Source of the DNA: Oxalobacteraceae bacterium
GTDB lineage: Bacteria > Pseudomonadota > Gammaproteobacteria > Burkholderiales > Burkholderiaceae_D
Length of the DNA stretch: 64,000 nt
NCBI GenBank assembly: GCA_900299005.1
Contig: OMID01000060.1
Span: 19,790-83,789 of the forward strand
Direction: 5' to 3'
This document shows, one piece after another, positions 1 through 64,000 of this stretch. A program made the position numbers and the translations under genes. How positions within the stretch are numbered: the first letter of the stretch is position 1; every line of letters begins with the position of its first letter. The notes beneath the pieces were generated by a model, which saw only the letters and a list, made by a program, of their open reading frames with translations, had not been told where the DNA came from and did not search any database.

Positions 1-302
1 TCAACTGCGGAATCATTTTTCGTGGTGCCCGAATTGGCCAGCGCAATCGCGTAATACACGTCACGCTTTGCCTGCATCACTTTGACGGCCTCGGCGAGCA
101 TGGCGGCACGGTGTGCATACGTCATTGCCTGTAGCGCGCGTGCGCCCTCGTGGCGGGCGAATGCAAAGGCCTCGGGCAAACCAGCGGCCGCGCCACCGGT
201 CACCGCGAGGGTCTCGCTCGTCACTGGATCGCTGAGCGTATGCACCGGTGTTGATGTCGCTTGCCATTCGCCATTGAGGTAGTTGTTCAGGTAAGGGGTC
301 AT
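1..302 (-). CDS. boxD: 3,4-dehydroadipyl-CoA semialdehyde dehydrogenase (BoxD-like aldehyde dehydrogenase), N-terminal part, runs off the window
   Basis: Reverse strand reads MTPYLNNYLNGEWQATSTPVHTLSDPVTSETLAVTGG...; ALDH-like N-terminus divergent from boxR. Confidence 0.7.
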   Translation of the reverse strand, partial: MTPYLNNYLNGEWQATSTPVHTLSDPVTSETLAVTGGAAAGLPEAFAFARHEGARALQAMTYAHRAAMLAEAVKVMQAKRDVYYAIALANSGTTKNDSAV

Positions 303-433
303 GTCGTTTCCGGGTGGGTGGGTGGACGAGCGTGTGGCGCTGGAACAAACCTGTCAATGACGGGATTTTATGATGGGCTGACGCGTTGGCGATTCTGGGT
401 AATGAATTTATAATGCACAGCCGTTTCAGTGTA

Positions 434-449
434 AGTGCAATATCTTGCG
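434..449. promoter_or_regulatory. Putative BoxR operator half (AGTGCAATATCTTGCG) in the boxD/boxR intergenic region
   Basis: Shares AGTGCAATAT with 1509..1524 upstream of boxC. Confidence 0.4.
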
Positions 450-476
450 TGCGTCAAGGACGCGACCAACCCCCCA

Positions 477-1348
477 TGACCCCGTCATCTGCCGCTACCG
501 ACAAACATCCTTTTCTTGCTGCGCTCGGTGAGCGACTCAAGCTGCTGCGCGCACGTCGCGGCCTGACCCGCAAGGCGCTGGCGCAACTGGCCGACGTCTC
601 GGAACGGCATGTCGCGAATGTCGAGTCCGGGGTTGGAAACGCGTCGATTCAGTTTCTGCGCCAGCTCTGCACAGTGCTCAATTGCTCACTGGCAGAAATG
701 ACGGGCGACGAAACTGCGTCGTCCGCCGACTGGTTGATGATCCGCGAGATTTTACGGGGGCGCAGTGAGGAGGAGTTGGCCAAGGCGCGCACGGTACTGA
801 CTGAACTTTTCAAGTCACACACCAGTGAGGCGGCGCGTCGGCAGCGCATTGCGCTAGTCGGGTTGCGCGGCGCAGGAAAATCCACGCTGGGGCAAAAGCT
901 GGCCACGCGACGCAACGTTCCATTTATCGAGCTCTCTGGCGTCATCGAGAAGCTCGCTGGTTGCAGCATTGCCGAAATTTATGCGCTCTATGGTCAGAAT
1001 GCTTACCGTCGCTATGAGCGGCGCGCGCTGGAAGACACGATTCATCATTACCCCCAGGTCGTCATCGCGACTCCGGGGGGTATCGTGTCCGAACCAGCGA
1101 CATTCACCATGCTGCTCTCGCACTGCACGACTGTTTGGCTCAAAGCCTCCCCAGAGCAGCACATGAGCCGGGTATTGGCGCAGGGTGATCGGCGCCCCAT
1201 GTCCGGGAATCGCGAGGCGATGGATGATCTGAAACGCATTCTCGAAAGCCGAACGCCGTTTTATTCAAAAGCGGAGTTTTCCCTGGATACCTGCGATGTC
1301 AGCCTCGACAGCGCTTTCGAGCATCTTCTCACTTTCTTCGAGGCCTGA
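477..1348 (+). CDS. boxR: BoxR-type regulator: N-terminal HTH (XRE) plus C-terminal shikimate-kinase-like domain
   Basis: ORF 386..1348; HTH 'RRGLTRKALAQLADVSERHVANVESG' and P-loop 'LVGLRGAGKSTLGQKLA'; start chosen at MTPSSAATDK; next to boxCBA. Confidence 0.88.
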
Positions 1349-1508
1349 GCAGCGCGCACTCACTTTGCCCGTATCGTTGACCTTGCGGGCGATCGCGCTG
1401 CTTCGCGGCGCCTATTTTGATAGCCTGTTATGAATCTTCTCGGGATTTATGGCCTGAGTTTCGCTCCCTGGCACGTGGTAGGTGGGCGGGTGTTGACGCT
1501 GACCAGAT

Positions 1509-1556
1509 AGTGCAATATAGTGCCGGATAACCATGATAAATGCAGCATATTGCAAA
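1509..1556. promoter_or_regulatory. Putative BoxR operator upstream of boxC: AGTGCAATATAGTGC plus inverted GCATATTGCAAAC
   Basis: TGCAATAT occurs in both orientations; same word in the boxR promoter region. Confidence 0.45.
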
Positions 1557-1566
1557 CTATCGACCC

Positions 1567-3225
1567 ATGAGCACAGCCTTCGTCGTCAATTACCAAACGT
1601 CACCGGACCAGTACCGCCACTGGTCGCTGGAGGTTCATGGGCCAATCGCCACGCTCACCCTGAAGGTCGACGAGGATGGCGGACTCCGAGAGGGATACAA
1701 GCTCAAACTCAATTCTTATGACCTCGGAGTCGATATTGAGCTCCATGATGCGGTTCAGCGGCTCCGTTTCGAATATCCCAACGTGCATGCGGTCGTGATC
1801 ACGGGTGGTCGCGACCGTATTTTTTGCTCGGGTGCGAACATCTTCATGCTCGGCATGTCCTCGCATGCCTGGAAGGTCAACTTCTGCAAATTCACCAATG
1901 AGACGCGCAATGGACTGGAAGACGCCAGTCAGCACTCGGGGCTGAAATTCATCGCTGCCGTCAATGGCGCGTGCGCAGGCGGTGGTTATGAGCTTGCAGC
2001 GGCATGCGACGAGATTATTCTGGTGGATGACCGCTCCTCTGCCGTTAGCCTGCCTGAGGTGCCGCTGCTAGGCGTGCTGCCAGGCACCGGTGGTCTCACC
2101 CGACTGACCGATAAGCGCAAGGTTCGTCATGATCACGCAGATATTTTCTGCACCACTCCCGAGGGTGTGCGTGGGCAAAAGGCAAAAGACTGGAAACTGG
2201 TGGACGAGATCGTCAAACCAGCGGCATTCGCAGACACAGTTCGCGCGCGCGCGCTGACATTGGCATCGCTGAGCGATCGCCCCGAGCATGGCAAGGGGGT
2301 AAAGCTCACCCCGCTGTCACGCTACTTTTCCGATGAGGGTGTGAATTACGAATTTGTCGGCGTGACGATTGATCGCTCGGCACGCACGGCCACTTTCACG
2401 GTCAAAGCGCCTGCTAACGATCAGCCTACCGATGTCAGCGGTATCGAAGCAGCGGGCGTGCACTGGTGGCCGTTACAGATGGCACGTGAGCTCGATGACG
2501 CCATCCTGCATTTGCGCACCAACGAGCTCGATTTAGGGACCTGGTTGCTCAAAACCGAGGGTGATGCAGCCAAGGTGCTGGCCTGCGATGCGGTGCTGGT
2601 AGCTCAGCAGTCCCATTGGCTGGTGCGCGAAACCATCGGGCTGTTACGCCGCACGCTTGCGCGTCTGGATGTGTCCTCACGAAGCTTGTTCGCGCTGGTG
2701 GATGAGGGTACCTGTTTTGCTGGCACGCTGGCCGAACTGGTTCTCGCTGCCGATCGCAGCTACATGCTCGCGCTTCCCGATGCCCCCGATGCTGCGCCAC
2801 GCCTGACGCTCTCCGAGATGAATTTTGGATTGCTCCCCATGATCACCGGGCAGTCGCGACTCTCGCGCCGTTTCTACGACGATGCATCGATTTTGTCTGC
2901 CGTGCGTGCCCGGCTTGGTCAGCCGCTGGATGCGGAGGCAGCCATGGCGCTTGGGCTGATCACCGCCAACCCCGATGACATCGATTGGGCAGATGAAATT
3001 CGGCTGGCACTCGAAGAACGCGCAAGCATGTCGCCCGATGCACTGACGGGCATGGAAGCTAATCTTCGTTTCAATGGCAAGGAAACCATGACGACCCGTG
3101 TCTTCGGTCGTTTGTCTGCCTGGCAGAACTGGATATTCAACCGACCGAACGCAGTGGGCGAGGCCGGCGCGCTGAAAGTGTACGGCAGCGGCAGCAAGGC
3201 AAAATTTGATTTTGATCGTGTATAG
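1567..3225 (+). CDS. boxC: 2,3-epoxybenzoyl-CoA dihydrolase (BoxC, crotonase superfamily)
   Basis: ORF 1540..3225 (561 aa); crotonase-like 'CSGANIFMLG', 'AAVNGACAGGGYELAAACDEI'; internal ATG at 1567 preferred because putative operator sequence overlaps the 1540 start. Confidence 0.92.
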   Translation: MSTAFVVNYQTSPDQYRHWSLEVHGPIATLTLKVDEDGGLREGYKLKLNSYDLGVDIELHDAVQRLRFEYPNVHAVVITGGRDRIFCSGANIFMLGMSSHAWKVNFCKFTNETRNGLEDASQHSGLKFIAAVNGACAGGGYELAAACDEIILVDDRSSAVSLPEVPLLGVLPGTGGLTRLTDKRKVRHDHADIFCTTPEGVRGQKAKDWKLVDEIVKPAAFADTVRARALTLASLSDRPEHGKGVKLTPLSRYFSDEGVNYEFVGVTIDRSARTATFTVKAPANDQPTDVSGIEAAGVHWWPLQMARELDDAILHLRTNELDLGTWLLKTEGDAAKVLACDAVLVAQQSHWLVRETIGLLRRTLARLDVSSRSLFALVDEGTCFAGTLAELVLAADRSYMLALPDAPDAAPRLTLSEMNFGLLPMITGQSRLSRRFYDDASILSAVRARLGQPLDAEAAMALGLITANPDDIDWADEIRLALEERASMSPDALTGMEANLRFNGKETMTTRVFGRLSAWQNWIFNRPNAVGEAGALKVYGSGSKAKFDFDRV

Positions 3226-3287
3226 ACAACCGAACAGGCAGTTTACGTAGCCCGTGAGCGGGTGACTGATTTTCAGGAGAAGGCTTG

Positions 3288-4715
3288 ATGAGTTCCATTG
3301 ATTACAGCGAAAAAATCCCGAACAACGTCAATTTGTCGGAAGACAGAGCCCTGCAGCGCGCACTGGAACACTGGCAGCCGAACTACCTGCAATGGTGGCA
3401 GGACATGGGGCCGGACGGCTCGCAGAATTTTGATGTCTATCTGCGTACCGCCATCAGCACCACGCCAGAGGGTTGGGCGCACTTCGGCCATGTGAAGATG
3501 CCGGACTACCGCTGGGGGATTTTCCTGGCGGCCCAGGAAGAAGGTCGCCAAGTCAATTTTGGTGAGCACAAGGGCGAAGCGGCCTGGCAGGATGTCCCGG
3601 GCGAGCATCGCGCCAATCTGCGTCGCATCATTGTCACCCAGGGTGACACCGAGCCCGCCTCAGTGGAACAGCAGCGTCATCTCGGTCTCACCGCGCCATC
3701 GCAATATGATCTGCGCAATCTTTTCCAGATTAATGTGGAGGAGGGGCGTCATCTGTGGGCCATGGTGTACCTGCTGCACAAATATTTCGGGCGCGATGGT
3801 CGTGAGGAAGCCGAGGCCATGCTGCATCGTCACTCCGGCTCGCAGGACAATCCGCGCATTCTTGAAGCCTTCAATGAAGAGACACCAGACTGGCTTGCGT
3901 TCTACATGTTTACTTACTTCACCGACCGTGATGGCAAATTTCAGCTGTGCGCGCTGGCGGAGTCCGGCTTTGATCCGCTCTCGCGCACCTGCCGCTTCAT
4001 GCTGACCGAGGAAGCACATCACATGTTCGTCGGTGAGTCTGGCGTGTCACGCACGATTCAGCGCACTGCCGAGATCATGAAGCAGCACGGCATTGAAGAT
4101 CCGGAGCAGGTACGCCAGCATGGCGTCATCGATTTGCAGACGATACAGCGCTATCTGAATTTTCATTTCAGTGTCACGATCGACCTGTTTGGCGCCGATC
4201 AGTCATCGAATGCCGCCACCTTCTACAGCGCGGGTCTGAAGGGGCGCTACGAAGAAACAAAACGCGCGGACGATCATGCACTCAAGGGCGATCATTACAA
4301 GATCCTGGAAGTCAAAGATGGCAAGCTCGTAGAAAAAGAAGTACCCATGCTCAACGCGCTCAATGAAGTGCTGCGCGATGATTACATCAAGGATTCCATT
4401 GCCGGCATCAACCGCTGGAACAAGGTGCTCGAAAAGGCGGGCCTTTCCTTCCGTTTGCAAGCCCCGCACAAGGCGTTCAATCGTCATATTGGTTCTTTTG
4501 CCGGTATGCGTGTCTCTCCTGATGGGCGCATGATCTCGGAGACCGAGTGGCAGGGCAAGGTTCGCAACTGGCTCCCCAGTGAGGAAGATCGTGCCTATGT
4601 CGCGTCGCTGATGGGGCGCGTGGTCGAACCGGGCAAGATGGCAAACTGGATAGCGCCACCGGCCATCGGCATCAATCGACAGTCGGTCGATTTCGAGTAC
4701 GTGCGATTTAACTGA
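3288..4715 (+). CDS. boxB: Benzoyl-CoA 2,3-epoxidase oxygenase component (BoxB)
   Basis: 475 aa ORF; di-iron oxygenase-like '[20 protein letters not shown]', '[14 protein letters not shown]'; box gene order. Confidence 0.93.
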
Positions 4716-4728
4716 GCGGACGCGGCTG

Positions 4729-5952
4729 ATGAGTGCGATGGAAACCGAGGTGCTCATCCGTCAGCACCTGATTGACCCCGAGGTCTGCATCCGTTGCAAT
4801 ACGTGCGAGGAGACCTGCCCCATCAATGCGATCACCCACGATGATCGCAACTATGTCGTTGATCCCGCAGTCTGTAATGGCTGCAACGCTTGTCTGCCAC
4901 CGTGTCCTACGGGCTCCATCGACCATTGGCGCACGGTACCGAAACACAATGCGTACTCCGTCGAAGCTCAACTCGGGTGGGATGAGTTGCCCCCCGAGCA
5001 GGAGCTCGCTGGCGAGACGATGGCGGTCGTTGCAAGCGCGTCTTCGCAGCAGCTCAATGCAGCGGTGTCTGCCACATCGCCCATGGCGCCGCATTCTGCA
5101 GAGAAGCCCCAGGTACACTGCTTTGACACGCGTAACCCCGTGACGGCGACGGTAGCCGGCAACTACCGGCTCACTGCTGAGGACGCCGAGAGCGACATAC
5201 GGCATATCGTGCTCGATTTCGGTAATCATCGTTTCCCGGTGCTGGAGGGGCAATCGGTTGGCATCATTCCTCCCGGTGTGGACGCGGCCGGCAAGCCGCA
5301 TTATCTGCGCATGTACTCCATTGCCAGTCCTCGCGATGGCGAACGCCCTGGCTACAACAACCTGGCGTTGACAGTCAAGCGAGTAGTGGGCGAGCAGGAT
5401 GGCACAGTGATTCGGGGTGTCGCGTCGAACTATCTGTGCGATCTGAGAAAAGGCGATCGTGTCCAGGTCACGGGACCGTACGGCGACCGTTTCCTGATGC
5501 CCAACCACCCCGGATCGAATCTCCTGATGATCTGCACCGGCACCGGCGCTGCGCCGATGCGCGCAATGACAGAGTACCGGCGACGCTTGCAAGCGCAAGG
5601 CAGGGCGGTCGAGGGCCAGCTGATGCTGTTCTTTGGTGCTCGCATGCCTGACGAGCTGCCTTACTTCGGCCCCTTGCTCAAGCTGCCGCCAAGCCTGATT
5701 ACCAAACACTTTGCCTTCTCTCGCCTGCCCGGCGAGCCTCGCTGCTATGTGCAGGACAAGCTGCGCGAGCATGCTTCCGCGGTGGCCGAGCTGCTGACGT
5801 CAGACACCTTTATCTACATTTGCGGCCTTAAAGGTATGGAAGCCGGCGTCATGGAGGCACTGCACGATGTCTGCGCAAAGACAGGCATGAACTGGGAGGC
5901 ACTGCATCAGACGATGGTCAACGAAGGCCGCTTCCATGTAGAGACGTATTGA
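4729..5952 (+). CDS. boxA: Benzoyl-CoA 2,3-epoxidase reductase component (BoxA)
   Basis: N-terminal ferredoxin motifs '[12 protein letters not shown]' and '[12 protein letters not shown]' followed by an FNR-like domain. Confidence 0.93.
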
Positions 5953-6177
5953 GCAGGGGTCGAGCCGAGCGAGCGGGATTGACTTGCGCATGCACCGGCC
6001 GCGTCCCCCAGATCCCCCGAATCCCCCCAATCGCTGAAATTCCCCGAATAAGCTGACGGCGAGCCGCCCCTGGCTTTACCCACAGGTTTCACTGGGTTTT
6101 AGCGCCCGACCGGTCGTTTAGGATTTACTATCGCGTGACCTGCTACCGAAATAAGATGAGAATCAGACGGCTAGCGA

Positions 6178-6307
6178 GGGAAGCGCTTCATTAAACACCG
6201 CAAGCATCCTCCTTTGGGAAATAGCGGCAGGCCTTTGTTTTGGCAGGCTCCCGCATCGCACCGCGATGCTGGCTCGCCATAGCATGCGGTGTGTTGAGCG
6301 TCTTCCC
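6178..6307. repeat. Dispersed repeat family 1, copy 1
   Basis: GGGAAGCGCTTCATTAA...TGGCAGGCTCCCGCATCGCACCGCGATGCTGGCTCGCCAT...GTCTTCCC; resembles 34951..35084 and 43138..43270. Confidence 0.6.
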
Positions 6308-6360
6308 AAATAAAAATAAAACAAATAAAACAAATAAAAATAAAAAATGGGCGGGGGACG

Positions 6361-8499
6361 ATGACGAAGACCTTGGTTTGCTGGCGCCGTGCCATCACGG
6401 GCCTGCTGTTGGTGGCAAGTGCTGTGGGTCATGCAGTCACGCTGAAAAAAGCCGATGTTGATCAGTACCTGTCGAAGCAGTACCTGGTCGGCGACATTAA
6501 CCCGAATGTTCCGGTCTGGCCCTTGTTCGAACGTCAGCCCACGACAGAGAATGAAAAACCCCAGCTGATCGGCTATGCGTTCGAGTCTGTTGATTTCGAG
6601 CCAGTGCGCGGCTATGGCGGCAAGCCGATTAATATTCTCGTGGCGATAGACACCCAGGGCAATTTCCTCTTGTCCAGGTTGCTCGAGCATCGCGAGCCCC
6701 TGTTTCGGTCCGAGGTGGGCATTGCCAAACTGACGGAATTCGCTTCCCAATATGTGGGCATCACCGTCAGGCATGAGACACATTTGCAGGGCTTTCGTGC
6801 GAAGACATCGCATGATGACAAGCGTGCCTACTTGCATGGCGTGCAGGCGGGCACGGTGTCGGCCAAGGCAATCGACCGCACCATTTTGCAATCGGCAGCC
6901 TCGGTCGCGCTCGCCCATGAGGAGGCTGCCCGAGCAGGAACGATCATCGGCGAGGGCGATGCGGTTACCCTCACCAAGGGTAATTTACGAAACGTCGAGG
7001 TCAAGCCGCTGACATGGGATCAGCTCCTCTCGCGCCGCATGGTCGAGCCAATGTCACTGACGCGCAGACAGATCGAAAAAGCATTTGCCGGTACCCGTGC
7101 CGCTGGCGCAGACAAGCTGGCCGCTACCCAACCCGACGAGGTAGCCTTGCAATTCCATGTCGCGCTGGCCAGCATTCCCCAGATCGGGCGCAATGTGCTG
7201 GGCGAGGAGGGATGGCGGCTGCTGGTGGCCAACATGCGCGATAGTCAGGCCCTGGTGATCAGCGAAAGCGGGCCCTTGTACAAGATGATGTACGAGAGCC
7301 AGCGCATCGTGGACGATCAGCCCTTCGTGCTAAAACAAGATGGCAAGGTCGTATCACTGCGCGCCATCGCCTACGATAAAGATCTCGTCGTGCCGGGCTA
7401 CCCGACGACGACGCGGGTCCATGTGCTGATTGTTGACAGCGCAACGCCACTGGATCCTTCAAGGCCCTTCGATCTTGCTCTGCGATTCGGTCGTCGTTAC
7501 GGGTCATTCGCGCATCAGGTTGCGTACACGGAGTTTGCCATGCCCTATGAGTTCTATGGCTGGCGAAGGACATTATCGCGATGGATGGACGCCGACTGGG
7601 TCGATGCGTGGAGCAAGCGCAGTGCCGAGATTGCGGTGCTGCTGGCAGGACTGATCGTGCTCAGTGTTGCGCTGGTTCGCCAACGCGTGACTGCGCACAG
7701 CGCACGACGGCTGAAGATCTTCCGCATTGCCTATTTGCTGTTCACGCTGGGCTTTATCGGCTGGTTCGCGCAGGGGCAATTAAGTATCGTGAACATCACC
7801 GCCTCCCTGGAGGCACTCTCGACAGGCAATGACCTCAGTTTCCTGCTGGCTGATCCGATGACGGTGATCCTCTGGATCTTTGTGGGTATGACCTTGCTCG
7901 TGTGGGGGCGCGGCACCTTTTGTGGCTGGCTGTGTCCCTTCGGGGCATTCCAGGAGCTTGTCAGCCTGATCGTGCGGCGCATCGGAATAAGGCCGCGCCG
8001 CCTGCGCGGGGCATGGGACCGCTCTCTCAAATGGATCAAATACCTGGTGCTGGGGGCAGTGCTTGCGACGATCTGGCTGGCGCCAACTTCCACCGAGCTG
8101 GTGGTCGAGGTCGAACCCTTCAAGACAGCTATCAGCCTGTATTTCGTCCGAGATTGGCCCTATGTCGTCTGGGCGGTCGGTCTCTTGGCGCTGAGTGTCT
8201 TCGTCTATCGCGGATATTGCCGGTATATTTGCCCACTGGGCGCCGCGCTTGCGGCCCTGAATCCGCTGCGTCGCTGGGGCTGGATTGCGCGCCGAGATGC
8301 CTGCGGCAAGCCGTGCCAGACTTGCCGTCATCGCTGCGAGTATCAATCGATCGCGCCGTCCGGCAAAGTGAGCTACAGCGAATGCTTTCAGTGCCTCGAT
8401 TGTGTCGCGATTTATCGCGACGACACCCAATGCCTGCCCCTGATCCAGGAGCGTAAGCGCAAGGTCATCCACCTTTACGAAGAAAGGGCTGCGGCATGA
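6361..8499 (+). CDS. NosR/NirI-like membrane polyferredoxin with periplasmic FMN-binding domain (copy 1)
   Basis: 712 aa; signal-like N-terminus, multiple TM segments, 'FCGWLCPFGAFQEL', 'CRYICPLGAALA', C-terminal Cys-rich Fe-S motifs. Confidence 0.85.
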   Translation: MTKTLVCWRRAITGLLLVASAVGHAVTLKKADVDQYLSKQYLVGDINPNVPVWPLFERQPTTENEKPQLIGYAFESVDFEPVRGYGGKPINILVAIDTQGNFLLSRLLEHREPLFRSEVGIAKLTEFASQYVGITVRHETHLQGFRAKTSHDDKRAYLHGVQAGTVSAKAIDRTILQSAASVALAHEEAARAGTIIGEGDAVTLTKGNLRNVEVKPLTWDQLLSRRMVEPMSLTRRQIEKAFAGTRAAGADKLAATQPDEVALQFHVALASIPQIGRNVLGEEGWRLLVANMRDSQALVISESGPLYKMMYESQRIVDDQPFVLKQDGKVVSLRAIAYDKDLVVPGYPTTTRVHVLIVDSATPLDPSRPFDLALRFGRRYGSFAHQVAYTEFAMPYEFYGWRRTLSRWMDADWVDAWSKRSAEIAVLLAGLIVLSVALVRQRVTAHSARRLKIFRIAYLLFTLGFIGWFAQGQLSIVNITASLEALSTGNDLSFLLADPMTVILWIFVGMTLLVWGRGTFCGWLCPFGAFQELVSLIVRRIGIRPRRLRGAWDRSLKWIKYLVLGAVLATIWLAPTSTELVVEVEPFKTAISLYFVRDWPYVVWAVGLLALSVFVYRGYCRYICPLGAALAALNPLRRWGWIARRDACGKPCQTCRHRCEYQSIAPSGKVSYSECFQCLDCVAIYRDDTQCLPLIQERKRKVIHLYEERAAA

Positions 8500-9500
8500 A
8501 TCCGACTCGACGACAGTATCTCCGACTGGGCATGGGGCTGGGATTTCTGGCCGCCTGCCCCACGTTGTCGGTCGCGGCCGATGCGTCCGAGCGTGACCTG
8601 GCGGCCCGACTTAGCTGGCGCGAGCGCTCGCTCCTGGGCTTTGGCACTACGCTCTGGCTGCGCGCTGGTGACCTGAGTGCGGACAAGGCCGAGGCCGCGC
8701 TAGACAAGTCCGTGCAACTGCTTCGTCAGACCGAATCTCAGATGAGTCTGTTTGATGAGCACAGTGAGATCAGCCGTTTGAATCGCGCAAGTGAACTGCG
8801 CAAACCCTCGCGTGAGCTGCTGCAGGTCATCGCGCTGTCGTCGACGATTTCCTCGGCCAGCCACGGGACTTTCGACATCACAATGCAGCCGTTGTGGACT
8901 GTGTGGGCGCGCGCGCAGGCCGAGTCGCGCCTGCCAACCCAGCGCGAGCTTCAGGCCGCGCGAGCTCGCGTGAACTGGCAGGTGCTCAAACATGCCACGA
9001 ATTCTCTTGTGTTACCCAAGGGGATGTCGCTTTCTCTGAATGGCATTGCACAGGGGTTTGCTGCCGATGCACTGCGTACGCAGATGCAGGCCATGGGCAT
9101 CCGGCATGCGATGCTCGATACGGGCGAGACCGCCGTGTTGGGTGAGGCGCCCGGAGGGGTGCCGTGGCGTTTCGGCATCGAAGATGTACATCGGCCAGAC
9201 TCTGCACCAGTGCAGGCGGCAACTGTGCCTGATGGCTATGCGATAGCAACCTCCTCCGATGCGCATACCACCTTCACCGAGGATCGCGTGCACCATCACA
9301 TTCTCGATCCACGCACGGGTGATTCACCTGGCTGGTGGTCTTCCGTCACGGTGATGGCCAAAAGTGCGGCGCTCGCTGATGGTCTGACCAAGGTATTTTT
9401 CATGTTGCCTCCGTCGCAGGTGCAGCAGGCCGCCAAGCGCTGGGGTGTGGCAGTGATCTTGCAGGACAAGCAGGGCCGATGGCGTCGGTTTGCCGCCTGA
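8496..9500 (+). CDS. apbE: FAD:protein FMN transferase (ApbE family)
   Basis: 'LSLNGIAQGFAADALR', 'TGETAVLGEAPGGVPWRFGIEDV', 'HHILDPRTGDSP'; ATGA overlap with the upstream gene. Confidence 0.88.
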   Translation: MNPTRRQYLRLGMGLGFLAACPTLSVAADASERDLAARLSWRERSLLGFGTTLWLRAGDLSADKAEAALDKSVQLLRQTESQMSLFDEHSEISRLNRASELRKPSRELLQVIALSSTISSASHGTFDITMQPLWTVWARAQAESRLPTQRELQAARARVNWQVLKHATNSLVLPKGMSLSLNGIAQGFAADALRTQMQAMGIRHAMLDTGETAVLGEAPGGVPWRFGIEDVHRPDSAPVQAATVPDGYAIATSSDAHTTFTEDRVHHHILDPRTGDSPGWWSSVTVMAKSAALADGLTKVFFMLPPSQVQQAAKRWGVAVILQDKQGRWRRFAA

Positions 9501-9618
9501 ACTGCGGCCCACTGCCGACTGCCACGGGGCAGCCCGTGGGGGATGCGCTGTCGTTTCTGATCCGTCCGAAGACTGATTCGGCGAGCGCTGATTCAGCACC
9601 GAGTGCGCAGGGGAGTTC

Positions 9619-10023
9619 GTGATGAAGGCCGTTGTGCTTTCTCTCGCGCTTTGCTTAACCGGTCTCGTGACAACGACCGCGCACGCCGCATGGAAATTAA
9701 TCGACTTCACAGATGAAGCGGCGTTCTATATCGATGATTTCTTCGAGCCCGGGCCTCAGCCCCGGATCTGGGAATTGGTCGACTACCGTGTTCCCAATGA
9801 GTTCGGCAGCCAGTCGGCCAGGATATTGTGGGAGGTGGATTGCACGCGCAGCGTCGTGCGCACGCTGAGTTTCAGTTCACATCCTCATCGCATGGGTATC
9901 GGCGAACCCATCAGCATCGACAACCGGGTCGGTGAGTGGGCGCTGCCACCGGAATACTCGCCTCAGGAGGCGGTGTTCATCCTCGCCTGCGGCTTCGAAC
10001 CTGCTGCCGGCCCCAAGACCTGA
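9619..10023 (+). CDS. Exported protein of unknown function (possibly surface-adhesin E-like)
   Basis: Signal peptide MKAVVLSLALCLTGLVTTTAHA; small beta-rich domain. Confidence 0.6.
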   Translation: MMKAVVLSLALCLTGLVTTTAHAAWKLIDFTDEAAFYIDDFFEPGPQPRIWELVDYRVPNEFGSQSARILWEVDCTRSVVRTLSFSSHPHRMGIGEPISIDNRVGEWALPPEYSPQEAVFILACGFEPAAGPKT

Positions 10024-10035
10024 GCATGGGCTGAC

Positions 10036-10058
10036 TTATCGATTTAGTAAATCGATAA
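10036..10058. promoter_or_regulatory. Perfect 11-bp-arm inverted repeat TTATCGATTTA-G-TAAATCGATAA followed by a T-run
   Basis: Exact palindrome with a 1-nt centre, 13 nt after a stop codon. Confidence 0.6.
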
Positions 10059-10187
10059 AATTTTTCATCATGACTGGCCAGTCGCTGCGCACTTCTGTCC
10101 GCTTTTTGCGCATTTACCAGATAGAATGCCCGGTCGAGAAAATCTATAACAAAAATAAACGCCCGGCCATGGCGTAGGGGAGCCTGT

Positions 10188-10871
10188 TTGAAGATCAGTT
10201 TTCTACGACTGATGCCGTCCAGCCCGCACAGAAAGATCGAACCCATCCTGTTCGAGTGGTTCACGTTGATCGGCATGTTCCTGTTCGCCGCCTGGCTGCT
10301 CGGTCTCAAGGGGGTCTGGCAGTTGCTGCTGCAATCGGACCCCACCGGCATTACCTTCGTCATCATCGTTATTTTTTGTGTCGCGACAATCTGGTGCGGC
10401 ATGCGCAGCCGCGAGCTGGATCGTCAGCGAGAGAGTCTGGAGCATCAGATCGCCAACTCGGCAAGCGCGCCTGCGGAGTACTGCTGGTCTCATGCCTACT
10501 GGGAGGCACTGAGGTCCAATCCACGCGATTCAGGCGCCCCCATGGACCTGCTGACCGAGAAGACGCACGGTTGCCACAGCACCGCCTGGTGGGTGAACGG
10601 CCTGCAGCTGAAGCTTGGGCTGCTGGGCAAGGTGATCGGCTTTTCGATGCTGGCTATGCAGATCGGCCATATGCAAAGTTTTGACCAATCACAGGCGCAG
10701 GAGATGTTGCGCGATTTGACCACGGGCCTCGGCGTCGCGCTGCTGACCACGATGGTGGGTCTGGTTGCGAACATCTTGCTGGGCCTGCAGCTGACGCGGC
10801 TGGATCGGTTTGCAGATGATCTGGTGTCGCGTGCACAGACCCAGGGACTGAAGATCAAGGCATCGGAGTGA
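10188..10871 (+). CDS. MotA/TolQ/ExbB-like proton-channel family protein
   Basis: 'LKLGLLGKVIGFSMLAMQIG' and 'LTTGLGVALLTTMVGLVANILLGLQLTRLDRFADDLV' resemble ExbB/TolQ TM2-TM3. Confidence 0.72.
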   Translation: MKISFLRLMPSSPHRKIEPILFEWFTLIGMFLFAAWLLGLKGVWQLLLQSDPTGITFVIIVIFCVATIWCGMRSRELDRQRESLEHQIANSASAPAEYCWSHAYWEALRSNPRDSGAPMDLLTEKTHGCHSTAWWVNGLQLKLGLLGKVIGFSMLAMQIGHMQSFDQSQAQEMLRDLTTGLGVALLTTMVGLVANILLGLQLTRLDRFADDLVSRAQTQGLKIKASE

Positions 10872-10881
10872 GACAAGGCTG

Positions 10882-11514
10882 ATGCGTGATCGTCGCAAAT
10901 CCCGGGAGCCGGAGGTCGACCCAATGTATGACATGTTGTTCAACATGCTCATTGCATTCGTGTTTTGCTTCATCATTGCCTTCATTTCGATCAATCCCAA
11001 GGCGCAGAAGAGTGGCGACATCCCCGCAAAGGCAGAGTTCATCATCACGCTGAGCTGGCCGGACAATGACCCGAACGATCTCGATCTCTGGACCCAAGGT
11101 CCGTCGGGGGAGGTCGTCTGGTTCCGCAATCGCGAAGCCGGGCTCATGCACCTAGACCGCGATGATCGCGGTAGTTCGAACAACACCATCATGGTCAACG
11201 GCAAGAAGCTCGTGAACCCGCTGCGGCAAGAGGTGACCACGATACGCAGCATCGTTCCCGGCGAGTATGTGGCGAATGTTCACTACTACGAAACCAAGGA
11301 CCTCGATCCGGGTGAGCCCAAGTCCGGCAGGCCGGTCGAGGCCACGCTAACGGTCATCAAGGTGAACCCCAAGGCCGAGGTCGTGTTTTATGGGCAGGCG
11401 ACTCTGGAGAGTCGCGGCAAGGAAACCACCATGGTGCGGTTTACCGTGGAGCCCAACGGTTCAGTCTCGAATGTCAACACCATTCCCAAGTCTTTAGTGA
11501 AGTCAATCACATGA
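10882..11514 (+). CDS. ExbD-like single-TM anchor fused to a periplasmic YfaP/DUF2135-like beta-sandwich domain
   Basis: 'VDPMYDMLFNMLIAFVFCFIIAFISI' then 'LSWPDNDPNDLDLWTQGPSGEVVWFRNREAG'. Confidence 0.6.
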   Translation: MRDRRKSREPEVDPMYDMLFNMLIAFVFCFIIAFISINPKAQKSGDIPAKAEFIITLSWPDNDPNDLDLWTQGPSGEVVWFRNREAGLMHLDRDDRGSSNNTIMVNGKKLVNPLRQEVTTIRSIVPGEYVANVHYYETKDLDPGEPKSGRPVEATLTVIKVNPKAEVVFYGQATLESRGKETTMVRFTVEPNGSVSNVNTIPKSLVKSIT

Positions 11515-12008
11515 CCCTTACCCTGATCATCGCATTCGCGATCTTTGTTTTTCTGTTTGCGTTGGCCATCGTATTCTCGGGTTGGCCACGCTGGCTCAAG
11601 GGCGTGCTGACACTGGGTGTCTGCGCCTTTTATTTTTTTGGTTATCAGGCAGTATTCAGCCTGCTCGGCAATCCCAGTGTGGATCCCTTACCAGCGCGCT
11701 TTCTGCTGATCGCTGCTGTCGTCGAGGAGCCAAGGCCCAAGTATGCGGGCGCCCTCTATCTCTGGGTGACGCCCATCGAGGAGGGCAAGCAAGGACTTGA
11801 GCCACGCGCCTACAAGCTGCCTTACATGCGCGCACTGCACGAAAAAATCAATGAGGGAATGCGCAAGGGGCGCCAGGGCATTAGTCAGATGGGCACCGCC
11901 GAACCCAGAGCGGGCACCGGCAAGGGACCTAGCTGGCTTAATCCCGGCAAGGATGAGCAGGAGGTGAAGATTGTTGATCTGCCCGTGCCGCAAGTCCCGG
12001 AAAAATAA
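11511..12008 (+). CDS. Membrane-anchored protein of unknown function
   Basis: 4-bp ATGA overlap with the upstream gene; N-terminal TM segments. Confidence 0.6.
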   Translation: MTLTLIIAFAIFVFLFALAIVFSGWPRWLKGVLTLGVCAFYFFGYQAVFSLLGNPSVDPLPARFLLIAAVVEEPRPKYAGALYLWVTPIEEGKQGLEPRAYKLPYMRALHEKINEGMRKGRQGISQMGTAEPRAGTGKGPSWLNPGKDEQEVKIVDLPVPQVPEK

Positions 12009-12009
12009 G

Positions 12010-12723
12010 ATGCGACGACTGCTCTTTTCCCTGCTAATGATGTGCCTGCTGGCGGGTTGCGACAAGCCGGCGCAAGACCATCCTTTTTTTCCGCTTGAGT
12101 CAGGTAGAAGCTGGACTTACAAGGTCGAGATTGCTTTTGATGATCCTGATGCGCATCTCGACAGCTACCTGCTCACGCTCACTAACCGTGGGCGGGTGGA
12201 GCTAAACGGCAAAGAGGCCTGGCGCCGTCGTAGCGACACGGGCAATGAATACTGGCTGCGTACCGACGAGCAGGGTGTCTATCGCGTGGCCAGCCGTGGT
12301 CCGGCCGGCAAAGAAGCGATGCTCGATCCCGGACCGCGCATTGTCTTGCCGGCCAAACTCAGCAAAGAAGCGAAATGGTCGACGACCACCGTGCCCTATT
12401 TTCTTAAACGGCGCAACGAGTGGCCACCGGAATTCAAATACGTCGATAAATATCGCAACCTCACCATGAATTACACGATCGAAGCATTGGATCAGAAGGT
12501 GACCACACCCTCAGGCGCGTATAGCGGCTGTTTGATGGTCAAGGGTATTGCCGAGATCAACGTTTGGGTCGAGAGCGACATGACCTACAAGGAAGTACCC
12601 ATGGAAAATGTCGAATGGTATTGCCCGGGCGTCGGCCTGGTGCAATTGGAACGTCGCGAGCCGACGACAGCGCGTTTCTTTCAAGGTGGCGTCATGCGCA
12701 TGGTGCTGGTAAAGACAGAATGA
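12010..12723 (+). CDS. Lipoprotein of unknown function
   Basis: Starts 1 nt after the previous stop; signal MRRLLFSLLMMCLLAGC with lipobox LLAGC. Confidence 0.65.
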   Translation: MRRLLFSLLMMCLLAGCDKPAQDHPFFPLESGRSWTYKVEIAFDDPDAHLDSYLLTLTNRGRVELNGKEAWRRRSDTGNEYWLRTDEQGVYRVASRGPAGKEAMLDPGPRIVLPAKLSKEAKWSTTTVPYFLKRRNEWPPEFKYVDKYRNLTMNYTIEALDQKVTTPSGAYSGCLMVKGIAEINVWVESDMTYKEVPMENVEWYCPGVGLVQLERREPTTARFFQGGVMRMVLVKTE

Positions 12724-13428
12724 GCAACGGGTCCCTGCGGCCGCAGGTTTTGACGTCTTCACAGCGACCGCAGGGCGGTGCCGCGCTCGCGTTGTGAGCG
12801 CACAGTAGCTTCCGGTGTGGAGCTGAGTCTTGACCTCAATCGATGGGGTTTGTAAGTTCAAGGTAAGTTATTCACCACCAATCGACAATTTTTTTATTTT
12901 TTATGGCATCGGTAAAAAAACCGAACGCCGGAAAAAATCAGACTCCTTTTTTTGATAGCCATCGTGTCCCAGACAATAGGCCTCTGGATACGCGCCGCCT
13001 TCTTGCAGTCGACCTTGTCGCTCCCCAGCGTAAGTTTCGGGTAAGACCTCTCTCTACGTCGCTCGACAAATCAAGCAAATTCAAGGTGTTACCGAAGTGT
13101 GAGCAGCGGCTTGTTTCGCTCAGAGGATGAGGACATTAATGACTGAAAATTCAAATAAAAATCTGCCTTAATGTTTGTAAAGTGACTGCGCGGTTTATTT
13201 TAGATATTCAAAGTAATTCAGCACCTCAAAACCATCGCGTCTGAAGAAGAGTTTTGCGTTAATTCCCGAAGGTTTTAGCGGGTTGTTCGTTGATTTTTCC
13301 TCTGCAGCTTGTACTATCGCGGTGCCTGATTACTTGTAGCACTGCATCAAGGTACAAGTGGCATTAGGTTGTTTGTAAATCAATAACAGAGTTTCTGGTT
13401 AATCCCGAGACAAAAAGATGGAGACAAT

Positions 13429-15108
13429 ATGAAATTCTCAACCAAGCTCATGACTTCTGCAGTGATGCTGGCAGCCGCCCAGCTCGCCGCTGCGAATAAT
13501 TGGGGTGTCTATGGTGGTGATTCGGGTAATACGCGATACAGCACTGCCAATCAGGTTACGCCCGCAAACGTAAAAAATTTGCAGGTCAAGTGGGCACTGC
13601 AATTAGGCACCAACCGCTCGCAGGAATCCGTGCCTATCGTGGTGGGCGATACGCTGTATGTGACCTCTTCCTATGGCCCGAAAAATGTGATCGCGGTCAA
13701 CGCGAAGACGGGCCAAATGAAGTGGAAGTATCAGCCGGAAATTCCAAAGAACGTTGATCAGTTCGCTTGCTGCGACGTGGACAACCGCGGCGTGGCATAC
13801 GCGAATGGCAAAATTTTCTTCGGCCGTCTTGATGCAAAAGTGACCGCCCTCGATGCCAAGACTGGTAAAGAGCTGTGGACCTCCACCGTCGTGGACTACA
13901 CACAGGGTTCGGCCATCACCTCCCCACCGACCATCGTCAAGAATTTGGTCGTCACTGGTTTCGCTGGTGGCGAGTACGGTGTAAGGGGTGCGATCGTCGC
14001 CTATGATCAGAACACCGGTAAAGAAGTGTGGCGCACGCATACCGTGCCCCTGCAGGGTGAAAAGGGTGGCGACACCTGGAAGGGCGACTCCGGCAAGCAC
14101 GGTGGCGCAGCTGCCTGGCTGATTGGTTCCTACGACCCCAAGCTGAACCTGGTCTACTACGGAACATCGAACCCGGCTCCCTGGTCTGCGGCGGTACGTG
14201 GTAATGACAGCTCCGACATCGGCAAGTACTCCAATCTTTACTCCGCATCGGTGCTGGCCATCAACGGCGATACAGGCGCCATTCAGTGGCACTATCAATT
14301 CACACCGCATGATGCATGGGACTATGACGGCGTGAACGAACTGGTCTTTGCTGATCTGCCCATCGATGGCAAGACCACGCCGGTGATCATGCAGGCTAAC
14401 CGTAATGGCTTCTTCTACGTGCTTGATCGCGCCAATGGCAAGCTGCTCTCCGCCAAGCCTTTCGTGGATGGCGTGAACTGGGCCACCGGTATCGACTTGA
14501 AGACCGGCATGCCGATCGAAGCTCCCGGCAACAAGTTCCGTCCTGGTCTCAAGCGCAAGGCTGTCAATGTCTGTCCTAACCTCATCGGCGGAAAGAACTG
14601 GCAGAGCATGAGCTACAACAAGGACACCGGCCTGGTGTACATCCCGACCACCAACCTCTGCATGGACATGGAAGCAGTTCAGGAGGATTACAAGCGTGGT
14701 CAGTTCTACCTGTCGGTTAACTTCGATCTGGGCAAAATGGGCCCCGGCGGTCACGGTGGTGGACTGAAGGCCTGGGATCCGGTCAAGCAGAAGGAAGCCT
14801 GGTTCTTCAAAGAAGAACTGCCGCTCAACGGTGGCACCATGACTACCTCAACCGGTCTGGTATTTGCGGGCGATGTGAAGGGTATCTTCCGTGCCTTTGA
14901 CGCCAAAACCGGCAAGATCCTGTGGGAGTTCAACACAGGTTCTGGCATCAGCGCCGCGCCGATGACTTACGTCATCGATGGCAAGCAGTATGTCGCTGTG
15001 GTGTCTGGACGCTCGCAGTCGATTCCTGCGTTCTTCGGAGAGGTTGGCCAGAAGATCGTGGACGCCAGCGCTGAGGGTGGCACGCTGTTCGTTTTTGCTG
15101 TTAATTAA
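13429..15108 (+). CDS. PQQ-dependent alcohol dehydrogenase 1, lanthanide-type active-site motif
   Basis: 559 aa with signal peptide; 'FACCDVDNRG' vicinal Cys, 'GGEYGVRG', 'GTSNPAPW', 'WDYDG'. Confidence 0.93.
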   Translation: MKFSTKLMTSAVMLAAAQLAAANNWGVYGGDSGNTRYSTANQVTPANVKNLQVKWALQLGTNRSQESVPIVVGDTLYVTSSYGPKNVIAVNAKTGQMKWKYQPEIPKNVDQFACCDVDNRGVAYANGKIFFGRLDAKVTALDAKTGKELWTSTVVDYTQGSAITSPPTIVKNLVVTGFAGGEYGVRGAIVAYDQNTGKEVWRTHTVPLQGEKGGDTWKGDSGKHGGAAAWLIGSYDPKLNLVYYGTSNPAPWSAAVRGNDSSDIGKYSNLYSASVLAINGDTGAIQWHYQFTPHDAWDYDGVNELVFADLPIDGKTTPVIMQANRNGFFYVLDRANGKLLSAKPFVDGVNWATGIDLKTGMPIEAPGNKFRPGLKRKAVNVCPNLIGGKNWQSMSYNKDTGLVYIPTTNLCMDMEAVQEDYKRGQFYLSVNFDLGKMGPGGHGGGLKAWDPVKQKEAWFFKEELPLNGGTMTTSTGLVFAGDVKGIFRAFDAKTGKILWEFNTGSGISAAPMTYVIDGKQYVAVVSGRSQSIPAFFGEVGQKIVDASAEGGTLFVFAVN

Positions 15109-15123
15109 TTCGGAGTCTGAGTA

Positions 15124-16305
15124 ATGCCCAAGTTGCTTGTTACGCCTGGCAGGTTCGCGTTGAAGACTGCTGTTGTATTCGCTGGCCTTCTGTCGATGTC
15201 GGTGGCTTTTGCCGACACGCTGAAAGTCTGCTCCGATCCTGATAATTTGCCTTTCAGTAAATCTGAAGGGTCGGAAAAAGGTCTTTATGTCGAGCTTGCA
15301 GAACTGGTAGGCAAGCACTTGGGCAGCTCCGTAGAGTATGTCTGGTGGTTGACGCATAATCAGCGACGCGCCATCCGAAACACCATGGATGGCTGCGATG
15401 CGTATTTTGCTCTTCCCGCAACGGCTGACTACAAAGTCAGAGGCGCGGACAAGAGCCGTGCTTTCATGGATGTTGGTTTCGCTCTGGTTGGACCGGCATC
15501 TTTTACATTGAGATCTCTGGAAGATCTCAAGGGCAAGCGTGTTGGTGTTTTGCATGGATCGCCGCCTCATATCTTGCTTTCTGCCGAGCCGGGCTACGAA
15601 CCAAGGAATTACAAGTTTCAGGAAGAAGTGTTCGACGCTCTGGCCAAAGGCGAACTGGATCTCGCAGTCCTATGGGGCCCGAGTGCCGGCTACGAAAATC
15701 AGAGCCGACTGCAGAATCGCTGGACTATCACACCGGTTGCTGGTTTTGGCCTGAACGGGCAAGTTGCCGTGGCTGTCTCCAAGGGCAAGACCGAGTTGAG
15801 AGACAAGATTGATCATGCGCTCACCGAGCTGCAGCCCGAAATCAAGCAGCTGCAAAAGAAATATGGTTTTCCGCAGGCGGTGCCCGTCGTTCTGGATGCC
15901 AAGGGCTCGTGGAACACTATCATTGAACAAGTCGCTGGCGGCACAGCGCAAGCGAATGTAAAGAAGTTCAGCGACAAAGGCGCGGCGAAGATGACGCTGG
16001 CTGCTGCCGAAAAAACCGATCTGCAGTCGAACATGATCAAGGTCGCTGATGTCGACATGGAAGAAATCAAGGGTATGTTCAACAGCCGCTGCTCACATTG
16101 CCACGGTCAGAATGGCGCCAGCCCGCAGTCGGAACGAGATCTGCGCAAGCTGTCCAAGCGCTACGACGATAAATGGCAGGATGTTGCGCACACCACGATT
16201 ACCAATGGCCGCCCGGAACTGGGTATGCCGACGTGGGGCGGTACGCTATCTGATGCCGACATCCGCAATATCATCAAATTTCTGGGGACTATCCAGCGCA
16301 AGTAA
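15124..16305 (+). CDS. XoxJ/MxaJ-like periplasmic substrate-binding protein fused to a C-terminal cytochrome c domain
   Basis: SBP fold 'LKVCSDPDNLPFSKSEG...GLYVELAELVGKHLG' followed by 'SRCSHCHGQNG...LGMPTWGGTLSDADIRNIIKFLGT'. Confidence 0.85.
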   Translation: MPKLLVTPGRFALKTAVVFAGLLSMSVAFADTLKVCSDPDNLPFSKSEGSEKGLYVELAELVGKHLGSSVEYVWWLTHNQRRAIRNTMDGCDAYFALPATADYKVRGADKSRAFMDVGFALVGPASFTLRSLEDLKGKRVGVLHGSPPHILLSAEPGYEPRNYKFQEEVFDALAKGELDLAVLWGPSAGYENQSRLQNRWTITPVAGFGLNGQVAVAVSKGKTELRDKIDHALTELQPEIKQLQKKYGFPQAVPVVLDAKGSWNTIIEQVAGGTAQANVKKFSDKGAAKMTLAAAEKTDLQSNMIKVADVDMEEIKGMFNSRCSHCHGQNGASPQSERDLRKLSKRYDDKWQDVAHTTITNGRPELGMPTWGGTLSDADIRNIIKFLGTIQRK

Positions 16306-16328
16306 TTGTCTGCCTCTTGGGGGAAACC

Positions 16329-16363
16329 GCCCGCCGCGCCGTAAGGCCCGGCGGGATTTTTTT
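16329..16363 (+). terminator. Rho-independent terminator after the PQQ-ADH1 operon
   Basis: CCCGCCGCGCC-GTAA-GGCCCGGCGGG-ATTTTTTT. Confidence 0.8.
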
Positions 16364-16469
16364 GTCATAGGGCGTGTGGTGCTCGGGGCGGTGGGGGGAG
16401 GTTGAATACCTTCTGGGGGTATCAGCGGGCGCAGCCGCACGGGGCCAGCACAGGAACGGAGGTGAAACG

Positions 16470-16667
16470 ATGAAGCACCGGGGCCTGATTGTATTGCCCG
16501 CTCTGTTGGGGCTATGGATGCTGACATCCTGCGTCAGCAAGTTTGATCGCTGTGTTGAGGAGCGACAGAACCAGTACAAAAAAGAGCACCCTCACTCTAA
16601 CTACGCGGAGCTGCTCGATAGTCGCGAGCTGTTCCAGAAGCAGTGCAGGGAAGCATACGGCGACTGA
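16470..16667 (+). CDS. Small lipoprotein
   Basis: GGAGG RBS; MKHRGLIVLPALLGLWMLTSC lipobox. Confidence 0.55.
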   Translation: MKHRGLIVLPALLGLWMLTSCVSKFDRCVEERQNQYKKEHPHSNYAELLDSRELFQKQCREAYGD

Positions 16668-16679
16668 ATTTTTGGTTCA

Positions 16680-17120
16680 TTAATCCGACGCAATCAGAAG
16701 GCTGCAGTGCACGCGCTCCGCGAGCCGAATGTCGATCATTTTCCTGCCCAGTCCCGTGACGCTGGGGATTTTTTTTGAGTGACCTACGATGATCAGATCA
16801 GGGTGCAGCTCGCGGATCATTTTTTCAATTTCATCCAGTGGATCGCCGGTCCTCAGATGCTTGCTGACATGCTCGTGGAAGGACTTCAGATCGTCCACCC
16901 CGGCGTCAAGCTGACGGTGGAGGCGCTGTAGTGCCGGATGCGCGTCACTGCGCGGCTCGCTCAAATGAAAATAGTCAGCCAAATGTTCGAACACGCTGCG
17001 CTCGGCTACGCACACCAGATGAATACGTGTCTCGCTGCTGCTGGGCAGCTGCATGCAGCGGCGTACTGCGCAGTAGGTATCGCGGGTGCCATCGTAGGCG
17101 ACAAGAATGGTGCGGAACAT
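16680..17120 (-). CDS. Universal stress protein (UspA family)
   Basis: 'MFRTILVAYDGTRDTYCAVRRCMQL...DLIIVGHSKK'. Confidence 0.75.
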   Translation of the reverse strand: MFRTILVAYDGTRDTYCAVRRCMQLPSSSETRIHLVCVAERSVFEHLADYFHLSEPRSDAHPALQRLHRQLDAGVDDLKSFHEHVSKHLRTGDPLDEIEKMIRELHPDLIIVGHSKKIPSVTGLGRKMIDIRLAERVHCSLLIASD

Positions 17121-17301
17121 GGGGATAGCGTCAATCTATGCGCCAAGGAACTGTGGATTCAGACTGCCATAATAATCGGTCGCCGGCGGGTCAAATCCGC
17201 ACGCTGTCGCCTTAGCAAAAAGGCGACGGGCATGTGTATTTCGGCTTCGCACATTTAGGCAGACGCATTGCAAGATTGTCGAACGCGTGATTCATGTGGC
17301 T

Positions 17302-18558
17302 TCAGGTTCCGGCCAGATCGAGGCATCCGACGATAGCGCCGCAGGAGAGCGTGGCCAGCGTTCCGGATAACAGGGTGCGAGGGGCCAGTTGAATAATCTC
17401 CGCGCGCCGTGAGGGCGCCATGGCAGTCAGGCCGCCGATCATGATGCCCAGACTGCCGATGTTGGCGAAGCCGCACAGAGCATAGGTCATGATGAGTCGA
17501 CTACGGGGCGAGAGCGCATCCTCGGGCAGGCGCGCCAGATCGAGATAAGCGACCAGCTCATTGAGTATGGTCTTCGTGCCGAGTAATGAGCCGGCAGCGC
17601 CGGCCTCGGACCAGGGAATGCCGGCCAGCCATGCCAGAGGTTTCAGCAGTAAACCCAGCAGTCGCTGCAGCGACCAGGGGTCACCTTCATGTGGCAGCAA
17701 GCCCACCAGCTGATTGACGATGGCCAGCAGCGCTACGGCGACGATCAGTGAAGCGATGATATTCAGTAGCAGCGCCAGCCCTTCCGATGTGCCGCGATAG
17801 ATCGCCGATATCGCGCTGGCGTCGCTGTCGGCCACGACCATCTCGCTGCCAGTGCCGGGCCCCGAGTGCGGCACCATCAGGCTGGCAAACACGATCGCAG
17901 CCGGCGCACTGATAAAAGAGGCCGCCAGGATGTGCCCGAGCGCATTGGGCACTAGCGGTCCGATAACGGCGGCATATAGTCCCATTACGGTACCAGCCAC
18001 ACCGGCCATGCCCGCCGTCAGAATAATGAAGAGTTCGCCACGCGAGACTTGTTGAAGGTAGGGCTTGATGAAAAGAGGAGCCTCGACCATGCCAAGGAAG
18101 ACATTGGCAGCAGTCGAGACGCTGACAGCGCCACTGACCCCCATGGTTTTTTCCAGCCACCAGCTCATGTGCGCCACCAGCCAGGGAAGCAGGCGCCAGT
18201 AGAACAGCAAGGCCGACAGAGCACTCATTACCAGCACGATGGGGAGCGCTTGAAAAGCAAGGATGAACGTCGAAGCGCCCGGATTTACAGGGAAAGGCGA
18301 GGGAGCACCCCCGAGATACCCAAACACCAGCGAGGTGCCCTCACGCGTTGCCTGTTCCAGGGCGAGCATGGCTCCGTTCAAAGAGGCAAATGCGGCTTGC
18401 GCGGCAGGGAGTGTGAGTATCAGCAGCGCGAGCAGCCACTGCAGCGCTACCCCACTCGACACTGCACGCCAGGGGATGGCTCGTCTGTTTTCCGAGACCA
18501 GCCAGCCGATAGCCAGCAGGCCGCCGTAGCCGAGCAGAGAGTGCAGCAAAAGGCTCAC
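17302..18558 (-). CDS. Concentrative nucleoside transporter (CNT/NupC family)
   Basis: 'STAANVFLGMVEAPLFIKPYL', 'AGMAGVAGTVMGLYAAVIG', 'LCGFANIGSLGIMIGGLTAMAPSRR'. Confidence 0.85.
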   Translation of the reverse strand: MSLLLHSLLGYGGLLAIGWLVSENRRAIPWRAVSSGVALQWLLALLILTLPAAQAAFASLNGAMLALEQATREGTSLVFGYLGGAPSPFPVNPGASTFILAFQALPIVLVMSALSALLFYWRLLPWLVAHMSWWLEKTMGVSGAVSVSTAANVFLGMVEAPLFIKPYLQQVSRGELFIILTAGMAGVAGTVMGLYAAVIGPLVPNALGHILAASFISAPAAIVFASLMVPHSGPGTGSEMVVADSDASAISAIYRGTSEGLALLLNIIASLIVAVALLAIVNQLVGLLPHEGDPWSLQRLLGLLLKPLAWLAGIPWSEAGAAGSLLGTKTILNELVAYLDLARLPEDALSPRSRLIMTYALCGFANIGSLGIMIGGLTAMAPSRRAEIIQLAPRTLLSGTLATLSCGAIVGCLDLAGT

Positions 18559-19088
18559 TCCTTGTCTGGTACCACGGTGATCTCGATCTTCTTGCGGTAC
18601 TTCTCGCCATAAGAGCGGTGCGCGCCGTCACCGAACTGCAGTGTCAGCGTGTATTTGCCCGGAGGGAGGAATACCAGACTCTCGGACTGTCCGCGATCGA
18701 AGTGCTTGTACTGATCGTTTCGGGGGATGGTGTAACGCTCGGGTACATCTACCGCATTGACGAATAGATGATGATGGCCCGTGCCCGGGGTGTCGTCACC
18801 GGATTTTGATAGTTTTTTCCCTTCCACCGAAAATTTTGCGACGAAGGTCGAGTTGACGGTATCGCCATCCTGAGGCTGTATGAAATCCACACCTTCAGCG
18901 TGAACGGCACCGGCAAAAGCGGATATCGCGAGAACCCACAGCAGCTGGGTTGGACGCGCTGGCAAACACAATGCGCTGGCGGTGCTGGGGGCGTCTTGCG
19001 GTACGTCTGCACTGTCTGCGATGCGCCCACCTGGCCAGCGAGCGCAATGCTTAGCGATGCGCGTTTTTTTTGAGCTTGATAATGGCAT
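18555..19088 (-). CDS. DUF4399-like exported protein (start uncertain; 5' end overlaps a repeat)
   Basis: 'VDFIQPQDGDTVNSTFVAKFSVEGKKL...GHHHLFVNAV...LTLQFGDGAHRSYG'; TTG start giving MCLPARPTQLLWVLAISAFAGAVHA is a plausible alternative. Confidence 0.75.
   Translation of the reverse strand: MPLSSSKKTRIAKHCARWPGGRIADSADVPQDAPSTASALCLPARPTQLLWVLAISAFAGAVHAEGVDFIQPQDGDTVNSTFVAKFSVEGKKLSKSGDDTPGTGHHHLFVNAVDVPERYTIPRNDQYKHFDRGQSESLVFLPPGKYTLTLQFGDGAHRSYGEKYRKKIEITVVPDKE
18970..19075. repeat. Dispersed repeat family 2, copy B
   Basis: GGGGGCGTCTTGCGGTACGTCTGCACTGTCTGCGATGCGCCCACCTGGCCAGCGAGCGC...; resembles 41496..41616 and 42676..42785. Confidence 0.6.
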
Positions 19089-19483
19089 GATGCTTCCTCG
19101 GGCTGGACAATGATCGCCTGCACCAGTCGGACTGAGGGCGCCGGACTGATGCCGTTGGTCTTTGGATTCTAAGCGAAACAGCCTACTGTTCCCGCATCTG
19201 CTGCCAGCCATTCGGCTTTAGACGCCATCGATAATTTTTGGCCTTTGCAGGAATCGCCCTGTGATACTCTTCCCACCTATCTTGTAAACTTGCTGGCGGC
19301 GTCGCCAATAGCTCGCTGCACCTCTGTACGGTCTGCGGTATTGTCCCCGTGCCATCAATCTAAGGAGATGGGTTCTTATTTCGCTAAAGCGAATGCAGAC
19401 TCAAGCAACTTACCAAACTGGCATGTATCGATTGTCGGCGAGTGGCCCAACCGAACCCCTGGGCACCGATATGCGAGGCTCCC

Positions 19484-19828
19484 ATGCACAATGATTTTTC
19501 GGTTTCCCTTAATCGCGAAGAGCTCTTTGCGCTCGAGAAGTTAATGGCATCGCTCCCTGCAGGCAGCCCCGGCGTCACCAAAACCCAGTGTCTTCGCAGC
19601 CCTGTGGATCAGGCCTGCTTGTCGCTGCGTGGACAAACGTCACTGGAAGACTGCGCGATCTCGCTCCGATTGGAGCCTGCGCAGGCAGATTCTCTTGCCA
19701 GCTGGCTGGGCGCGCTTACTGTGGATCAGATTGAAACCATGGTCGACGATGCGGACACTGCCGACTCGGCCTCACTGGCGCTCTGGAGTCTTCTGGGGGT
19801 GTTAAAACCGGTGAGCCTAGGCTTCTGA
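19484..19828 (+). CDS. Hypothetical protein
   Basis: MHNDFSVSLNREELFALEKLMASLPAG...; good ORF, no recognised domain. Confidence 0.5.
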   Translation: MHNDFSVSLNREELFALEKLMASLPAGSPGVTKTQCLRSPVDQACLSLRGQTSLEDCAISLRLEPAQADSLASWLGALTVDQIETMVDDADTADSASLALWSLLGVLKPVSLGF

Positions 19829-19856
19829 AACCCCCCTCGCCGCCTAGCCGGCATTC

Positions 19857-20219
19857 CTACTGGCCGACGATCTGGCTTTTGAGGGCATTCACGGTCCGGG
19901 TGATGGTATCGACATCCTGAGGTTCTACGCTGGCCGCTACCAATGCATCCTTGAGCAGATCGACGGCCAGTTCAAATGAGGCCGATGTAATTCTCAGCCC
20001 TGCATGCGCACTTTTCATGTCGCGCCCCGCATAGTCGTGCGGCACCTTGCCCATTGCCAAAGAGACAAAAGCGATCTGATGCATGATCAGATCCTCCATT
20101 TTCACGTCAACGAAATAACGCCTCAGATTGGGGCGTTTCATCACGCGTTTGTAGAAGTCTCTGACGATGGTGGTCACCGCAGGCACGCCACCGTATTTGT
20201 CGAATAAAGTCTGCTCCAT
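19857..20219 (-). CDS. Truncated hemoglobin (probably group I)
   Basis: 'MEQTLFDKYGGVPAVTTIVRDFYKRVMKRPNLRRYFVDVKMEDLIMHQIAFVSLAMG'. Confidence 0.85.
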   Translation of the reverse strand: MEQTLFDKYGGVPAVTTIVRDFYKRVMKRPNLRRYFVDVKMEDLIMHQIAFVSLAMGKVPHDYAGRDMKSAHAGLRITSASFELAVDLLKDALVAASVEPQDVDTITRTVNALKSQIVGQ

Positions 20220-20335
20220 GAGGACGATAGCTTACCGAATATTTGCTGTCATCGCACAGGAGGCTGTTCGCCGGCTTGTCTCGCCGGTCTTGAACTGGTT
20301 TTTCCGCGAGCGCGTCGGGATGTATTTGTTCGGCC

Positions 20336-20809
20336 TTATTTTAACCAGCCCTCCCACCCGGTAGTGGCAAGCGCTTCGTATTCCTGTCGAACTGGCGCAG
20401 GGATGAGTTTAGGTATGACGGGCACATGCGTAACGTTGTCTCCCTGAGCCAGAAAACCATCAGCCCATGCGCCGCACAGCACGACTTCCTCCTTGAGTGC
20501 CGCTTGTCGGGCCGGATAGGTCTCGCGGAATTCCGTGAGCAGCGCTGCCCGTCGCGCCGCACCCTCCGCGGGGCTACTGCTGCCGGTGCGATCTTTTTTC
20601 TCCTTCAGGTAGAGATCATTGAAGAGGCCGATAAAACGTTGGAAGACCGGAGCCCTCGGGTCAGTCGAAAACGCCTCCGAGAGCATGGTGAAGATGGCCG
20701 AGCAACGGGCGGATTTGATTTCTTCTTTGGATTCCTGGGCGAGGCCCGGTGCGCCAGTGAACAAGCAGCTGGCCGTGAGAAGCGCGGGGAGCAAGTGTCG
20801 CAGGTCCAT
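20336..20809 (-). CDS. Exported hypothetical protein
   Basis: Signal peptide MDLRHLLPALLTASCLFTGAPGLAQ. Confidence 0.5.
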   Translation of the reverse strand: MDLRHLLPALLTASCLFTGAPGLAQESKEEIKSARCSAIFTMLSEAFSTDPRAPVFQRFIGLFNDLYLKEKKDRTGSSSPAEGAARRAALLTEFRETYPARQAALKEEVVLCGAWADGFLAQGDNVTHVPVIPKLIPAPVRQEYEALATTGWEGWLK

Positions 20810-21273
20810 GGCTTTATCAGAAGCGTTTTTAATCCGGGTAATTGTACTCAGCGAGGTGGCCCAGAATAACTGACTTGGGTCAACGGTGATTCAGTCAGTG
20901 GTTTTGTGATGAATTTGGCCATAGATTTTCCGGTGATCGATTATCTGATGATGCAATAAATAACGCTTTGATAATCTTGTTGCTGCCATCGTCAGGCTGG
21001 GTCGGGAGGATGTGCTCATGCCCAGACAGGCATTAATGACCTTCGTCGTTTTCAGCCGCCTGTTCCGCCCGGCGCGCGCCGCGTGGGTGACCGTCGTGAG
21101 GGAGCGCGATGTCGCGGCAAAGCGCTTCTCCTTGTTTGTAGATTCTGAGTCTGGCTCGCCCTAAAGGGCGGTGCTTTCTTTCGTCTCTCTGGTCATTTTT
21201 CATTCTCGTCAGGCGCCGGTTGCCTCTGTTACCCTGCCAGACACCGGGCATGCATAGCCGCTGGGAGAGCACC

Positions 21274-21453
21274 ATGGAAGACACCACGACCACGACGAAT
21301 TCCGGAAACTCGGGTACAGATAATTCCGCAGAACCCTCGCCGGAACGTTTTCCGATATCGACCAAAGACATGGTCCGGCAGATCTATCTGCTCTGCGGTG
21401 TCGTGATCGCTTTGCTCAGTCTGGCAATCTGGCTGATGATGAGTCTCTCCTGA
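21274..21453 (+). CDS. Small single-TM protein
   Basis: MEDTTTTTNSGNSG...QIYLLCGVVIALLSLAIWLMMSLS. Confidence 0.45.
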   Translation: MEDTTTTTNSGNSGTDNSAEPSPERFPISTKDMVRQIYLLCGVVIALLSLAIWLMMSLS

Positions 21454-21603
21454 TTGCTCCTGTCACTGGGCGGTTAAGCTCGATTTTGCGCGGTTGCGGC
21501 GGCAATTACTGCTAGACTTGCAGGTTTGCGCGATCTGCAACGAGCTTCGCGCCCGGACACGCACCTCGCCAAGCATCCAATAACAATAAAGAGGAGGGCC
21601 AGC

Positions 21604-22497
21604 ATGGCATTTTTCAAGGGGTTTTCACAGCGCCGCATCAAGACTTCCGGCGCCACTATCAACACCGTAGTTGCCGGTACCGGAGAGCCGGTGCTTCTGC
21701 TGCATGGCTATCCGCAGACGATGGTGTGCTGGCATGAGATTGCGCCCGCACTGGCGAAAGATTACACCGTGGTGTGCGCTGACTTGCGTGGCTATGGGGG
21801 CTCTTCCAAGCCCAAGGGTTTGCCGGACCACAGCAACTATTCCAAACGCGCGATGGCGCAAGACATGGTTGAAGTCATGACGGCGCTGGGGCACGACAAA
21901 TTTCATCTCGTAGGCCATGATCGCGGAGGACGCGTCGCGCACCGACTCGCGCGAGACCACGGCAAGCGGGTGCAGACGCTGACCGTGCTCGACATTTCAC
22001 CCACGCTCAAAATGTTCGAGAGTACCAATCTGGCCTTTGCGAGCGCCTATTACCATTGGTTTCAGATGCTCCAGCCCGCACCGCTACCGGAAAAGATGTT
22101 GCAGGGGATCGTACCTTTCAACATTCTGGGTCGTGTCGGGCGCGACGAGCTCGATCTCTCGGCATTTTCGCCTGCTGCCGTGCGCGAGTATGTCAAGGCA
22201 TTCAAGGATCCTAAAGCCATTCATGCGAGCTGCGAAGACTACCGTGCCGCCGGTACTATCGACCTCGTGCATGACCGCCGCGACCTGCACAAGAAACTGA
22301 AAATGCCGGTGCACGCGCTCTGGGGCAAGAAGGGTGTGATCCATCGTCTGTTCAACTGCCTGGAAGACTGGCGCGAGGTGGCCGAGCAGGTCAGTGGTGG
22401 CCCGGTCAACTGCGGACATTTCATTCCTGAAGAAGCGCCCGCAAAAACACTGTCCGAGATACGCCGCTTCATTCGCCAATATCCGATCGGAGGCTGA
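21604..22497 (+). CDS. Alpha/beta hydrolase, haloacetate (fluoroacetate) dehalogenase-like
   Basis: 'LLLHGYPQT', 'ADLRGYGGSSKP', 'GHDRGGRVAHRLA' (Asp nucleophile), 'YYHWFQMLQPAPLPEKML', 'CGHFIPEEAP'. Confidence 0.75.
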   Translation: MAFFKGFSQRRIKTSGATINTVVAGTGEPVLLLHGYPQTMVCWHEIAPALAKDYTVVCADLRGYGGSSKPKGLPDHSNYSKRAMAQDMVEVMTALGHDKFHLVGHDRGGRVAHRLARDHGKRVQTLTVLDISPTLKMFESTNLAFASAYYHWFQMLQPAPLPEKMLQGIVPFNILGRVGRDELDLSAFSPAAVREYVKAFKDPKAIHASCEDYRAAGTIDLVHDRRDLHKKLKMPVHALWGKKGVIHRLFNCLEDWREVAEQVSGGPVNCGHFIPEEAPAKTLSEIRRFIRQYPIGG

Positions 22498-22499
22498 GC

Positions 22500-24239
22500 A
22501 TGAGCGCCGATCCTAGACATAAGAGCAGCCCGCTGCTCGATGGCCCCGATCGCGCCGTGGCGCGCTCGATGATGAAAGCCGCAGGCTTTACTGATGACGA
22601 TCTGAGGAAACCGCAGATTGGTGTCGCGCACTGCTGGATAGGGACCATGCCCTGCAACCTCAATCATCGCGATCTTGCACAGCAGGTCATGCAGGGGATA
22701 CGCGAGGCGGGCGGTAATCCGGTCGAGATCAATACCGTGGCAATCAACGACGGCATCACCACCGGTACCGAGGGCATGAAGACCTCGCTTGTCAGTCGCG
22801 AGCTGATTGCCGATTCTGTCGAGCTCGTCGCGCGTGGTCACATGCTCGATGGACTGGTCACGCTGTCTGGCTGCGACAAGACCATTCCAGCGATGGCGAT
22901 GGTGCTAGGACGCGTGAACGTGCCGGGACTCTCGTTTTACGGTGGTTCGATCCAGGCGGGTCGTTGCCACAAGCCCTCGACGCTGTTCGAGGGCCGCAAG
23001 CTGACCATCCAGGAAGTGTATGAGGCGATTGGCGCATTCAACGCCGGACGCATCAGTGCCGAAGAGCTGCGTGACGTGGAAGACCATGCCTGTCCCGGCG
23101 CGGGTGCCTGCGGCGGTCAGTTCACCGCGAACACCATGGCGACAGCCTGTTCCATGCTTGGTATTTCGCCATTGGGCATCAATGACATTCCCGCACTCGA
23201 GCAAACCAAGGAAGCCGCTGCCCGCCAGTGTGGCCGCATGGTGATGGCCCTCGTGAACGCGGGTACGCGTCCGCGTGATCTTGTCACCCGCGAAAGCTTC
23301 GAGAACGCGATCACGGGCGTGATGGCAACAGGCGGCTCCACGAACGCCGTATTGCACCTGCTGGCCATGGCACATGATTTCGGCGTATCGCTGTCGCTCC
23401 AGGATTTCGATCGCATCTCGCGCAAGACGCCGGTGCTTGCCGATATGCGCCCCTGGGGCACCTACACTGCGCCTGAAATGTATGAGGCCGGTGGCATGCC
23501 CGTGGTTGGCAAGCGGCTTGTGCAGGCGGGCTTGTTACACACCGCATCGAAGACGGTCAGTGGAAAAACCCTGGGCGAAGAAATCGCCTCAGCATCAGAG
23601 CCCGTCGGACAGCAAGTCATTCGCTCGCTGGACAATGCGATCAAGCCCCAGGGGGGCCTGGCGATTTTGTCGGGCAATGTCGCACCCGGGGGCGCGGTGA
23701 TCAAATTATCGGGACAAAGCAAGTCGCTGCATCGCGGCCCCGCCCGTGTGTTCGACAATGAAGAAGTTGCCTTTCAGGCGATCAAGGCGGGCGAGATCAA
23801 GCCAAACGATGTGCTGGTACTTCGCTACGAAGGACCGCGAGGTGGTCCGGGGATGCGCGAAATGCAGCTACTGACCGGCGCTCTGCAGGGCGCGGGTCTT
23901 GGCGGTTCTGTAGCACTGATGACGGACGGCCGTTTCTCGGGTGCGTCACACGGTTTTGTGATCGGCCACATCGTTCCCGAGGCAGCCGATGGCGGGCCTA
24001 TCGCTGCACTTCGCGATGGCGACATCATCATCATTGATGTCGAGCAGCGTCAGTTGCGCGCCGAGCTAAGCGACGATGAACTCCGAGAACGTCTGAAACA
24101 CTGGAAGCCGCCAGAGCCTCGTTACACCGAGGGCGTGCTTGCCAAGTATGCGGCGCTGGTCACCGACGCCTCGGTGGGCGCCATTACCTCTGCATTCCCC
24201 ACCCGGCGCAGGGAGACGTCAGTGTTTGCGACCAAATAA
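22500..24239 (+). CDS. ilvD: Dihydroxy-acid dehydratase (IlvD/Edd family)
   Basis: 'LVTLSGCDKTIPAMAM', 'DHACPGAGACGGQFTANTMATA', 'TDGRFSGASHGFVIGHIVPEA'. Confidence 0.88.
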   Translation: MSADPRHKSSPLLDGPDRAVARSMMKAAGFTDDDLRKPQIGVAHCWIGTMPCNLNHRDLAQQVMQGIREAGGNPVEINTVAINDGITTGTEGMKTSLVSRELIADSVELVARGHMLDGLVTLSGCDKTIPAMAMVLGRVNVPGLSFYGGSIQAGRCHKPSTLFEGRKLTIQEVYEAIGAFNAGRISAEELRDVEDHACPGAGACGGQFTANTMATACSMLGISPLGINDIPALEQTKEAAARQCGRMVMALVNAGTRPRDLVTRESFENAITGVMATGGSTNAVLHLLAMAHDFGVSLSLQDFDRISRKTPVLADMRPWGTYTAPEMYEAGGMPVVGKRLVQAGLLHTASKTVSGKTLGEEIASASEPVGQQVIRSLDNAIKPQGGLAILSGNVAPGGAVIKLSGQSKSLHRGPARVFDNEEVAFQAIKAGEIKPNDVLVLRYEGPRGGPGMREMQLLTGALQGAGLGGSVALMTDGRFSGASHGFVIGHIVPEAADGGPIAALRDGDIIIIDVEQRQLRAELSDDELRERLKHWKPPEPRYTEGVLAKYAALVTDASVGAITSAFPTRRRETSVFATK

Positions 24240-24275
24240 GCACGATAATCACAACCCCCTCACAAGGAGAACAAC

Positions 24276-24605
24276 ATGAGAAAACCAAACGCTGTAAAAC
24301 GACTAGGCATGGTGCGTCGCAAGCAGAGCATGACCCATGAACAGTTCGTCGATCACTGGCTCAATGTCCATGCAGAGCTGTGCAAGAAGCTGCCTGGTAT
24401 GCGCCGCTACTCGGTGAACCTGCTCGCACCGGAATCCGTACCTGTACTTGGCTACGATGGCTTCTCCGAGCTATGGTTCGATTCAGTCGAAGCGCTGCAG
24501 GCTGCGCTGAGCAGCCCCGAAGGTAAAACCCTACTGGCCGATCTGCCGAATTTCACCGATCACATTCAGCCTATCCTGGTTGAGGATTATTTGATGCTGG
24601 GGTGA
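24276..24605 (+). CDS. EthD-domain protein
   Basis: 'GMVRRKQSMTHEQFVDHWLNVHAELCKKLPGMRRYSVNL'. Confidence 0.75.
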   Translation: MRKPNAVKRLGMVRRKQSMTHEQFVDHWLNVHAELCKKLPGMRRYSVNLLAPESVPVLGYDGFSELWFDSVEALQAALSSPEGKTLLADLPNFTDHIQPILVEDYLMLG

Positions 24606-24633
24606 TGTTTTCCCGGCCCTCGGTGTGCGGGCA

Positions 24634-24782
24634 TGGGTCCCAGCTTTCGCTGGGACGACGGTGGAGGAGCGCTGGGACGACGGTGGAGGAGCGCTGGGAT
24701 CACAGTGACCCAGGTGTTCGCACGACGTTGAAATTAGCCACTGGCTTCTCAATCGTCATCCCGGCGTAGGCCGGGATCCATC
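24634..24782. repeat. REP-like hairpins plus 22-bp tandem duplication
   Basis: Unit GCTGGGACGACGGTGGAGGAGC twice (24649..24692) plus partial third; GGTCCCAGCTTTCGCTGGGAC and ATCCCGGCGTAGGCCGGGAT hairpins. Confidence 0.7.
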
Positions 24783-25053
24783 CTTGTTCTGGCAGTGAAT
24801 AGGCTTTCACAGGCAACCATCACGCACTGCGCTCACCCGCAGATTTTTCTTCCTACTGTCAGACAACCCTCAGGTTTCATTTCGACCCGAAGATTGCTGT
24901 TCAAATTGATAATCCGCTTCGCATCTAGCCCAGGCTTGAGTGCGAAATGTGCCCGGCTTCGTGGTAGATTGCATCTGCCTTTGCAGCAAACGAATAACCA
25001 AAAAAGGGCCGGCCGTCACCTGCAGTAGCGACCGTGCTTGTGGGGGAGGGTCT

Positions 25054-27282
25054 GTGCGCGCATTCGCGGTGTTGTGCTTGAGCCTGTTTAGCGCCTTGAG
25101 CGTCTCTTCCGATGCATGCGCCGGCTTGCTGAAGCGCGACGAGGTCGACAAACTGCTAGATAGCCAGTTCATCGTCGGCGAGATGCAGGCCGACATGCCG
25201 GTCTATCCTCTGATGTTGAAAAATCCTGCCGGCGGCAAGCCTGAGCTCAAGGGGTACGCCTTCGAGTCGCTCGACTTTGAGCCGGTGCGTGGGTATAGCG
25301 GCAAGCCGATCGATGTGCTGGTCGCCATGGATCTGACCGGCAGCTTCATCGACCTGAGGCTGGTCGATCACAAAGAGCCTTTTTTCAACAACCCGACCGG
25401 CACGGCGCGACTTGGCACGTTTACGGCGCAATACACGGATCTCTCGCTGCGCCATACGGTGCGCATTCATGACTGGCGCGCAGCGACCAAGCGTGACGAT
25501 CAGTCGGCTGATCTGCAGGGCGTCAATCACGGCACCGTCACGACCAAAGCGATCGACCGATCAATCTTTGCCTCGGCAGCCAAAGTCGCGGTGGCCAAGC
25601 TTGACCCGAGCATTGCGGCTGCGGCAGCGGCGCGTCGTCGCAGCACGCGAGAGAGCTTTCGACCATTGGACTGGGACGATTTGCTGGCACGCGGGATGGT
25701 GCGCACCACCGTCATCAGACTCGATGATATCGAGCGTGCCTATGCGAATATCAACGAACCCGGAGGCGGCAAACTGGAAGGCCTTGCGCGCGATGCACCT
25801 GTGCTGCGTTTTCAGGTGGCGCTGCTTGGCATTCCCTCGATTGGCCGTAACTTGCTTGATGACGAAGGTTGGCGCTATCTGAACACCAGCCGTCGCAAAT
25901 CGCAGGCGCTGCTGGTGACCGAGAGCGGCCCGCTGGCGGCGGTGTCTGATGCCCTGTTGCGGCCAGCCCTGCCCGAAGCGCGCAGCACGGGCGATCCGCG
26001 TCTTGCTGCGCAGGACGCTCAAGCACCGATCGACCGCCCGCCTTCAGACAATGCAATTAGTGCGCTGCGGGTGCCCGATGAACTGCCATTCGTGCTGACC
26101 CAAAACGGCAAACCCCTGAAATTCAGCAGCATTGGCTATGACAAGCGCCTCAAAGTGCCTGGGTATCCGAAATCCACCAAGGCGTATTTTCTGGTGATCG
26201 ACAAGGCCACGCCGCTGGATCCGGCTCAGCCTTTTGATCTCTCATTCCGGCTGGGCCGGCGATTTGGCACCAACCAGATCATGAATCATGTCGAACAGCG
26301 CCAATTTCCTCTGGTGTATGACTTCCACGGCTGGCGGGCAACCCTGTACGACTGGTGGGATACGGATTTTTCTTCCATCGACTGGATCAAGGCATGGCAG
26401 TCACGCTGGCTGGATATCGCTGCGCTAATCATCGGACTGGGCCTACTCACCGTGGCCTTGTTCGCTCAGCGCCGGATCACGGCCAGTACACGCACACTCA
26501 CGATCTTCCGCACGGCCTATCTGATCTTCACACTGGGCTTCATCGGCTGGACTGCACAAGGACAGCTGACCATCATCAACGTGACGGCAGCCCTGGAATC
26601 ACTCAGAGGCGGAGGCGATCTCGGTTTCCTGATGAATGACCCCATGACAGTGATTCTCTGGCTATTCACCGGTGTGACGCTGCTGGTCTGGGGGCGTAGC
26701 ACCTTCTGCGGCTGGCTGTGCCCCTTCGGGGCGATGCAAGAGCTGATCAGCATGATTGCCAATCGCCTTGGCCTTCACCAGCGACGTTTGCGGGCGGCGC
26801 TTGATGCGAAGCTCAAGTGGATCAAATACCTTGTGCTGGCCGTGATCATGGGCTCGGTATTCGTCGCACCGTCATTCTCCGAGCTGGCCGTCAAGGTAGA
26901 ACCTTTCGAGACTGCGATCAGTTTTTATTTCATGCGCGATTGGCCTTATATTGTCTGGGCGGTTCTTTGCCTCGCGTTTGGATTATTTCTTTACCGAGGC
27001 TACTGTCGTTACCTATGCCCACTGGGTGCAGCACTGGCCTGCGTTAATCTGCTGCAGCGATGGCACTGGATCCCGCGCCGTGCCGAGTGCGGAACGCCAT
27101 GTCAGTCCTGCCGGCACCGCTGCGAATATCAGGCGATCACACCTGATGGCAAGATTAATTACAGTGAATGCTTCCAGTGTCTAGATTGCGTGGCAATCTA
27201 CCAGGATGACAAGCGCTGCCTGCCATTGATAGAAGAGCGCAAGCGCCGCGTCATACCCATTCGCAGCACCCAGGCGGCCTGA
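25054..27282 (+). CDS. NosR/NirI-like membrane polyferredoxin with FMN-binding domain (copy 2)
   Basis: GTG start after GGGGGAGGG; paralogous to 6361..8499 over most of its length. Confidence 0.85.
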   Translation: MRAFAVLCLSLFSALSVSSDACAGLLKRDEVDKLLDSQFIVGEMQADMPVYPLMLKNPAGGKPELKGYAFESLDFEPVRGYSGKPIDVLVAMDLTGSFIDLRLVDHKEPFFNNPTGTARLGTFTAQYTDLSLRHTVRIHDWRAATKRDDQSADLQGVNHGTVTTKAIDRSIFASAAKVAVAKLDPSIAAAAAARRRSTRESFRPLDWDDLLARGMVRTTVIRLDDIERAYANINEPGGGKLEGLARDAPVLRFQVALLGIPSIGRNLLDDEGWRYLNTSRRKSQALLVTESGPLAAVSDALLRPALPEARSTGDPRLAAQDAQAPIDRPPSDNAISALRVPDELPFVLTQNGKPLKFSSIGYDKRLKVPGYPKSTKAYFLVIDKATPLDPAQPFDLSFRLGRRFGTNQIMNHVEQRQFPLVYDFHGWRATLYDWWDTDFSSIDWIKAWQSRWLDIAALIIGLGLLTVALFAQRRITASTRTLTIFRTAYLIFTLGFIGWTAQGQLTIINVTAALESLRGGGDLGFLMNDPMTVILWLFTGVTLLVWGRSTFCGWLCPFGAMQELISMIANRLGLHQRRLRAALDAKLKWIKYLVLAVIMGSVFVAPSFSELAVKVEPFETAISFYFMRDWPYIVWAVLCLAFGLFLYRGYCRYLCPLGAALACVNLLQRWHWIPRRAECGTPCQSCRHRCEYQAITPDGKINYSECFQCLDCVAIYQDDKRCLPLIEERKRRVIPIRSTQAA

Positions 27283-27389
27283 GTGTTGGGCAGGCGGGGT
27301 ATTGGCGTGGTGCGCCGTCGTGGCGTGGTGAAGGAGCAAATCATCTTGGGTATAGTAACTTTACGGGACCGTCCTCTGGTGGAGACGAT

Positions 27390-28658
27390 ATGAGCAAGAA
27401 GAACAACGCAAACAACCAGAAAAGCGAGGATCTCCTCGACGCGGATATGCGGCGACGAGCTTTATTACTGGGGGGTGCGGGTGCCGCAGCCAGTGCCATG
27501 CTCGCTCCCTATAGCAGCATCGCGCAGGCAGCTACGACCGAAGTCGAACTGCCTTTTGCCAATGGCCGCCGCCAGCTGGTGGCCTATCCGGAAAAGCGAC
27601 CGCTGATCGTGCTCACCTCGCGCCCCCCACAATTGGAAACACCGTTCGACGTATTCAATGAAGGCCTCATTACCCCGAATGATGCGTTCTTCGTTCGCTA
27701 TCATTTATCCGGCATACCCACATCGATCGATGGCGATCGGCATCAGATCAAGATTGGCGGCAAGGCCTGTGGTCGACCCTTCACCATTTCGGTGGCTGAT
27801 CTGCGGCAGCTTTTCCGGCCTGCCGAGATCGTCGCGGTCAATCAATGTTCTGGTAATAGCCGAGGTCATTTCTCGCCCCGAGTCACGGGAGGGCAGCTAT
27901 CGAATGGCGCCATGGGGAATGCGCGCTGGGTCGGCGTGCCGCTCAAAGACGTGCTTGCGCGCGCAGAGATCATGGACAGCGCCCGTCAAGTGGTGTTCAA
28001 TGGACTGGATACCGCGCCATTTGGTGGCGGCGATTTTGTCAAATCGCTGGATATCCATCACGCGATGGATGGCGAAGTCATGCTGGCATATCAGATGAAT
28101 GGCAGCGACCTACCCATGCTTAATGGGTATCCGATCAAGCTCATCGTCCCCGGCTTTTATGGGACCTACTGGATCAAGCATCTATCTGACATCGAGATCG
28201 TCGATAACACCTATGAAGGCTTCTGGATGAAGCCGGCCTATCGCATTCCGGATAACGACTGCGCCTGCGTCGATCCGGGCAAGGCACCGCAGTCCACGCG
28301 TCCGATTGGTCGTTTCGTCGTGCGCTCTTTCATTACTTCGCTGCGTGATGGCGCGCGCATTGCTGCCGGACGCAGTGTCAACGTTCGGGGTATTGCGTTC
28401 GATGGTGGTTCGGGTATTCGCAGTGTTGCCTACTCCACCGATGGCGGCCTGACCTGGCGCGAGGCGGCTCTGGGCCGGGAATTGAGTCGCTACTCATTCA
28501 GAGAATTTACGTTTGGTTTTACGCCTGCAGGCGGCGATTACGACTTGCGGGTTCGCGCCACGGCCCGCTCGGGTGAAACTCAGCCTGACCACGCCAAGTG
28601 GCAACCGGCTGGCTACATGCGCAATGTCATCGAATCTGTGCGCGTCACTGCGGCGTAA
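27390..28658 (+). CDS. Tat-exported sulfite-oxidase-family molybdoenzyme (SorA/SoxC-like)
   Basis: RR signal 'DMRRRALLLGGAGAAASA'; Mo-ligand region 'EIVAVNQCSGNSRGHFSP'; 'LVPG' domain and C-terminal dimerisation domain. Confidence 0.85.
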   Translation: MSKKNNANNQKSEDLLDADMRRRALLLGGAGAAASAMLAPYSSIAQAATTEVELPFANGRRQLVAYPEKRPLIVLTSRPPQLETPFDVFNEGLITPNDAFFVRYHLSGIPTSIDGDRHQIKIGGKACGRPFTISVADLRQLFRPAEIVAVNQCSGNSRGHFSPRVTGGQLSNGAMGNARWVGVPLKDVLARAEIMDSARQVVFNGLDTAPFGGGDFVKSLDIHHAMDGEVMLAYQMNGSDLPMLNGYPIKLIVPGFYGTYWIKHLSDIEIVDNTYEGFWMKPAYRIPDNDCACVDPGKAPQSTRPIGRFVVRSFITSLRDGARIAAGRSVNVRGIAFDGGSGIRSVAYSTDGGLTWREAALGRELSRYSFREFTFGFTPAGGDYDLRVRATARSGETQPDHAKWQPAGYMRNVIESVRVTAA

Positions 28659-28671
28659 TTCGGAGGATAGG

Positions 28672-29040
28672 ATGCCTGCTGATTCATTCATGCCGAAAGA
28701 CCTCATGAAAAAACGTGGATTAATTTTTTCTTTCGTGGCCGTAGCCCTGCTCAGCGCGACCGGCGTTGCCGGCGCTCGCGTCAAGACGATTAATCTGCCG
28801 CCTGATGGCGTGCAGCTAAGAGCGAGTCCGCTGCCCGGGTATGAAAAAGCGCGGATCAGCTGCGTGGCCTGCCACTCGGCAGAGTACATGCAGTATCAGC
28901 CACCGACGGCGGCTCGTCCCTACTGGGAAAACATGGTCAAGCGGATGAAGGCGGTATTCAATGCGCCGCTGGAGGACGCTGATATTCCCGACATCGTTGA
29001 TTATCTGGTCAAGACCTACGGCAATGAGCAGGCGCCCTAG
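28672..29040 (+). CDS. Monoheme cytochrome c (SorB-like)
   Basis: 'ISCVACHSAEYMQYQPPTAARPYWENMVKRMKAVFNAPL', immediately downstream of the molybdoenzyme. Confidence 0.8.
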   Translation: MPADSFMPKDLMKKRGLIFSFVAVALLSATGVAGARVKTINLPPDGVQLRASPLPGYEKARISCVACHSAEYMQYQPPTAARPYWENMVKRMKAVFNAPLEDADIPDIVDYLVKTYGNEQAP

Positions 29041-29097
29041 ACGCGCCACTGTGGGCGATGTCGGTAGGGCATGGGTTGAGGCGTCAAGGGTGATGCT

Positions 29098-29982
29098 CTA
29101 GGGGGACGGTAGGCTCGAGATGGCGAGTCGATAGCTGAAATCCACCTCACAGGTGTCGACGTTGCCTTCAACGGGTGCCGCCGCAGCCGGCAGCGGTGCG
29201 CACGCCACGGGGACATGCGCCGCACCAGCGAGCAGGCCTGAGGTCGGGTCGAGTCCTATCCACCCGATGTCGGGGACATAGGCCTCGCACCACGCGTGCA
29301 GCTCGATTTGATCGGCGTGGGATACTGAGGGTGCTTCCGCAGGCTGCGCTGGCGGCGAGGGCTGCATCAGATAGCCGGATACAAAGCGTGCAGCAAAACC
29401 GCAGTGTCTGAGCAATTGAACCAGCAGCCAGCCGCTATCCCGGCAAGAGCCGCTTTGCTTGTGCAAGGTCTGTTCCGGCGTCTGTACACCATGCTCCCGA
29501 CGCACCAGATAGCGGATGTCGCTGTGAACGCGTTGATTGATCGCCAGTAGAAAATCAGTGGCTCGCCTAGTGCTGCGGTCTATCGTCCCCAGGTACTGTT
29601 GCAGCAGCGCTCCGGCGGGCTCAAGATGCCGGTAGGGCGCCAGTGCTTTTATCAATGGCGAATCATAGACCGGTGGGACGTCACAGGCATCGGGGTGGAG
29701 CAGAGTGCCGAAAGGATGGATTATCAGATCGTCGATCACCAGATCCACGCTGATACGAAACAGCTCACAGGCGTCCGGGAAGCTGACTTCGGCTATCTCA
29801 TTCGAGAACGCGTCCTGCATCCATCGCACAACTCCGCTGGCGGGTTCCACCTTCATCGCGTAGCTGATGACTCGACCGCGGTAGTGCGGCGCAGGCCGCA
29901 GTCGGATGATTTGCGGTCCCAGCCGAACATGGCGGTCGTAAAGATATTGGGTAACGTGATGTAAAGCGATAGGCATGGACAC
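29098..29982 (-). CDS. Transglutaminase-like protein
   Basis: 'QTLHKQSGSCRDSGWLLVQLLRHCGFAARFVSGYL', 'LHAWCEAYVPDIGWIGLDPTSG'. Confidence 0.8.
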   Translation of the reverse strand: MSMPIALHHVTQYLYDRHVRLGPQIIRLRPAPHYRGRVISYAMKVEPASGVVRWMQDAFSNEIAEVSFPDACELFRISVDLVIDDLIIHPFGTLLHPDACDVPPVYDSPLIKALAPYRHLEPAGALLQQYLGTIDRSTRRATDFLLAINQRVHSDIRYLVRREHGVQTPEQTLHKQSGSCRDSGWLLVQLLRHCGFAARFVSGYLMQPSPPAQPAEAPSVSHADQIELHAWCEAYVPDIGWIGLDPTSGLLAGAAHVPVACAPLPAAAAPVEGNVDTCEVDFSYRLAISSLPSP

Positions 29983-30224
29983 GGTAGTGCGATGCTTTGA
30001 TATCGATAATCCGGGGGGACGGTTTCCAGGGATGAAGTGTACGGTATCTGGCAGTGCGCCTTCCCACTTGAGTTCGCAGTCCTGTCAATCAGCGACGCCT
30101 GACCGTTGTGCGGTAAGCTCCGTCGATCGACCGTCGCACCTGGTGTTTGTTCCGATAGCGTTTCGCTAAGTCTGCCCAGTGCGGCAACTCACACACGACT
30201 GAAAAACCTGCCAAGGAGACAGAG

Positions 30225-30965
30225 ATGCGAAAGGCAAGACTGCGCGCCATCGTGATGGGTGCGCTGATGATGTGGGTCGCAGGCATGAGCAGCAGTGCGC
30301 TGGCGATGACGCCCGAGCAGATCATTGCTGCCCTCGAGCGACCTGAGAACAGTACCGGCAACATCGCCGACGCCGTGGAGGAAGCGACGGGTGCGCGGGG
30401 CTGGATGTCGTCTGACATGAAGCCCATCTATGATGCGCGCATTGTAGGCCGTGCCGCTACGGCCCTGATGCGCCCAGTGCTCAAGAATGACACTCGCAAG
30501 TACCCAAACCATATGCTCGATATCCTCGATGAGGCGCCGGCCGGGTCGGTGCTGGTGTATGTGATGCAGGACGGTCTGGAAATCGCGGCGATGGGCAACC
30601 TGATGGGTACGACCGCCAAGGTACGCGGTCTCGCGGGTGCGGTCATTGATGGCGCAGTGCGGGACATCACTGAGCTGAAGCGACTGGCATTTCCTGTCTG
30701 GTCTCGCCGAGTCAGTCCGGCCACTTCGGTCGGTCGCATGATCAGTGTGGACAAGCAGATACCGGTGAAATGCGGCGAGATCATGGTGCATCCGGGAGAT
30801 TACATCGTGGCCGACGCCGATGGTGTTGTGGTGGTGCCGACGGCCGCGGCCGAGAAGGTCGTTGTCCTTCTCAAACAGTACGACGACAAGGAATCGAAGA
30901 TGATTCCGATCATTGAACGCGAGAAGTCGATGCGCAAGGCGCTGGAGCAGTACAACCGCTACTGA
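30225..30965 (+). CDS. RraA-like protein (HMG/CHA aldolase superfamily) with predicted signal peptide
   Basis: 'VRGLAGAVIDGAVRDITELK'; N-terminus MRKARLRAIVMGALMMWVAGMSSSALA. Confidence 0.75.
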   Translation: MRKARLRAIVMGALMMWVAGMSSSALAMTPEQIIAALERPENSTGNIADAVEEATGARGWMSSDMKPIYDARIVGRAATALMRPVLKNDTRKYPNHMLDILDEAPAGSVLVYVMQDGLEIAAMGNLMGTTAKVRGLAGAVIDGAVRDITELKRLAFPVWSRRVSPATSVGRMISVDKQIPVKCGEIMVHPGDYIVADADGVVVVPTAAAEKVVVLLKQYDDKESKMIPIIEREKSMRKALEQYNRY

Positions 30966-31104
30966 GTTCGCAACTGCGTCAGAGCGGGCGGAATGACCGG
31001 TCCGGACCCAGCGGCATGCCGCACGCCTGCCTACTGCCTGCTGACCACCCCCTGCGGGCTCTGGCCGGTGATGCACGCGAACGCAAGGTCCGTCCACCAG
31101 AAAA

Positions 31105-32604
31105 TCAGCAGCGGATCCCGATGATGCTTACATCGTCGCGGCGCTGGTCTTGCCCCTGCCAGTCGGCAAGCGCTGCCAGCAATGCCTGTTTTGCGTCGCT
31201 AGCTGTTTGGATTGCATCGTTTGCCAGTGTGTGCTCAATGCGCCTGTTCCCGAAGCTTTTCCGGTGCGCGGGATCGCTGCCAATTTGATCCGTTACGCCA
31301 TCGGTCACCATCACCAGCAGATCACCCTCGGCCAGACTGATATGGTGTTCCAGCGGCGCTTGCGCGGGCGGCTTGAGATACCCGAGGCTGATGCGGCTTG
31401 CGCGATGGTGAATTACTGCGCCCGCGTGGCGGTGGAACAGATCGATCTTTGCGCCAGCGAACACCAGCTCGCGGCCACCGGGAGCGATGCGGATGATCGC
31501 GGCATCGCACCCATCATCGCTGGCCTTGTTTTCGCCTGCCTGATGCAGGCTCTCGCGCATGCCCGCATCGAGGGCTTGGAGTGCTTGCGCAGGCCGCACC
31601 GACGGATCGTGCGCAAAGATTCGGGCCATCGTCGATATCACCAACACTGAGAGCATGGCACCCGGCACGCCATGTCCAGTGCAATCCACCAGCGCCAGCG
31701 TGAAGCTGCCATCGCTACCTTTGTGTGTCCACCAGATATCGCCACCGATCAGGTCGCGCGGCTGCCACGCAATATCAATCGATTGGAAGGGGCCGCTCAG
31801 CTGTGCAATGTCGGGCATTTGTCCCTGCTGCAGCAGCCGCGCATACTGAATGGATTCCATGATCACGGAAAGCGAACGGTTCGATTGCTCTACAACGTTT
31901 TTAAGCAAGGACTCGCGCGCTTCCAGTCGGCTTTCCACAAGAATGACCTCGGCGCTTGGATCGCTGCTTGTTCGGCGGGTAAAGCTGACGCGGTAATGGA
32001 ACGCCGCCCAGTTCGGACCATGCGTAGTTTTGTCGGCAAGATAGCGGATATCCAGATCCCACTCACCCGAAGTGCTGCGGATCAGGAATGAAGCGAAAAT
32101 ACCTCTGGTGAAATCATGATGATCTGGTTCAGCGAAGGTGCTCGCCACGATGTCGAACTGATGATCACCCAGCGCGGTGCAGCGTGCGCAGAACAGATGA
32201 TGATAACGGTCCACCATGTAGGCAAAGTTGACGGTATAAGCGTGACAGATGTTGTGAATCATCGTTTCGAGCGCCTGACGCTCTGTCGCTGCGTTGCCGG
32301 CTGCCACGCGCATCGCCGCGCGATAGTTGTGATGATCTTCCTGCAACTGGGGTATGAGCGAATATTGCAGATCCGAGGTGGTGAAACCGAATGAGTAAAG
32401 CGCTTCGGCACCATAGCGAGCCAGCGCGGTCCTGTGCATGGCACGCCGCGCCTCGGCGGGGTACCACGCTTCCATGTCGATCTCGTGTATACCAAGCTCG
32501 GCGAGTGCCTGCACACCCAGAGATCCGAGAGAAGACATGCTGCGCACCGTCGCCGCCAGCATCCGGCCTTTGACCATCAGATCGCCATCCGTATCGAGCG
32601 CCAT
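31105..32604 (-). CDS. Protein with unidentified N-terminal sensor-like region and C-terminal SpoIIE/PP2C phosphatase domain
   Basis: 'WWTHKGSDGSFTLALVDCTGHGVPGAMLSVL', 'EGDLLVMVTDGVTDQ'. Confidence 0.75.
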   Translation of the reverse strand: MALDTDGDLMVKGRMLAATVRSMSSLGSLGVQALAELGIHEIDMEAWYPAEARRAMHRTALARYGAEALYSFGFTTSDLQYSLIPQLQEDHHNYRAAMRVAAGNAATERQALETMIHNICHAYTVNFAYMVDRYHHLFCARCTALGDHQFDIVASTFAEPDHHDFTRGIFASFLIRSTSGEWDLDIRYLADKTTHGPNWAAFHYRVSFTRRTSSDPSAEVILVESRLEARESLLKNVVEQSNRSLSVIMESIQYARLLQQGQMPDIAQLSGPFQSIDIAWQPRDLIGGDIWWTHKGSDGSFTLALVDCTGHGVPGAMLSVLVISTMARIFAHDPSVRPAQALQALDAGMRESLHQAGENKASDDGCDAAIIRIAPGGRELVFAGAKIDLFHRHAGAVIHHRASRISLGYLKPPAQAPLEHHISLAEGDLLVMVTDGVTDQIGSDPAHRKSFGNRRIEHTLANDAIQTASDAKQALLAALADWQGQDQRRDDVSIIGIRC

Positions 32605-32756
32605 CGTCCGCTGCCTTGATGATTTACCTTGTGGGTTGCTGCCTCGCTGGTGGGAGTTTGCCTGAATTTTAAGAACTGAGGTCGATTATTGAAATTTGCA
32701 GGCCACGCCCTCATGTCTGCTCTCGTCTTCACACCTGGGCAGGAAAGAGCGATGTC

Positions 32757-33866
32757 ATGACGACTACGGTCAAAACAGAAGTTTCAATTTTTTTATTGCT
32801 TGCGGCGATCGTGATTTCACTGGCCGGAGTGCCTGCTGCGTTGGCTGGTGTGAACGCTGCCCCGCGCCCGGTGACGCCGCGCGGCGAGCTGCACCCCGAC
32901 GAGAAGGCGACGATAGACTTGTTTGACAAATCGAAAGCCTCGGTCGTGTTTATTTCCACTCGCGAAAAGGTCGTCGATTTGTGGACCCGAAATGTGTTCT
33001 CCGTGCCGCGAGGCACAGGGTCCGGCTTTATCTGGGATGATGAGGGTCACGTCATCACCAACTTCCATGTTATCGAGGGCGTTAACGAGGCGCGTGTGCG
33101 TCTGGCAGATGGTCGGGACTACAAGGCAGTACTGGTGGGCGTGAGTCCGGCGCATGACATCGCCGTACTGAAGATTGCGGTTGATTTCAAACGTCCTCCA
33201 CCCGTGCCGATTGGCGAGAGCGCAAGGCTACGAACCGGCCAGAAGGTGTACGCCATCGGCAATCCGTTTGGGCTTGACTGGACCCTCACTACCGGGATCA
33301 TCTCGGCGATGAATCGTTCGCTGCCGGGCAACAATGGCACCCAGATCGATCATCTGATTCAGACTGATGCGGCCATCAATCCCGGTAATTCGGGCGGTCC
33401 GCTGCTTGACTCGGCCGGGCGTCTGATCGGCATTAACACCGCCATCTACAGCCCCAGTGGCGCCAGCGCGGGCATCGGCTTTGCGGTGCCGGTCGATACA
33501 GTCAATCGCGTCGTGCCGGAGCTGATCAAGCATGGAAAATACCTGCGCCCGTCATTGGGTATTGGCATGGCCGAAGACATCAATCAAAAACTCAGCGAAT
33601 TCCTGGGCAGGAAGGGCGTCTTCGTGCTGAAGGTGTACCGTGGTTCAGCGGCTGACCGGGCCGGGCTGAAAGCGGCCAGCGTGTCGGCGGATGGCGCGGT
33701 CACACCCGGAGATATCATCACGGCCATCGATGGTGTGCCCGTTGAGTCCGTCGCAAAACTGATGTCGCGACTCGATGATTTCAGTGTGGGAAGCAAGGTT
33801 AAGCTCACAGTACAGCGGGGCGCAGAGAAGACAGAGATATCACTGACACTCGAGGCACAGCGCTAA
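32757..33866 (+). CDS. HtrA/DegP-like S1C serine protease with PDZ domain
   Basis: 'GSGFIWDDEGHVITNFHVIEG', 'HDIAVLKI', 'TDAAINPGNSGGPLLDSAG'. Confidence 0.9.
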   Translation: MTTTVKTEVSIFLLLAAIVISLAGVPAALAGVNAAPRPVTPRGELHPDEKATIDLFDKSKASVVFISTREKVVDLWTRNVFSVPRGTGSGFIWDDEGHVITNFHVIEGVNEARVRLADGRDYKAVLVGVSPAHDIAVLKIAVDFKRPPPVPIGESARLRTGQKVYAIGNPFGLDWTLTTGIISAMNRSLPGNNGTQIDHLIQTDAAINPGNSGGPLLDSAGRLIGINTAIYSPSGASAGIGFAVPVDTVNRVVPELIKHGKYLRPSLGIGMAEDINQKLSEFLGRKGVFVLKVYRGSAADRAGLKAASVSADGAVTPGDIITAIDGVPVESVAKLMSRLDDFSVGSKVKLTVQRGAEKTEISLTLEAQR

Positions 33867-34029
33867 AGAAGCTGGTTCATTAGCTCCAGGCGAGGTGATC
33901 ACTGTCAGAGGCTTTTAGGCGGATCAATTGTGGAGGCCCCTGCCGGGGTTGACCGACGACGGCAGCGCACAGGGGAGTTCCAGAACCGTCAAAGACCTTA
34001 CAATAGCGCGATTCACCGTTCGACTCAGG

Positions 34030-34932
34030 ATGTCGCCCATGGAGCAGGTATTTGGCAACGACGACTCGCTTCCCGAACAGCGACAGGAGGCGGCCAAGAA
34101 GACCACCTGGGTCAGCATGGTCGTTAATGTGTTCTTGTGCGCTGTGCAGGTCCTGGCGGGTATGCTGACCAGCTCGGCTGGCCTGATTGCCGATGGTCTG
34201 CATTCGCTGACTGATCTGACCGCTGATGCCATCGTGTTGCTGGCGAATCGCCACAGCAGCAAGGATGCGGATGAAGACCATCACTACGGTCATCAGCGCT
34301 ATGAGACTGCAGCCTCTTTGTTCCTTGGCTTGAGTCTGGTCGCGGTGGGCGTGGGCATTGCCTGGTCGGCGACTCTCAAAATCATGCAGCCGCCTGCAGC
34401 GGCAGTGCAGTTTGCCGCGTTTTACGTCGCCCTCTTGGCACTCGTTTCCAAAGAGCTGCTGTTTCGTTACATGCTGAGAGCGGCAGAGAAAGTACGCTCA
34501 TCCATGCTGATCGCTAACGCCTGGCATGCGCGCGCCGATGCAGCCTCATCGCTGGTCGTCGCGCTCGGTGTTCTGGGTTCTGCGCTGGGCCATCCCACAC
34601 TGGATGCAGTAAGCGCACTGGTCGTGGGTCTGATGATCTGCAAGACAGGCGCAGGCTTTGCCTGGGAGGCATTGCATGACTTGATGGACCGTGCCGCCTC
34701 GGCAGAAACGTATCAGCACATCTTCGACGTCATTGCCAATACGCCTGGTGTGCGCGGTGTGCACGATCTCAGAACGCGCAAGATGGGTGATCTGATCGTG
34801 GTCGATGTGCACATCGAAGTGGATGGGAATGCCACAGTCAGAGAAGGCCATGACATCGGGTTAGAAGCGGCGAACCGGGTCAAGGTTGAGCTGCCGGTAC
34901 TCACGGTAATGACCCACATTGATCCGGCATGA
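34030..34932 (+). CDS. Cation diffusion facilitator (CDF) transporter
   Basis: 'GLIADGLHSLTDLTADAIVL', 'NAWHARADAASSLVVALGV'. Confidence 0.88.
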   Translation: MSPMEQVFGNDDSLPEQRQEAAKKTTWVSMVVNVFLCAVQVLAGMLTSSAGLIADGLHSLTDLTADAIVLLANRHSSKDADEDHHYGHQRYETAASLFLGLSLVAVGVGIAWSATLKIMQPPAAAVQFAAFYVALLALVSKELLFRYMLRAAEKVRSSMLIANAWHARADAASSLVVALGVLGSALGHPTLDAVSALVVGLMICKTGAGFAWEALHDLMDRAASAETYQHIFDVIANTPGVRGVHDLRTRKMGDLIVVDVHIEVDGNATVREGHDIGLEAANRVKVELPVLTVMTHIDPA

Positions 34933-34950
34933 ACCGCTGGCACAGCGTCC

Positions 34951-35084
34951 AGAGCAGCGCTGATGAAGTTAACGCCGTGAGATTGCTCTTTCGCGCAACA
35001 GTGGCAAGCCGTTGAGTTGGCAGGCTCTCGCGTCGCACCGCGATGCTGGCTCGCCATAAAATGGGCCTTTTTCAGTGTCTCCCT
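34951..35084. repeat. Dispersed repeat family 1, copy 3
   Basis: TTGGCAGGCTCTCGCGTCGCACCGCGATGCTGGCTCGCCATA, near-identical core to 6239..6281. Confidence 0.6.
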
Positions 35085-36441
35085 ACGGATCATTGCCCGA
35101 AAAGCCCTGCAGCATCAAGCCGTACAACGCTGCTGTACCTACCTGGCCACCCTTGAGCAGCACTTCTTTGCCATGGATCTGAGGATCCTCGGAAAACAAG
35201 CTGCAGACATGTGCGTTCTGTCGGAAATGGCTGGCCTTGGTCTCCAGGGCGATCGCACCCAGCTGGCGCATCGTGAAGCTGGATGAATCACCGCCGGCCA
35301 CCACAATGCGGCTCAGGCCAGCCTCAACGATGGCGGCGCGAGCGAGCTTCGAATACAGCAAACCGATGCGGTGGGCGACAAATGCCGGCGCCGACACCCC
35401 TGCGGGGAGTCGGTCTTGCACGGCCGCCACATGATCATCATCCGGGCCTTTTGCCGTGTACATCACCACGCTCTTGCCCGAGCTGAGGGCGTCAAGCATC
35501 TGCCGCTGCAGTGCCTCCTGAGTTGCCTCATCCGCGCTGATCAGCTGCTCTGGCGTGATGCGTAGGCCGATAAAGCCTGCGGCGATAGCCCAGTCGATTT
35601 GCGCTGCTGAGAGCGCAGAGCAGCTGCCCGAGAGTACCAGCAGACGGTCCACCGGTGCCAGTGTGTGCGAGGGTTCAGGCGCTGTGATCTGGCCTTGCTC
35701 GCGCAGGTGAGCACCCAGCGCATGCGCAAGACCTTGCGCCGCCATCGCGCAGACCCTGCGTGAGCGAGACAATTGCCACAGACTGGCAGCCCCAGTGATC
35801 ACCTGGCGCTGGGTGTAGCCGTCGAATACCGCGCTGTCCTCATTAGACAGTTGCGCCACCAGCGCATCACTGGCGTTTTCCAGCGCATCCAGCTGACGCA
35901 AATCGATCAGCTGTTGTGGTTCGAAGCCTTGCTCGGTCAGAATTTTTGCGAGATCCGATTCATGCATGGGCGTGACCGGATGACGCGACATGACCGGATG
36001 ACGATCCAGTCGGTACACCTGATCTCCGGCCCGCGCATAGTGATGGCCAAACAGCGTGTAGCGTCCGAATTCAGGTGTGGCCGATAAAATTGGCACAAAG
36101 CTCTCGGGCCACACTGTGCGCATCAGCCGTATCGCTTCGCCGAGACTGCCAATCGAGGCTGAGGAATCGAATGTGGAGCAGCATTTGTACTGGATGAAAT
36201 TCACCCCCAGCTGATGAAAATTTTCGAGTACTGGCAAGAGCTCATCGGCCATCGCTTCCGAAGGGAGCGAGCGCGCCGTGCCAGCCACGCCGATCACATC
36301 ATAGGACTGCGCTGCTTTTTGCAGCACATTCGCATCGGGGTTAGAAAAAAACAGCAATGTGCGCAGACCGTGCCGTGCATATTGCGCGGCATTGTCGGAA
36401 GCGCCGGTGAAATCATCACCGTAAAAGGCGAGGTGGATCAT
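35083..36441 (-). CDS. Four-carbon acid sugar kinase family protein (DUF1537)
   Basis: 'HLAFYGDDFTGASDNAAQYARHGLRTLLFF', 'VVAGGDSSSFTMRQLGA'. Confidence 0.85.
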   Translation of the reverse strand: MIHLAFYGDDFTGASDNAAQYARHGLRTLLFFSNPDANVLQKAAQSYDVIGVAGTARSLPSEAMADELLPVLENFHQLGVNFIQYKCCSTFDSSASIGSLGEAIRLMRTVWPESFVPILSATPEFGRYTLFGHHYARAGDQVYRLDRHPVMSRHPVTPMHESDLAKILTEQGFEPQQLIDLRQLDALENASDALVAQLSNEDSAVFDGYTQRQVITGAASLWQLSRSRRVCAMAAQGLAHALGAHLREQGQITAPEPSHTLAPVDRLLVLSGSCSALSAAQIDWAIAAGFIGLRITPEQLISADEATQEALQRQMLDALSSGKSVVMYTAKGPDDDHVAAVQDRLPAGVSAPAFVAHRIGLLYSKLARAAIVEAGLSRIVVAGGDSSSFTMRQLGAIALETKASHFRQNAHVCSLFSEDPQIHGKEVLLKGGQVGTAALYGLMLQGFSGNDP

Positions 36442-36507
36442 CAGACAAAAAGAATGAACGCAAGAGCGTGAGCGTCGGAGAGTGAACGGAAGAGCGACTT
36501 CGCTGAT

Positions 36508-38370
36508 TTATTTCAGAAAACCGGTGGAGATCCAGGGCACCATAGCGACGATCACGATGCCGATGAAGAGCGCAACCATGTAGCCGATGATGGGACGGAT
36601 TCCTTCGTCCGGGTGCGTCTGGCTGACCGCACAGGCGCCGTAGTAGCCTACGCCGAAAGGGGGCGAGAACAGGCCAAGACCCATCGACAGAATAACCACC
36701 ATCGCATACTGCACTTCGTTGATGCCCATATCGCGGGCGATGGGGAAGAGGAGAGGGCCAAACAGGACGATCGCCGGGATGCCTTCCAGCACGCTGCCCA
36801 GAATGATGAACGCGACGATCGAGACCGCCATGAACATGCCGGCACCACCGGGCAGGCTGCCCATCATCTCTGCCAGCGATTGCGAGAAACCCGACTGCAC
36901 CAGTGCCCACGCCATCGCAGTCGCAGTGCCGATGATAATCAGGATGGCCCCGGACAAGGCCACGGTCTCGATGAGGATCTCGCCGAGTCGGCGCACATTG
37001 AACTGTCGGTAGATCAGCAAGCCCACCAGCAGCGAATAGACGATGCCCACGGTTGAGACTTCAGTCGCTGTGGCCACGCCCTCGATCACCGCCGCGCGGA
37101 TCACGAAGGGCAGCAGCAGGGCGGGCAGCGCAACGACAAAGCAGTGAAGGATTTCGCGTGGCGTGGCACGTGCAGGCAGTTCGACAGACTCGCGACGGGC
37201 GCGCCAGCCAATCAGCAGGCACAGCATCAGCGCCAGCACGAGCCCGGGCATCAGTCCACCGGCGAACAGCGCCGCTATCGACACGCCGGTCACCGAGCCT
37301 ATCGTGATGAGCACGATACTTGGTGGTATGGTTTCGGTCTGCGCCCCTGTGGACGCCAGCAAGGCCACCAGCTCGCCGCGTTTTTGTCCGCGCTTGGTCA
37401 TCTCCGGGAAGAGTACCGGCGCTACCGCGGCCATATCAGCGGCTTTCGAGCCCGAGATCCCGGACACCAGATACATCGAGCCCACCAGCACATAAGACAA
37501 GCCACCTCGCACATGGCCGAGCAGCGATGCCAAAAAAGCGACCATGGTGCGTGCCATACCTGTCATTTCGACGACGAGCCCGAGAAATACGAACATGGGC
37601 ACTGCCAGCAGGATGAGATGCGACACGCCCTCATCAACGCGGCCGACCACGACATCCAGCGGCATCGAGGTTGACAAGGACAGGTAAGAGAAGGTCGCCA
37701 GTCCGAACGCGAACGCGATGGGCATGCCGAGCATCACGGCAGTACCGACGATGCCGATGAAAAAGATAACGAGGTTAAGGTTGCCCAGGTCGGCCAGTAC
37801 CGGTCCTGCGACATGCAGCGTAGCCGCAAGTGCAAGCGCGATCAGCGCGGCCAATATCGTCTCTCTGGCGCCGCGCATCAGGAGTTTGACGATGGTGATC
37901 GCCATCATCAGCAAGGTCGCAACTGGCAGTGCCGCTGCGCGCCAGCCATCTGCGATCGACAGACCCGGTAGTTCGATCTCGCTTTGCTGCATGAGATAGC
38001 CGATGCTGGGCTCAGCCAGCAGCGCCAGAAAGCACAAACAAGCCGTCCATGCAGCAAAGTCCCAGCGCGCGCGCCAGAGATCGTTGCTGTTGTTTACTAG
38101 CGCCGTCATTCGCATATGCGCGTGGCGATGCAGGGCGACTGCGGCACCCATCATGGCCAGCCACAGGAACAAGACGCTGGAGAGTTCGTCAGCAACGATG
38201 AGTGGTTTGTGGAAGACGTAGCGAGCGATCACCCCGGTGAACAGCAGAATGACCTCGACAGCGACCAATGCCGCAGCTGGCAGCGCAACCAGCCAGCCGA
38301 GCAGCTTGTCAATGCGGGCGAGCGCACTGCTTGTTGATGCAGCGGCTTCGCGATCGACGTGCGCACTCAT
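36508..38370 (-). CDS. TRAP transporter fused small and large permease (DctQM)
   Basis: 620 aa; DctQ-like N-terminus 'LFLWLAMMGAAVALHRHAHMRM' followed by DctM-like permease. Confidence 0.88.
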   Translation of the reverse strand: MSAHVDREAAASTSSALARIDKLLGWLVALPAAALVAVEVILLFTGVIARYVFHKPLIVADELSSVLFLWLAMMGAAVALHRHAHMRMTALVNNSNDLWRARWDFAAWTACLCFLALLAEPSIGYLMQQSEIELPGLSIADGWRAAALPVATLLMMAITIVKLLMRGARETILAALIALALAATLHVAGPVLADLGNLNLVIFFIGIVGTAVMLGMPIAFAFGLATFSYLSLSTSMPLDVVVGRVDEGVSHLILLAVPMFVFLGLVVEMTGMARTMVAFLASLLGHVRGGLSYVLVGSMYLVSGISGSKAADMAAVAPVLFPEMTKRGQKRGELVALLASTGAQTETIPPSIVLITIGSVTGVSIAALFAGGLMPGLVLALMLCLLIGWRARRESVELPARATPREILHCFVVALPALLLPFVIRAAVIEGVATATEVSTVGIVYSLLVGLLIYRQFNVRRLGEILIETVALSGAILIIIGTATAMAWALVQSGFSQSLAEMMGSLPGGAGMFMAVSIVAFIILGSVLEGIPAIVLFGPLLFPIARDMGINEVQYAMVVILSMGLGLFSPPFGVGYYGACAVSQTHPDEGIRPIIGYMVALFIGIVIVAMVPWISTGFLK

Positions 38371-39380
38371 GCAAGCTTTCCGGCGGCTTTTTCAAGCAGT
38401 GTCCACGCCTCTTCGCCAAACTCCTTGCGCCAGTTTGCGTAGTAGCCACTACTGCGGAGTTTTTCGCGGAAGGAGACAGGCTCGGCGGCGTTGAATACCA
38501 TGCCTTTTTCTTCCAGCGCTTTGCGCAGCTGAGAATTCATCTCGGCGATGTCCTTGCGTTGCAAGAGGGCGAACTCATTGAAGTTCTTGGCAGCGATTTC
38601 TTGTATGCGTGCCGGCATTCTGTCCCAGGCACGCTTGTTGGCCAATATCCAGAAGCCATCCCACATGTGATTGGTCAGAGAGCAGTATTTCTGCACTTCG
38701 TAGAGTCGAGCGACGGAGGCGATCGCGAGCGGATTTTCCTGTCCGTCGACCACGTGCGTCTGCAGCGCCGAGTACACCTCGTTGAAACTGATGCCGGAGG
38801 GCGCAGCACCGAGTGACTCGAAGAGCGAAATCCACAACTTGCCGATCGGGACACGAATCTTCATGCCCGAAAGATCGCCGACGTTTGCGATGGGTTTCAC
38901 GTTATTCGTGATCTGACGGAAGCCGTTATCCCAGATGCGATCCATCACCACGAGCCCCGCACCAGTAATCTGCGCGCGGATATGTTTACCCAGATCGCCA
39001 TCCATGCCCTGCCAGACCTGGTCGTAGGTCTTGAAGGCGAAGCCGACGCCCGAGAGCGCGGCCTTGGGCACTAGTGAAGAGAGCGCATTCGCACCTGAAA
39101 CACTGAAAAATTCCAGTGCGCCACTGCGTAATTGCGTGAACATGGCCGGATCGCCACCGAGCTGGTTGTTCGGAAACACGCGAATATTGAGCTTGCCATC
39201 TGTCTGTTCTTTCATGGCTTTAGCCGCCTCGATCAAACGTGCTGACAGGGGGTGTGTGGCAGGCAGGTTAGTGCCGAACTTGAACTCGAATTCAGCGGCA
39301 TGGGCGGTGTGTACCCAGGGCCCGGTGATGGCGGCCGCGCCGGTGGCAGCCAGAAAATCGCGACGCGTGAATTGAGTCAT
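38367..39380 (-). CDS. TRAP transporter solute-binding protein (DctP family)
   Basis: 'KFGTNLPATHPLSARLIEAAKAMKEQTDGKLNIRVFPNNQLGG'; start at MTQFTRRDFL. Confidence 0.88.
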   Translation of the reverse strand: MTQFTRRDFLAATGAAAITGPWVHTAHAAEFEFKFGTNLPATHPLSARLIEAAKAMKEQTDGKLNIRVFPNNQLGGDPAMFTQLRSGALEFFSVSGANALSSLVPKAALSGVGFAFKTYDQVWQGMDGDLGKHIRAQITGAGLVVMDRIWDNGFRQITNNVKPIANVGDLSGMKIRVPIGKLWISLFESLGAAPSGISFNEVYSALQTHVVDGQENPLAIASVARLYEVQKYCSLTNHMWDGFWILANKRAWDRMPARIQEIAAKNFNEFALLQRKDIAEMNSQLRKALEEKGMVFNAAEPVSFREKLRSSGYYANWRKEFGEEAWTLLEKAAGKLA

Positions 39381-39430
39381 GGTGCTCTCCTTGTTTTTGT
39401 TGTTCATCACTGAGGTGATTGTCGAGTAAT

Positions 39431-40636
39431 TCAGCCGGAAAATTTTTCCAGGGCTTCACGGAGCTCGCGGTGTGTTCTCGCGGCGATCTCCAGAGGCACA
39501 CCTTGTATAGCCGCTTCCCAGGATTGCCGAAGTGCGGCCACACCCGCGGCAATGCCCCCCGGGTGGGCGAACAGCCCGCCGCCGGCAAGGAAAATAAGAT
39601 CGGTCGATTGCAGCGCTGTCCATGTCCCGGGCGCCTGCCTGACGGTTTGTCCTGACGAAAAGACGGGCATCACCGTGCAGGGTTTATGCGGGAACATGGG
39701 AGTCAGACAGGCGCGTGCCGAGGCGATCACACTGCTGTCACTCTCCCGAAACTTGTTTGCCAGACCGTTCACATGCATCTGATCAGCGCCGGCCAGTCGC
39801 CACAGCTTTTGCCAAGCCAGGTAAGACCATCCAGCCTGTAAATAGCCCCAACCGTTGCGATGCGCGTGAATCGGCAATTGGGCATGCTTGCGGAATGCAT
39901 TGAATCCGGTCATGCCGACCGAGTTCAGGCTCAGCATCGTCAGAGTGCCGCCCATCGACAGCACCAGATCGTGCCGGCGCTTCATCTCATCGAGCTCGCC
40001 GGTCAGATTGAACGCGTACATTACTTTCTTACCTTGCCGATCAGCGTGGCGATTGATCACGTGCATGACCTTGCGTACCCGCTCGTCGAAAGGACAGGCA
40101 GGCCCATCCGCTTGTAATTCGTCATCCTTGATGAAATCCACGCCTGCAGCACAGAGCTGATCGACCAATTCTGCGGTGCCGTCTGCTGATAGTCCGACGG
40201 AAGGTTTGATAATCGTGCCGATCAGAGGACCCGATGCCACACCCGAAAGCGCCCGGGTGCCGGCGATGCCGAAGGCCGGGCCGGGATAGGCGGCAGCAAA
40301 TTCGTTCGGCAGCTCGATATCCATCAGGCGCAGCCCTGCGGCGGGTTTCAGTTCGAACAGATTGCCGGCGACGGTAGCCATCAAATTCGGCAGCGATGCG
40401 CCAAAATTTTCTAGCGGCCATGAGAGTTTCAGCAAGTAGCGCTTGTGATCAGGCGGTGCCGATGTCTCTAGCGGCGTAATCTCCCAGGTCGCAGCGGCGC
40501 GAGCTTTGAGTGCCTCGTCTTCACCCGGAACAGGCACAAAGGTGCCGGATGATTGCTCGCCGGCGATGATGTCTGCGGCACGTTCAGGCGCAAACGCCGT
40601 GTCGAGATGATAGGTGGCGTGAACACGAGAGACCAT
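39431..40636 (-). CDS. RuBisCO large-subunit-like protein (form IV RLP)
   Basis: 'GTIIKPSVGL', 'GVDFIKDDELQ', 'HAHRNGWG', 'MHVNGLANKF', 'FLAGGGLFAHPGG'. Confidence 0.88.
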   Translation of the reverse strand: MVSRVHATYHLDTAFAPERAADIIAGEQSSGTFVPVPGEDEALKARAAATWEITPLETSAPPDHKRYLLKLSWPLENFGASLPNLMATVAGNLFELKPAAGLRLMDIELPNEFAAAYPGPAFGIAGTRALSGVASGPLIGTIIKPSVGLSADGTAELVDQLCAAGVDFIKDDELQADGPACPFDERVRKVMHVINRHADRQGKKVMYAFNLTGELDEMKRRHDLVLSMGGTLTMLSLNSVGMTGFNAFRKHAQLPIHAHRNGWGYLQAGWSYLAWQKLWRLAGADQMHVNGLANKFRESDSSVIASARACLTPMFPHKPCTVMPVFSSGQTVRQAPGTWTALQSTDLIFLAGGGLFAHPGGIAAGVAALRQSWEAAIQGVPLEIAARTHRELREALEKFSG

Positions 40637-40690
40637 GATGCATCGATGCGGGAATGTGGTCAGAGCGAACAGCTCAGATAAGCGGCACGA

Positions 40691-41455
40691 TCAGATGCCG
40701 CGCGCCCCGGAGGCAAGAAAGCCACCATCTACCGGCATCGAGATACCCGTGATGTAGGACGCCTGATCGGATGCGAGAAAGGCGACTACGGCAGCGATCT
40801 CGGAGACTGTCCCGTAACGGTTCATCGGTATGGCGCTGGAATATTCCTGTTTGAATTTTTCGGTGTGCAGAACGCGGGTGAACGGCGTATCTACCGGACC
40901 CGGTGAGACCGCGTTAGCGGTAATGCCATGCTCGGCGAGTTCGACGGCCATCTGACGCGTGAGCGCGATGACCGCGCCTTTCGAGGTGCCGTAGGCAGTG
41001 CGTCCGGTGCCCACTGCACGCATACCGGCAACGGAAGCAATGTTGATGATGCGTCCCCACTTTTCTTGCACCATCATGCGAGCCGCATGCTGGCTGCACA
41101 GAAGCGTCCCTGTGACGTTGACGTTCATGGTGTACTCGAAGTGGTCCAGCGGATACTCGAGGAAAGGGTATACCTTGGCCAGCCCCGCGCTGTTGACCAG
41201 TACGTCACAGCGGCCGAAGTCCTTGCGGATGCTGTCGAAGGCCGCAGTGACCGACGCCGCATTGCCGACGTCAATCTCGACGGTGCTGACGGAGAGGCCT
41301 TGCTGAGTCAGTTCGCTCGCCGTCTGTTGGGCGGCTGCGGTGTCGCGGTCTGCGATAACGACGTGGTGGCCGGATGCGGCGAGTTGTGCGACGGATTCGC
41401 CCCCAATGCCCATGGCACCGCCGGTAACGACGGCAACGCGTTGCTTATGCATCAT
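40691..41455 (-). CDS. Short-chain dehydrogenase/reductase (SDR)
   Basis: 'VVTGGAMGIGGESVAQLA', 'YGTSKGAVIALTRQMAVELAEHGITANAVSPGPVDT'. Confidence 0.88.
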   Translation of the reverse strand: MMHKQRVAVVTGGAMGIGGESVAQLAASGHHVVIADRDTAAAQQTASELTQQGLSVSTVEIDVGNAASVTAAFDSIRKDFGRCDVLVNSAGLAKVYPFLEYPLDHFEYTMNVNVTGTLLCSQHAARMMVQEKWGRIINIASVAGMRAVGTGRTAYGTSKGAVIALTRQMAVELAEHGITANAVSPGPVDTPFTRVLHTEKFKQEYSSAIPMNRYGTVSEIAAVVAFLASDQASYITGISMPVDGGFLASGARGI

Positions 41456-41495
41456 GTCCCCTGCGCGGATCGTGTCCGCTTATTGTTTTTTTAAG

Positions 41496-41616
41496 AGGCC
41501 CTATCAAAATGCCGCTGGCTGCGTTGGGGGTGCCCTAACGTACCTCTGTACTGTCTTCGGCGTCCCCGCCTTGCCAGCGATCGCGCTGCTTCGCCGCGCT
41601 CATTTTGATAGAGCCT
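41496..41616. repeat. MITE-like element, repeat family 2 copy A
   Basis: Terminal inverted repeats AGGCCCTATCAAAATG / CATTTTGATAGAGCCT (15 of 16 matching). Confidence 0.65.
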
Positions 41617-41734
41617 ATAAGTCCGTAGTCCGATGCATGAAACCCGCCGCTATGAGGTACGGTACCGTGTCTCTTGCGATAGCAGACCATACCACAACGA
41701 AGGCACGGGACAAAGAGGTGGCGGGGACGATCAG

Positions 41735-42498
41735 TCCTCGCGCACGACGCGGAACCCGCCGCCGCGGCTGCTGTAGCGAATTTCGGAAGAGAACTTCGTT
41801 CGCACCGACGACCCCACGGAGGCGGGCTTGCTGTACCAGGTGCCGCCGCGCACGACGCGCTGTCCGCAATCGCCGCTGGTCCAGGCGCTGCCATCCTCCG
41901 GAGCGCCCACATAGCTGGCGTTCCAGCAGTCATCTGTCCACTCCCAGACATTGCCGTACATGTCGTAGAGCCCGAAATCATTCGGCTTGCGCTGACCGAC
42001 CGGATGGGTAGTCTCCTCCGAGTTGTCATCGAACCAGGCATACTCGGCGAGTTGTCCCTGACCGAAGTAGTAGTCGCTCTTGCTGCCTGCGCGCGCGGCA
42101 TATTCCCATTCGGCTTCCGTTGGAAGCCGGTAGCGTTTACCGGTCTTTTCCGAGAGCTTGCGGGTGAATTCGCGCGCGAGCTTCCAGGTGACTTGTTCAA
42201 CGGGGTGGTTGCCGCCTTTGAACTGGGCAGGACGAGAACCCATGATCGACCACCATTCATCCTGCGTGACTTCGAATTTGCCGATGGCGAAAGCTTTGAT
42301 GTTGACCGGATGCGCGGGCTGCGCGGTATCGTCTGCGGCCTTGCTCGACCCCATCACGAAACTGCCGGCGGGCAGGGAGATCATCTCTGGGCAATCGGGA
42401 CAATCCCGGGAGACAGCGGGCTGTGCGGCGTGGACTGCGGTGGGCAGAGCAAGAGAAAAAAGACTGAACCCTACGATTGTTTTAATCTTGTTATTCAT
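41735..42498 (-). CDS. Exported SUMF1/FGE-fold protein, not a canonical sulfatase activator
   Basis: 'LPAGSFVMGSSKA', 'EVTQDEWWSIMG', 'RLPTEAEWEYAARAG', 'MYGNVWEWTDDC', 'VVRGGTWYSKPASVGSSVRT'. Confidence 0.82.
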
Positions 42499-42675
42499 GA
42501 GGCAGTTACGGGTGAAGCAAGCGCGGAATAACGCGCCGAGCGATGGAAATAGCGATGGAAATAGCGACCAAAGGCGATACGATAGCAGGTATTTGATAGC
42601 GGGTATTTTTTACCCGCATGATAATGTCCCGCGCTCGAGTGATTCGCGCTCGCGTCATTGATTGGCGCCCACACA

Positions 42676-42785
42676 ATGTCGCGGGTGGTGGTCTTGGGGG
42701 CGTCTTGGCGTACGTCGCTACTGTCTGCGACGACCCCGCCCAGCCAGCGACCGCGCCACTTCGCAGTACTCGTTTTTCAGGGCTT
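42676..42785. repeat. Dispersed repeat family 2, copy C
   Basis: TTGGGGGCGTCTTGGCGTACGTCGCTACTGTCTGCGACGACCCCGCCCAGCCAGCGACCGCGC... Confidence 0.55.
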
Positions 42786-42829
42786 CTTGTTAACTGATCA
42801 GATTAATTCAAGAAAAGTAGGAGGAAACA

Positions 42830-43138
42830 ATGAAACGCACGGGTATGGCTTTGCTGCTGGCGAGTGCTTGTCTCTCTGTGACTGCGGCACCCTATCCGCT
42901 AGGGACGATGACCTGCGCGGATATGGGTCGCTTTGCGTCGGAGGCCCAGGGTTGGCGCGAAGCCGGAATGAAGCGTGAAGAGGCGTTTGATCGGCTCGAG
43001 ACCCGTAGCTTCAACGATCCGGTCGAGAAGAAAAATCTTGAAAGAGTGCTGGCCATGGTGTTTGGCAGTTATGGCAAGGCATGGACAATCGAGAGTGCTG
43101 GCAATGCTATCCGCTCGGATTGTCAGGCGGGACGCTAG
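42830..43138 (+). CDS. Small exported protein of unknown function
   Basis: AGGAGG-like RBS; signal MKRTGMALLLASACLSVTA. Confidence 0.6.
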   Translation: MKRTGMALLLASACLSVTAAPYPLGTMTCADMGRFASEAQGWREAGMKREEAFDRLETRSFNDPVEKKNLERVLAMVFGSYGKAWTIESAGNAIRSDCQAGR

Positions 43139-43270
43139 GGAAGCGCTCATTAATTTAAACGCTGCACGATTTCTCCTTTGAGAATGAGCTGCAAGCCTGT
43201 AATGTGGCAGGCTCCCGCGTCGCGCCGGGCTGCGGGATCGTCGTAACACGGGGGTTTTCCAGCGTCCCCG
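43138..43270. repeat. Dispersed repeat family 1, copy 2
   Basis: GGGAAGCGCTCATTAATTTAAAC...GTGGCAGGCTCCCGCGTCGCGCCG...CAGCGTCCCC. Confidence 0.55.
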
Positions 43271-43867
43271 AAAGAACCGATCTGCTCGGTTCGCTGGCGG
43301 CATCGTCGCCTTACCATCGCCCGAATGAGCCAAATTCACGGCGATAACCCCTCGACCGACAGGGCCAAGTTGATCTCCTACCGGCGGCGCCTTGCATATT
43401 TTGTTAATGCCCTTCTTTTAAATATAAAAACACATTTGCGTGCAGTAGCAGAACGCTGCGCCGCAAAACAGGGCGGCATTTTTGCTGGCAAAGCGCACAT
43501 TTTTCGTCGGATTTACACTAGCTTGCGTCGCTAAGTGATTGATGTGGATGGGCATGATCAGATGGCCCGCTTATTTGGCGCTGCAAAAAAAAAGATGGTC
43601 ACCGATGGCGATTCCTTCCTCGCCTACAGTTCTCCCTGTGCCCATGCGTCACCGGCCCAGGCCAGAGTGCGAGCTTGCCAGAAAAAAAATCAAGGCCAGA
43701 TACAAAAGAATGGCTTGTTTGAATATAGTTTGAAACGTATATTTCATCCGTCACCGTAGTTTCACCGGATTAAATGTTGGTTTCACGGGGCAGGCGACCG
43801 TGGCTGACTGGGTGAGCGGGACTCACTAGAACGATAAAAAGCGTAAGTCTAATTGGAGGAAACAACG

Positions 43868-45613
43868 ATGAAGAATGGTGTCAACACCAAACTGAAGGTA
43901 GTGGCTGGCTCTCTGATGTTGGCCGGTGCCGCAGTCGCCGTCGCGGGCGACGTCACTTGGAACCGTCTCCTGAATGCGCACAACGACCCCAACAACTGGC
44001 TGATGTATCACCAGTCGTTCAATGGTTATCACCATAGCGGACTGGACCAGATCAATACATCGAACGTGAAGAATCTCGGCGTCGCCTGGATTCACACGCC
44101 GAATGCCACCAAGCGTGGTATCCAGTCGTTCCCGCTGGCAGTGGATGGCATCCTGTACTACACCTCTGCTTCGGGCAAGGTGTGGGCACTGGACGGCACC
44201 AACGGCAAAGCCATCTGGAGCTACCAGGCCAAGCTCGACAATGAGCGCGGCGAAGGTACGTTCTACAACCCGTACAACCGTGGTATCGCTATCGGTCACG
44301 GCAAGGTTTACCTTGGCACCGTTGACGGTCGCGTGATCGCGCTCGACCAGAAGACCGGCAAGCCCGTCTGGGACAAGATGGTCATGACCGTCGAGAAGGG
44401 CAACAAGGGCTTTACTGGCGCTCCGCTGGTTGTGAAAGACAAGGTCATTATCGGTTCCAACGGTGGTGAGCTGTCCGGCTGCTGCGGCCCGATCTTCGGC
44501 ATCAACGCCGAGACTGGCGACACCGTATGGCAGTTCGACACCATCGGTGGCGACGAGCGCTCACGTGCCTCCTGGGGCAATGACTCCTGGAAGACTGGTG
44601 GCGGCGGTGGCTGGATGACCGGCCAGTACGATCCCAAGACCAACTCGGTCTGGTGGGGTACTGCAAACCCAGCGCCTGACTACGACTACTCTGGCGACAA
44701 GTGGAAGACCGAGGGCGCACGTCCTGGTGACAACCTCTACAGCTCGTCGGTCGTAGTTCTGGATCCGGACACTGGCAAGCTGAAGTCCTATTTCCAGGAA
44801 ATGCCTCACGATGCCTGGGATTTCGACAGCGCCGTGGGTGAGTTCATGCGCATCTCGAAGAATGGCAAGGACTATGTCGTTCACCCGAACAAGGGCGGCA
44901 TTATCTTCGTCTACAACGGTGCTAACGTCGGCGGTGGCAATAAGCTCGACGTCGAGAACGCCTACATGATCGATGACGGTACCTTCAACTACATCAAAGG
45001 CGTATCGCCCAAGGGTGAGCTGATCGGACGCGTCGATTTCACCGAGGGCAAGTTCCCGAACATGTGCCCCGCGATCGATGGCTCGGTGTCGTGGAATGCC
45101 GGTTCCTACAGCCCCAAAACGGGCCTGATGTACAAGGCCACGCAGCAGTGGTGCTTCGACCTCGAAGTGGTGAAGGCAGATCGTCCGAAGGACTTCTCTG
45201 GCCAGAACTACTTCGGCGCATCGTGGACCGCGACGCATCCGAAGGGCAAGCAGGCGTACGGCACCATTCAGGCACGTGACCCGATCAGCGGCAAGATGGC
45301 ATGGCGCGTCGAGTACAAGTACCCTGTACTCGCTTCGCTGCTCTCGACCAAGGGCGACCTCGTGTTCGTCCCAGGCGCTGATGGCGTATTCCAGGCACTG
45401 GATGCGAAGACCGGCAAGGAACTGTGGAGCCACAACAATGGCCTCGGTCACCACGGTGGCGTGATCTCCTACACCGCGAAGGGCAAGCAGTATGTGGCCG
45501 TCGTGACTGGCTGGGGTAGCCACGTTGCTGGTAACTACGGTCCGCTGTTTGGCTCACCATTCAGCGAAATGCCGACGGATAACGGTCAGCTGATCGTTTT
45601 CGCACTGAAGTAA
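43868..45613 (+). CDS. PQQ-dependent alcohol dehydrogenase 2, lanthanide-type motif, vicinal Cys next to the catalytic Glu
   Basis: 'NGGELSGCCGPIFG', 'GTANPAPDYD', 'HDAWDFDSAVG'; signal peptide; GGAGG RBS. Confidence 0.92.
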   Translation: MKNGVNTKLKVVAGSLMLAGAAVAVAGDVTWNRLLNAHNDPNNWLMYHQSFNGYHHSGLDQINTSNVKNLGVAWIHTPNATKRGIQSFPLAVDGILYYTSASGKVWALDGTNGKAIWSYQAKLDNERGEGTFYNPYNRGIAIGHGKVYLGTVDGRVIALDQKTGKPVWDKMVMTVEKGNKGFTGAPLVVKDKVIIGSNGGELSGCCGPIFGINAETGDTVWQFDTIGGDERSRASWGNDSWKTGGGGGWMTGQYDPKTNSVWWGTANPAPDYDYSGDKWKTEGARPGDNLYSSSVVVLDPDTGKLKSYFQEMPHDAWDFDSAVGEFMRISKNGKDYVVHPNKGGIIFVYNGANVGGGNKLDVENAYMIDDGTFNYIKGVSPKGELIGRVDFTEGKFPNMCPAIDGSVSWNAGSYSPKTGLMYKATQQWCFDLEVVKADRPKDFSGQNYFGASWTATHPKGKQAYGTIQARDPISGKMAWRVEYKYPVLASLLSTKGDLVFVPGADGVFQALDAKTGKELWSHNNGLGHHGGVISYTAKGKQYVAVVTGWGSHVAGNYGPLFGSPFSEMPTDNGQLIVFALK

Positions 45614-45625
45614 TCTGTGTGATGG

Positions 45626-45660
45626 AAAAGCGGGAAGTGAAAACTTCCCGCTTTTTTTTT
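45626..45660 (+). terminator. Rho-independent terminator after PQQ-ADH2
   Basis: AAAAGCGGGAAGT-GAAA-ACTTCCCGCTTTTTTTTT. Confidence 0.9.
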
Positions 45661-45786
45661 GCTCGGCTGCCCGAGCGCAGGTCCGAGCGGTGCCGGCAAC
45701 GATGGCGGCCGCATCCCTTATAATATTGCTCCGTGAGTGTCGCTAACACGATAACAAAACAATAAGTTTGAACCATTGGAGTTGAA

Positions 45787-46116
45787 ATGAGTAACATGTA
45801 TCGCGGCATCAAGGCCTTGGGCCTGGTTGCTATGGCAGGTCTTCTGAACGCCCCCGCATTCGCGCAAGATTCACAGGAAATCTCTCCTGAAGACGCAAAG
45901 AAGCTATTTGCAGCTAGTTGTAGCTGGTGTCATGGAAATTTCGGCATGAAGGCTGGCAAGGGTGGCCCCAAGCTGGCAGGCACGTCCAAAGACGAAGAGG
46001 GTGTTTACAACACCATCGTCAAAGGGCAAGGCGCCATGCCAAGCTTCAAGAACACATTGACGGAAGTCCAGGCGCGCGCACTGGCAAAATACATCAAGTC
46101 GCTGCCAAACGAGTGA
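45787..46116 (+). CDS. Monoheme cytochrome c
   Basis: Signal peptide; 'FAASCSWCHGNFGMKAGKGGPKLAG...AMPSFKNTLTEVQARALAKYIKSL'. Confidence 0.88.
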   Translation: MSNMYRGIKALGLVAMAGLLNAPAFAQDSQEISPEDAKKLFAASCSWCHGNFGMKAGKGGPKLAGTSKDEEGVYNTIVKGQGAMPSFKNTLTEVQARALAKYIKSLPNE

Positions 46117-46151
46117 TACCTGATCATCACGGACAGCGGCGCTGAGACACG

Positions 46152-46179
46152 ACCCTGCGCGAAGACGCGCAGGGTTTTT
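46152..46179 (+). terminator. Rho-independent terminator after cytochrome c
   Basis: ACCCTGCGCG-AAGA-CGCGCAGGGTTTTT. Confidence 0.88.
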
Positions 46180-46187
46180 CTGGTACT

Positions 46188-46586
46188 TCAGTCGTCTTTG
46201 TTGAATACCAGTTTGGCAACCGCGCCGTCGAATTTGCCGCCACCATCGAGCACGCGGCCATCGCGCTTGTTCTTCAGCGAGACAGCAAAATTCGCGCTGC
46301 CCTTGCTGGGCACGGCGAAGCTTAGTGTCTCGCCATCGAAGGCAAGGCGTGCCACGTCGATGTCGTGGTCGCCAAATTCATCAGTGAGATTGGTGAAACT
46401 GATGTGCCCACGATTTTCTTTTTCCAGCACGAGCGTGGCCTTGCCGCTGCTCATGCCGATGTACCAGACGCCAGACCACTTGCCTTGCAGCGCCGCCAAA
46501 TCTGCGGCACCGGTGGTGGCTGATGTAATGAGCAGTGATAGTGATAGCGCCAGCGCACCGGAACGCCACCGTGTGATTGCTTGCAT
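46188..46586 (-). CDS. Exported hypothetical protein
   Basis: Signal MQAITRWRSGALALSLSLLITSATTGAADLAALQGKWSG. Confidence 0.55.
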   Translation of the reverse strand: MQAITRWRSGALALSLSLLITSATTGAADLAALQGKWSGVWYIGMSSGKATLVLEKENRGHISFTNLTDEFGDHDIDVARLAFDGETLSFAVPSKGSANFAVSLKNKRDGRVLDGGGKFDGAVAKLVFNKDD

Positions 46587-46625
46587 GAAGTTTCCCTCCC
46601 ACCCATTCACTTGACAAAATACCCC

Positions 46626-47069
46626 ATGAAAAAAATTTCACAGCGCACCCTGATCCCCATGGGCATGTCATTGTTGTTATTGCTGGCCACGCAGTTTGCG
46701 CCGGCACAGGCCGTTGAGATCAAGCTCCAACGACAAGGTGAGTATACCTTCATCACGGGTGGCCTTAGTGATGAGGAGACAGCCTTCCTGGACGCGCAGT
46801 CGCCCAAGTTCCCGATACAGCTGACCTTCCGCAGTGGTGGCCAGACTCAGGGTGTCAAGGATGTGACGGTCAGGGTTCGCAATGTCCGGGGCGAGGTCGA
46901 TGTCGAGACGGTGGCACGCGGGCCTTACCTGTACATTAACCCCCCTGCCAGCGGGCGTTTCACGATTGAGGCAGAATTAGGAGAAGAAAAGCTGACCATG
47001 ACCAGGGACCTGGTCGGCAGGCGCTATTTGCACCTGCTCTTCGAATTCGGCCGCGCCAAGAAGGAATAA
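46626..47069 (+). CDS. Exported hypothetical protein
   Basis: Signal MKKISQRTLIPMGMSLLLLLATQFAPAQA. Confidence 0.6.
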   Translation: MKKISQRTLIPMGMSLLLLLATQFAPAQAVEIKLQRQGEYTFITGGLSDEETAFLDAQSPKFPIQLTFRSGGQTQGVKDVTVRVRNVRGEVDVETVARGPYLYINPPASGRFTIEAELGEEKLTMTRDLVGRRYLHLLFEFGRAKKE

Positions 47070-47114
47070 CCCGCCAAGATTCGGGTTGCCCCAAGGTCGC
47101 GGTCTTTCATAGGA

Positions 47115-47732
47115 ATGATCGCGATGCCCGGCAGATTGCCCACGCTGACCTCTGTTGTCCTCACCGCGCTTGCGCTGACCTGTGTATTTGTCAGCGGGAG
47201 TCATGCGGCCGGGCCCAACCCGGCGAACGTCAACCAGCGCATGTACGAAAAGTACAAAAGCGAGCAGCAAAAATTTCTGGATGACTTTGATGGTGCCAGC
47301 ACGCAGCTCGAAATGCACGAATTGCTGCCCGTGCTTTTCAGGACGATACAAAAGCTCTCGCGCTACACGCCACCAACCGAATATCCCGAGCTGATGTATC
47401 TGCCAACACCCGAGCTGAACAAGCTGGCATGCAAGGGCGCCTGCAATGTTCTGGGTCACTACGCCGGCGGCCGCCAGATCTACCTCGACGATCGTCTGAA
47501 ACCGTTGACAAACCTCTTCGATCGATCAGTGCTGTTGCATGAGGCGGTGCACTACCTTCAGGGCCTTCAGGGAAGCCAGTACATCGACCCCTCGGACACC
47601 GCCGACGATGTGCAGAAGTGCCGTCTCTGGTACAGGCGCGAGCGCGAGGCCTACGCCATTCAGGAGGCCTATCTGATTATGGTGTCTAGCCCGGTGCGAG
47701 CCGGTTATTTCCCGGCTCGCGCTCCCTGCTGA
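47115..47732 (+). CDS. Exported protein with HExxH (HEAVH) putative metal-binding motif
   Basis: 'SVLLHEAVHYLQGLQGS...REREAYAIQEAYL'. Confidence 0.6.
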   Translation: MIAMPGRLPTLTSVVLTALALTCVFVSGSHAAGPNPANVNQRMYEKYKSEQQKFLDDFDGASTQLEMHELLPVLFRTIQKLSRYTPPTEYPELMYLPTPELNKLACKGACNVLGHYAGGRQIYLDDRLKPLTNLFDRSVLLHEAVHYLQGLQGSQYIDPSDTADDVQKCRLWYRREREAYAIQEAYLIMVSSPVRAGYFPARAPC

Positions 47733-47736
47733 GGAA

Positions 47737-48240
47737 TCAGGTCTGATTCGATGGCGCGCGCTCGTCCTCGAACTCGCCGTGGTGCCAAGTGCCGCTGAAA
47801 ATCCTGCCGTCCGGCGTGCGCATCTGGCCATGGCCATGCGGATGTCCATCGGCCCACGCTCCTTCATACCAGCTGCCATCTTCGTGTTCGTAGCGGCCCT
47901 TGCCATGCTGGAGGCTGTTCTTCCAGTCACCGGTATACACGCCATCCTTTCGAGTCAGCTTACCTTTGCCCTCGGCCCAGCCCCGCTCCATGTTGCCTTC
48001 ATAGACGTCTCGCTCGACGCCTTTCATGTACCAGGTGAGCTTGCCCTGGCCGTGGGCAAAATTGTTCTTGCAGGGGCCGTTCCAGCTGATGCTTTCGCCA
48101 TCTTGCGGGAAGATGTTGGCCACCTTGCAGCCGCGCTTGTCGGCGATCCATTCCACATCGTTGGCAAGCGTTGTCAATGGCAAGGCAAGCAGAAGAGATA
48201 AACCAAGCCGGTGCACTGATTTTCCGATTGAGTTTTTCAT
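47737..48240 (-). CDS. Exported MORN-repeat protein
   Basis: Signal peptide; 'VYEGNMERGWAEGKGKLTRKDGVYTGDWKNSLQHGKGRYEHEDGSWYEGAW'. Confidence 0.8.
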   Translation of the reverse strand: MKNSIGKSVHRLGLSLLLALPLTTLANDVEWIADKRGCKVANIFPQDGESISWNGPCKNNFAHGQGKLTWYMKGVERDVYEGNMERGWAEGKGKLTRKDGVYTGDWKNSLQHGKGRYEHEDGSWYEGAWADGHPHGHGQMRTPDGRIFSGTWHHGEFEDERAPSNQT

Positions 48241-48483
48241 AGTGATGTCTGTTCAGTAGTCGTGGGGTGGTAAGTTGTCTTGGCCCGATCGCTGGCTGAC
48301 ACATCGCGCTGCGGGCCGTGTGGAGAACCTGTCTCGTTAGGAGCTTGGCAATGCGGCAGCATTGGAAGCAGCACACCGAAGACAGCGCCAAGGTGCAGCG
48401 AAATACGGCCGACAAGGCCAGCGGCCCGACGAGATTTGCTTACGTTACCACCAATGAGAAATTCGCGTGGAAGGGGCCCTGAA

Positions 48484-49533
48484 TCAGTCAGCGGTTCCCG
48501 CAGCGAGCCGTTCAAGGCCTGCTGCCAGCGCCCGGTGAAAACGTTCCGGATCCTGCATCTGAGGCGCATGGCCAAGATCGGGGAACACGATCAGATCGGC
48601 GTGGGGAATCGCGGCGCCAGCGCGGCGGGCGAGCTCGGCGTAATGACCCAGGCGAGGGCGCACCTCGGGCGGTGCGAGGTCTTTTCCGATGGCGGTGTTG
48701 TCTTTCTCGCCGATCAGCAGCAACACGGGCATGCGCAGCCTGCCGAATTCATAGAGCACAGGTTGGTTGAAGATCATGTCGTACACCAGCGCTGAATGCC
48801 ATGCAACGAGATGGCCTCCGGGTCCCCGAAACATCCCGGCGAGCATCTGCACCCAGATCTCATACTCGTCTCGCCATTCATTCACATAATAGGTGGTGCG
48901 CTCATAGTTGCGAATGCGCTCATCCGAGACCTGCAGCTCGCGCGCATACCACTGGTCAATCGTCGGTGAGGGTACTCCCTCGGATTTCCAGTCCTCCAGA
49001 CCAATGGGGTTGACCATCACCAGTTGCTCGACTTGCTCGGGAAACATGAGTGCGTAGCGTGTGGCCAGCATGCCGCCCGTGGAGTGACCCATGAGGGTGA
49101 CTTGTTTTATGCCCAGTGTGGCCAGGAGGCTGCGCGTATTATGCGCAAGCTGCTGAAAACTGTACTGATAGGTAGGTGGCTTGCTCGATTTGCAGAACCC
49201 GATTTGATCGATGGCGATCACACGAAAACCTCGCTGCGAGAGGAAGCGCATGGTGGCTTCCCAAGTCGCGCCGCAAAAATTCTTGCCATGCATGAGCACG
49301 ATGATGCGGCCATTGGGCTTCTCTGCAGGCACATCCATATAGGCCATCTGTACCGACTGGCGCTGGGACTCGAAGACAAAGCGTTTCAGGGGGAAGGGAT
49401 AAGCGAATCCTTCCAGCTCGGGTCCGTAGATGACCGGTTCGGCGGCATACCCAGTGCTGCTCATCGTTAGCGCCATCAATGCGGTGATCAAGACGCGACT
49501 CAGCGATGAGCTCAGGGAAAGCTTGGTTGTCAT
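48484..49533 (-). CDS. Exported alpha/beta hydrolase
   Basis: 'VLMHGKNFCGATWEATMRFLSQRGFRVIAIDQIGFCKSSKP', 'VTLMGHSTGGMLATRYALMFP'. Confidence 0.85.
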   Translation of the reverse strand: MTTKLSLSSSLSRVLITALMALTMSSTGYAAEPVIYGPELEGFAYPFPLKRFVFESQRQSVQMAYMDVPAEKPNGRIIVLMHGKNFCGATWEATMRFLSQRGFRVIAIDQIGFCKSSKPPTYQYSFQQLAHNTRSLLATLGIKQVTLMGHSTGGMLATRYALMFPEQVEQLVMVNPIGLEDWKSEGVPSPTIDQWYARELQVSDERIRNYERTTYYVNEWRDEYEIWVQMLAGMFRGPGGHLVAWHSALVYDMIFNQPVLYEFGRLRMPVLLLIGEKDNTAIGKDLAPPEVRPRLGHYAELARRAGAAIPHADLIVFPDLGHAPQMQDPERFHRALAAGLERLAAGTAD

Positions 49534-49700
49534 AGTCTTTTATTTTGTCTATTTGTGGCGCATACGTTGAACATGACAATGGCAGCACATAACAAAGGAT
49601 CAGAGCAATCACGATCGCATCAGAACAATCCGTACTCAAACGGTGCCTGCGCAAGGCAACGCTGATTACGAGATTGTCTCGGGGTTACGGCTACTTCTGG

Positions 49701-50234
49701 CTACTTGCGGCTTTGTGCGACGCATTGCAAGGTTCGATGCCAGAACATCGCTCCTGATCCGCCATATTCTTCAGGGAGTATTAGCATGCTCAGGTGAATG
49801 GCTTCCAGTTCTTTCATGCGGTGGTAGTTCATTAACCCACGACGCTCCAGCTCGATGTAGGACGCGCAATTCGCCTCGATTTCGCTCAGGCTGGGTTGTT
49901 GCGCATGAGCGCATTCATGGAAATAAACGAAGTCCCAGATGGCCGGAGTGCCTTTGGAGGTGCGCTTGTGCGCTTCCGCATCTATGATGATCGTTGGCCA
50001 GCCCTCGGCGTTCATTCGCATCACGGCCACTGCTCGGCCCAGCTCCGGGTTGCGATCATTACTGTTTTCGTAGGCGTTCCAGATCTCGGTAGCAATGCCC
50101 GAAACACCCTCGTGCATAAAGTGGCATTGTGCCTCCTCGCCGTTCGACAAGACGAAAGCGCCTGCGGGCAGGGTCGAAATCGTGAGCACGAAAGCCACCA
50201 GCCACGTTCTCAGGCGCTGAATCAATATCCTCAT
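49701..50234 (-). CDS. Exported protein with HExxH-type motif
   Basis: 'DFVYFHECAHAQQPSLSEIEANCASYIELERRGLM'. Confidence 0.6.
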   Translation of the reverse strand: MRILIQRLRTWLVAFVLTISTLPAGAFVLSNGEEAQCHFMHEGVSGIATEIWNAYENSNDRNPELGRAVAVMRMNAEGWPTIIIDAEAHKRTSKGTPAIWDFVYFHECAHAQQPSLSEIEANCASYIELERRGLMNYHRMKELEAIHLSMLILPEEYGGSGAMFWHRTLQCVAQSRK

Positions 50235-50282
50235 CGGCAAACCCCCGCATGACAGTACTCGGGATTATGCAGAGAAAAGAAT

Positions 50283-50312
50283 AAAAAAAACCCGCCGAGT
50301 TGGCGGGTTTTT
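50283..50312 (-). terminator. Rho-independent terminator of the PQQ-ADH3 operon
   Basis: AAAACCCGCC-AACTC-GGCGGGTTTT on the minus strand. Confidence 0.85.
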
Positions 50313-50337
50313 AAGGCCTTGCGTATTACTGTTTTAC

Positions 50338-52074
50338 TTATTTTTCCAGTTTGAACACCATGATGGTGCCGCCCTGCGGGACGAGGGTGACGTTGCCTTC
50401 CAGCGCGTCGATGCCGTTTTGCATACGCTGAGCATCGATACCCCAGCCGGCCTGCACCGCGATGTACTGCACGCCATTCACCTCGTAGGACGAGGGCACG
50501 GCGGTCACGCCAGAGGGCATGTTGTACTGCCAGAGTACCTTGCCGTTGGTGGCATCGAAGGCACGGAAAACACGGTCATTCGTGCCGCCGGTGAAGACGA
50601 GATTACCCGCAGTAGTCAGCAGCGGAGCCCAGATCGGACGATCGAACTTGTGTACCCAGGCCAGCTTGCCGGTGTTCAGATCCCATGCCTGCAATTCACC
50701 AATGGTGCTTGGCTTCTTGCCGTCCTGGTAGCGCAGGCTACCCAAGACGCCGTCGATCGGGTAACCGATGTAGAGGTCGCCTTTTTTGTAGGTGATCTCA
50801 TCGGCTTTGGGCAGCTCAGAGCAGAGGTTGTTGTTTGCAGGGATGTAGAACAGCTTGGTCTTCGGATTCCAAGCCTCTGGTGGCCAGTCCTTGCCACCCC
50901 ACAGCGAGGGGCAGAAGTTCACGGCCTTGCCCATGCCCGGCGTGTGAGCCTTGTTGTAGCTGGGGCGACCTGTCTTTTTATCAATGCTGGTGAAGACATC
51001 ATTCTTCACATAAGGAACCGCATTCACATAGTCGATCTGGCCACTCTTCTGGCGATCAAGCATCCAGAGATAGCCGTTACGGCCTGCGTGAACCGCACCA
51101 CGCACTTTCTTGCCATTGATTTCGGTATCCATCAGGATCGGTGCACTGACCTCATCCCAGTCCCAGGCATCGTTGTGATGGTACTGATGGTGACCTTTGA
51201 TCTTGCCGGAGTCGACGTCCAGTGCAACCACCGAGGTGCTGTACAGATTGTCGCCAACACGACCTTCGGTCGGCCAGGGAGCCGGATTGCCCGTGCCCCA
51301 GTAGGCGATGTTGTTTGCCGAATCATACGTGCCGGTGATCCAGACGCTGGCGCCACCATGCAGGTGGGTGTTGCCCGGCCATGTGTCACCACCTGGCTCG
51401 CCGGGAGCCGCAGTCATGAATGTGCGCCAAGCTTCTTTGCCCGTGTTGGCGTCAAAGGCCGCCACGAAACCACGCATACCGGTCTCGCCGCCGGATGAAC
51501 CTACCAGAATCTTGCCCTTGGCAGCCAGTGGCGCCAGCGTGATGTAGGAGAGTGCCTTGACATCACCCACGGTAGCATCCCACACGACTTTACCGGTCAC
51601 GGCGTCGAGTGCGATCAGATGAGAGTCGACGGTTGCCACGAAGACTTTGTCACCATACAGCGCAACGCCACGGTTGGTGTTGTGCAGCATGAGCAGATCG
51701 GCAGGAATTTCTTTCTTGTAGCGCCAGATTTCCTGACCTGTGACCGCGTTCAGTGCGATGACTTGCGCATTCGGCGTCGTCACGTACATGTAGCCGTTGT
51801 TGACGATCGGAGGCGATTGATGCCCCTCGGTGACGCCAGTGGCCGAGGACCAGGCCAAGGACAGCTTGCCGACGTTTTTGCTGTTGATTTTCGCCAGAGC
51901 GCTGTAGCCCCAGCCCTCGTAGTTACCACGGTACATGAGCCAGTTGCTCGGCTCAGGGTTTTGCAGTCTTGCATCAGTAACTGGGGAGTAGGGGCCCAGC
52001 TTATCGCCAGCATGAGCCATAACTGCGGTGGCGCTGACGAGTGCTAGCGTCAATTTTTTTAATGTGTGACTCAT
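50338..52074 (-). CDS. PQQ-dependent alcohol dehydrogenase 3, lanthanide-type motif, no vicinal Cys pair
   Basis: 'GSSGGETGMRGFVAAFD', 'GTGNPAPWP', 'NDAWDWDEV'; canonical CC position reads LLMLHNTNRG. Confidence 0.92.
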   Translation of the reverse strand: MSHTLKKLTLALVSATAVMAHAGDKLGPYSPVTDARLQNPEPSNWLMYRGNYEGWGYSALAKINSKNVGKLSLAWSSATGVTEGHQSPPIVNNGYMYVTTPNAQVIALNAVTGQEIWRYKKEIPADLLMLHNTNRGVALYGDKVFVATVDSHLIALDAVTGKVVWDATVGDVKALSYITLAPLAAKGKILVGSSGGETGMRGFVAAFDANTGKEAWRTFMTAAPGEPGGDTWPGNTHLHGGASVWITGTYDSANNIAYWGTGNPAPWPTEGRVGDNLYSTSVVALDVDSGKIKGHHQYHHNDAWDWDEVSAPILMDTEINGKKVRGAVHAGRNGYLWMLDRQKSGQIDYVNAVPYVKNDVFTSIDKKTGRPSYNKAHTPGMGKAVNFCPSLWGGKDWPPEAWNPKTKLFYIPANNNLCSELPKADEITYKKGDLYIGYPIDGVLGSLRYQDGKKPSTIGELQAWDLNTGKLAWVHKFDRPIWAPLLTTAGNLVFTGGTNDRVFRAFDATNGKVLWQYNMPSGVTAVPSSYEVNGVQYIAVQAGWGIDAQRMQNGIDALEGNVTLVPQGGTIMVFKLEK

Positions 52075-52116
52075 CGATCTTGTCTCCTTAATGACGGGTT
52101 TCTTGTGAAGCGTGTG

Positions 52117-52704
52117 TTACTCCCCCGGCTTCACAGGGGGTGCTGCGATAGCTAGAAACTCTCCCTCCAACGTCAGGGGAATTGCTGGCAATGGGCTTGG
52201 AGCCGGACCACTGACCACTTTGGCTCCATCGAATAAATTGAATTTGGACGCATGGCAGTAGCACGCCAGCACGCTTTCTTTCGACATCCATGTCTTTACA
52301 TCGCAACCCTGGTGCGTGCAGATGCCGGAATAGGCAACGACACCCGACGCGGAGCGCGCGCGGGTCTCGGGGGTCATCTGATCTTCGGGCAGTCGAACCA
52401 GCACGATCTTGTTGAGTCGTGATTCATTCTTGGGCGTGCCGGTCTTGGGATCAAAGGGGAATGCCAGGAAGGGCTTGGCAACGGCCAGATCGGCCACCCG
52501 CAGCGGCGTGAAATTTGCCTCGGCATCGGCATCCACCAGCAGCGTGGGGGAGGTCTGGGCAAACGACTCGGTGGATACGAAAGGCATAGGGGCCACCAGG
52601 CTGGTGGCAACGAGATTCATGACACGTCGGCGATCCGCATCGACCCCGCGGTCAGTTTTTTTGCACCCGCAACCGGCGGGGATGGCGCAGTCTTGATTTT
52701 TCAT
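52117..52704 (-). CDS. Exported Rieske [2Fe-2S] protein, co-directional with PQQ-ADH3
   Basis: 'GICTHQGCDVKTW...LACYCHASKFNLFDGAKVVSGPAPSPLP'. Confidence 0.85.
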   Translation of the reverse strand: MKNQDCAIPAGCGCKKTDRGVDADRRRVMNLVATSLVAPMPFVSTESFAQTSPTLLVDADAEANFTPLRVADLAVAKPFLAFPFDPKTGTPKNESRLNKIVLVRLPEDQMTPETRARSASGVVAYSGICTHQGCDVKTWMSKESVLACYCHASKFNLFDGAKVVSGPAPSPLPAIPLTLEGEFLAIAAPPVKPGE

Positions 52705-52792
52705 GAGTCTGTAGCTTATTTAACAAACTGACATTATTCACGGTGGGTTCGGTGTCCCTGTTTCCCGCCATTTTCCTCGCCTTACAGCATTC

Positions 52793-52819
52793 GGAATTCT
52801 GAATTCATTGTCAGTATAA
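52793..52819 (-). promoter_or_regulatory. Putative operator/promoter of the Rieske-PQQ-ADH3 operon (TATACT followed by TGAATTCAG)
   Basis: Minus strand TTATACTGACAATGAATTCAGAATTCC; shares TGAATTCAG with the two better operators. Confidence 0.35.
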
Positions 52820-52979
52820 CGAAAGTTTCGCGTATCGGTAAAGGGGTCTCATGACTAAAATTCCGGCGCGAAATGGCCAGGGTGGAACATTAATTTCTTT
52901 AAATTAATCATGGGCTTAATGGATTTTGGCGATACTTTCAGAAGAGCAATGCTGCGTATGGGCGTCACAGCCGCGCTTA

Positions 52980-54554
52980 TCAGGCCATCTGCAAACTATT
53001 CGCCTCGTCAACGAATCGATTTTTCAGGTGACGATGAACGATCTTCCCGGTTGCGGTTCTAGGCATGTCCTGATCAGCGATAAAGCTCACCCGGCTCGGG
53101 CACTTGAAGCCGGCCAGACGCTCACGGCACCATTGGCGAATCTCGGCCTCTGTCGCCTGCTCACCCTCATGCAGCACGATCACGGCGTGCACACTCTCGC
53201 CCCATTTTTCGTGCGGCATGCCGATGACAGCGACATCTTTTACTGAGGGATGCGCGCCGATGGCACCCTCGACTTCGGAGGGATACACATTTTCGCCACC
53301 GCTGATGATCATGTTGCTCTTGCGGTCGACTAACCAGATGTAGCCATCTTCATCGCGGCAGGCCATGTCGCCGACCGAGCACCAGCCACCATCAAACGAT
53401 TCGGCCGTTTTTTCCGGATTTTTCCAGTAACCATCGAACACGTAGGGCGTGCGCGAAAACAGCTCGCCGACTTCGCCATCGGCGACTTCCTCGCGCTGCT
53501 CGTTCAAAATGCGGATGTTGCCGCTGCCCGACCATTCGCGTCCCACAGAACCGAGTTTGGTCAGCTGTTCATCAGGACGCAGAAGCGTGACCCAGCCAGC
53601 CTCGGTGGAGCCGTACAGTTCATACAGGCGGCCGTTCTTGAAGTAATCAAGTATCGCTAGCTTGGTATCTCTGCGCGCAGGTGCCGACGAGACAAGCAAT
53701 CTGCCGACCGAGCTGACGTCGTATTTACGTTTGACCTCTTCCGGTAGCGACAGCAGCATGATGTAGTGCGTGGGCACCAGCGAGGTGAATGTGACTTTCT
53801 CCTGCGAGAGCGTTGCGAGCAAAGCCTCGGGATCAAAACTGCGACGATCATCAATGATGCAGGCAGCGCCCAAATGAATGAAGGTTGTGGCGAAGTACAG
53901 CGAATTCGCATGGCACATCGGCATCACCAGCAGACCGGTATCATCTTTGCTGAATCCCATCTCCAGCGCCGTGGCCAGCGCGATCAGGTAGCTGCCCTGA
54001 TGATTGCGGATGGCACCCTTCGGTTTGCCCGTGGTGCCCGAGGTGTACATCAGAGCGCACATGCTTTCCGGATCGGCCGCGCTGAATACCCGCGACGGGT
54101 CTCCGCGACTAATCAGGGTTTCATAGTCGAGCCAGCCATCGTGGGGCGCATCGCCGAGCACGAAGTGTCTTCCGGCAGGAAGCCTCAACTCCGTTTTCTG
54201 CGCATCAAGCGTCTCGCAGAACTCGGCGCCTGCAATCACCGCGCCGACTTCGGCATTGTTGAGTATGTAGGCAATCTCGGGGCCGGTGAGGCGGAAATTG
54301 ACCGGTACCGCGACCAGTCCGGCGCGCGCCAGCGCTACATAAATCTCCATCCATTCGAGGCAGTTGTAGGCGAGCAGCCCGACCCGGTCGCCAGTTTTCA
54401 GACCAGCGCCGAGCAAGCCATCGGCCAGTCGGCTTGCGCGCTCATTCCACTGAGAATAATTCAGTGATCTGCGCGAATCACGCGCGCCGAGTTTCGTGGG
54501 CATCAGCCGGGCATGGGTGGCGATGGCATCGGAGAGTGTAAGGAATTGGCTCAT
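52980..54554 (-). CDS. AMP-dependent acyl-CoA synthetase/ligase
   Basis: 'CALMYTSGTTGKPKGAIRNHQ', 'LYELYGSTEAGWVTLL', 'GWCSVGDMACRDEDGYIWLVDRKSNMIISGGENVYPSEVE'. Confidence 0.92.
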   Translation of the reverse strand: MSQFLTLSDAIATHARLMPTKLGARDSRRSLNYSQWNERASRLADGLLGAGLKTGDRVGLLAYNCLEWMEIYVALARAGLVAVPVNFRLTGPEIAYILNNAEVGAVIAGAEFCETLDAQKTELRLPAGRHFVLGDAPHDGWLDYETLISRGDPSRVFSAADPESMCALMYTSGTTGKPKGAIRNHQGSYLIALATALEMGFSKDDTGLLVMPMCHANSLYFATTFIHLGAACIIDDRRSFDPEALLATLSQEKVTFTSLVPTHYIMLLSLPEEVKRKYDVSSVGRLLVSSAPARRDTKLAILDYFKNGRLYELYGSTEAGWVTLLRPDEQLTKLGSVGREWSGSGNIRILNEQREEVADGEVGELFSRTPYVFDGYWKNPEKTAESFDGGWCSVGDMACRDEDGYIWLVDRKSNMIISGGENVYPSEVEGAIGAHPSVKDVAVIGMPHEKWGESVHAVIVLHEGEQATEAEIRQWCRERLAGFKCPSRVSFIADQDMPRTATGKIVHRHLKNRFVDEANSLQMA

Positions 54555-54639
54555 AGTGTCAAAAAGAAACTGTTTTTCACCTGCGGATTTCCGCGTCCAG
54601 AAAACTCGTTATGCGGCCGAAAAAATAAAAACTGCATAT

Positions 54640-54661
54640 TGAATACTGAATTCAGAGTGCA
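54640..54661. promoter_or_regulatory. Putative GntR operator TGAATACTGAATTCAGAGTGCA between the ligase and ThDP-enzyme genes
   Basis: 19 of 22 positions identical to the perfect palindrome at 57464..57485; beside AGTATACT (54667..54674). Confidence 0.55.
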
Positions 54662-54795
54662 ATTCTAGTATACTTCGTTTCAAGCCAATACAAAATTTTT
54701 TCAGCAAAGGTCGCCAGAGGCCAGGTCAGCCAGGATGTCAGCCATTGTGGCGCCAACATCCGGGGTCCTCGGCTGAACAACCAGGAGTGAGCGCC

Positions 54796-56520
54796 ATGTC
54801 CGCACCCGAAATACACGAACAATCCGTCGCAGCCTTGATTGCCCGCTACCTGAAAAGCCAGGGCGTCAAGCGCGTTTATGGCCTGTGCGGCGGCCACGTC
54901 ATGCCGATCTGGATGCGCCTCGATGCCGAGGGCATTCAAATCATCGATGTGCGGGACGAGCGCGCAGCCGTCTATATGGCCCATGCAGAGGCCGACCTGA
55001 GCGGCGGGCTGGGCGTGGCGCTAGTGACTGCCGGCCCTGGCGTGACGAATGCGATCACCGGCATCGCTAATGCCCACGTGTCTCGCGCGCCCGTCCTGGT
55101 GTTGTCGGGCTTACCGCCCATGCCCCAGGAGAACCGCGGCGCGCTGCAGGATATCGTTCACACCGATATGGTTCGCAGTATTACTCGCTACGCACGCACG
55201 GTTCGTCATGCTGACCTCGCGCTGCAAGAGATTGATGAGGCGGTGTCGCGCGCGCTCGGACAAGGCGGAGAGCCGGGTCCTGTGTATCTGGATTTCCCCG
55301 TTGATGTGGTGCGTGCGCATGTGAGCGCTGCCATGCAAATGCCCGAGCGCTTCGCCTCGCGTGAGACCATGGAGATGGCCCCCCATCCTGAAGCTGTCCG
55401 CGCAGCGGTCGAGTTGCTGTGGACAGCCAAGCGGCCACTGGTGATCTCCGGTCGCGGCGCTAAAGGCGCGGACAAAGCATTGTGTGAACTCCTCTCGCGC
55501 CTGGGCGCTGCCTATCTGGATACTGGCGAGAGCAAAGGTCTGGTGCCCGAAAGTCATCCCAGCGTCGTGGCCGCAATGCGTGGCACGGTGATGCAGCAGG
55601 CCGATGTGGTGCTCACGATCGGACGTCGTCTGGATTTCCAGCTTGCCTACGGCTCTCCCTCCGTGTTTGGCGATGCAAAGTTCATCCGTATTGCCGACTG
55701 CGCGGCCGAACTTCGAGACAACCGTCGCGGTGCCGTCGAAATACTCGCCACTGGCAAGCTTGCTTTGCAGGCGATCCTGGCAGAGGCGGGTGAGCGCCCA
55801 TCTGCGGTGGATGACACTTGGACGACAGGTCTTCGCGCGAAACATCTGGAACGTTCGACAAAACTCGTCAATAGCATGCGTGATGCTGCCCCCGGCAGCG
55901 ACGGTCTGATGCATCCCAATCGGGTACTCGCTGCTCTGCGCGATGCCTTGCCTGAAGATTCAGTCGTGGTTGCGGATGGTGGCGATTTTCTCAGCTTTGC
56001 ACGCGTGGGTCTGCCCGCTTCGACCTATCTCGATCCGGGCTCGTTAGGCTGCATCGGCGTGGGTACACCCTTTGGTGTGGCGGCGAGTCTTGTCTGTCCC
56101 GAGAAAACGGTCGTCGTGGCAACTGGTGATGGCGCATTCGGCTTCAATGCCATGGAGTTGGATACAGCAGCAAGACACAAAGCGCCCGTACTCGTTGTGG
56201 TGGCAAACAATGGCTCGTGGGCGATTGAAGTGCGCGATCAGCAGGAAAGCCATGGCAAAGTCGTTGGAACGCGATTGCAGTTTTCAGATCACGCGGCAAT
56301 GGCCAGAGCGTTTGGTTTATATGCCGAAAGAGTAGAGCGCGCAGAAGATCTTGAGGGTGCAATAGAGCGTGCCATGGCCAATCGTCCGGCGCTGCTGGAT
56401 GTGCTGGTCACCCCCGAAGCCGTGTCCTCCGATGCGAAGTCGGGTCTCGCCTGGGTCCCGGATTTGCAACCTTTGTCCGCATGGGATGAGGCTGAGCAGC
56501 GCTGGCGGTCAAGCGTCTGA
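54796..56520 (+). CDS. Thiamine-diphosphate enzyme, acetolactate-synthase/2-hydroxyacyl-CoA lyase-like
   Basis: 'RDERAAVYMAHAEADLSGGLGVALVTAGPGVTNAITGIANAH', 'VATGDGAFGFNAMELDTAARHKAPVLVVVANN'. Confidence 0.85.
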   Translation: MSAPEIHEQSVAALIARYLKSQGVKRVYGLCGGHVMPIWMRLDAEGIQIIDVRDERAAVYMAHAEADLSGGLGVALVTAGPGVTNAITGIANAHVSRAPVLVLSGLPPMPQENRGALQDIVHTDMVRSITRYARTVRHADLALQEIDEAVSRALGQGGEPGPVYLDFPVDVVRAHVSAAMQMPERFASRETMEMAPHPEAVRAAVELLWTAKRPLVISGRGAKGADKALCELLSRLGAAYLDTGESKGLVPESHPSVVAAMRGTVMQQADVVLTIGRRLDFQLAYGSPSVFGDAKFIRIADCAAELRDNRRGAVEILATGKLALQAILAEAGERPSAVDDTWTTGLRAKHLERSTKLVNSMRDAAPGSDGLMHPNRVLAALRDALPEDSVVVADGGDFLSFARVGLPASTYLDPGSLGCIGVGTPFGVAASLVCPEKTVVVATGDGAFGFNAMELDTAARHKAPVLVVVANNGSWAIEVRDQQESHGKVVGTRLQFSDHAAMARAFGLYAERVERAEDLEGAIERAMANRPALLDVLVTPEAVSSDAKSGLAWVPDLQPLSAWDEAEQRWRSSV

Positions 56521-56589
56521 TTCGCGTATGATTAAGCGTTACGGCGCTCACGTCATGGATACATTACAACGCCAAGAACATCTGTCCTG

Positions 56590-57267
56590 ATGAAAATCCT
56601 AGAAGCCCAACCCAAACTCGTGGAGCAAGTCCACAAAGCCATTCTCACGGAGATTGCCGAAGGTAAGCTGCGCCCGGGTGAGCGCATCATTCAGGAACAG
56701 ATCGCACAAGAGTTGGGTGTGTCACGCCAGCCGGTGCAGCAGGCCTTGGTCTTGCTGAAAAATCAGGGCGTGCTAAGCGATGCGCCGGGGCGCGGGCTGC
56801 AAGTCTCGTCCATGGACCCGACCTTCGTGCATCAAATGTACGACATGCGCGCTGTCATCGAAGGCCTGGCTTTCCGCAAGGCTGCGGAACATTTCACTGC
56901 GGATGCCAAAGCGCGCGGAGAGCAGCTGCTGGCAGCGGGTCGCGATGCGGTACGCCGAGATTCAGTGAGCGACATGATCAATGCGGACATGGCGTTTCAC
57001 AACTTCATCTACGAGCTTGCGGACAATCCGCTGATAGGTCCTGCGATGGAGGCGCAATGGGTAAATACCCAGCGCGTGATGGGGTCCGTCTTGCTGTCCG
57101 CTGACAAGCCGCGTGACATCTGGGACGAGCACGAGGCCATGTTCAAACTGGTCGCCAGTGGCGATGCGGCGCGCGCAGAGCAGGCGGCGCGCAAGCATAT
57201 TCAGGAAGCTGCCGACTTCATGATCCAGCGTCTGGGCGACTCGCAGGGCGACCAGGACGCCGCCTGA
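56590..57267 (+). CDS. GntR-family (FadR/FCD-type) regulator
   Basis: 'AEGKLRPGERIIQEQIAQELGVSRQPVQQALVLLKNQGVL' and FCD-like C-terminus. Confidence 0.88.
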   Translation: MKILEAQPKLVEQVHKAILTEIAEGKLRPGERIIQEQIAQELGVSRQPVQQALVLLKNQGVLSDAPGRGLQVSSMDPTFVHQMYDMRAVIEGLAFRKAAEHFTADAKARGEQLLAAGRDAVRRDSVSDMINADMAFHNFIYELADNPLIGPAMEAQWVNTQRVMGSVLLSADKPRDIWDEHEAMFKLVASGDAARAEQAARKHIQEAADFMIQRLGDSQGDQDAA

Positions 57268-57428
57268 CCCCGCCTGATCCTCCCCTTGACAAGCTTGGAC
57301 GGGTCGTTCGCCTGAGCTCAGTCAATTTTCAAGATGGCATCATTTTTGCAGAATTTTTCGATAATTGACGGCAATTTGTCGATAGTTAGCTGCATTTTCC
57401 CAAACCGCCATTATTGAAAAATCTTTGC

Positions 57429-57456
57429 TTGACAGGCGAAATCCAAACGCTATACC
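57429..57456 (+). promoter_or_regulatory. Sigma70-like promoter TTGACA-16-TATACC
   Basis: -35 57429..57434, -10 57451..57456. Confidence 0.65.
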
Positions 57457-57463
57457 CTTATAT

Positions 57464-57485
57464 TGAACTCTGAATTCAGAGTTCA
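57464..57485. promoter_or_regulatory. Perfect 22-bp palindromic operator TGAACTCTGAATTCAGAGTTCA
   Basis: Exact palindrome just after the -10 element. Confidence 0.75.
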
Positions 57486-57537
57486 TCATAGCTTGGCTTG
57501 CCGGCCAAGCGTTGTCAGATGAGTTTCCGCGTTGGGT

Positions 57538-57571
57538 TCGGGCCAGCCTTACGGGGCTGGCCCTTTTTTAA
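57538..57571 (+). terminator. Strong rho-independent terminator/attenuator upstream of the MFS gene
   Basis: GGGCCAGCC-TTACG-GGGCTGGCCCTTTTTTA. Confidence 0.85.
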
Positions 57572-57636
57572 TCCCTCCACTGAAAGTCGCATAAGAATAA
57601 TCACGCAGTCCCCATCAAGTACCGGGAGGAGCACCC

Positions 57637-58938
57637 ATGGCAGTGAGCAGCATCGCGTCGGAGATGGCCACCGAATCCAACGGCCACGTGTACAAAAAAG
57701 TTGCCTGGCGGCTCGTGCCCTTTCTGTGCCTGTGTTACCTGGCCGCGTATCTGGACCGGGTGAATGTCGGTTTTGCGAAGCTGCAGATGCTCAATGATCT
57801 GTCCTTCAGTAATACGGTCTACGGTCTTGGCGCGGGCATCTTTTTTCTGGGTTACGTGATTTTTGAAGTGCCCAGCAATATCTTGCTGCATAAAGTGGGC
57901 GCCAAATTATGGATTGCCCGAATCATGGTGAGCTGGGGCTTGATCGGTGCGGCAATGGCGTTTGTACAAACGCCCACGCAGTTTTATGTGCTGCGTTTTT
58001 TGTTGGGTGTGGCTGAGGCCGGGTTTATCCCAGGCGTTCTGCTGTACCTGACCTACTGGTTTCCCGCCGCATGGCGCGGCCGCATCATTGCCTTGTTTCT
58101 GGCCGCAATACCGATGTCCAATATCATCGGCGGACCGCTGTCGGGCTGGATTTTAAAAAGTTTCGGCGGCGTGGCTGGGCTCGCGGGATGGCAGTGGTTG
58201 TTCATCATCGAGACTGTGCCATCGATTTTCCTCGGCATCGCCATCCTCATATTCCTTGATAACCGGGTCGAAGAGGCCAAGTGGCTCACGGATGACGAGA
58301 AGCGCATCATTCATGACGATATCTCGCACGAAGCGCAGCAGAGCGAGCATGTGAGTGTGCTTGATGCATTAAAAAGCGCTCGAGTCTGGCTGCTCGGCGT
58401 CGCTTATTTCTGTATTGCCAGTTCGATTTACATCGCCAGCTTCTGGATGCCGACGCTAATTAAACAGTTGGGCGTGTCCGATCCGCTGCACATTGGCTGG
58501 CTGACCACCATCCCTTATTCCGTCGCGATCATCGCGATGGTGCTGACCAATGTCAGCGCTGACCGTCAGCGCGAGCGCCGCTGGCATACGGCTATTCCCT
58601 GCCTCTTGACAGCGGTGGGTCTGGCGCTGTGCGCCACCCCGGACTATGGGCTCGTCATTGCGATGATGGCCCTTACACTCGCCGCTGCAGGCGCGTCTGC
58701 GGCGCAAGCCTCTTTCTGGAGCTTGCCCTCCTCATTTTTGACAGGTGCCGCCGCTGCGGCCGGTATCGCCTTGGTGAACTCCCTGGGCAACATCGCGGGG
58801 ATGGCAAGTACCTCGCTGGTAGGCTGGCTGACAGACGTGACGGGTAGTCCCTCCAGCAGCCTCTACCTGTTTTCCGGACTGCTGGTGGCCGGCGCCCTGA
58901 TCGTGCTGCGCTTGCCTGCTTCAGTGGTGAATCGATAA
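57637..58938 (+). CDS. MFS transporter (anion:cation symporter-like)
   Basis: 'CYLAAYLDRVNVGFAKLQM', 'RFLLGVAEAGFIPGVLLYLTYWFPAAWRGRI'. Confidence 0.9.
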   Translation: MAVSSIASEMATESNGHVYKKVAWRLVPFLCLCYLAAYLDRVNVGFAKLQMLNDLSFSNTVYGLGAGIFFLGYVIFEVPSNILLHKVGAKLWIARIMVSWGLIGAAMAFVQTPTQFYVLRFLLGVAEAGFIPGVLLYLTYWFPAAWRGRIIALFLAAIPMSNIIGGPLSGWILKSFGGVAGLAGWQWLFIIETVPSIFLGIAILIFLDNRVEEAKWLTDDEKRIIHDDISHEAQQSEHVSVLDALKSARVWLLGVAYFCIASSIYIASFWMPTLIKQLGVSDPLHIGWLTTIPYSVAIIAMVLTNVSADRQRERRWHTAIPCLLTAVGLALCATPDYGLVIAMMALTLAAAGASAAQASFWSLPSSFLTGAAAAAGIALVNSLGNIAGMASTSLVGWLTDVTGSPSSSLYLFSGLLVAGALIVLRLPASVVNR

Positions 58939-58989
58939 AAAGCCGCATACTGATCCCGATAATGCCTCTCTTTTTTTGACTTAGACGAT

Positions 58990-60153
58990 ATGGATTTTTC
59001 CCTTTCCCCAAGAGCCGAGGAACTGCGAGAACGCACTCGCCAATTCATCGCCGAGCAAGTCATCCCGCTGGAGAACGATCCGCGTCAGGATAGTCATGGC
59101 CCTCACCCCGAACTGCGTGCTGAATTGATCAGCCGGGCTCGCGCAGCGGGCCTGCTCACACCGCATGCCTCGCGTGAGCTTGGCGGCTTGGGCCTCACGC
59201 ATGTAGAGAAGGCGGTGGTTTTCGAGGAGGCAGGCTATTCCTGGTTGGGTCCGACCGCGATGAATATTCATGCGCCCGACGAGGGCAATATCCACTTGAT
59301 GGAAGAGGTCGCCACGCCAGCGCAAAAGGCCCGTTGGCTGCGCCCCCAAGTCGAAGGCCATATCCGTTCGTGCTTCTGCATGACCGAACCCTCGCCCGGT
59401 GCAGGTGCCGACCCGAGCATGCTAAAGACTGCGGCAGTTCGCGATGGCGATCAGTTCGTAATCAATGGCCGCAAATGGCTGATCACGGGCGCCGATGGTT
59501 CCTCGTACGCCATCATCATGGCTCGCATGGAAGATGGTAGCGCCACCATGTTCCTCTCGGATATGGATCGTCCCGAGATCAAACTGGTGCGTAATCTGGA
59601 TGCGATGGATCGCTGCTTTTCCGGTGGGCATGGCGTGGTTGAATTCCATGACCTTCGCGTACCGGCCGCCGATGTCCTTGGAGAGATCGGCAAAGGCTTC
59701 CGCTACGCGCAGGTGCGCCTTGCACCGGCCCGGCTTACGCACTGCATGCGCTGGCTTGGTCAGGCGCGGCGCGCACATGAAGTCGCACTCGATTACGTCA
59801 GAAAGCGCGAAGCCTTCGGCAAGCCGCTGGTCGAACATGAGGGCGTGGGCTTCCAGATTGCCGACAACGACATGGATCTGATGACGGCGCGTCTGCACAT
59901 CTGGCATACCGCCTGGCTGCTCGACAAGGGTGAGAAGGGTGCCTTCGAATCCAGCCGGGCAAAGGTCGTTTGCTCCGAGGCAGAGTGGCGCGTGGTGGAC
60001 CGCAGCATACAGATCATGGGCGGCCTGGGTGTGACGGGCGACACGCCCGTGATGCGCATATTCACCGATATGCGTGCCTTCCGTATTTATGACGGTCCCA
60101 GCGAGGTGCATCGCTGGAGTATGGCTAAAAAAATTGCGGGGGGTAAAGCGTAA
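58990..60153 (+). CDS. Acyl-CoA dehydrogenase
   Basis: 'CMTEPSPGAGADPSMLKTAAV', 'QIMGGLGVTGDTPVMRIFTDMRAFRIYDGPSEVHRW'. Confidence 0.92.
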   Translation: MDFSLSPRAEELRERTRQFIAEQVIPLENDPRQDSHGPHPELRAELISRARAAGLLTPHASRELGGLGLTHVEKAVVFEEAGYSWLGPTAMNIHAPDEGNIHLMEEVATPAQKARWLRPQVEGHIRSCFCMTEPSPGAGADPSMLKTAAVRDGDQFVINGRKWLITGADGSSYAIIMARMEDGSATMFLSDMDRPEIKLVRNLDAMDRCFSGGHGVVEFHDLRVPAADVLGEIGKGFRYAQVRLAPARLTHCMRWLGQARRAHEVALDYVRKREAFGKPLVEHEGVGFQIADNDMDLMTARLHIWHTAWLLDKGEKGAFESSRAKVVCSEAEWRVVDRSIQIMGGLGVTGDTPVMRIFTDMRAFRIYDGPSEVHRWSMAKKIAGGKA

Positions 60154-60923
60154 TGGCCACCGAAGCACTCTTTTCTCGCTTCCGTCTGGATGGCAAGCGT
60201 GCGCTGATCACCGGGGCGTCCAGTGGTTTTGGCGCACATTTCGCTGAAATCCTGTCAGCGGCAGGCGCAGAAGTCATCCTGGCGGCTCGTCGCGCCGACA
60301 AACTGACTGATCTTCAGCAGGCTTTGCAGGCGCGGGGTCGTCCGGCCTCATCGGTCAGTATGGATGTCAGCTCCCGAGCCAGCGTTGAGGCGGCCTTCGA
60401 TCAGGTGCACGCCTGCGATATCGTCATCAATAACGCGGGCATCACTGTCACACGCGCCTTGCTCGACCAGACGGAAGAAGACTGGGATAGCGTGATCGAC
60501 ACCAATCTGAAAGGATGCTGGCTGGTGGCCACGGAAGCTGCGCGGCGCTTGCGTGGCGCAGACAAGCCTGGCGTCATCGTGAACGTGGCTTCGATATTGG
60601 GAGAGCGTGTAGCGGCGGGCGTGGCGCCGTACGCGATCTCCAAAGCCGCCGTGATACAGGCCACCAAAGTGATGGCACTGGAGCTGGCGCGCTACCAGAT
60701 TCGTGTGAATGCGCTCTTGCCAGGTTATGTCGTGACTGATCTCAATCGCGATTTTCTGAAAAGCGAACTGGGAGAAAAGCTGCGCAGCCGTATTCCGACC
60801 CGCCGGTTCGGTGATATGACCGATCTCGACGGCCCCCTGCTCCTGCTGTGCTCCGATGCGGGCGCGGGCATGACAGGATCCTGTCTGACCGTCGATCACG
60901 GACATCTTCTCAGCTCACTCTAA
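60153..60923 (+). CDS. Short-chain dehydrogenase/reductase (SDR)
   Basis: 'ALITGASSGFGAHFAEIL', 'YAISKAAVIQATKVMALELARYQIRVNALLPGYV'. Confidence 0.9.
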   Translation: MATEALFSRFRLDGKRALITGASSGFGAHFAEILSAAGAEVILAARRADKLTDLQQALQARGRPASSVSMDVSSRASVEAAFDQVHACDIVINNAGITVTRALLDQTEEDWDSVIDTNLKGCWLVATEAARRLRGADKPGVIVNVASILGERVAAGVAPYAISKAAVIQATKVMALELARYQIRVNALLPGYVVTDLNRDFLKSELGEKLRSRIPTRRFGDMTDLDGPLLLLCSDAGAGMTGSCLTVDHGHLLSSL

Positions 60924-60928
60924 ACACG

Positions 60929-61936
60929 ATGGACCAATCGAGACAAACACGCCTGTGCGCGTGGCTGAAGTCGCAGGGATTCATTGGCTCAGATGGCCTG
61001 AGCATCAAAGCGCTCACTGGCGGGCAATCGAATCCTACTTTTCTGCTCACGTCAGGCAGAGATAAATTCGTCTTGCGCAAAAAGCCAGATGGTGTACTGC
61101 TCAAATCCGCCCATGCGATCGATCGCGAATATCGGGTGATTAGTGCCCTCAAAAATACGCCGGTGCCGGTGCCAGCGGCGCTGGCCTGGTGCGATGACGA
61201 GGACATCATCGGCACGCCGTTTTATCTCATGTCTTATCTCGATGGGCGCGTGTTTGTCGATCAGAGTTTGCCAGGCATGACCCCTGACCAGCGTGGCGCA
61301 ATCTATCGCGAAATGAATGGCGTGATCTCCGCACTGCATCTGCTGGACATCGATGCGATCGGACTGGGCGACTACGGCAAGCGCGAAAATTATCTCTCGC
61401 GCCAGATCAGTCGCTGGTCTTCACAACTCAGCGCTGCGACGATTCCGGTGCCGGATGCCGCTTTGCGGCTAATGGAGTGGTTGCCTGCGCATTTGCCGCC
61501 TGCGCAGCCAGCGGCGCTCATTCATGGAGATTTCAGGCTGGACAACCTGATCTTTCATCCAGGCGAGCCCCGCGTGATCGGTGTGCTGGATTGGGAGTTG
61601 TCAACCATCGGAGATCCGATCGCCGATTTTGCCTATCACTGCATGAGCTGGCACATACCGCATTCGCTTTGGCGTGGCATCGCAGGTCTTGATTTGAAGG
61701 CCTTGGGTATTCTGTCCGAGCCTGACTATCGGCAGCGATATTTTGCGGGACGTGCAGCGATTGATCCGGCGGCGTGGCGCTTTTATCTGGCTTTCAATTT
61801 GTTTCGCATGTCTGCGATCTTGTTCGGCATTGCCGAACGCGCGCAACAGGGCAATGCGAATGCAGCCGATGCAGTGCAAACCGGTGCCAAGGCGGGACCG
61901 CTGGCCGATCTGGGGTGTGAAATCGCTGGAATCTGA
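60929..61936 (+). CDS. Phosphotransferase (APH/ACAD10-11 kinase-like) family protein
   Basis: 'GGQSNPTFLLTSGRDKFVLRKKPDG', 'LIHGDFRLDNLIFHPGEPRVIGVLDWELSTIGDPIADFAY'. Confidence 0.88.
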   Translation: MDQSRQTRLCAWLKSQGFIGSDGLSIKALTGGQSNPTFLLTSGRDKFVLRKKPDGVLLKSAHAIDREYRVISALKNTPVPVPAALAWCDDEDIIGTPFYLMSYLDGRVFVDQSLPGMTPDQRGAIYREMNGVISALHLLDIDAIGLGDYGKRENYLSRQISRWSSQLSAATIPVPDAALRLMEWLPAHLPPAQPAALIHGDFRLDNLIFHPGEPRVIGVLDWELSTIGDPIADFAYHCMSWHIPHSLWRGIAGLDLKALGILSEPDYRQRYFAGRAAIDPAAWRFYLAFNLFRMSAILFGIAERAQQGNANAADAVQTGAKAGPLADLGCEIAGI

Positions 61937-62140
61937 CAGGCGCAACCGCACGTCATGGCGAGCTGTATCGCGTAGCGCTGAAGAGCAAGCAAAAGCGCAC
62001 AAGCGGTGTGGGCGCATCTTCAGGCACCGCTGTGCTATCTGCAACGCTGCCGACAACGCCCGGGACGACTTGCGGTACAGCGCATCTTGGCCCCATGCAG
62101 CACACGAGCAAGAAAGCGTGGTGGGCGTTCAGCGGAAAGA

Positions 62141-62169
62141 ACAAAGCCCACTAGGGCAGTGGGCTTTGT
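62141..62169. terminator. Perfect 12-bp-stem hairpin, probable terminator
   Basis: ACAAAGCCCACT-AGGGC-AGTGGGCTTTGT. Confidence 0.65.
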
Positions 62170-62868
62170 CAATTACGGCGAAGCTCGTGAATCTATAGCC
62201 GAACGGTGGGAGCGTTGTGAATGCAGCTACCGACCTGACGAGGACAACAGCACACACTTACGCCGGCACGGGCTGTGACATTCGAGTCAGGAGAATCTCA
62301 CTCATGTAACCCGCAACCACCGGCTGGTCGCTATTTTTTGTAGTTGCAAAAATAACCGTCAACTCGTAGACCACTTATTTCGCACAGCCCGCTGCAATAC
62401 CAAACTCAGTCTCTGCGCATAAGACCAAACCGGTTTCAGTAGACCGTTGTGGGCCAGCCAACGCATCGCGACCTGACAGGAGATCATAACCAGGTTGCTC
62501 ACCGCTATGCGTCGTCCTTACTTGTGAGGGGTCTCTCGCCACACCAGTGACCACGTTTCTACAGTACTCTCGCTCGGAGCCAATTTCAAGCGGAAAGCCG
62601 ATTTATTTTTTTGATCTTTGTGGGCTGATATTTAGGCAGATGCTTATCGCAATCCGAGGGGCGAAAGCGTCATCGAAGCGTTGCGCCAAGGTCTCTCGAA
62701 AAATCAAAGGCTTGGAAGATCTAATTCCAGGTCGCTAGTTGTGTTGGGGGCGTTTTGTCGCCCGGTCATCCGATTGATGAGGTGGGTTCTTTTTTGCGAT
62801 TGCTGCAACCACTGCATTGTTTGCGCAGTTTCGATCAAGCCTGCCCAGGATTCACCCGGCGACTGTTG

Positions 62869-63198
62869 TCATGAATTTCGTGGCTTGGGAAAGAAATCCA
62901 CGGGCCTCATCAGTTTGTTTTGCTGGGATTCCAGTGCACCAAGCCGGGCGCTTTTCTCAACATAATCAAGCCATTCCGGATCAGCCCACAAGCCGGCTCG
63001 CCGTTGTTCGCGATCGCCAGCATTTTGATAACACCAGATGTGAACATATTCATTGGGATTGCCAGTCTCACAAGCCGCGTAAAGCAGTGGCAATCCCAAA
63101 TGGCGTACTTGTGCGTCCTTGCCGAATTGTTCATACAAGGCCAAGTGCGACTTGATCGTGCCTGGCTTACAGACATAGGTTCTGACGTCCAGCAGCAT
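62869..63198 (-). CDS. NIPSNAP-family protein
   Basis: 'MLLDVRTYVCKPGTIKSHLALYEQFGKDAQVRHLGLPLLYAACETGNPNEYVHIWCYQNAGDREQRRAGLWADPEWLDY'. Confidence 0.8.
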   Translation of the reverse strand: MLLDVRTYVCKPGTIKSHLALYEQFGKDAQVRHLGLPLLYAACETGNPNEYVHIWCYQNAGDREQRRAGLWADPEWLDYVEKSARLGALESQQNKLMRPVDFFPKPRNS

Positions 63199-63328
63199 GT
63201 GGCCTCCGAGTGCGTGGTGTAGGGTGTATGGGGGTAAGACTTATCTCATTTGGCCCTTGGCAGCGTTCCCAACGACCTGATGAGATAGCTTCTGTCTTGG
63301 TGCTGATCGTGATCCTGCAAGAGAAGTT

Positions 63329-64000
63329 CTATGCGTTACTGCTTTTTCGAACAAGCTGCAGGTGCTGATCGTAAGAGTTTTCTTCATAGCTTTCGATGAG
63401 CACATCTTCTCTCCAAATGCCACATTCCTTGACACCATTCGCGTGGGTCAGCGTGCCAAGCCCATGCATTAATCCGGCCTCCCACTCGCCCTGGTAGGTG
63501 GCGCCGTCGGCCCAGACATAAGTTCCTGTGCCTTCAAAATTATCGTCAACCCAATCACCTTCGTACCGGTCGCCTTCGATGTAAATCTCGATGCCCTTTC
63601 CGGCACGGCGGTCGTTTCGATATTCGCCGGAGTAGGTATCTCCGTTAGCCCATTTGAATGTACCGATACCGTGTTTCTTCCCATCTTTATGATCGCCAAC
63701 ATAGCTGTTGCCCGATCTGGAGATAGAGGTGCCGTGTCCATTCGCCAGACCATTTCTGAATTCGCCGTGGTACGTAGCCCCGTCAGTCCATAGCTGGATA
63801 CCTTGCCCGTGCGGCACGCCTAGCTTGAATTCACCCATGTATTTGTTGCCGTTACTGAAGGTCTCAGCGCCGGTGCCATTCGGGAATCCATTTTCGAATT
63901 GTCCTGCATACACTGCACCATGAACGGCAGCATAGATGCCATTACCATGGCGACTGCCTTGCTTGTAATCTCCGATGTAATTGTCGCCATTGGAAAAAAG
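63329..64000 (-). CDS. MORN-repeat protein, 5' end beyond the window
   Basis: Repeats 'YVGDHKDGKKHGIGTFKWANGDTYSGEYRNDRRAGKGIEIY'; the reading frame stays open with MORN-like sequence to base 64000. Confidence 0.85.
   Translation of the reverse strand, partial: LFSNGDNYIGDYKQGSRHGNGIYAAVHGAVYAGQFENGFPNGTGAETFSNGNKYMGEFKLGVPHGQGIQLWTDGATYHGEFRNGLANGHGTSISRSGNSYVGDHKDGKKHGIGTFKWANGDTYSGEYRNDRRAGKGIEIYIEGDRYEGDWVDDNFEGTGTYVWADGATYQGEWEAGLMHGLGTLTHANGVKECGIWREDVLIESYEENSYDQHLQLVRKSSNA

Follow-up and report, generated by a model that had tools for sequence, protein, structure and literature searches.

The MotA/TolQ/ExbB channel family is known for motors driven by the proton motive force. The mxaRSACKL genes, which serve methanol dehydrogenase maturation and include a MoxR ATPase, DUF58 and vWA proteins, illustrate how helper genes can accompany a periplasmic quinoprotein. 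A 2025 study further described vWA proteins, carried on a trans-pore helix, that replace TolR/ExbD beside TolQ-like genes (PMC12204202). Here, we describe a unit of four genes—B, D, M and L—in a window of 64,000 nucleotides, the whole stretch of DNA that was analyzed, which looks like an apparently undescribed relative of proton-driven envelope motors. Literature searches of partial coverage found nothing that pairs DUF2135 with ExbB, and an earlier description elsewhere is possible. The unit and its neighbors are laid out as follows.

6361-8499, plus strand: NosR-like membrane iron-sulfur protein (497 bits against the NosR model, under its cut-off of 1000)
8496-9500, plus strand: ApbE (E 2.3e-60)
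9622..10023, plus strand: Adhesin_E-like secreted protein (PF16747, E 1.5e-11)
10188..10871, plus strand: B, MotA/TolQ/ExbB-family channel subunit, 227 aa, four predicted TM helices (PF01618, hydropathy, conservation)
10882..11514, plus strand: D, predicted trans-pore-helix protein with a periplasmic DUF2135-like beta-sandwich, 210 aa (AF2 model, profile alignment, DUF2135 matches of relatives)
11511..12008, plus strand: M, two-TM protein with a small periplasmic beta domain (alignment of relatives, AF2)
12010..12723, plus strand: L, DUF3108-like lipoprotein, 237 aa (lipobox, DUF3108_like matches)
13429..15108, plus strand: PQQ-dependent alcohol dehydrogenase, 559 aa (TIGR03075, 648 bits)
15124..16305, plus strand: MoxJ-like periplasmic binding protein fused to a c-type cytochrome (TIGR03871, E 2.7e-30; cytochrome CBB3, E 3.1e-11)

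The four-gene operon is real. A 10-nt gap separates B from D, an ATGA overlap joins D to M, and a single nucleotide lies between M and L, which is exactly the order and spacing that an earlier note on this DNA had given for a tightly packed set. B opens with a TTG codon, with an alternative ATG at 10212, and scans for promoters and terminators returned site numbers not above those of shuffled sequence. The Adhesin_E gene, which the earlier note had drawn into the unit, stands 164 nt upstream and is restricted to the nearest relatives (19 loci); it was dropped as a core part. The proposed link to NosR and ApbE fared no better: a NosR-like neighbor occurs in only a handful of relatives, and the two genes, not being conserved, are local passengers and no part of the system. 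Elsewhere in the window, a second NosR-like gene (24940-27282) groups with that at 6361-8499, and two genes at 3285-5952 resemble, by eye, those of benzoyl-CoA oxygenase BoxB and BoxA.

The membership of B in an ExbB/TolQ-like channel family, as first proposed from its translation, holds up in profile searches: PF01618 (MotA_ExbB) matches B at E 6.9e-6 with 26.3 bits, above the curated cut-off of 22.9, and matches 33 of 33 of its relatives. Hydropathy predicts four TM helices, the last two of which bear the family motif. In a non-redundant conservation count, D51, between helices 1 and 2, is kept in 56 of 59 proteins, and T188 (codon 10749-10751), the counterpart of ExbB T181 by alignment, is present in 59 of 59. 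Position 148, within the motif GLLG-x-xxG, is T in 31, K in 25, N in 2 and A in 1; by our own reading of the motif, it appears to correspond to ExbB T148, such that the window protein would present K148 (codon 10629-10631) where ExbB has a pore Thr. A de novo designed pore, the top PDB match of B, was discarded as a resemblance of helix composition.

The partner, D, is modeled as a single TM helix (residues 14–37) followed by a beta-sandwich (AF2 pLDDT 83.7), in keeping with the suggestion that an Asp-bearing TM helix is fused to a DUF2135-like domain. The Asp in question is Asp17 (codon 10930-10932), retained in 54 of 60 non-redundant D proteins, phage ones included. An unsupervised profile–profile alignment sets D DPMYDMLFNMLIAF on ExbD IPFIDVMLVLLIIF, Asp over Asp; at the low alignment probabilities of 11% over the full length and 36% for the helix alone, this is support for, and not proof of, Asp17 as the equivalent of the ion-binding Asp of ExbD. 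Beyond the helix, the resemblance to ExbD ends: the ExbD model PF02472 matches none of 35 D family members and, across 11 whole genomes, found other ExbD genes only and never D; the soluble part of D has no match to the ExbD profile; and no ExbD-like fold is among the PDB matches listed for D, where a fold search yielded no hit that reached E 0.001. No Pfam or NCBIfam family matches D above threshold. The DUF2135 model (PF09906) does match 11 of 35 relatives (best E 1.1e-4), leaving the window copy unmatched. The proposal of the earlier note that a DUF2135-like sandwich takes the place of the ExbD domain is supported. D also carries a conserved DRDDRG motif (residues 92–97, 11155-11172), and W59, D66, D68, R93, D94, D95, G97, E117, R122 and G193 are invariant in 61 of 61 non-redundant D proteins. 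This invariance suggests a putative binding site, for which the acidic patch of the sandwich is the candidate.

By its sequence, M is a new two-helix family, consistent with its earlier description as a novel membrane protein: no significant Pfam, NCBIfam, PDB or fold match was found. AF2 predicts two helices and a small beta domain with moderate confidence (pLDDT 78), and the alignment of relatives identifies a conserved C-terminal LPEK. PDB fold matches are mostly OB-fold-like and weak, none at E <= 0.001, and the periplasmic domain is possibly OB-like. DUF4131 was rejected as the family of M, owing to a weak score located over the TM helices. L is borne out as a lipoprotein by a lipobox Cys17 that is invariant in 27 of 27 proteins; DUF3108_like matches 25 of 27 L relatives, and the window protein at E 4.5e-5, under the curated cut-off. 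The residue that follows the Cys is not fixed (D, Q, N, G, S or E), so L may sit in either the inner or the outer membrane.

Conservation of the gene set in other genomes, on which the earlier proposal had been made to depend, is extensive. A one-genome-per-species scan gave 64 loci with D relatives, at 46–91% identity over the best segment, and D was present in 18 of 20 other genomes searched within the genus. B, D, M and usually L occur in the same order in nearly all loci; using widened profiles, and with loci truncated at a contig end set aside, B lies directly before D in all 134 (near-copies included), with M next in 125. Such ordered conservation in more than 100 loci is far beyond chance. 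It also bears on whether B and D work together at all or simply share an ordinary conserved hypothetical operon. That the ExbD model fails to recognize D would fit the latter account, but strict B–D adjacency across bacteria and phages, the conservation of the Asp and Thr, and paired changes at the ion site (below) make it highly improbable. Occurrence is patchy: of 300 genomes in the order, 6 are strong carriers, and in the order to which the Bradyrhizobium-like carriers belong, 14 of 122 genera have the system.

The B-D-M triad is also found without L: in Azospirillum brasilense Sp7 (L086), a genus whose genomes are tentatively read as Bradyrhizobium-like, IMG/VR contigs and isolated Rhizobium/Sinorhizobium phages. 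More than 20 phage records carry it, annotated as hypothetical and without function, including p038, p040 and p042 of phage 16-3 and gp191-193 of phage P10VF. Iterated profiles score the phage copies at E 1e-13 to 1e-38 for B, 1e-40 to 1e-62 for D and 1e-10 to 1e-41 for M, values that are partly circular as the same sequences had been included before scoring; IMG/VR copies were already significant in the first round with bacterial profiles. These phage records could be explained by a phage-related or host-defense envelope module—for superinfection control, for example—lying near PQQ genes by chance. The weak similarity of phage 16-3 B to ZorA of Zorya (E 7.5e-9), and the trypsin-like protease gene that precedes B in 16-3, RHph_TM3_3_14B and one prophage-like locus, point the same way. 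We nevertheless consider this module very unlikely: the window B reaches ZorA only at E 0.0071, D has no match to ZorB models, linkage to PQQ genes is lasting in several families, and the tree mostly separates phage copies from PQQ-linked ones. The protease genes, whose products are apparently periplasmic, lie just upstream of B-D-M in these temperate Rhizobium phages and the prophage-like locus (L120, phage 16-3, 6175-9063; L125, 6093-9235; L154, 6714-9675). The ExbB/ExbD/TonB genes of Azospirillum brasilense that are induced on fructose (PMC11837500) are standard Ton genes and not the triad.

Not every member can safely be called a proton motor, and the chief reason is natural variation at the predicted ion site. 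In each of the 25 K148 members, D has Tyr16-Asp17-Asn21, and Tyr16 never occurs together with T148. These members, the window copy among them, form one clade (tree support 90/94) and, being monophyletic, represent one event rather than 25. Elsewhere, Val or Ala takes the position of Asp17 itself; a Bradyrhizobium/Methylobacterium-like clade and the gammaproteobacterial L049 show this change, with Lys at 21 each time. Since the tree places the two Asp17-less groups apart, the paired loss of Asp17 and gain of Lys21 probably arose twice. Ion flow in the K148 and Asp-less variants may be different or absent. A membrane sensor or gated channel, in which the sandwich of D would bind a periplasmic ligand or metal and M would relay this to control quinoprotein expression or activity, could accommodate a dispensable Asp17 in one clade and a Lys at the pore position in another, and the invariant acidic patch of D resembles a binding site. 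In several lineages, B is flanked by genes for a histidine kinase and a response regulator, but where present these are divergent from the unit and not co-transcribed, and the window copy adjoins no two-component regulator. Set against the reputation of B's channel family for motors driven by the proton motive force, we judge a sensor or gated channel unlikely. In the Bradyrhizobium-like loci L149 and L152, a reading of the sequence only places histidine kinase and response regulator genes divergent from B, and phosphatase-like and Ser/Thr-kinase-like genes after M.

PQQ alcohol dehydrogenase is the commonest conserved neighbor of B-D-M-L, extending to many relatives a link that the earlier note had drawn from the window, and PQQ biosynthesis genes are linked too. 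B-D-M-L lies directly before the alcohol dehydrogenase gene in many Burkholderiales; in the window and many Comamonadaceae-type loci, this gene and the MoxJ–cytochrome fusion come directly after L. The fusion is a natural one, found beside PQQ dehydrogenase in 18 loci. Some loci hold pqqB-pqqC-pqqE-B-D-M-L in one run, with PqqE directly before B in L075-L079, L103 and L104 (TIGR02109 at E 2e-101), and pqqBCE and alcohol dehydrogenase genes lie near one alphaproteobacterial copy. In Limnobacter-type loci, the gene for a quinoprotein-relay type MBL metallohydrolase (weak family score) is found before B. The PQQ link recurs with different genes in different families. A PQQ/quinoprotein gene is present in 23 of the 39 bacterial loci that span 9 kb or more, compared with 0 of 20 similarly sized control windows drawn from six carrier genomes (p 3e-6, which is too small, as the loci are related and the counts not independent). 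PqqC scores above its cut-off in 5 of 6 strong carriers versus 54 of 294 other genomes of the order; pqqC was not detectable in 4 of 20 distant carriers, some of them incomplete assemblies. An in-frame TGA considered in PqqC of carriers is the natural stop at the gene end. Two more PQQ-dehydrogenase-like genes lie in the window at 43853-45613 and 50338-52074.

Among K148 members, the link is strong; in deep clades and phages, it is patchy or absent. No PQQ gene lies near many of the deep relatives (Azospirillum, Bradyrhizobium-like, phage and several marine copies), so that a quinoprotein role can at best belong to some clades. PQQ producers without B-D-M-L are common, and the unit is therefore no general requirement.

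A D-[YF]-D at the catalytic Asp marks lanthanide-type enzymes. The window dehydrogenase has DYD at this site, and D-[YF]-D is present in nearly all linked dehydrogenases with a complete site. This lanthanide-type Asp would suit a dedicated energizer for TonB-dependent outer-membrane uptake of PQQ, lanthanide chelates or substrate, with D, or D and L together, in the role of ExbD and TonB. Lanthanides and PQQ are taken up through TonB-dependent receptors in other species (PMC7391723, PMC12124388), and receptor genes are close by in about 16 loci; in L106, for example, they stand on either side, and in Limnobacter-type loci the receptor gene is two genes ahead of B. The earlier statement that neither TonB nor a receptor is nearby thus stands for the window's genes, which no receptor gene adjoins, and, as regards receptors, fails for some relatives. 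Most loci are nonetheless without a receptor gene, B, D, M and L have no match to TonB above threshold, the linker that follows the D helix is short and lacks a TonB-like spacer, and standard ExbBD and TolQR-type pairs are already encoded in the genome; an uptake energizer is accordingly rather improbable. In Methylorubrum extorquens AM1, orf6 and orf7, beside pqqE and of unassigned function, are required for La-dependent methanol growth (PMC7391723). Their position resembles pqqE-B-D-M-L.

We consider about evenly balanced the reading that B-D-M is an ion-driven 5:2-type motor which, with L, serves quinoprotein assembly or cofactor/metal handling in the window clade. From what the analysis shows—the gene unit, the family of B, the helix and sandwich of D, their conservation and the genomic PQQ link—we infer the complex, its 5:2 stoichiometry, its motion, its target and the exact step. 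B, D and M would constitute an inner-membrane machine built like ExbBD, TolQR, MotAB, GldLM and ZorAB, in which a ring of B surrounds a pair of D helices, and ion passage past Asp17 turns or pulls D. The DUF2135-like sandwich, with its strictly conserved acidic patch, would replace the usual ExbD/TolR/MotB outer domain, and M would complete the unit as a third dedicated subunit. In the window clade, the machine and L would act in periplasmic quinoprotein alcohol oxidation, the likeliest step being PQQ dehydrogenase assembly, or the delivery or seating of PQQ or its metal, powered by the ion gradient. PQQ synthesis is cytoplasmic and its use periplasmic (PMC12124388), which makes the supply or seating of PQQ or a metal a reasonable candidate for the target.

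A broader proposal is tentative, and in our estimate somewhat short of evenly balanced: a new class of 5:2 ion-driven motors across Proteobacteria and phages, whose shaft carries a ligand-binding DUF2135-like sandwich and which requires M. One clade would have been co-opted for assembling or supplying periplasmic PQQ dehydrogenases, and the ion site would have been rebuilt more than once—a Lys in the ring, or loss of the Asp with a Lys gained one turn away—with some members perhaps using another ion or none. If true, an undescribed branch, with a swappable output domain, would be added to the small set of ion-driven envelope motors, and the natural ion-site changes would provide ready-made tests of proton use by such motors. 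The unit would also be a concrete candidate for a missing step in readying PQQ dehydrogenases in the periplasm, and offers a testable idea for hypothetical proteins of Bradyrhizobium-like bacteria, Azospirillum and classic Rhizobium phages.

How, then, does the unit compare with known systems? With mxaRSACKL it shares the presence of helper genes, with membrane and periplasmic parts, beside a PQQ dehydrogenase, although B, D, M and L include no MoxR ATPase, DUF58 or vWA protein. YfaP/DUF2135 proteins resemble the periplasmic domain of D to the extent that some relatives match their model, but in D this domain is fused to a putative ion-channel helix, and the Pfam model does not detect the window copy. 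Zorya ZorA–ZorB likewise pairs a MotA/ExbB-type channel with an Asp-helix partner, and the weak similarity to ZorA is strongest in phage 16-3; unlike Zorya, B is without the long ZorA tail, D is without a ZorB match and no other Zorya genes were seen. ExbB–ExbD and TolQ–TolR have in common with the unit the channel family of B, the pore Thr (T188) and, in D, a single helix with an Asp at what appears to be the ExbD D25 position. They differ in the outer domain, where D has a DUF2135-like sandwich, and the unit is further set apart by the four predicted TM helices of B, the extra subunit M and the absence of TonB or TolA. The trans-pore-helix vWA proteins similarly accompany a TolQ-like gene without ExbD/TolR, and there too the Asp helix bears another periplasmic domain; here, that domain is DUF2135-like, and the conserved M, the PQQ link and the phage copies are distinguishing features. 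By analogy, B-D-M may represent a parallel replacement of ExbD/TolR, using another domain and an extra subunit.
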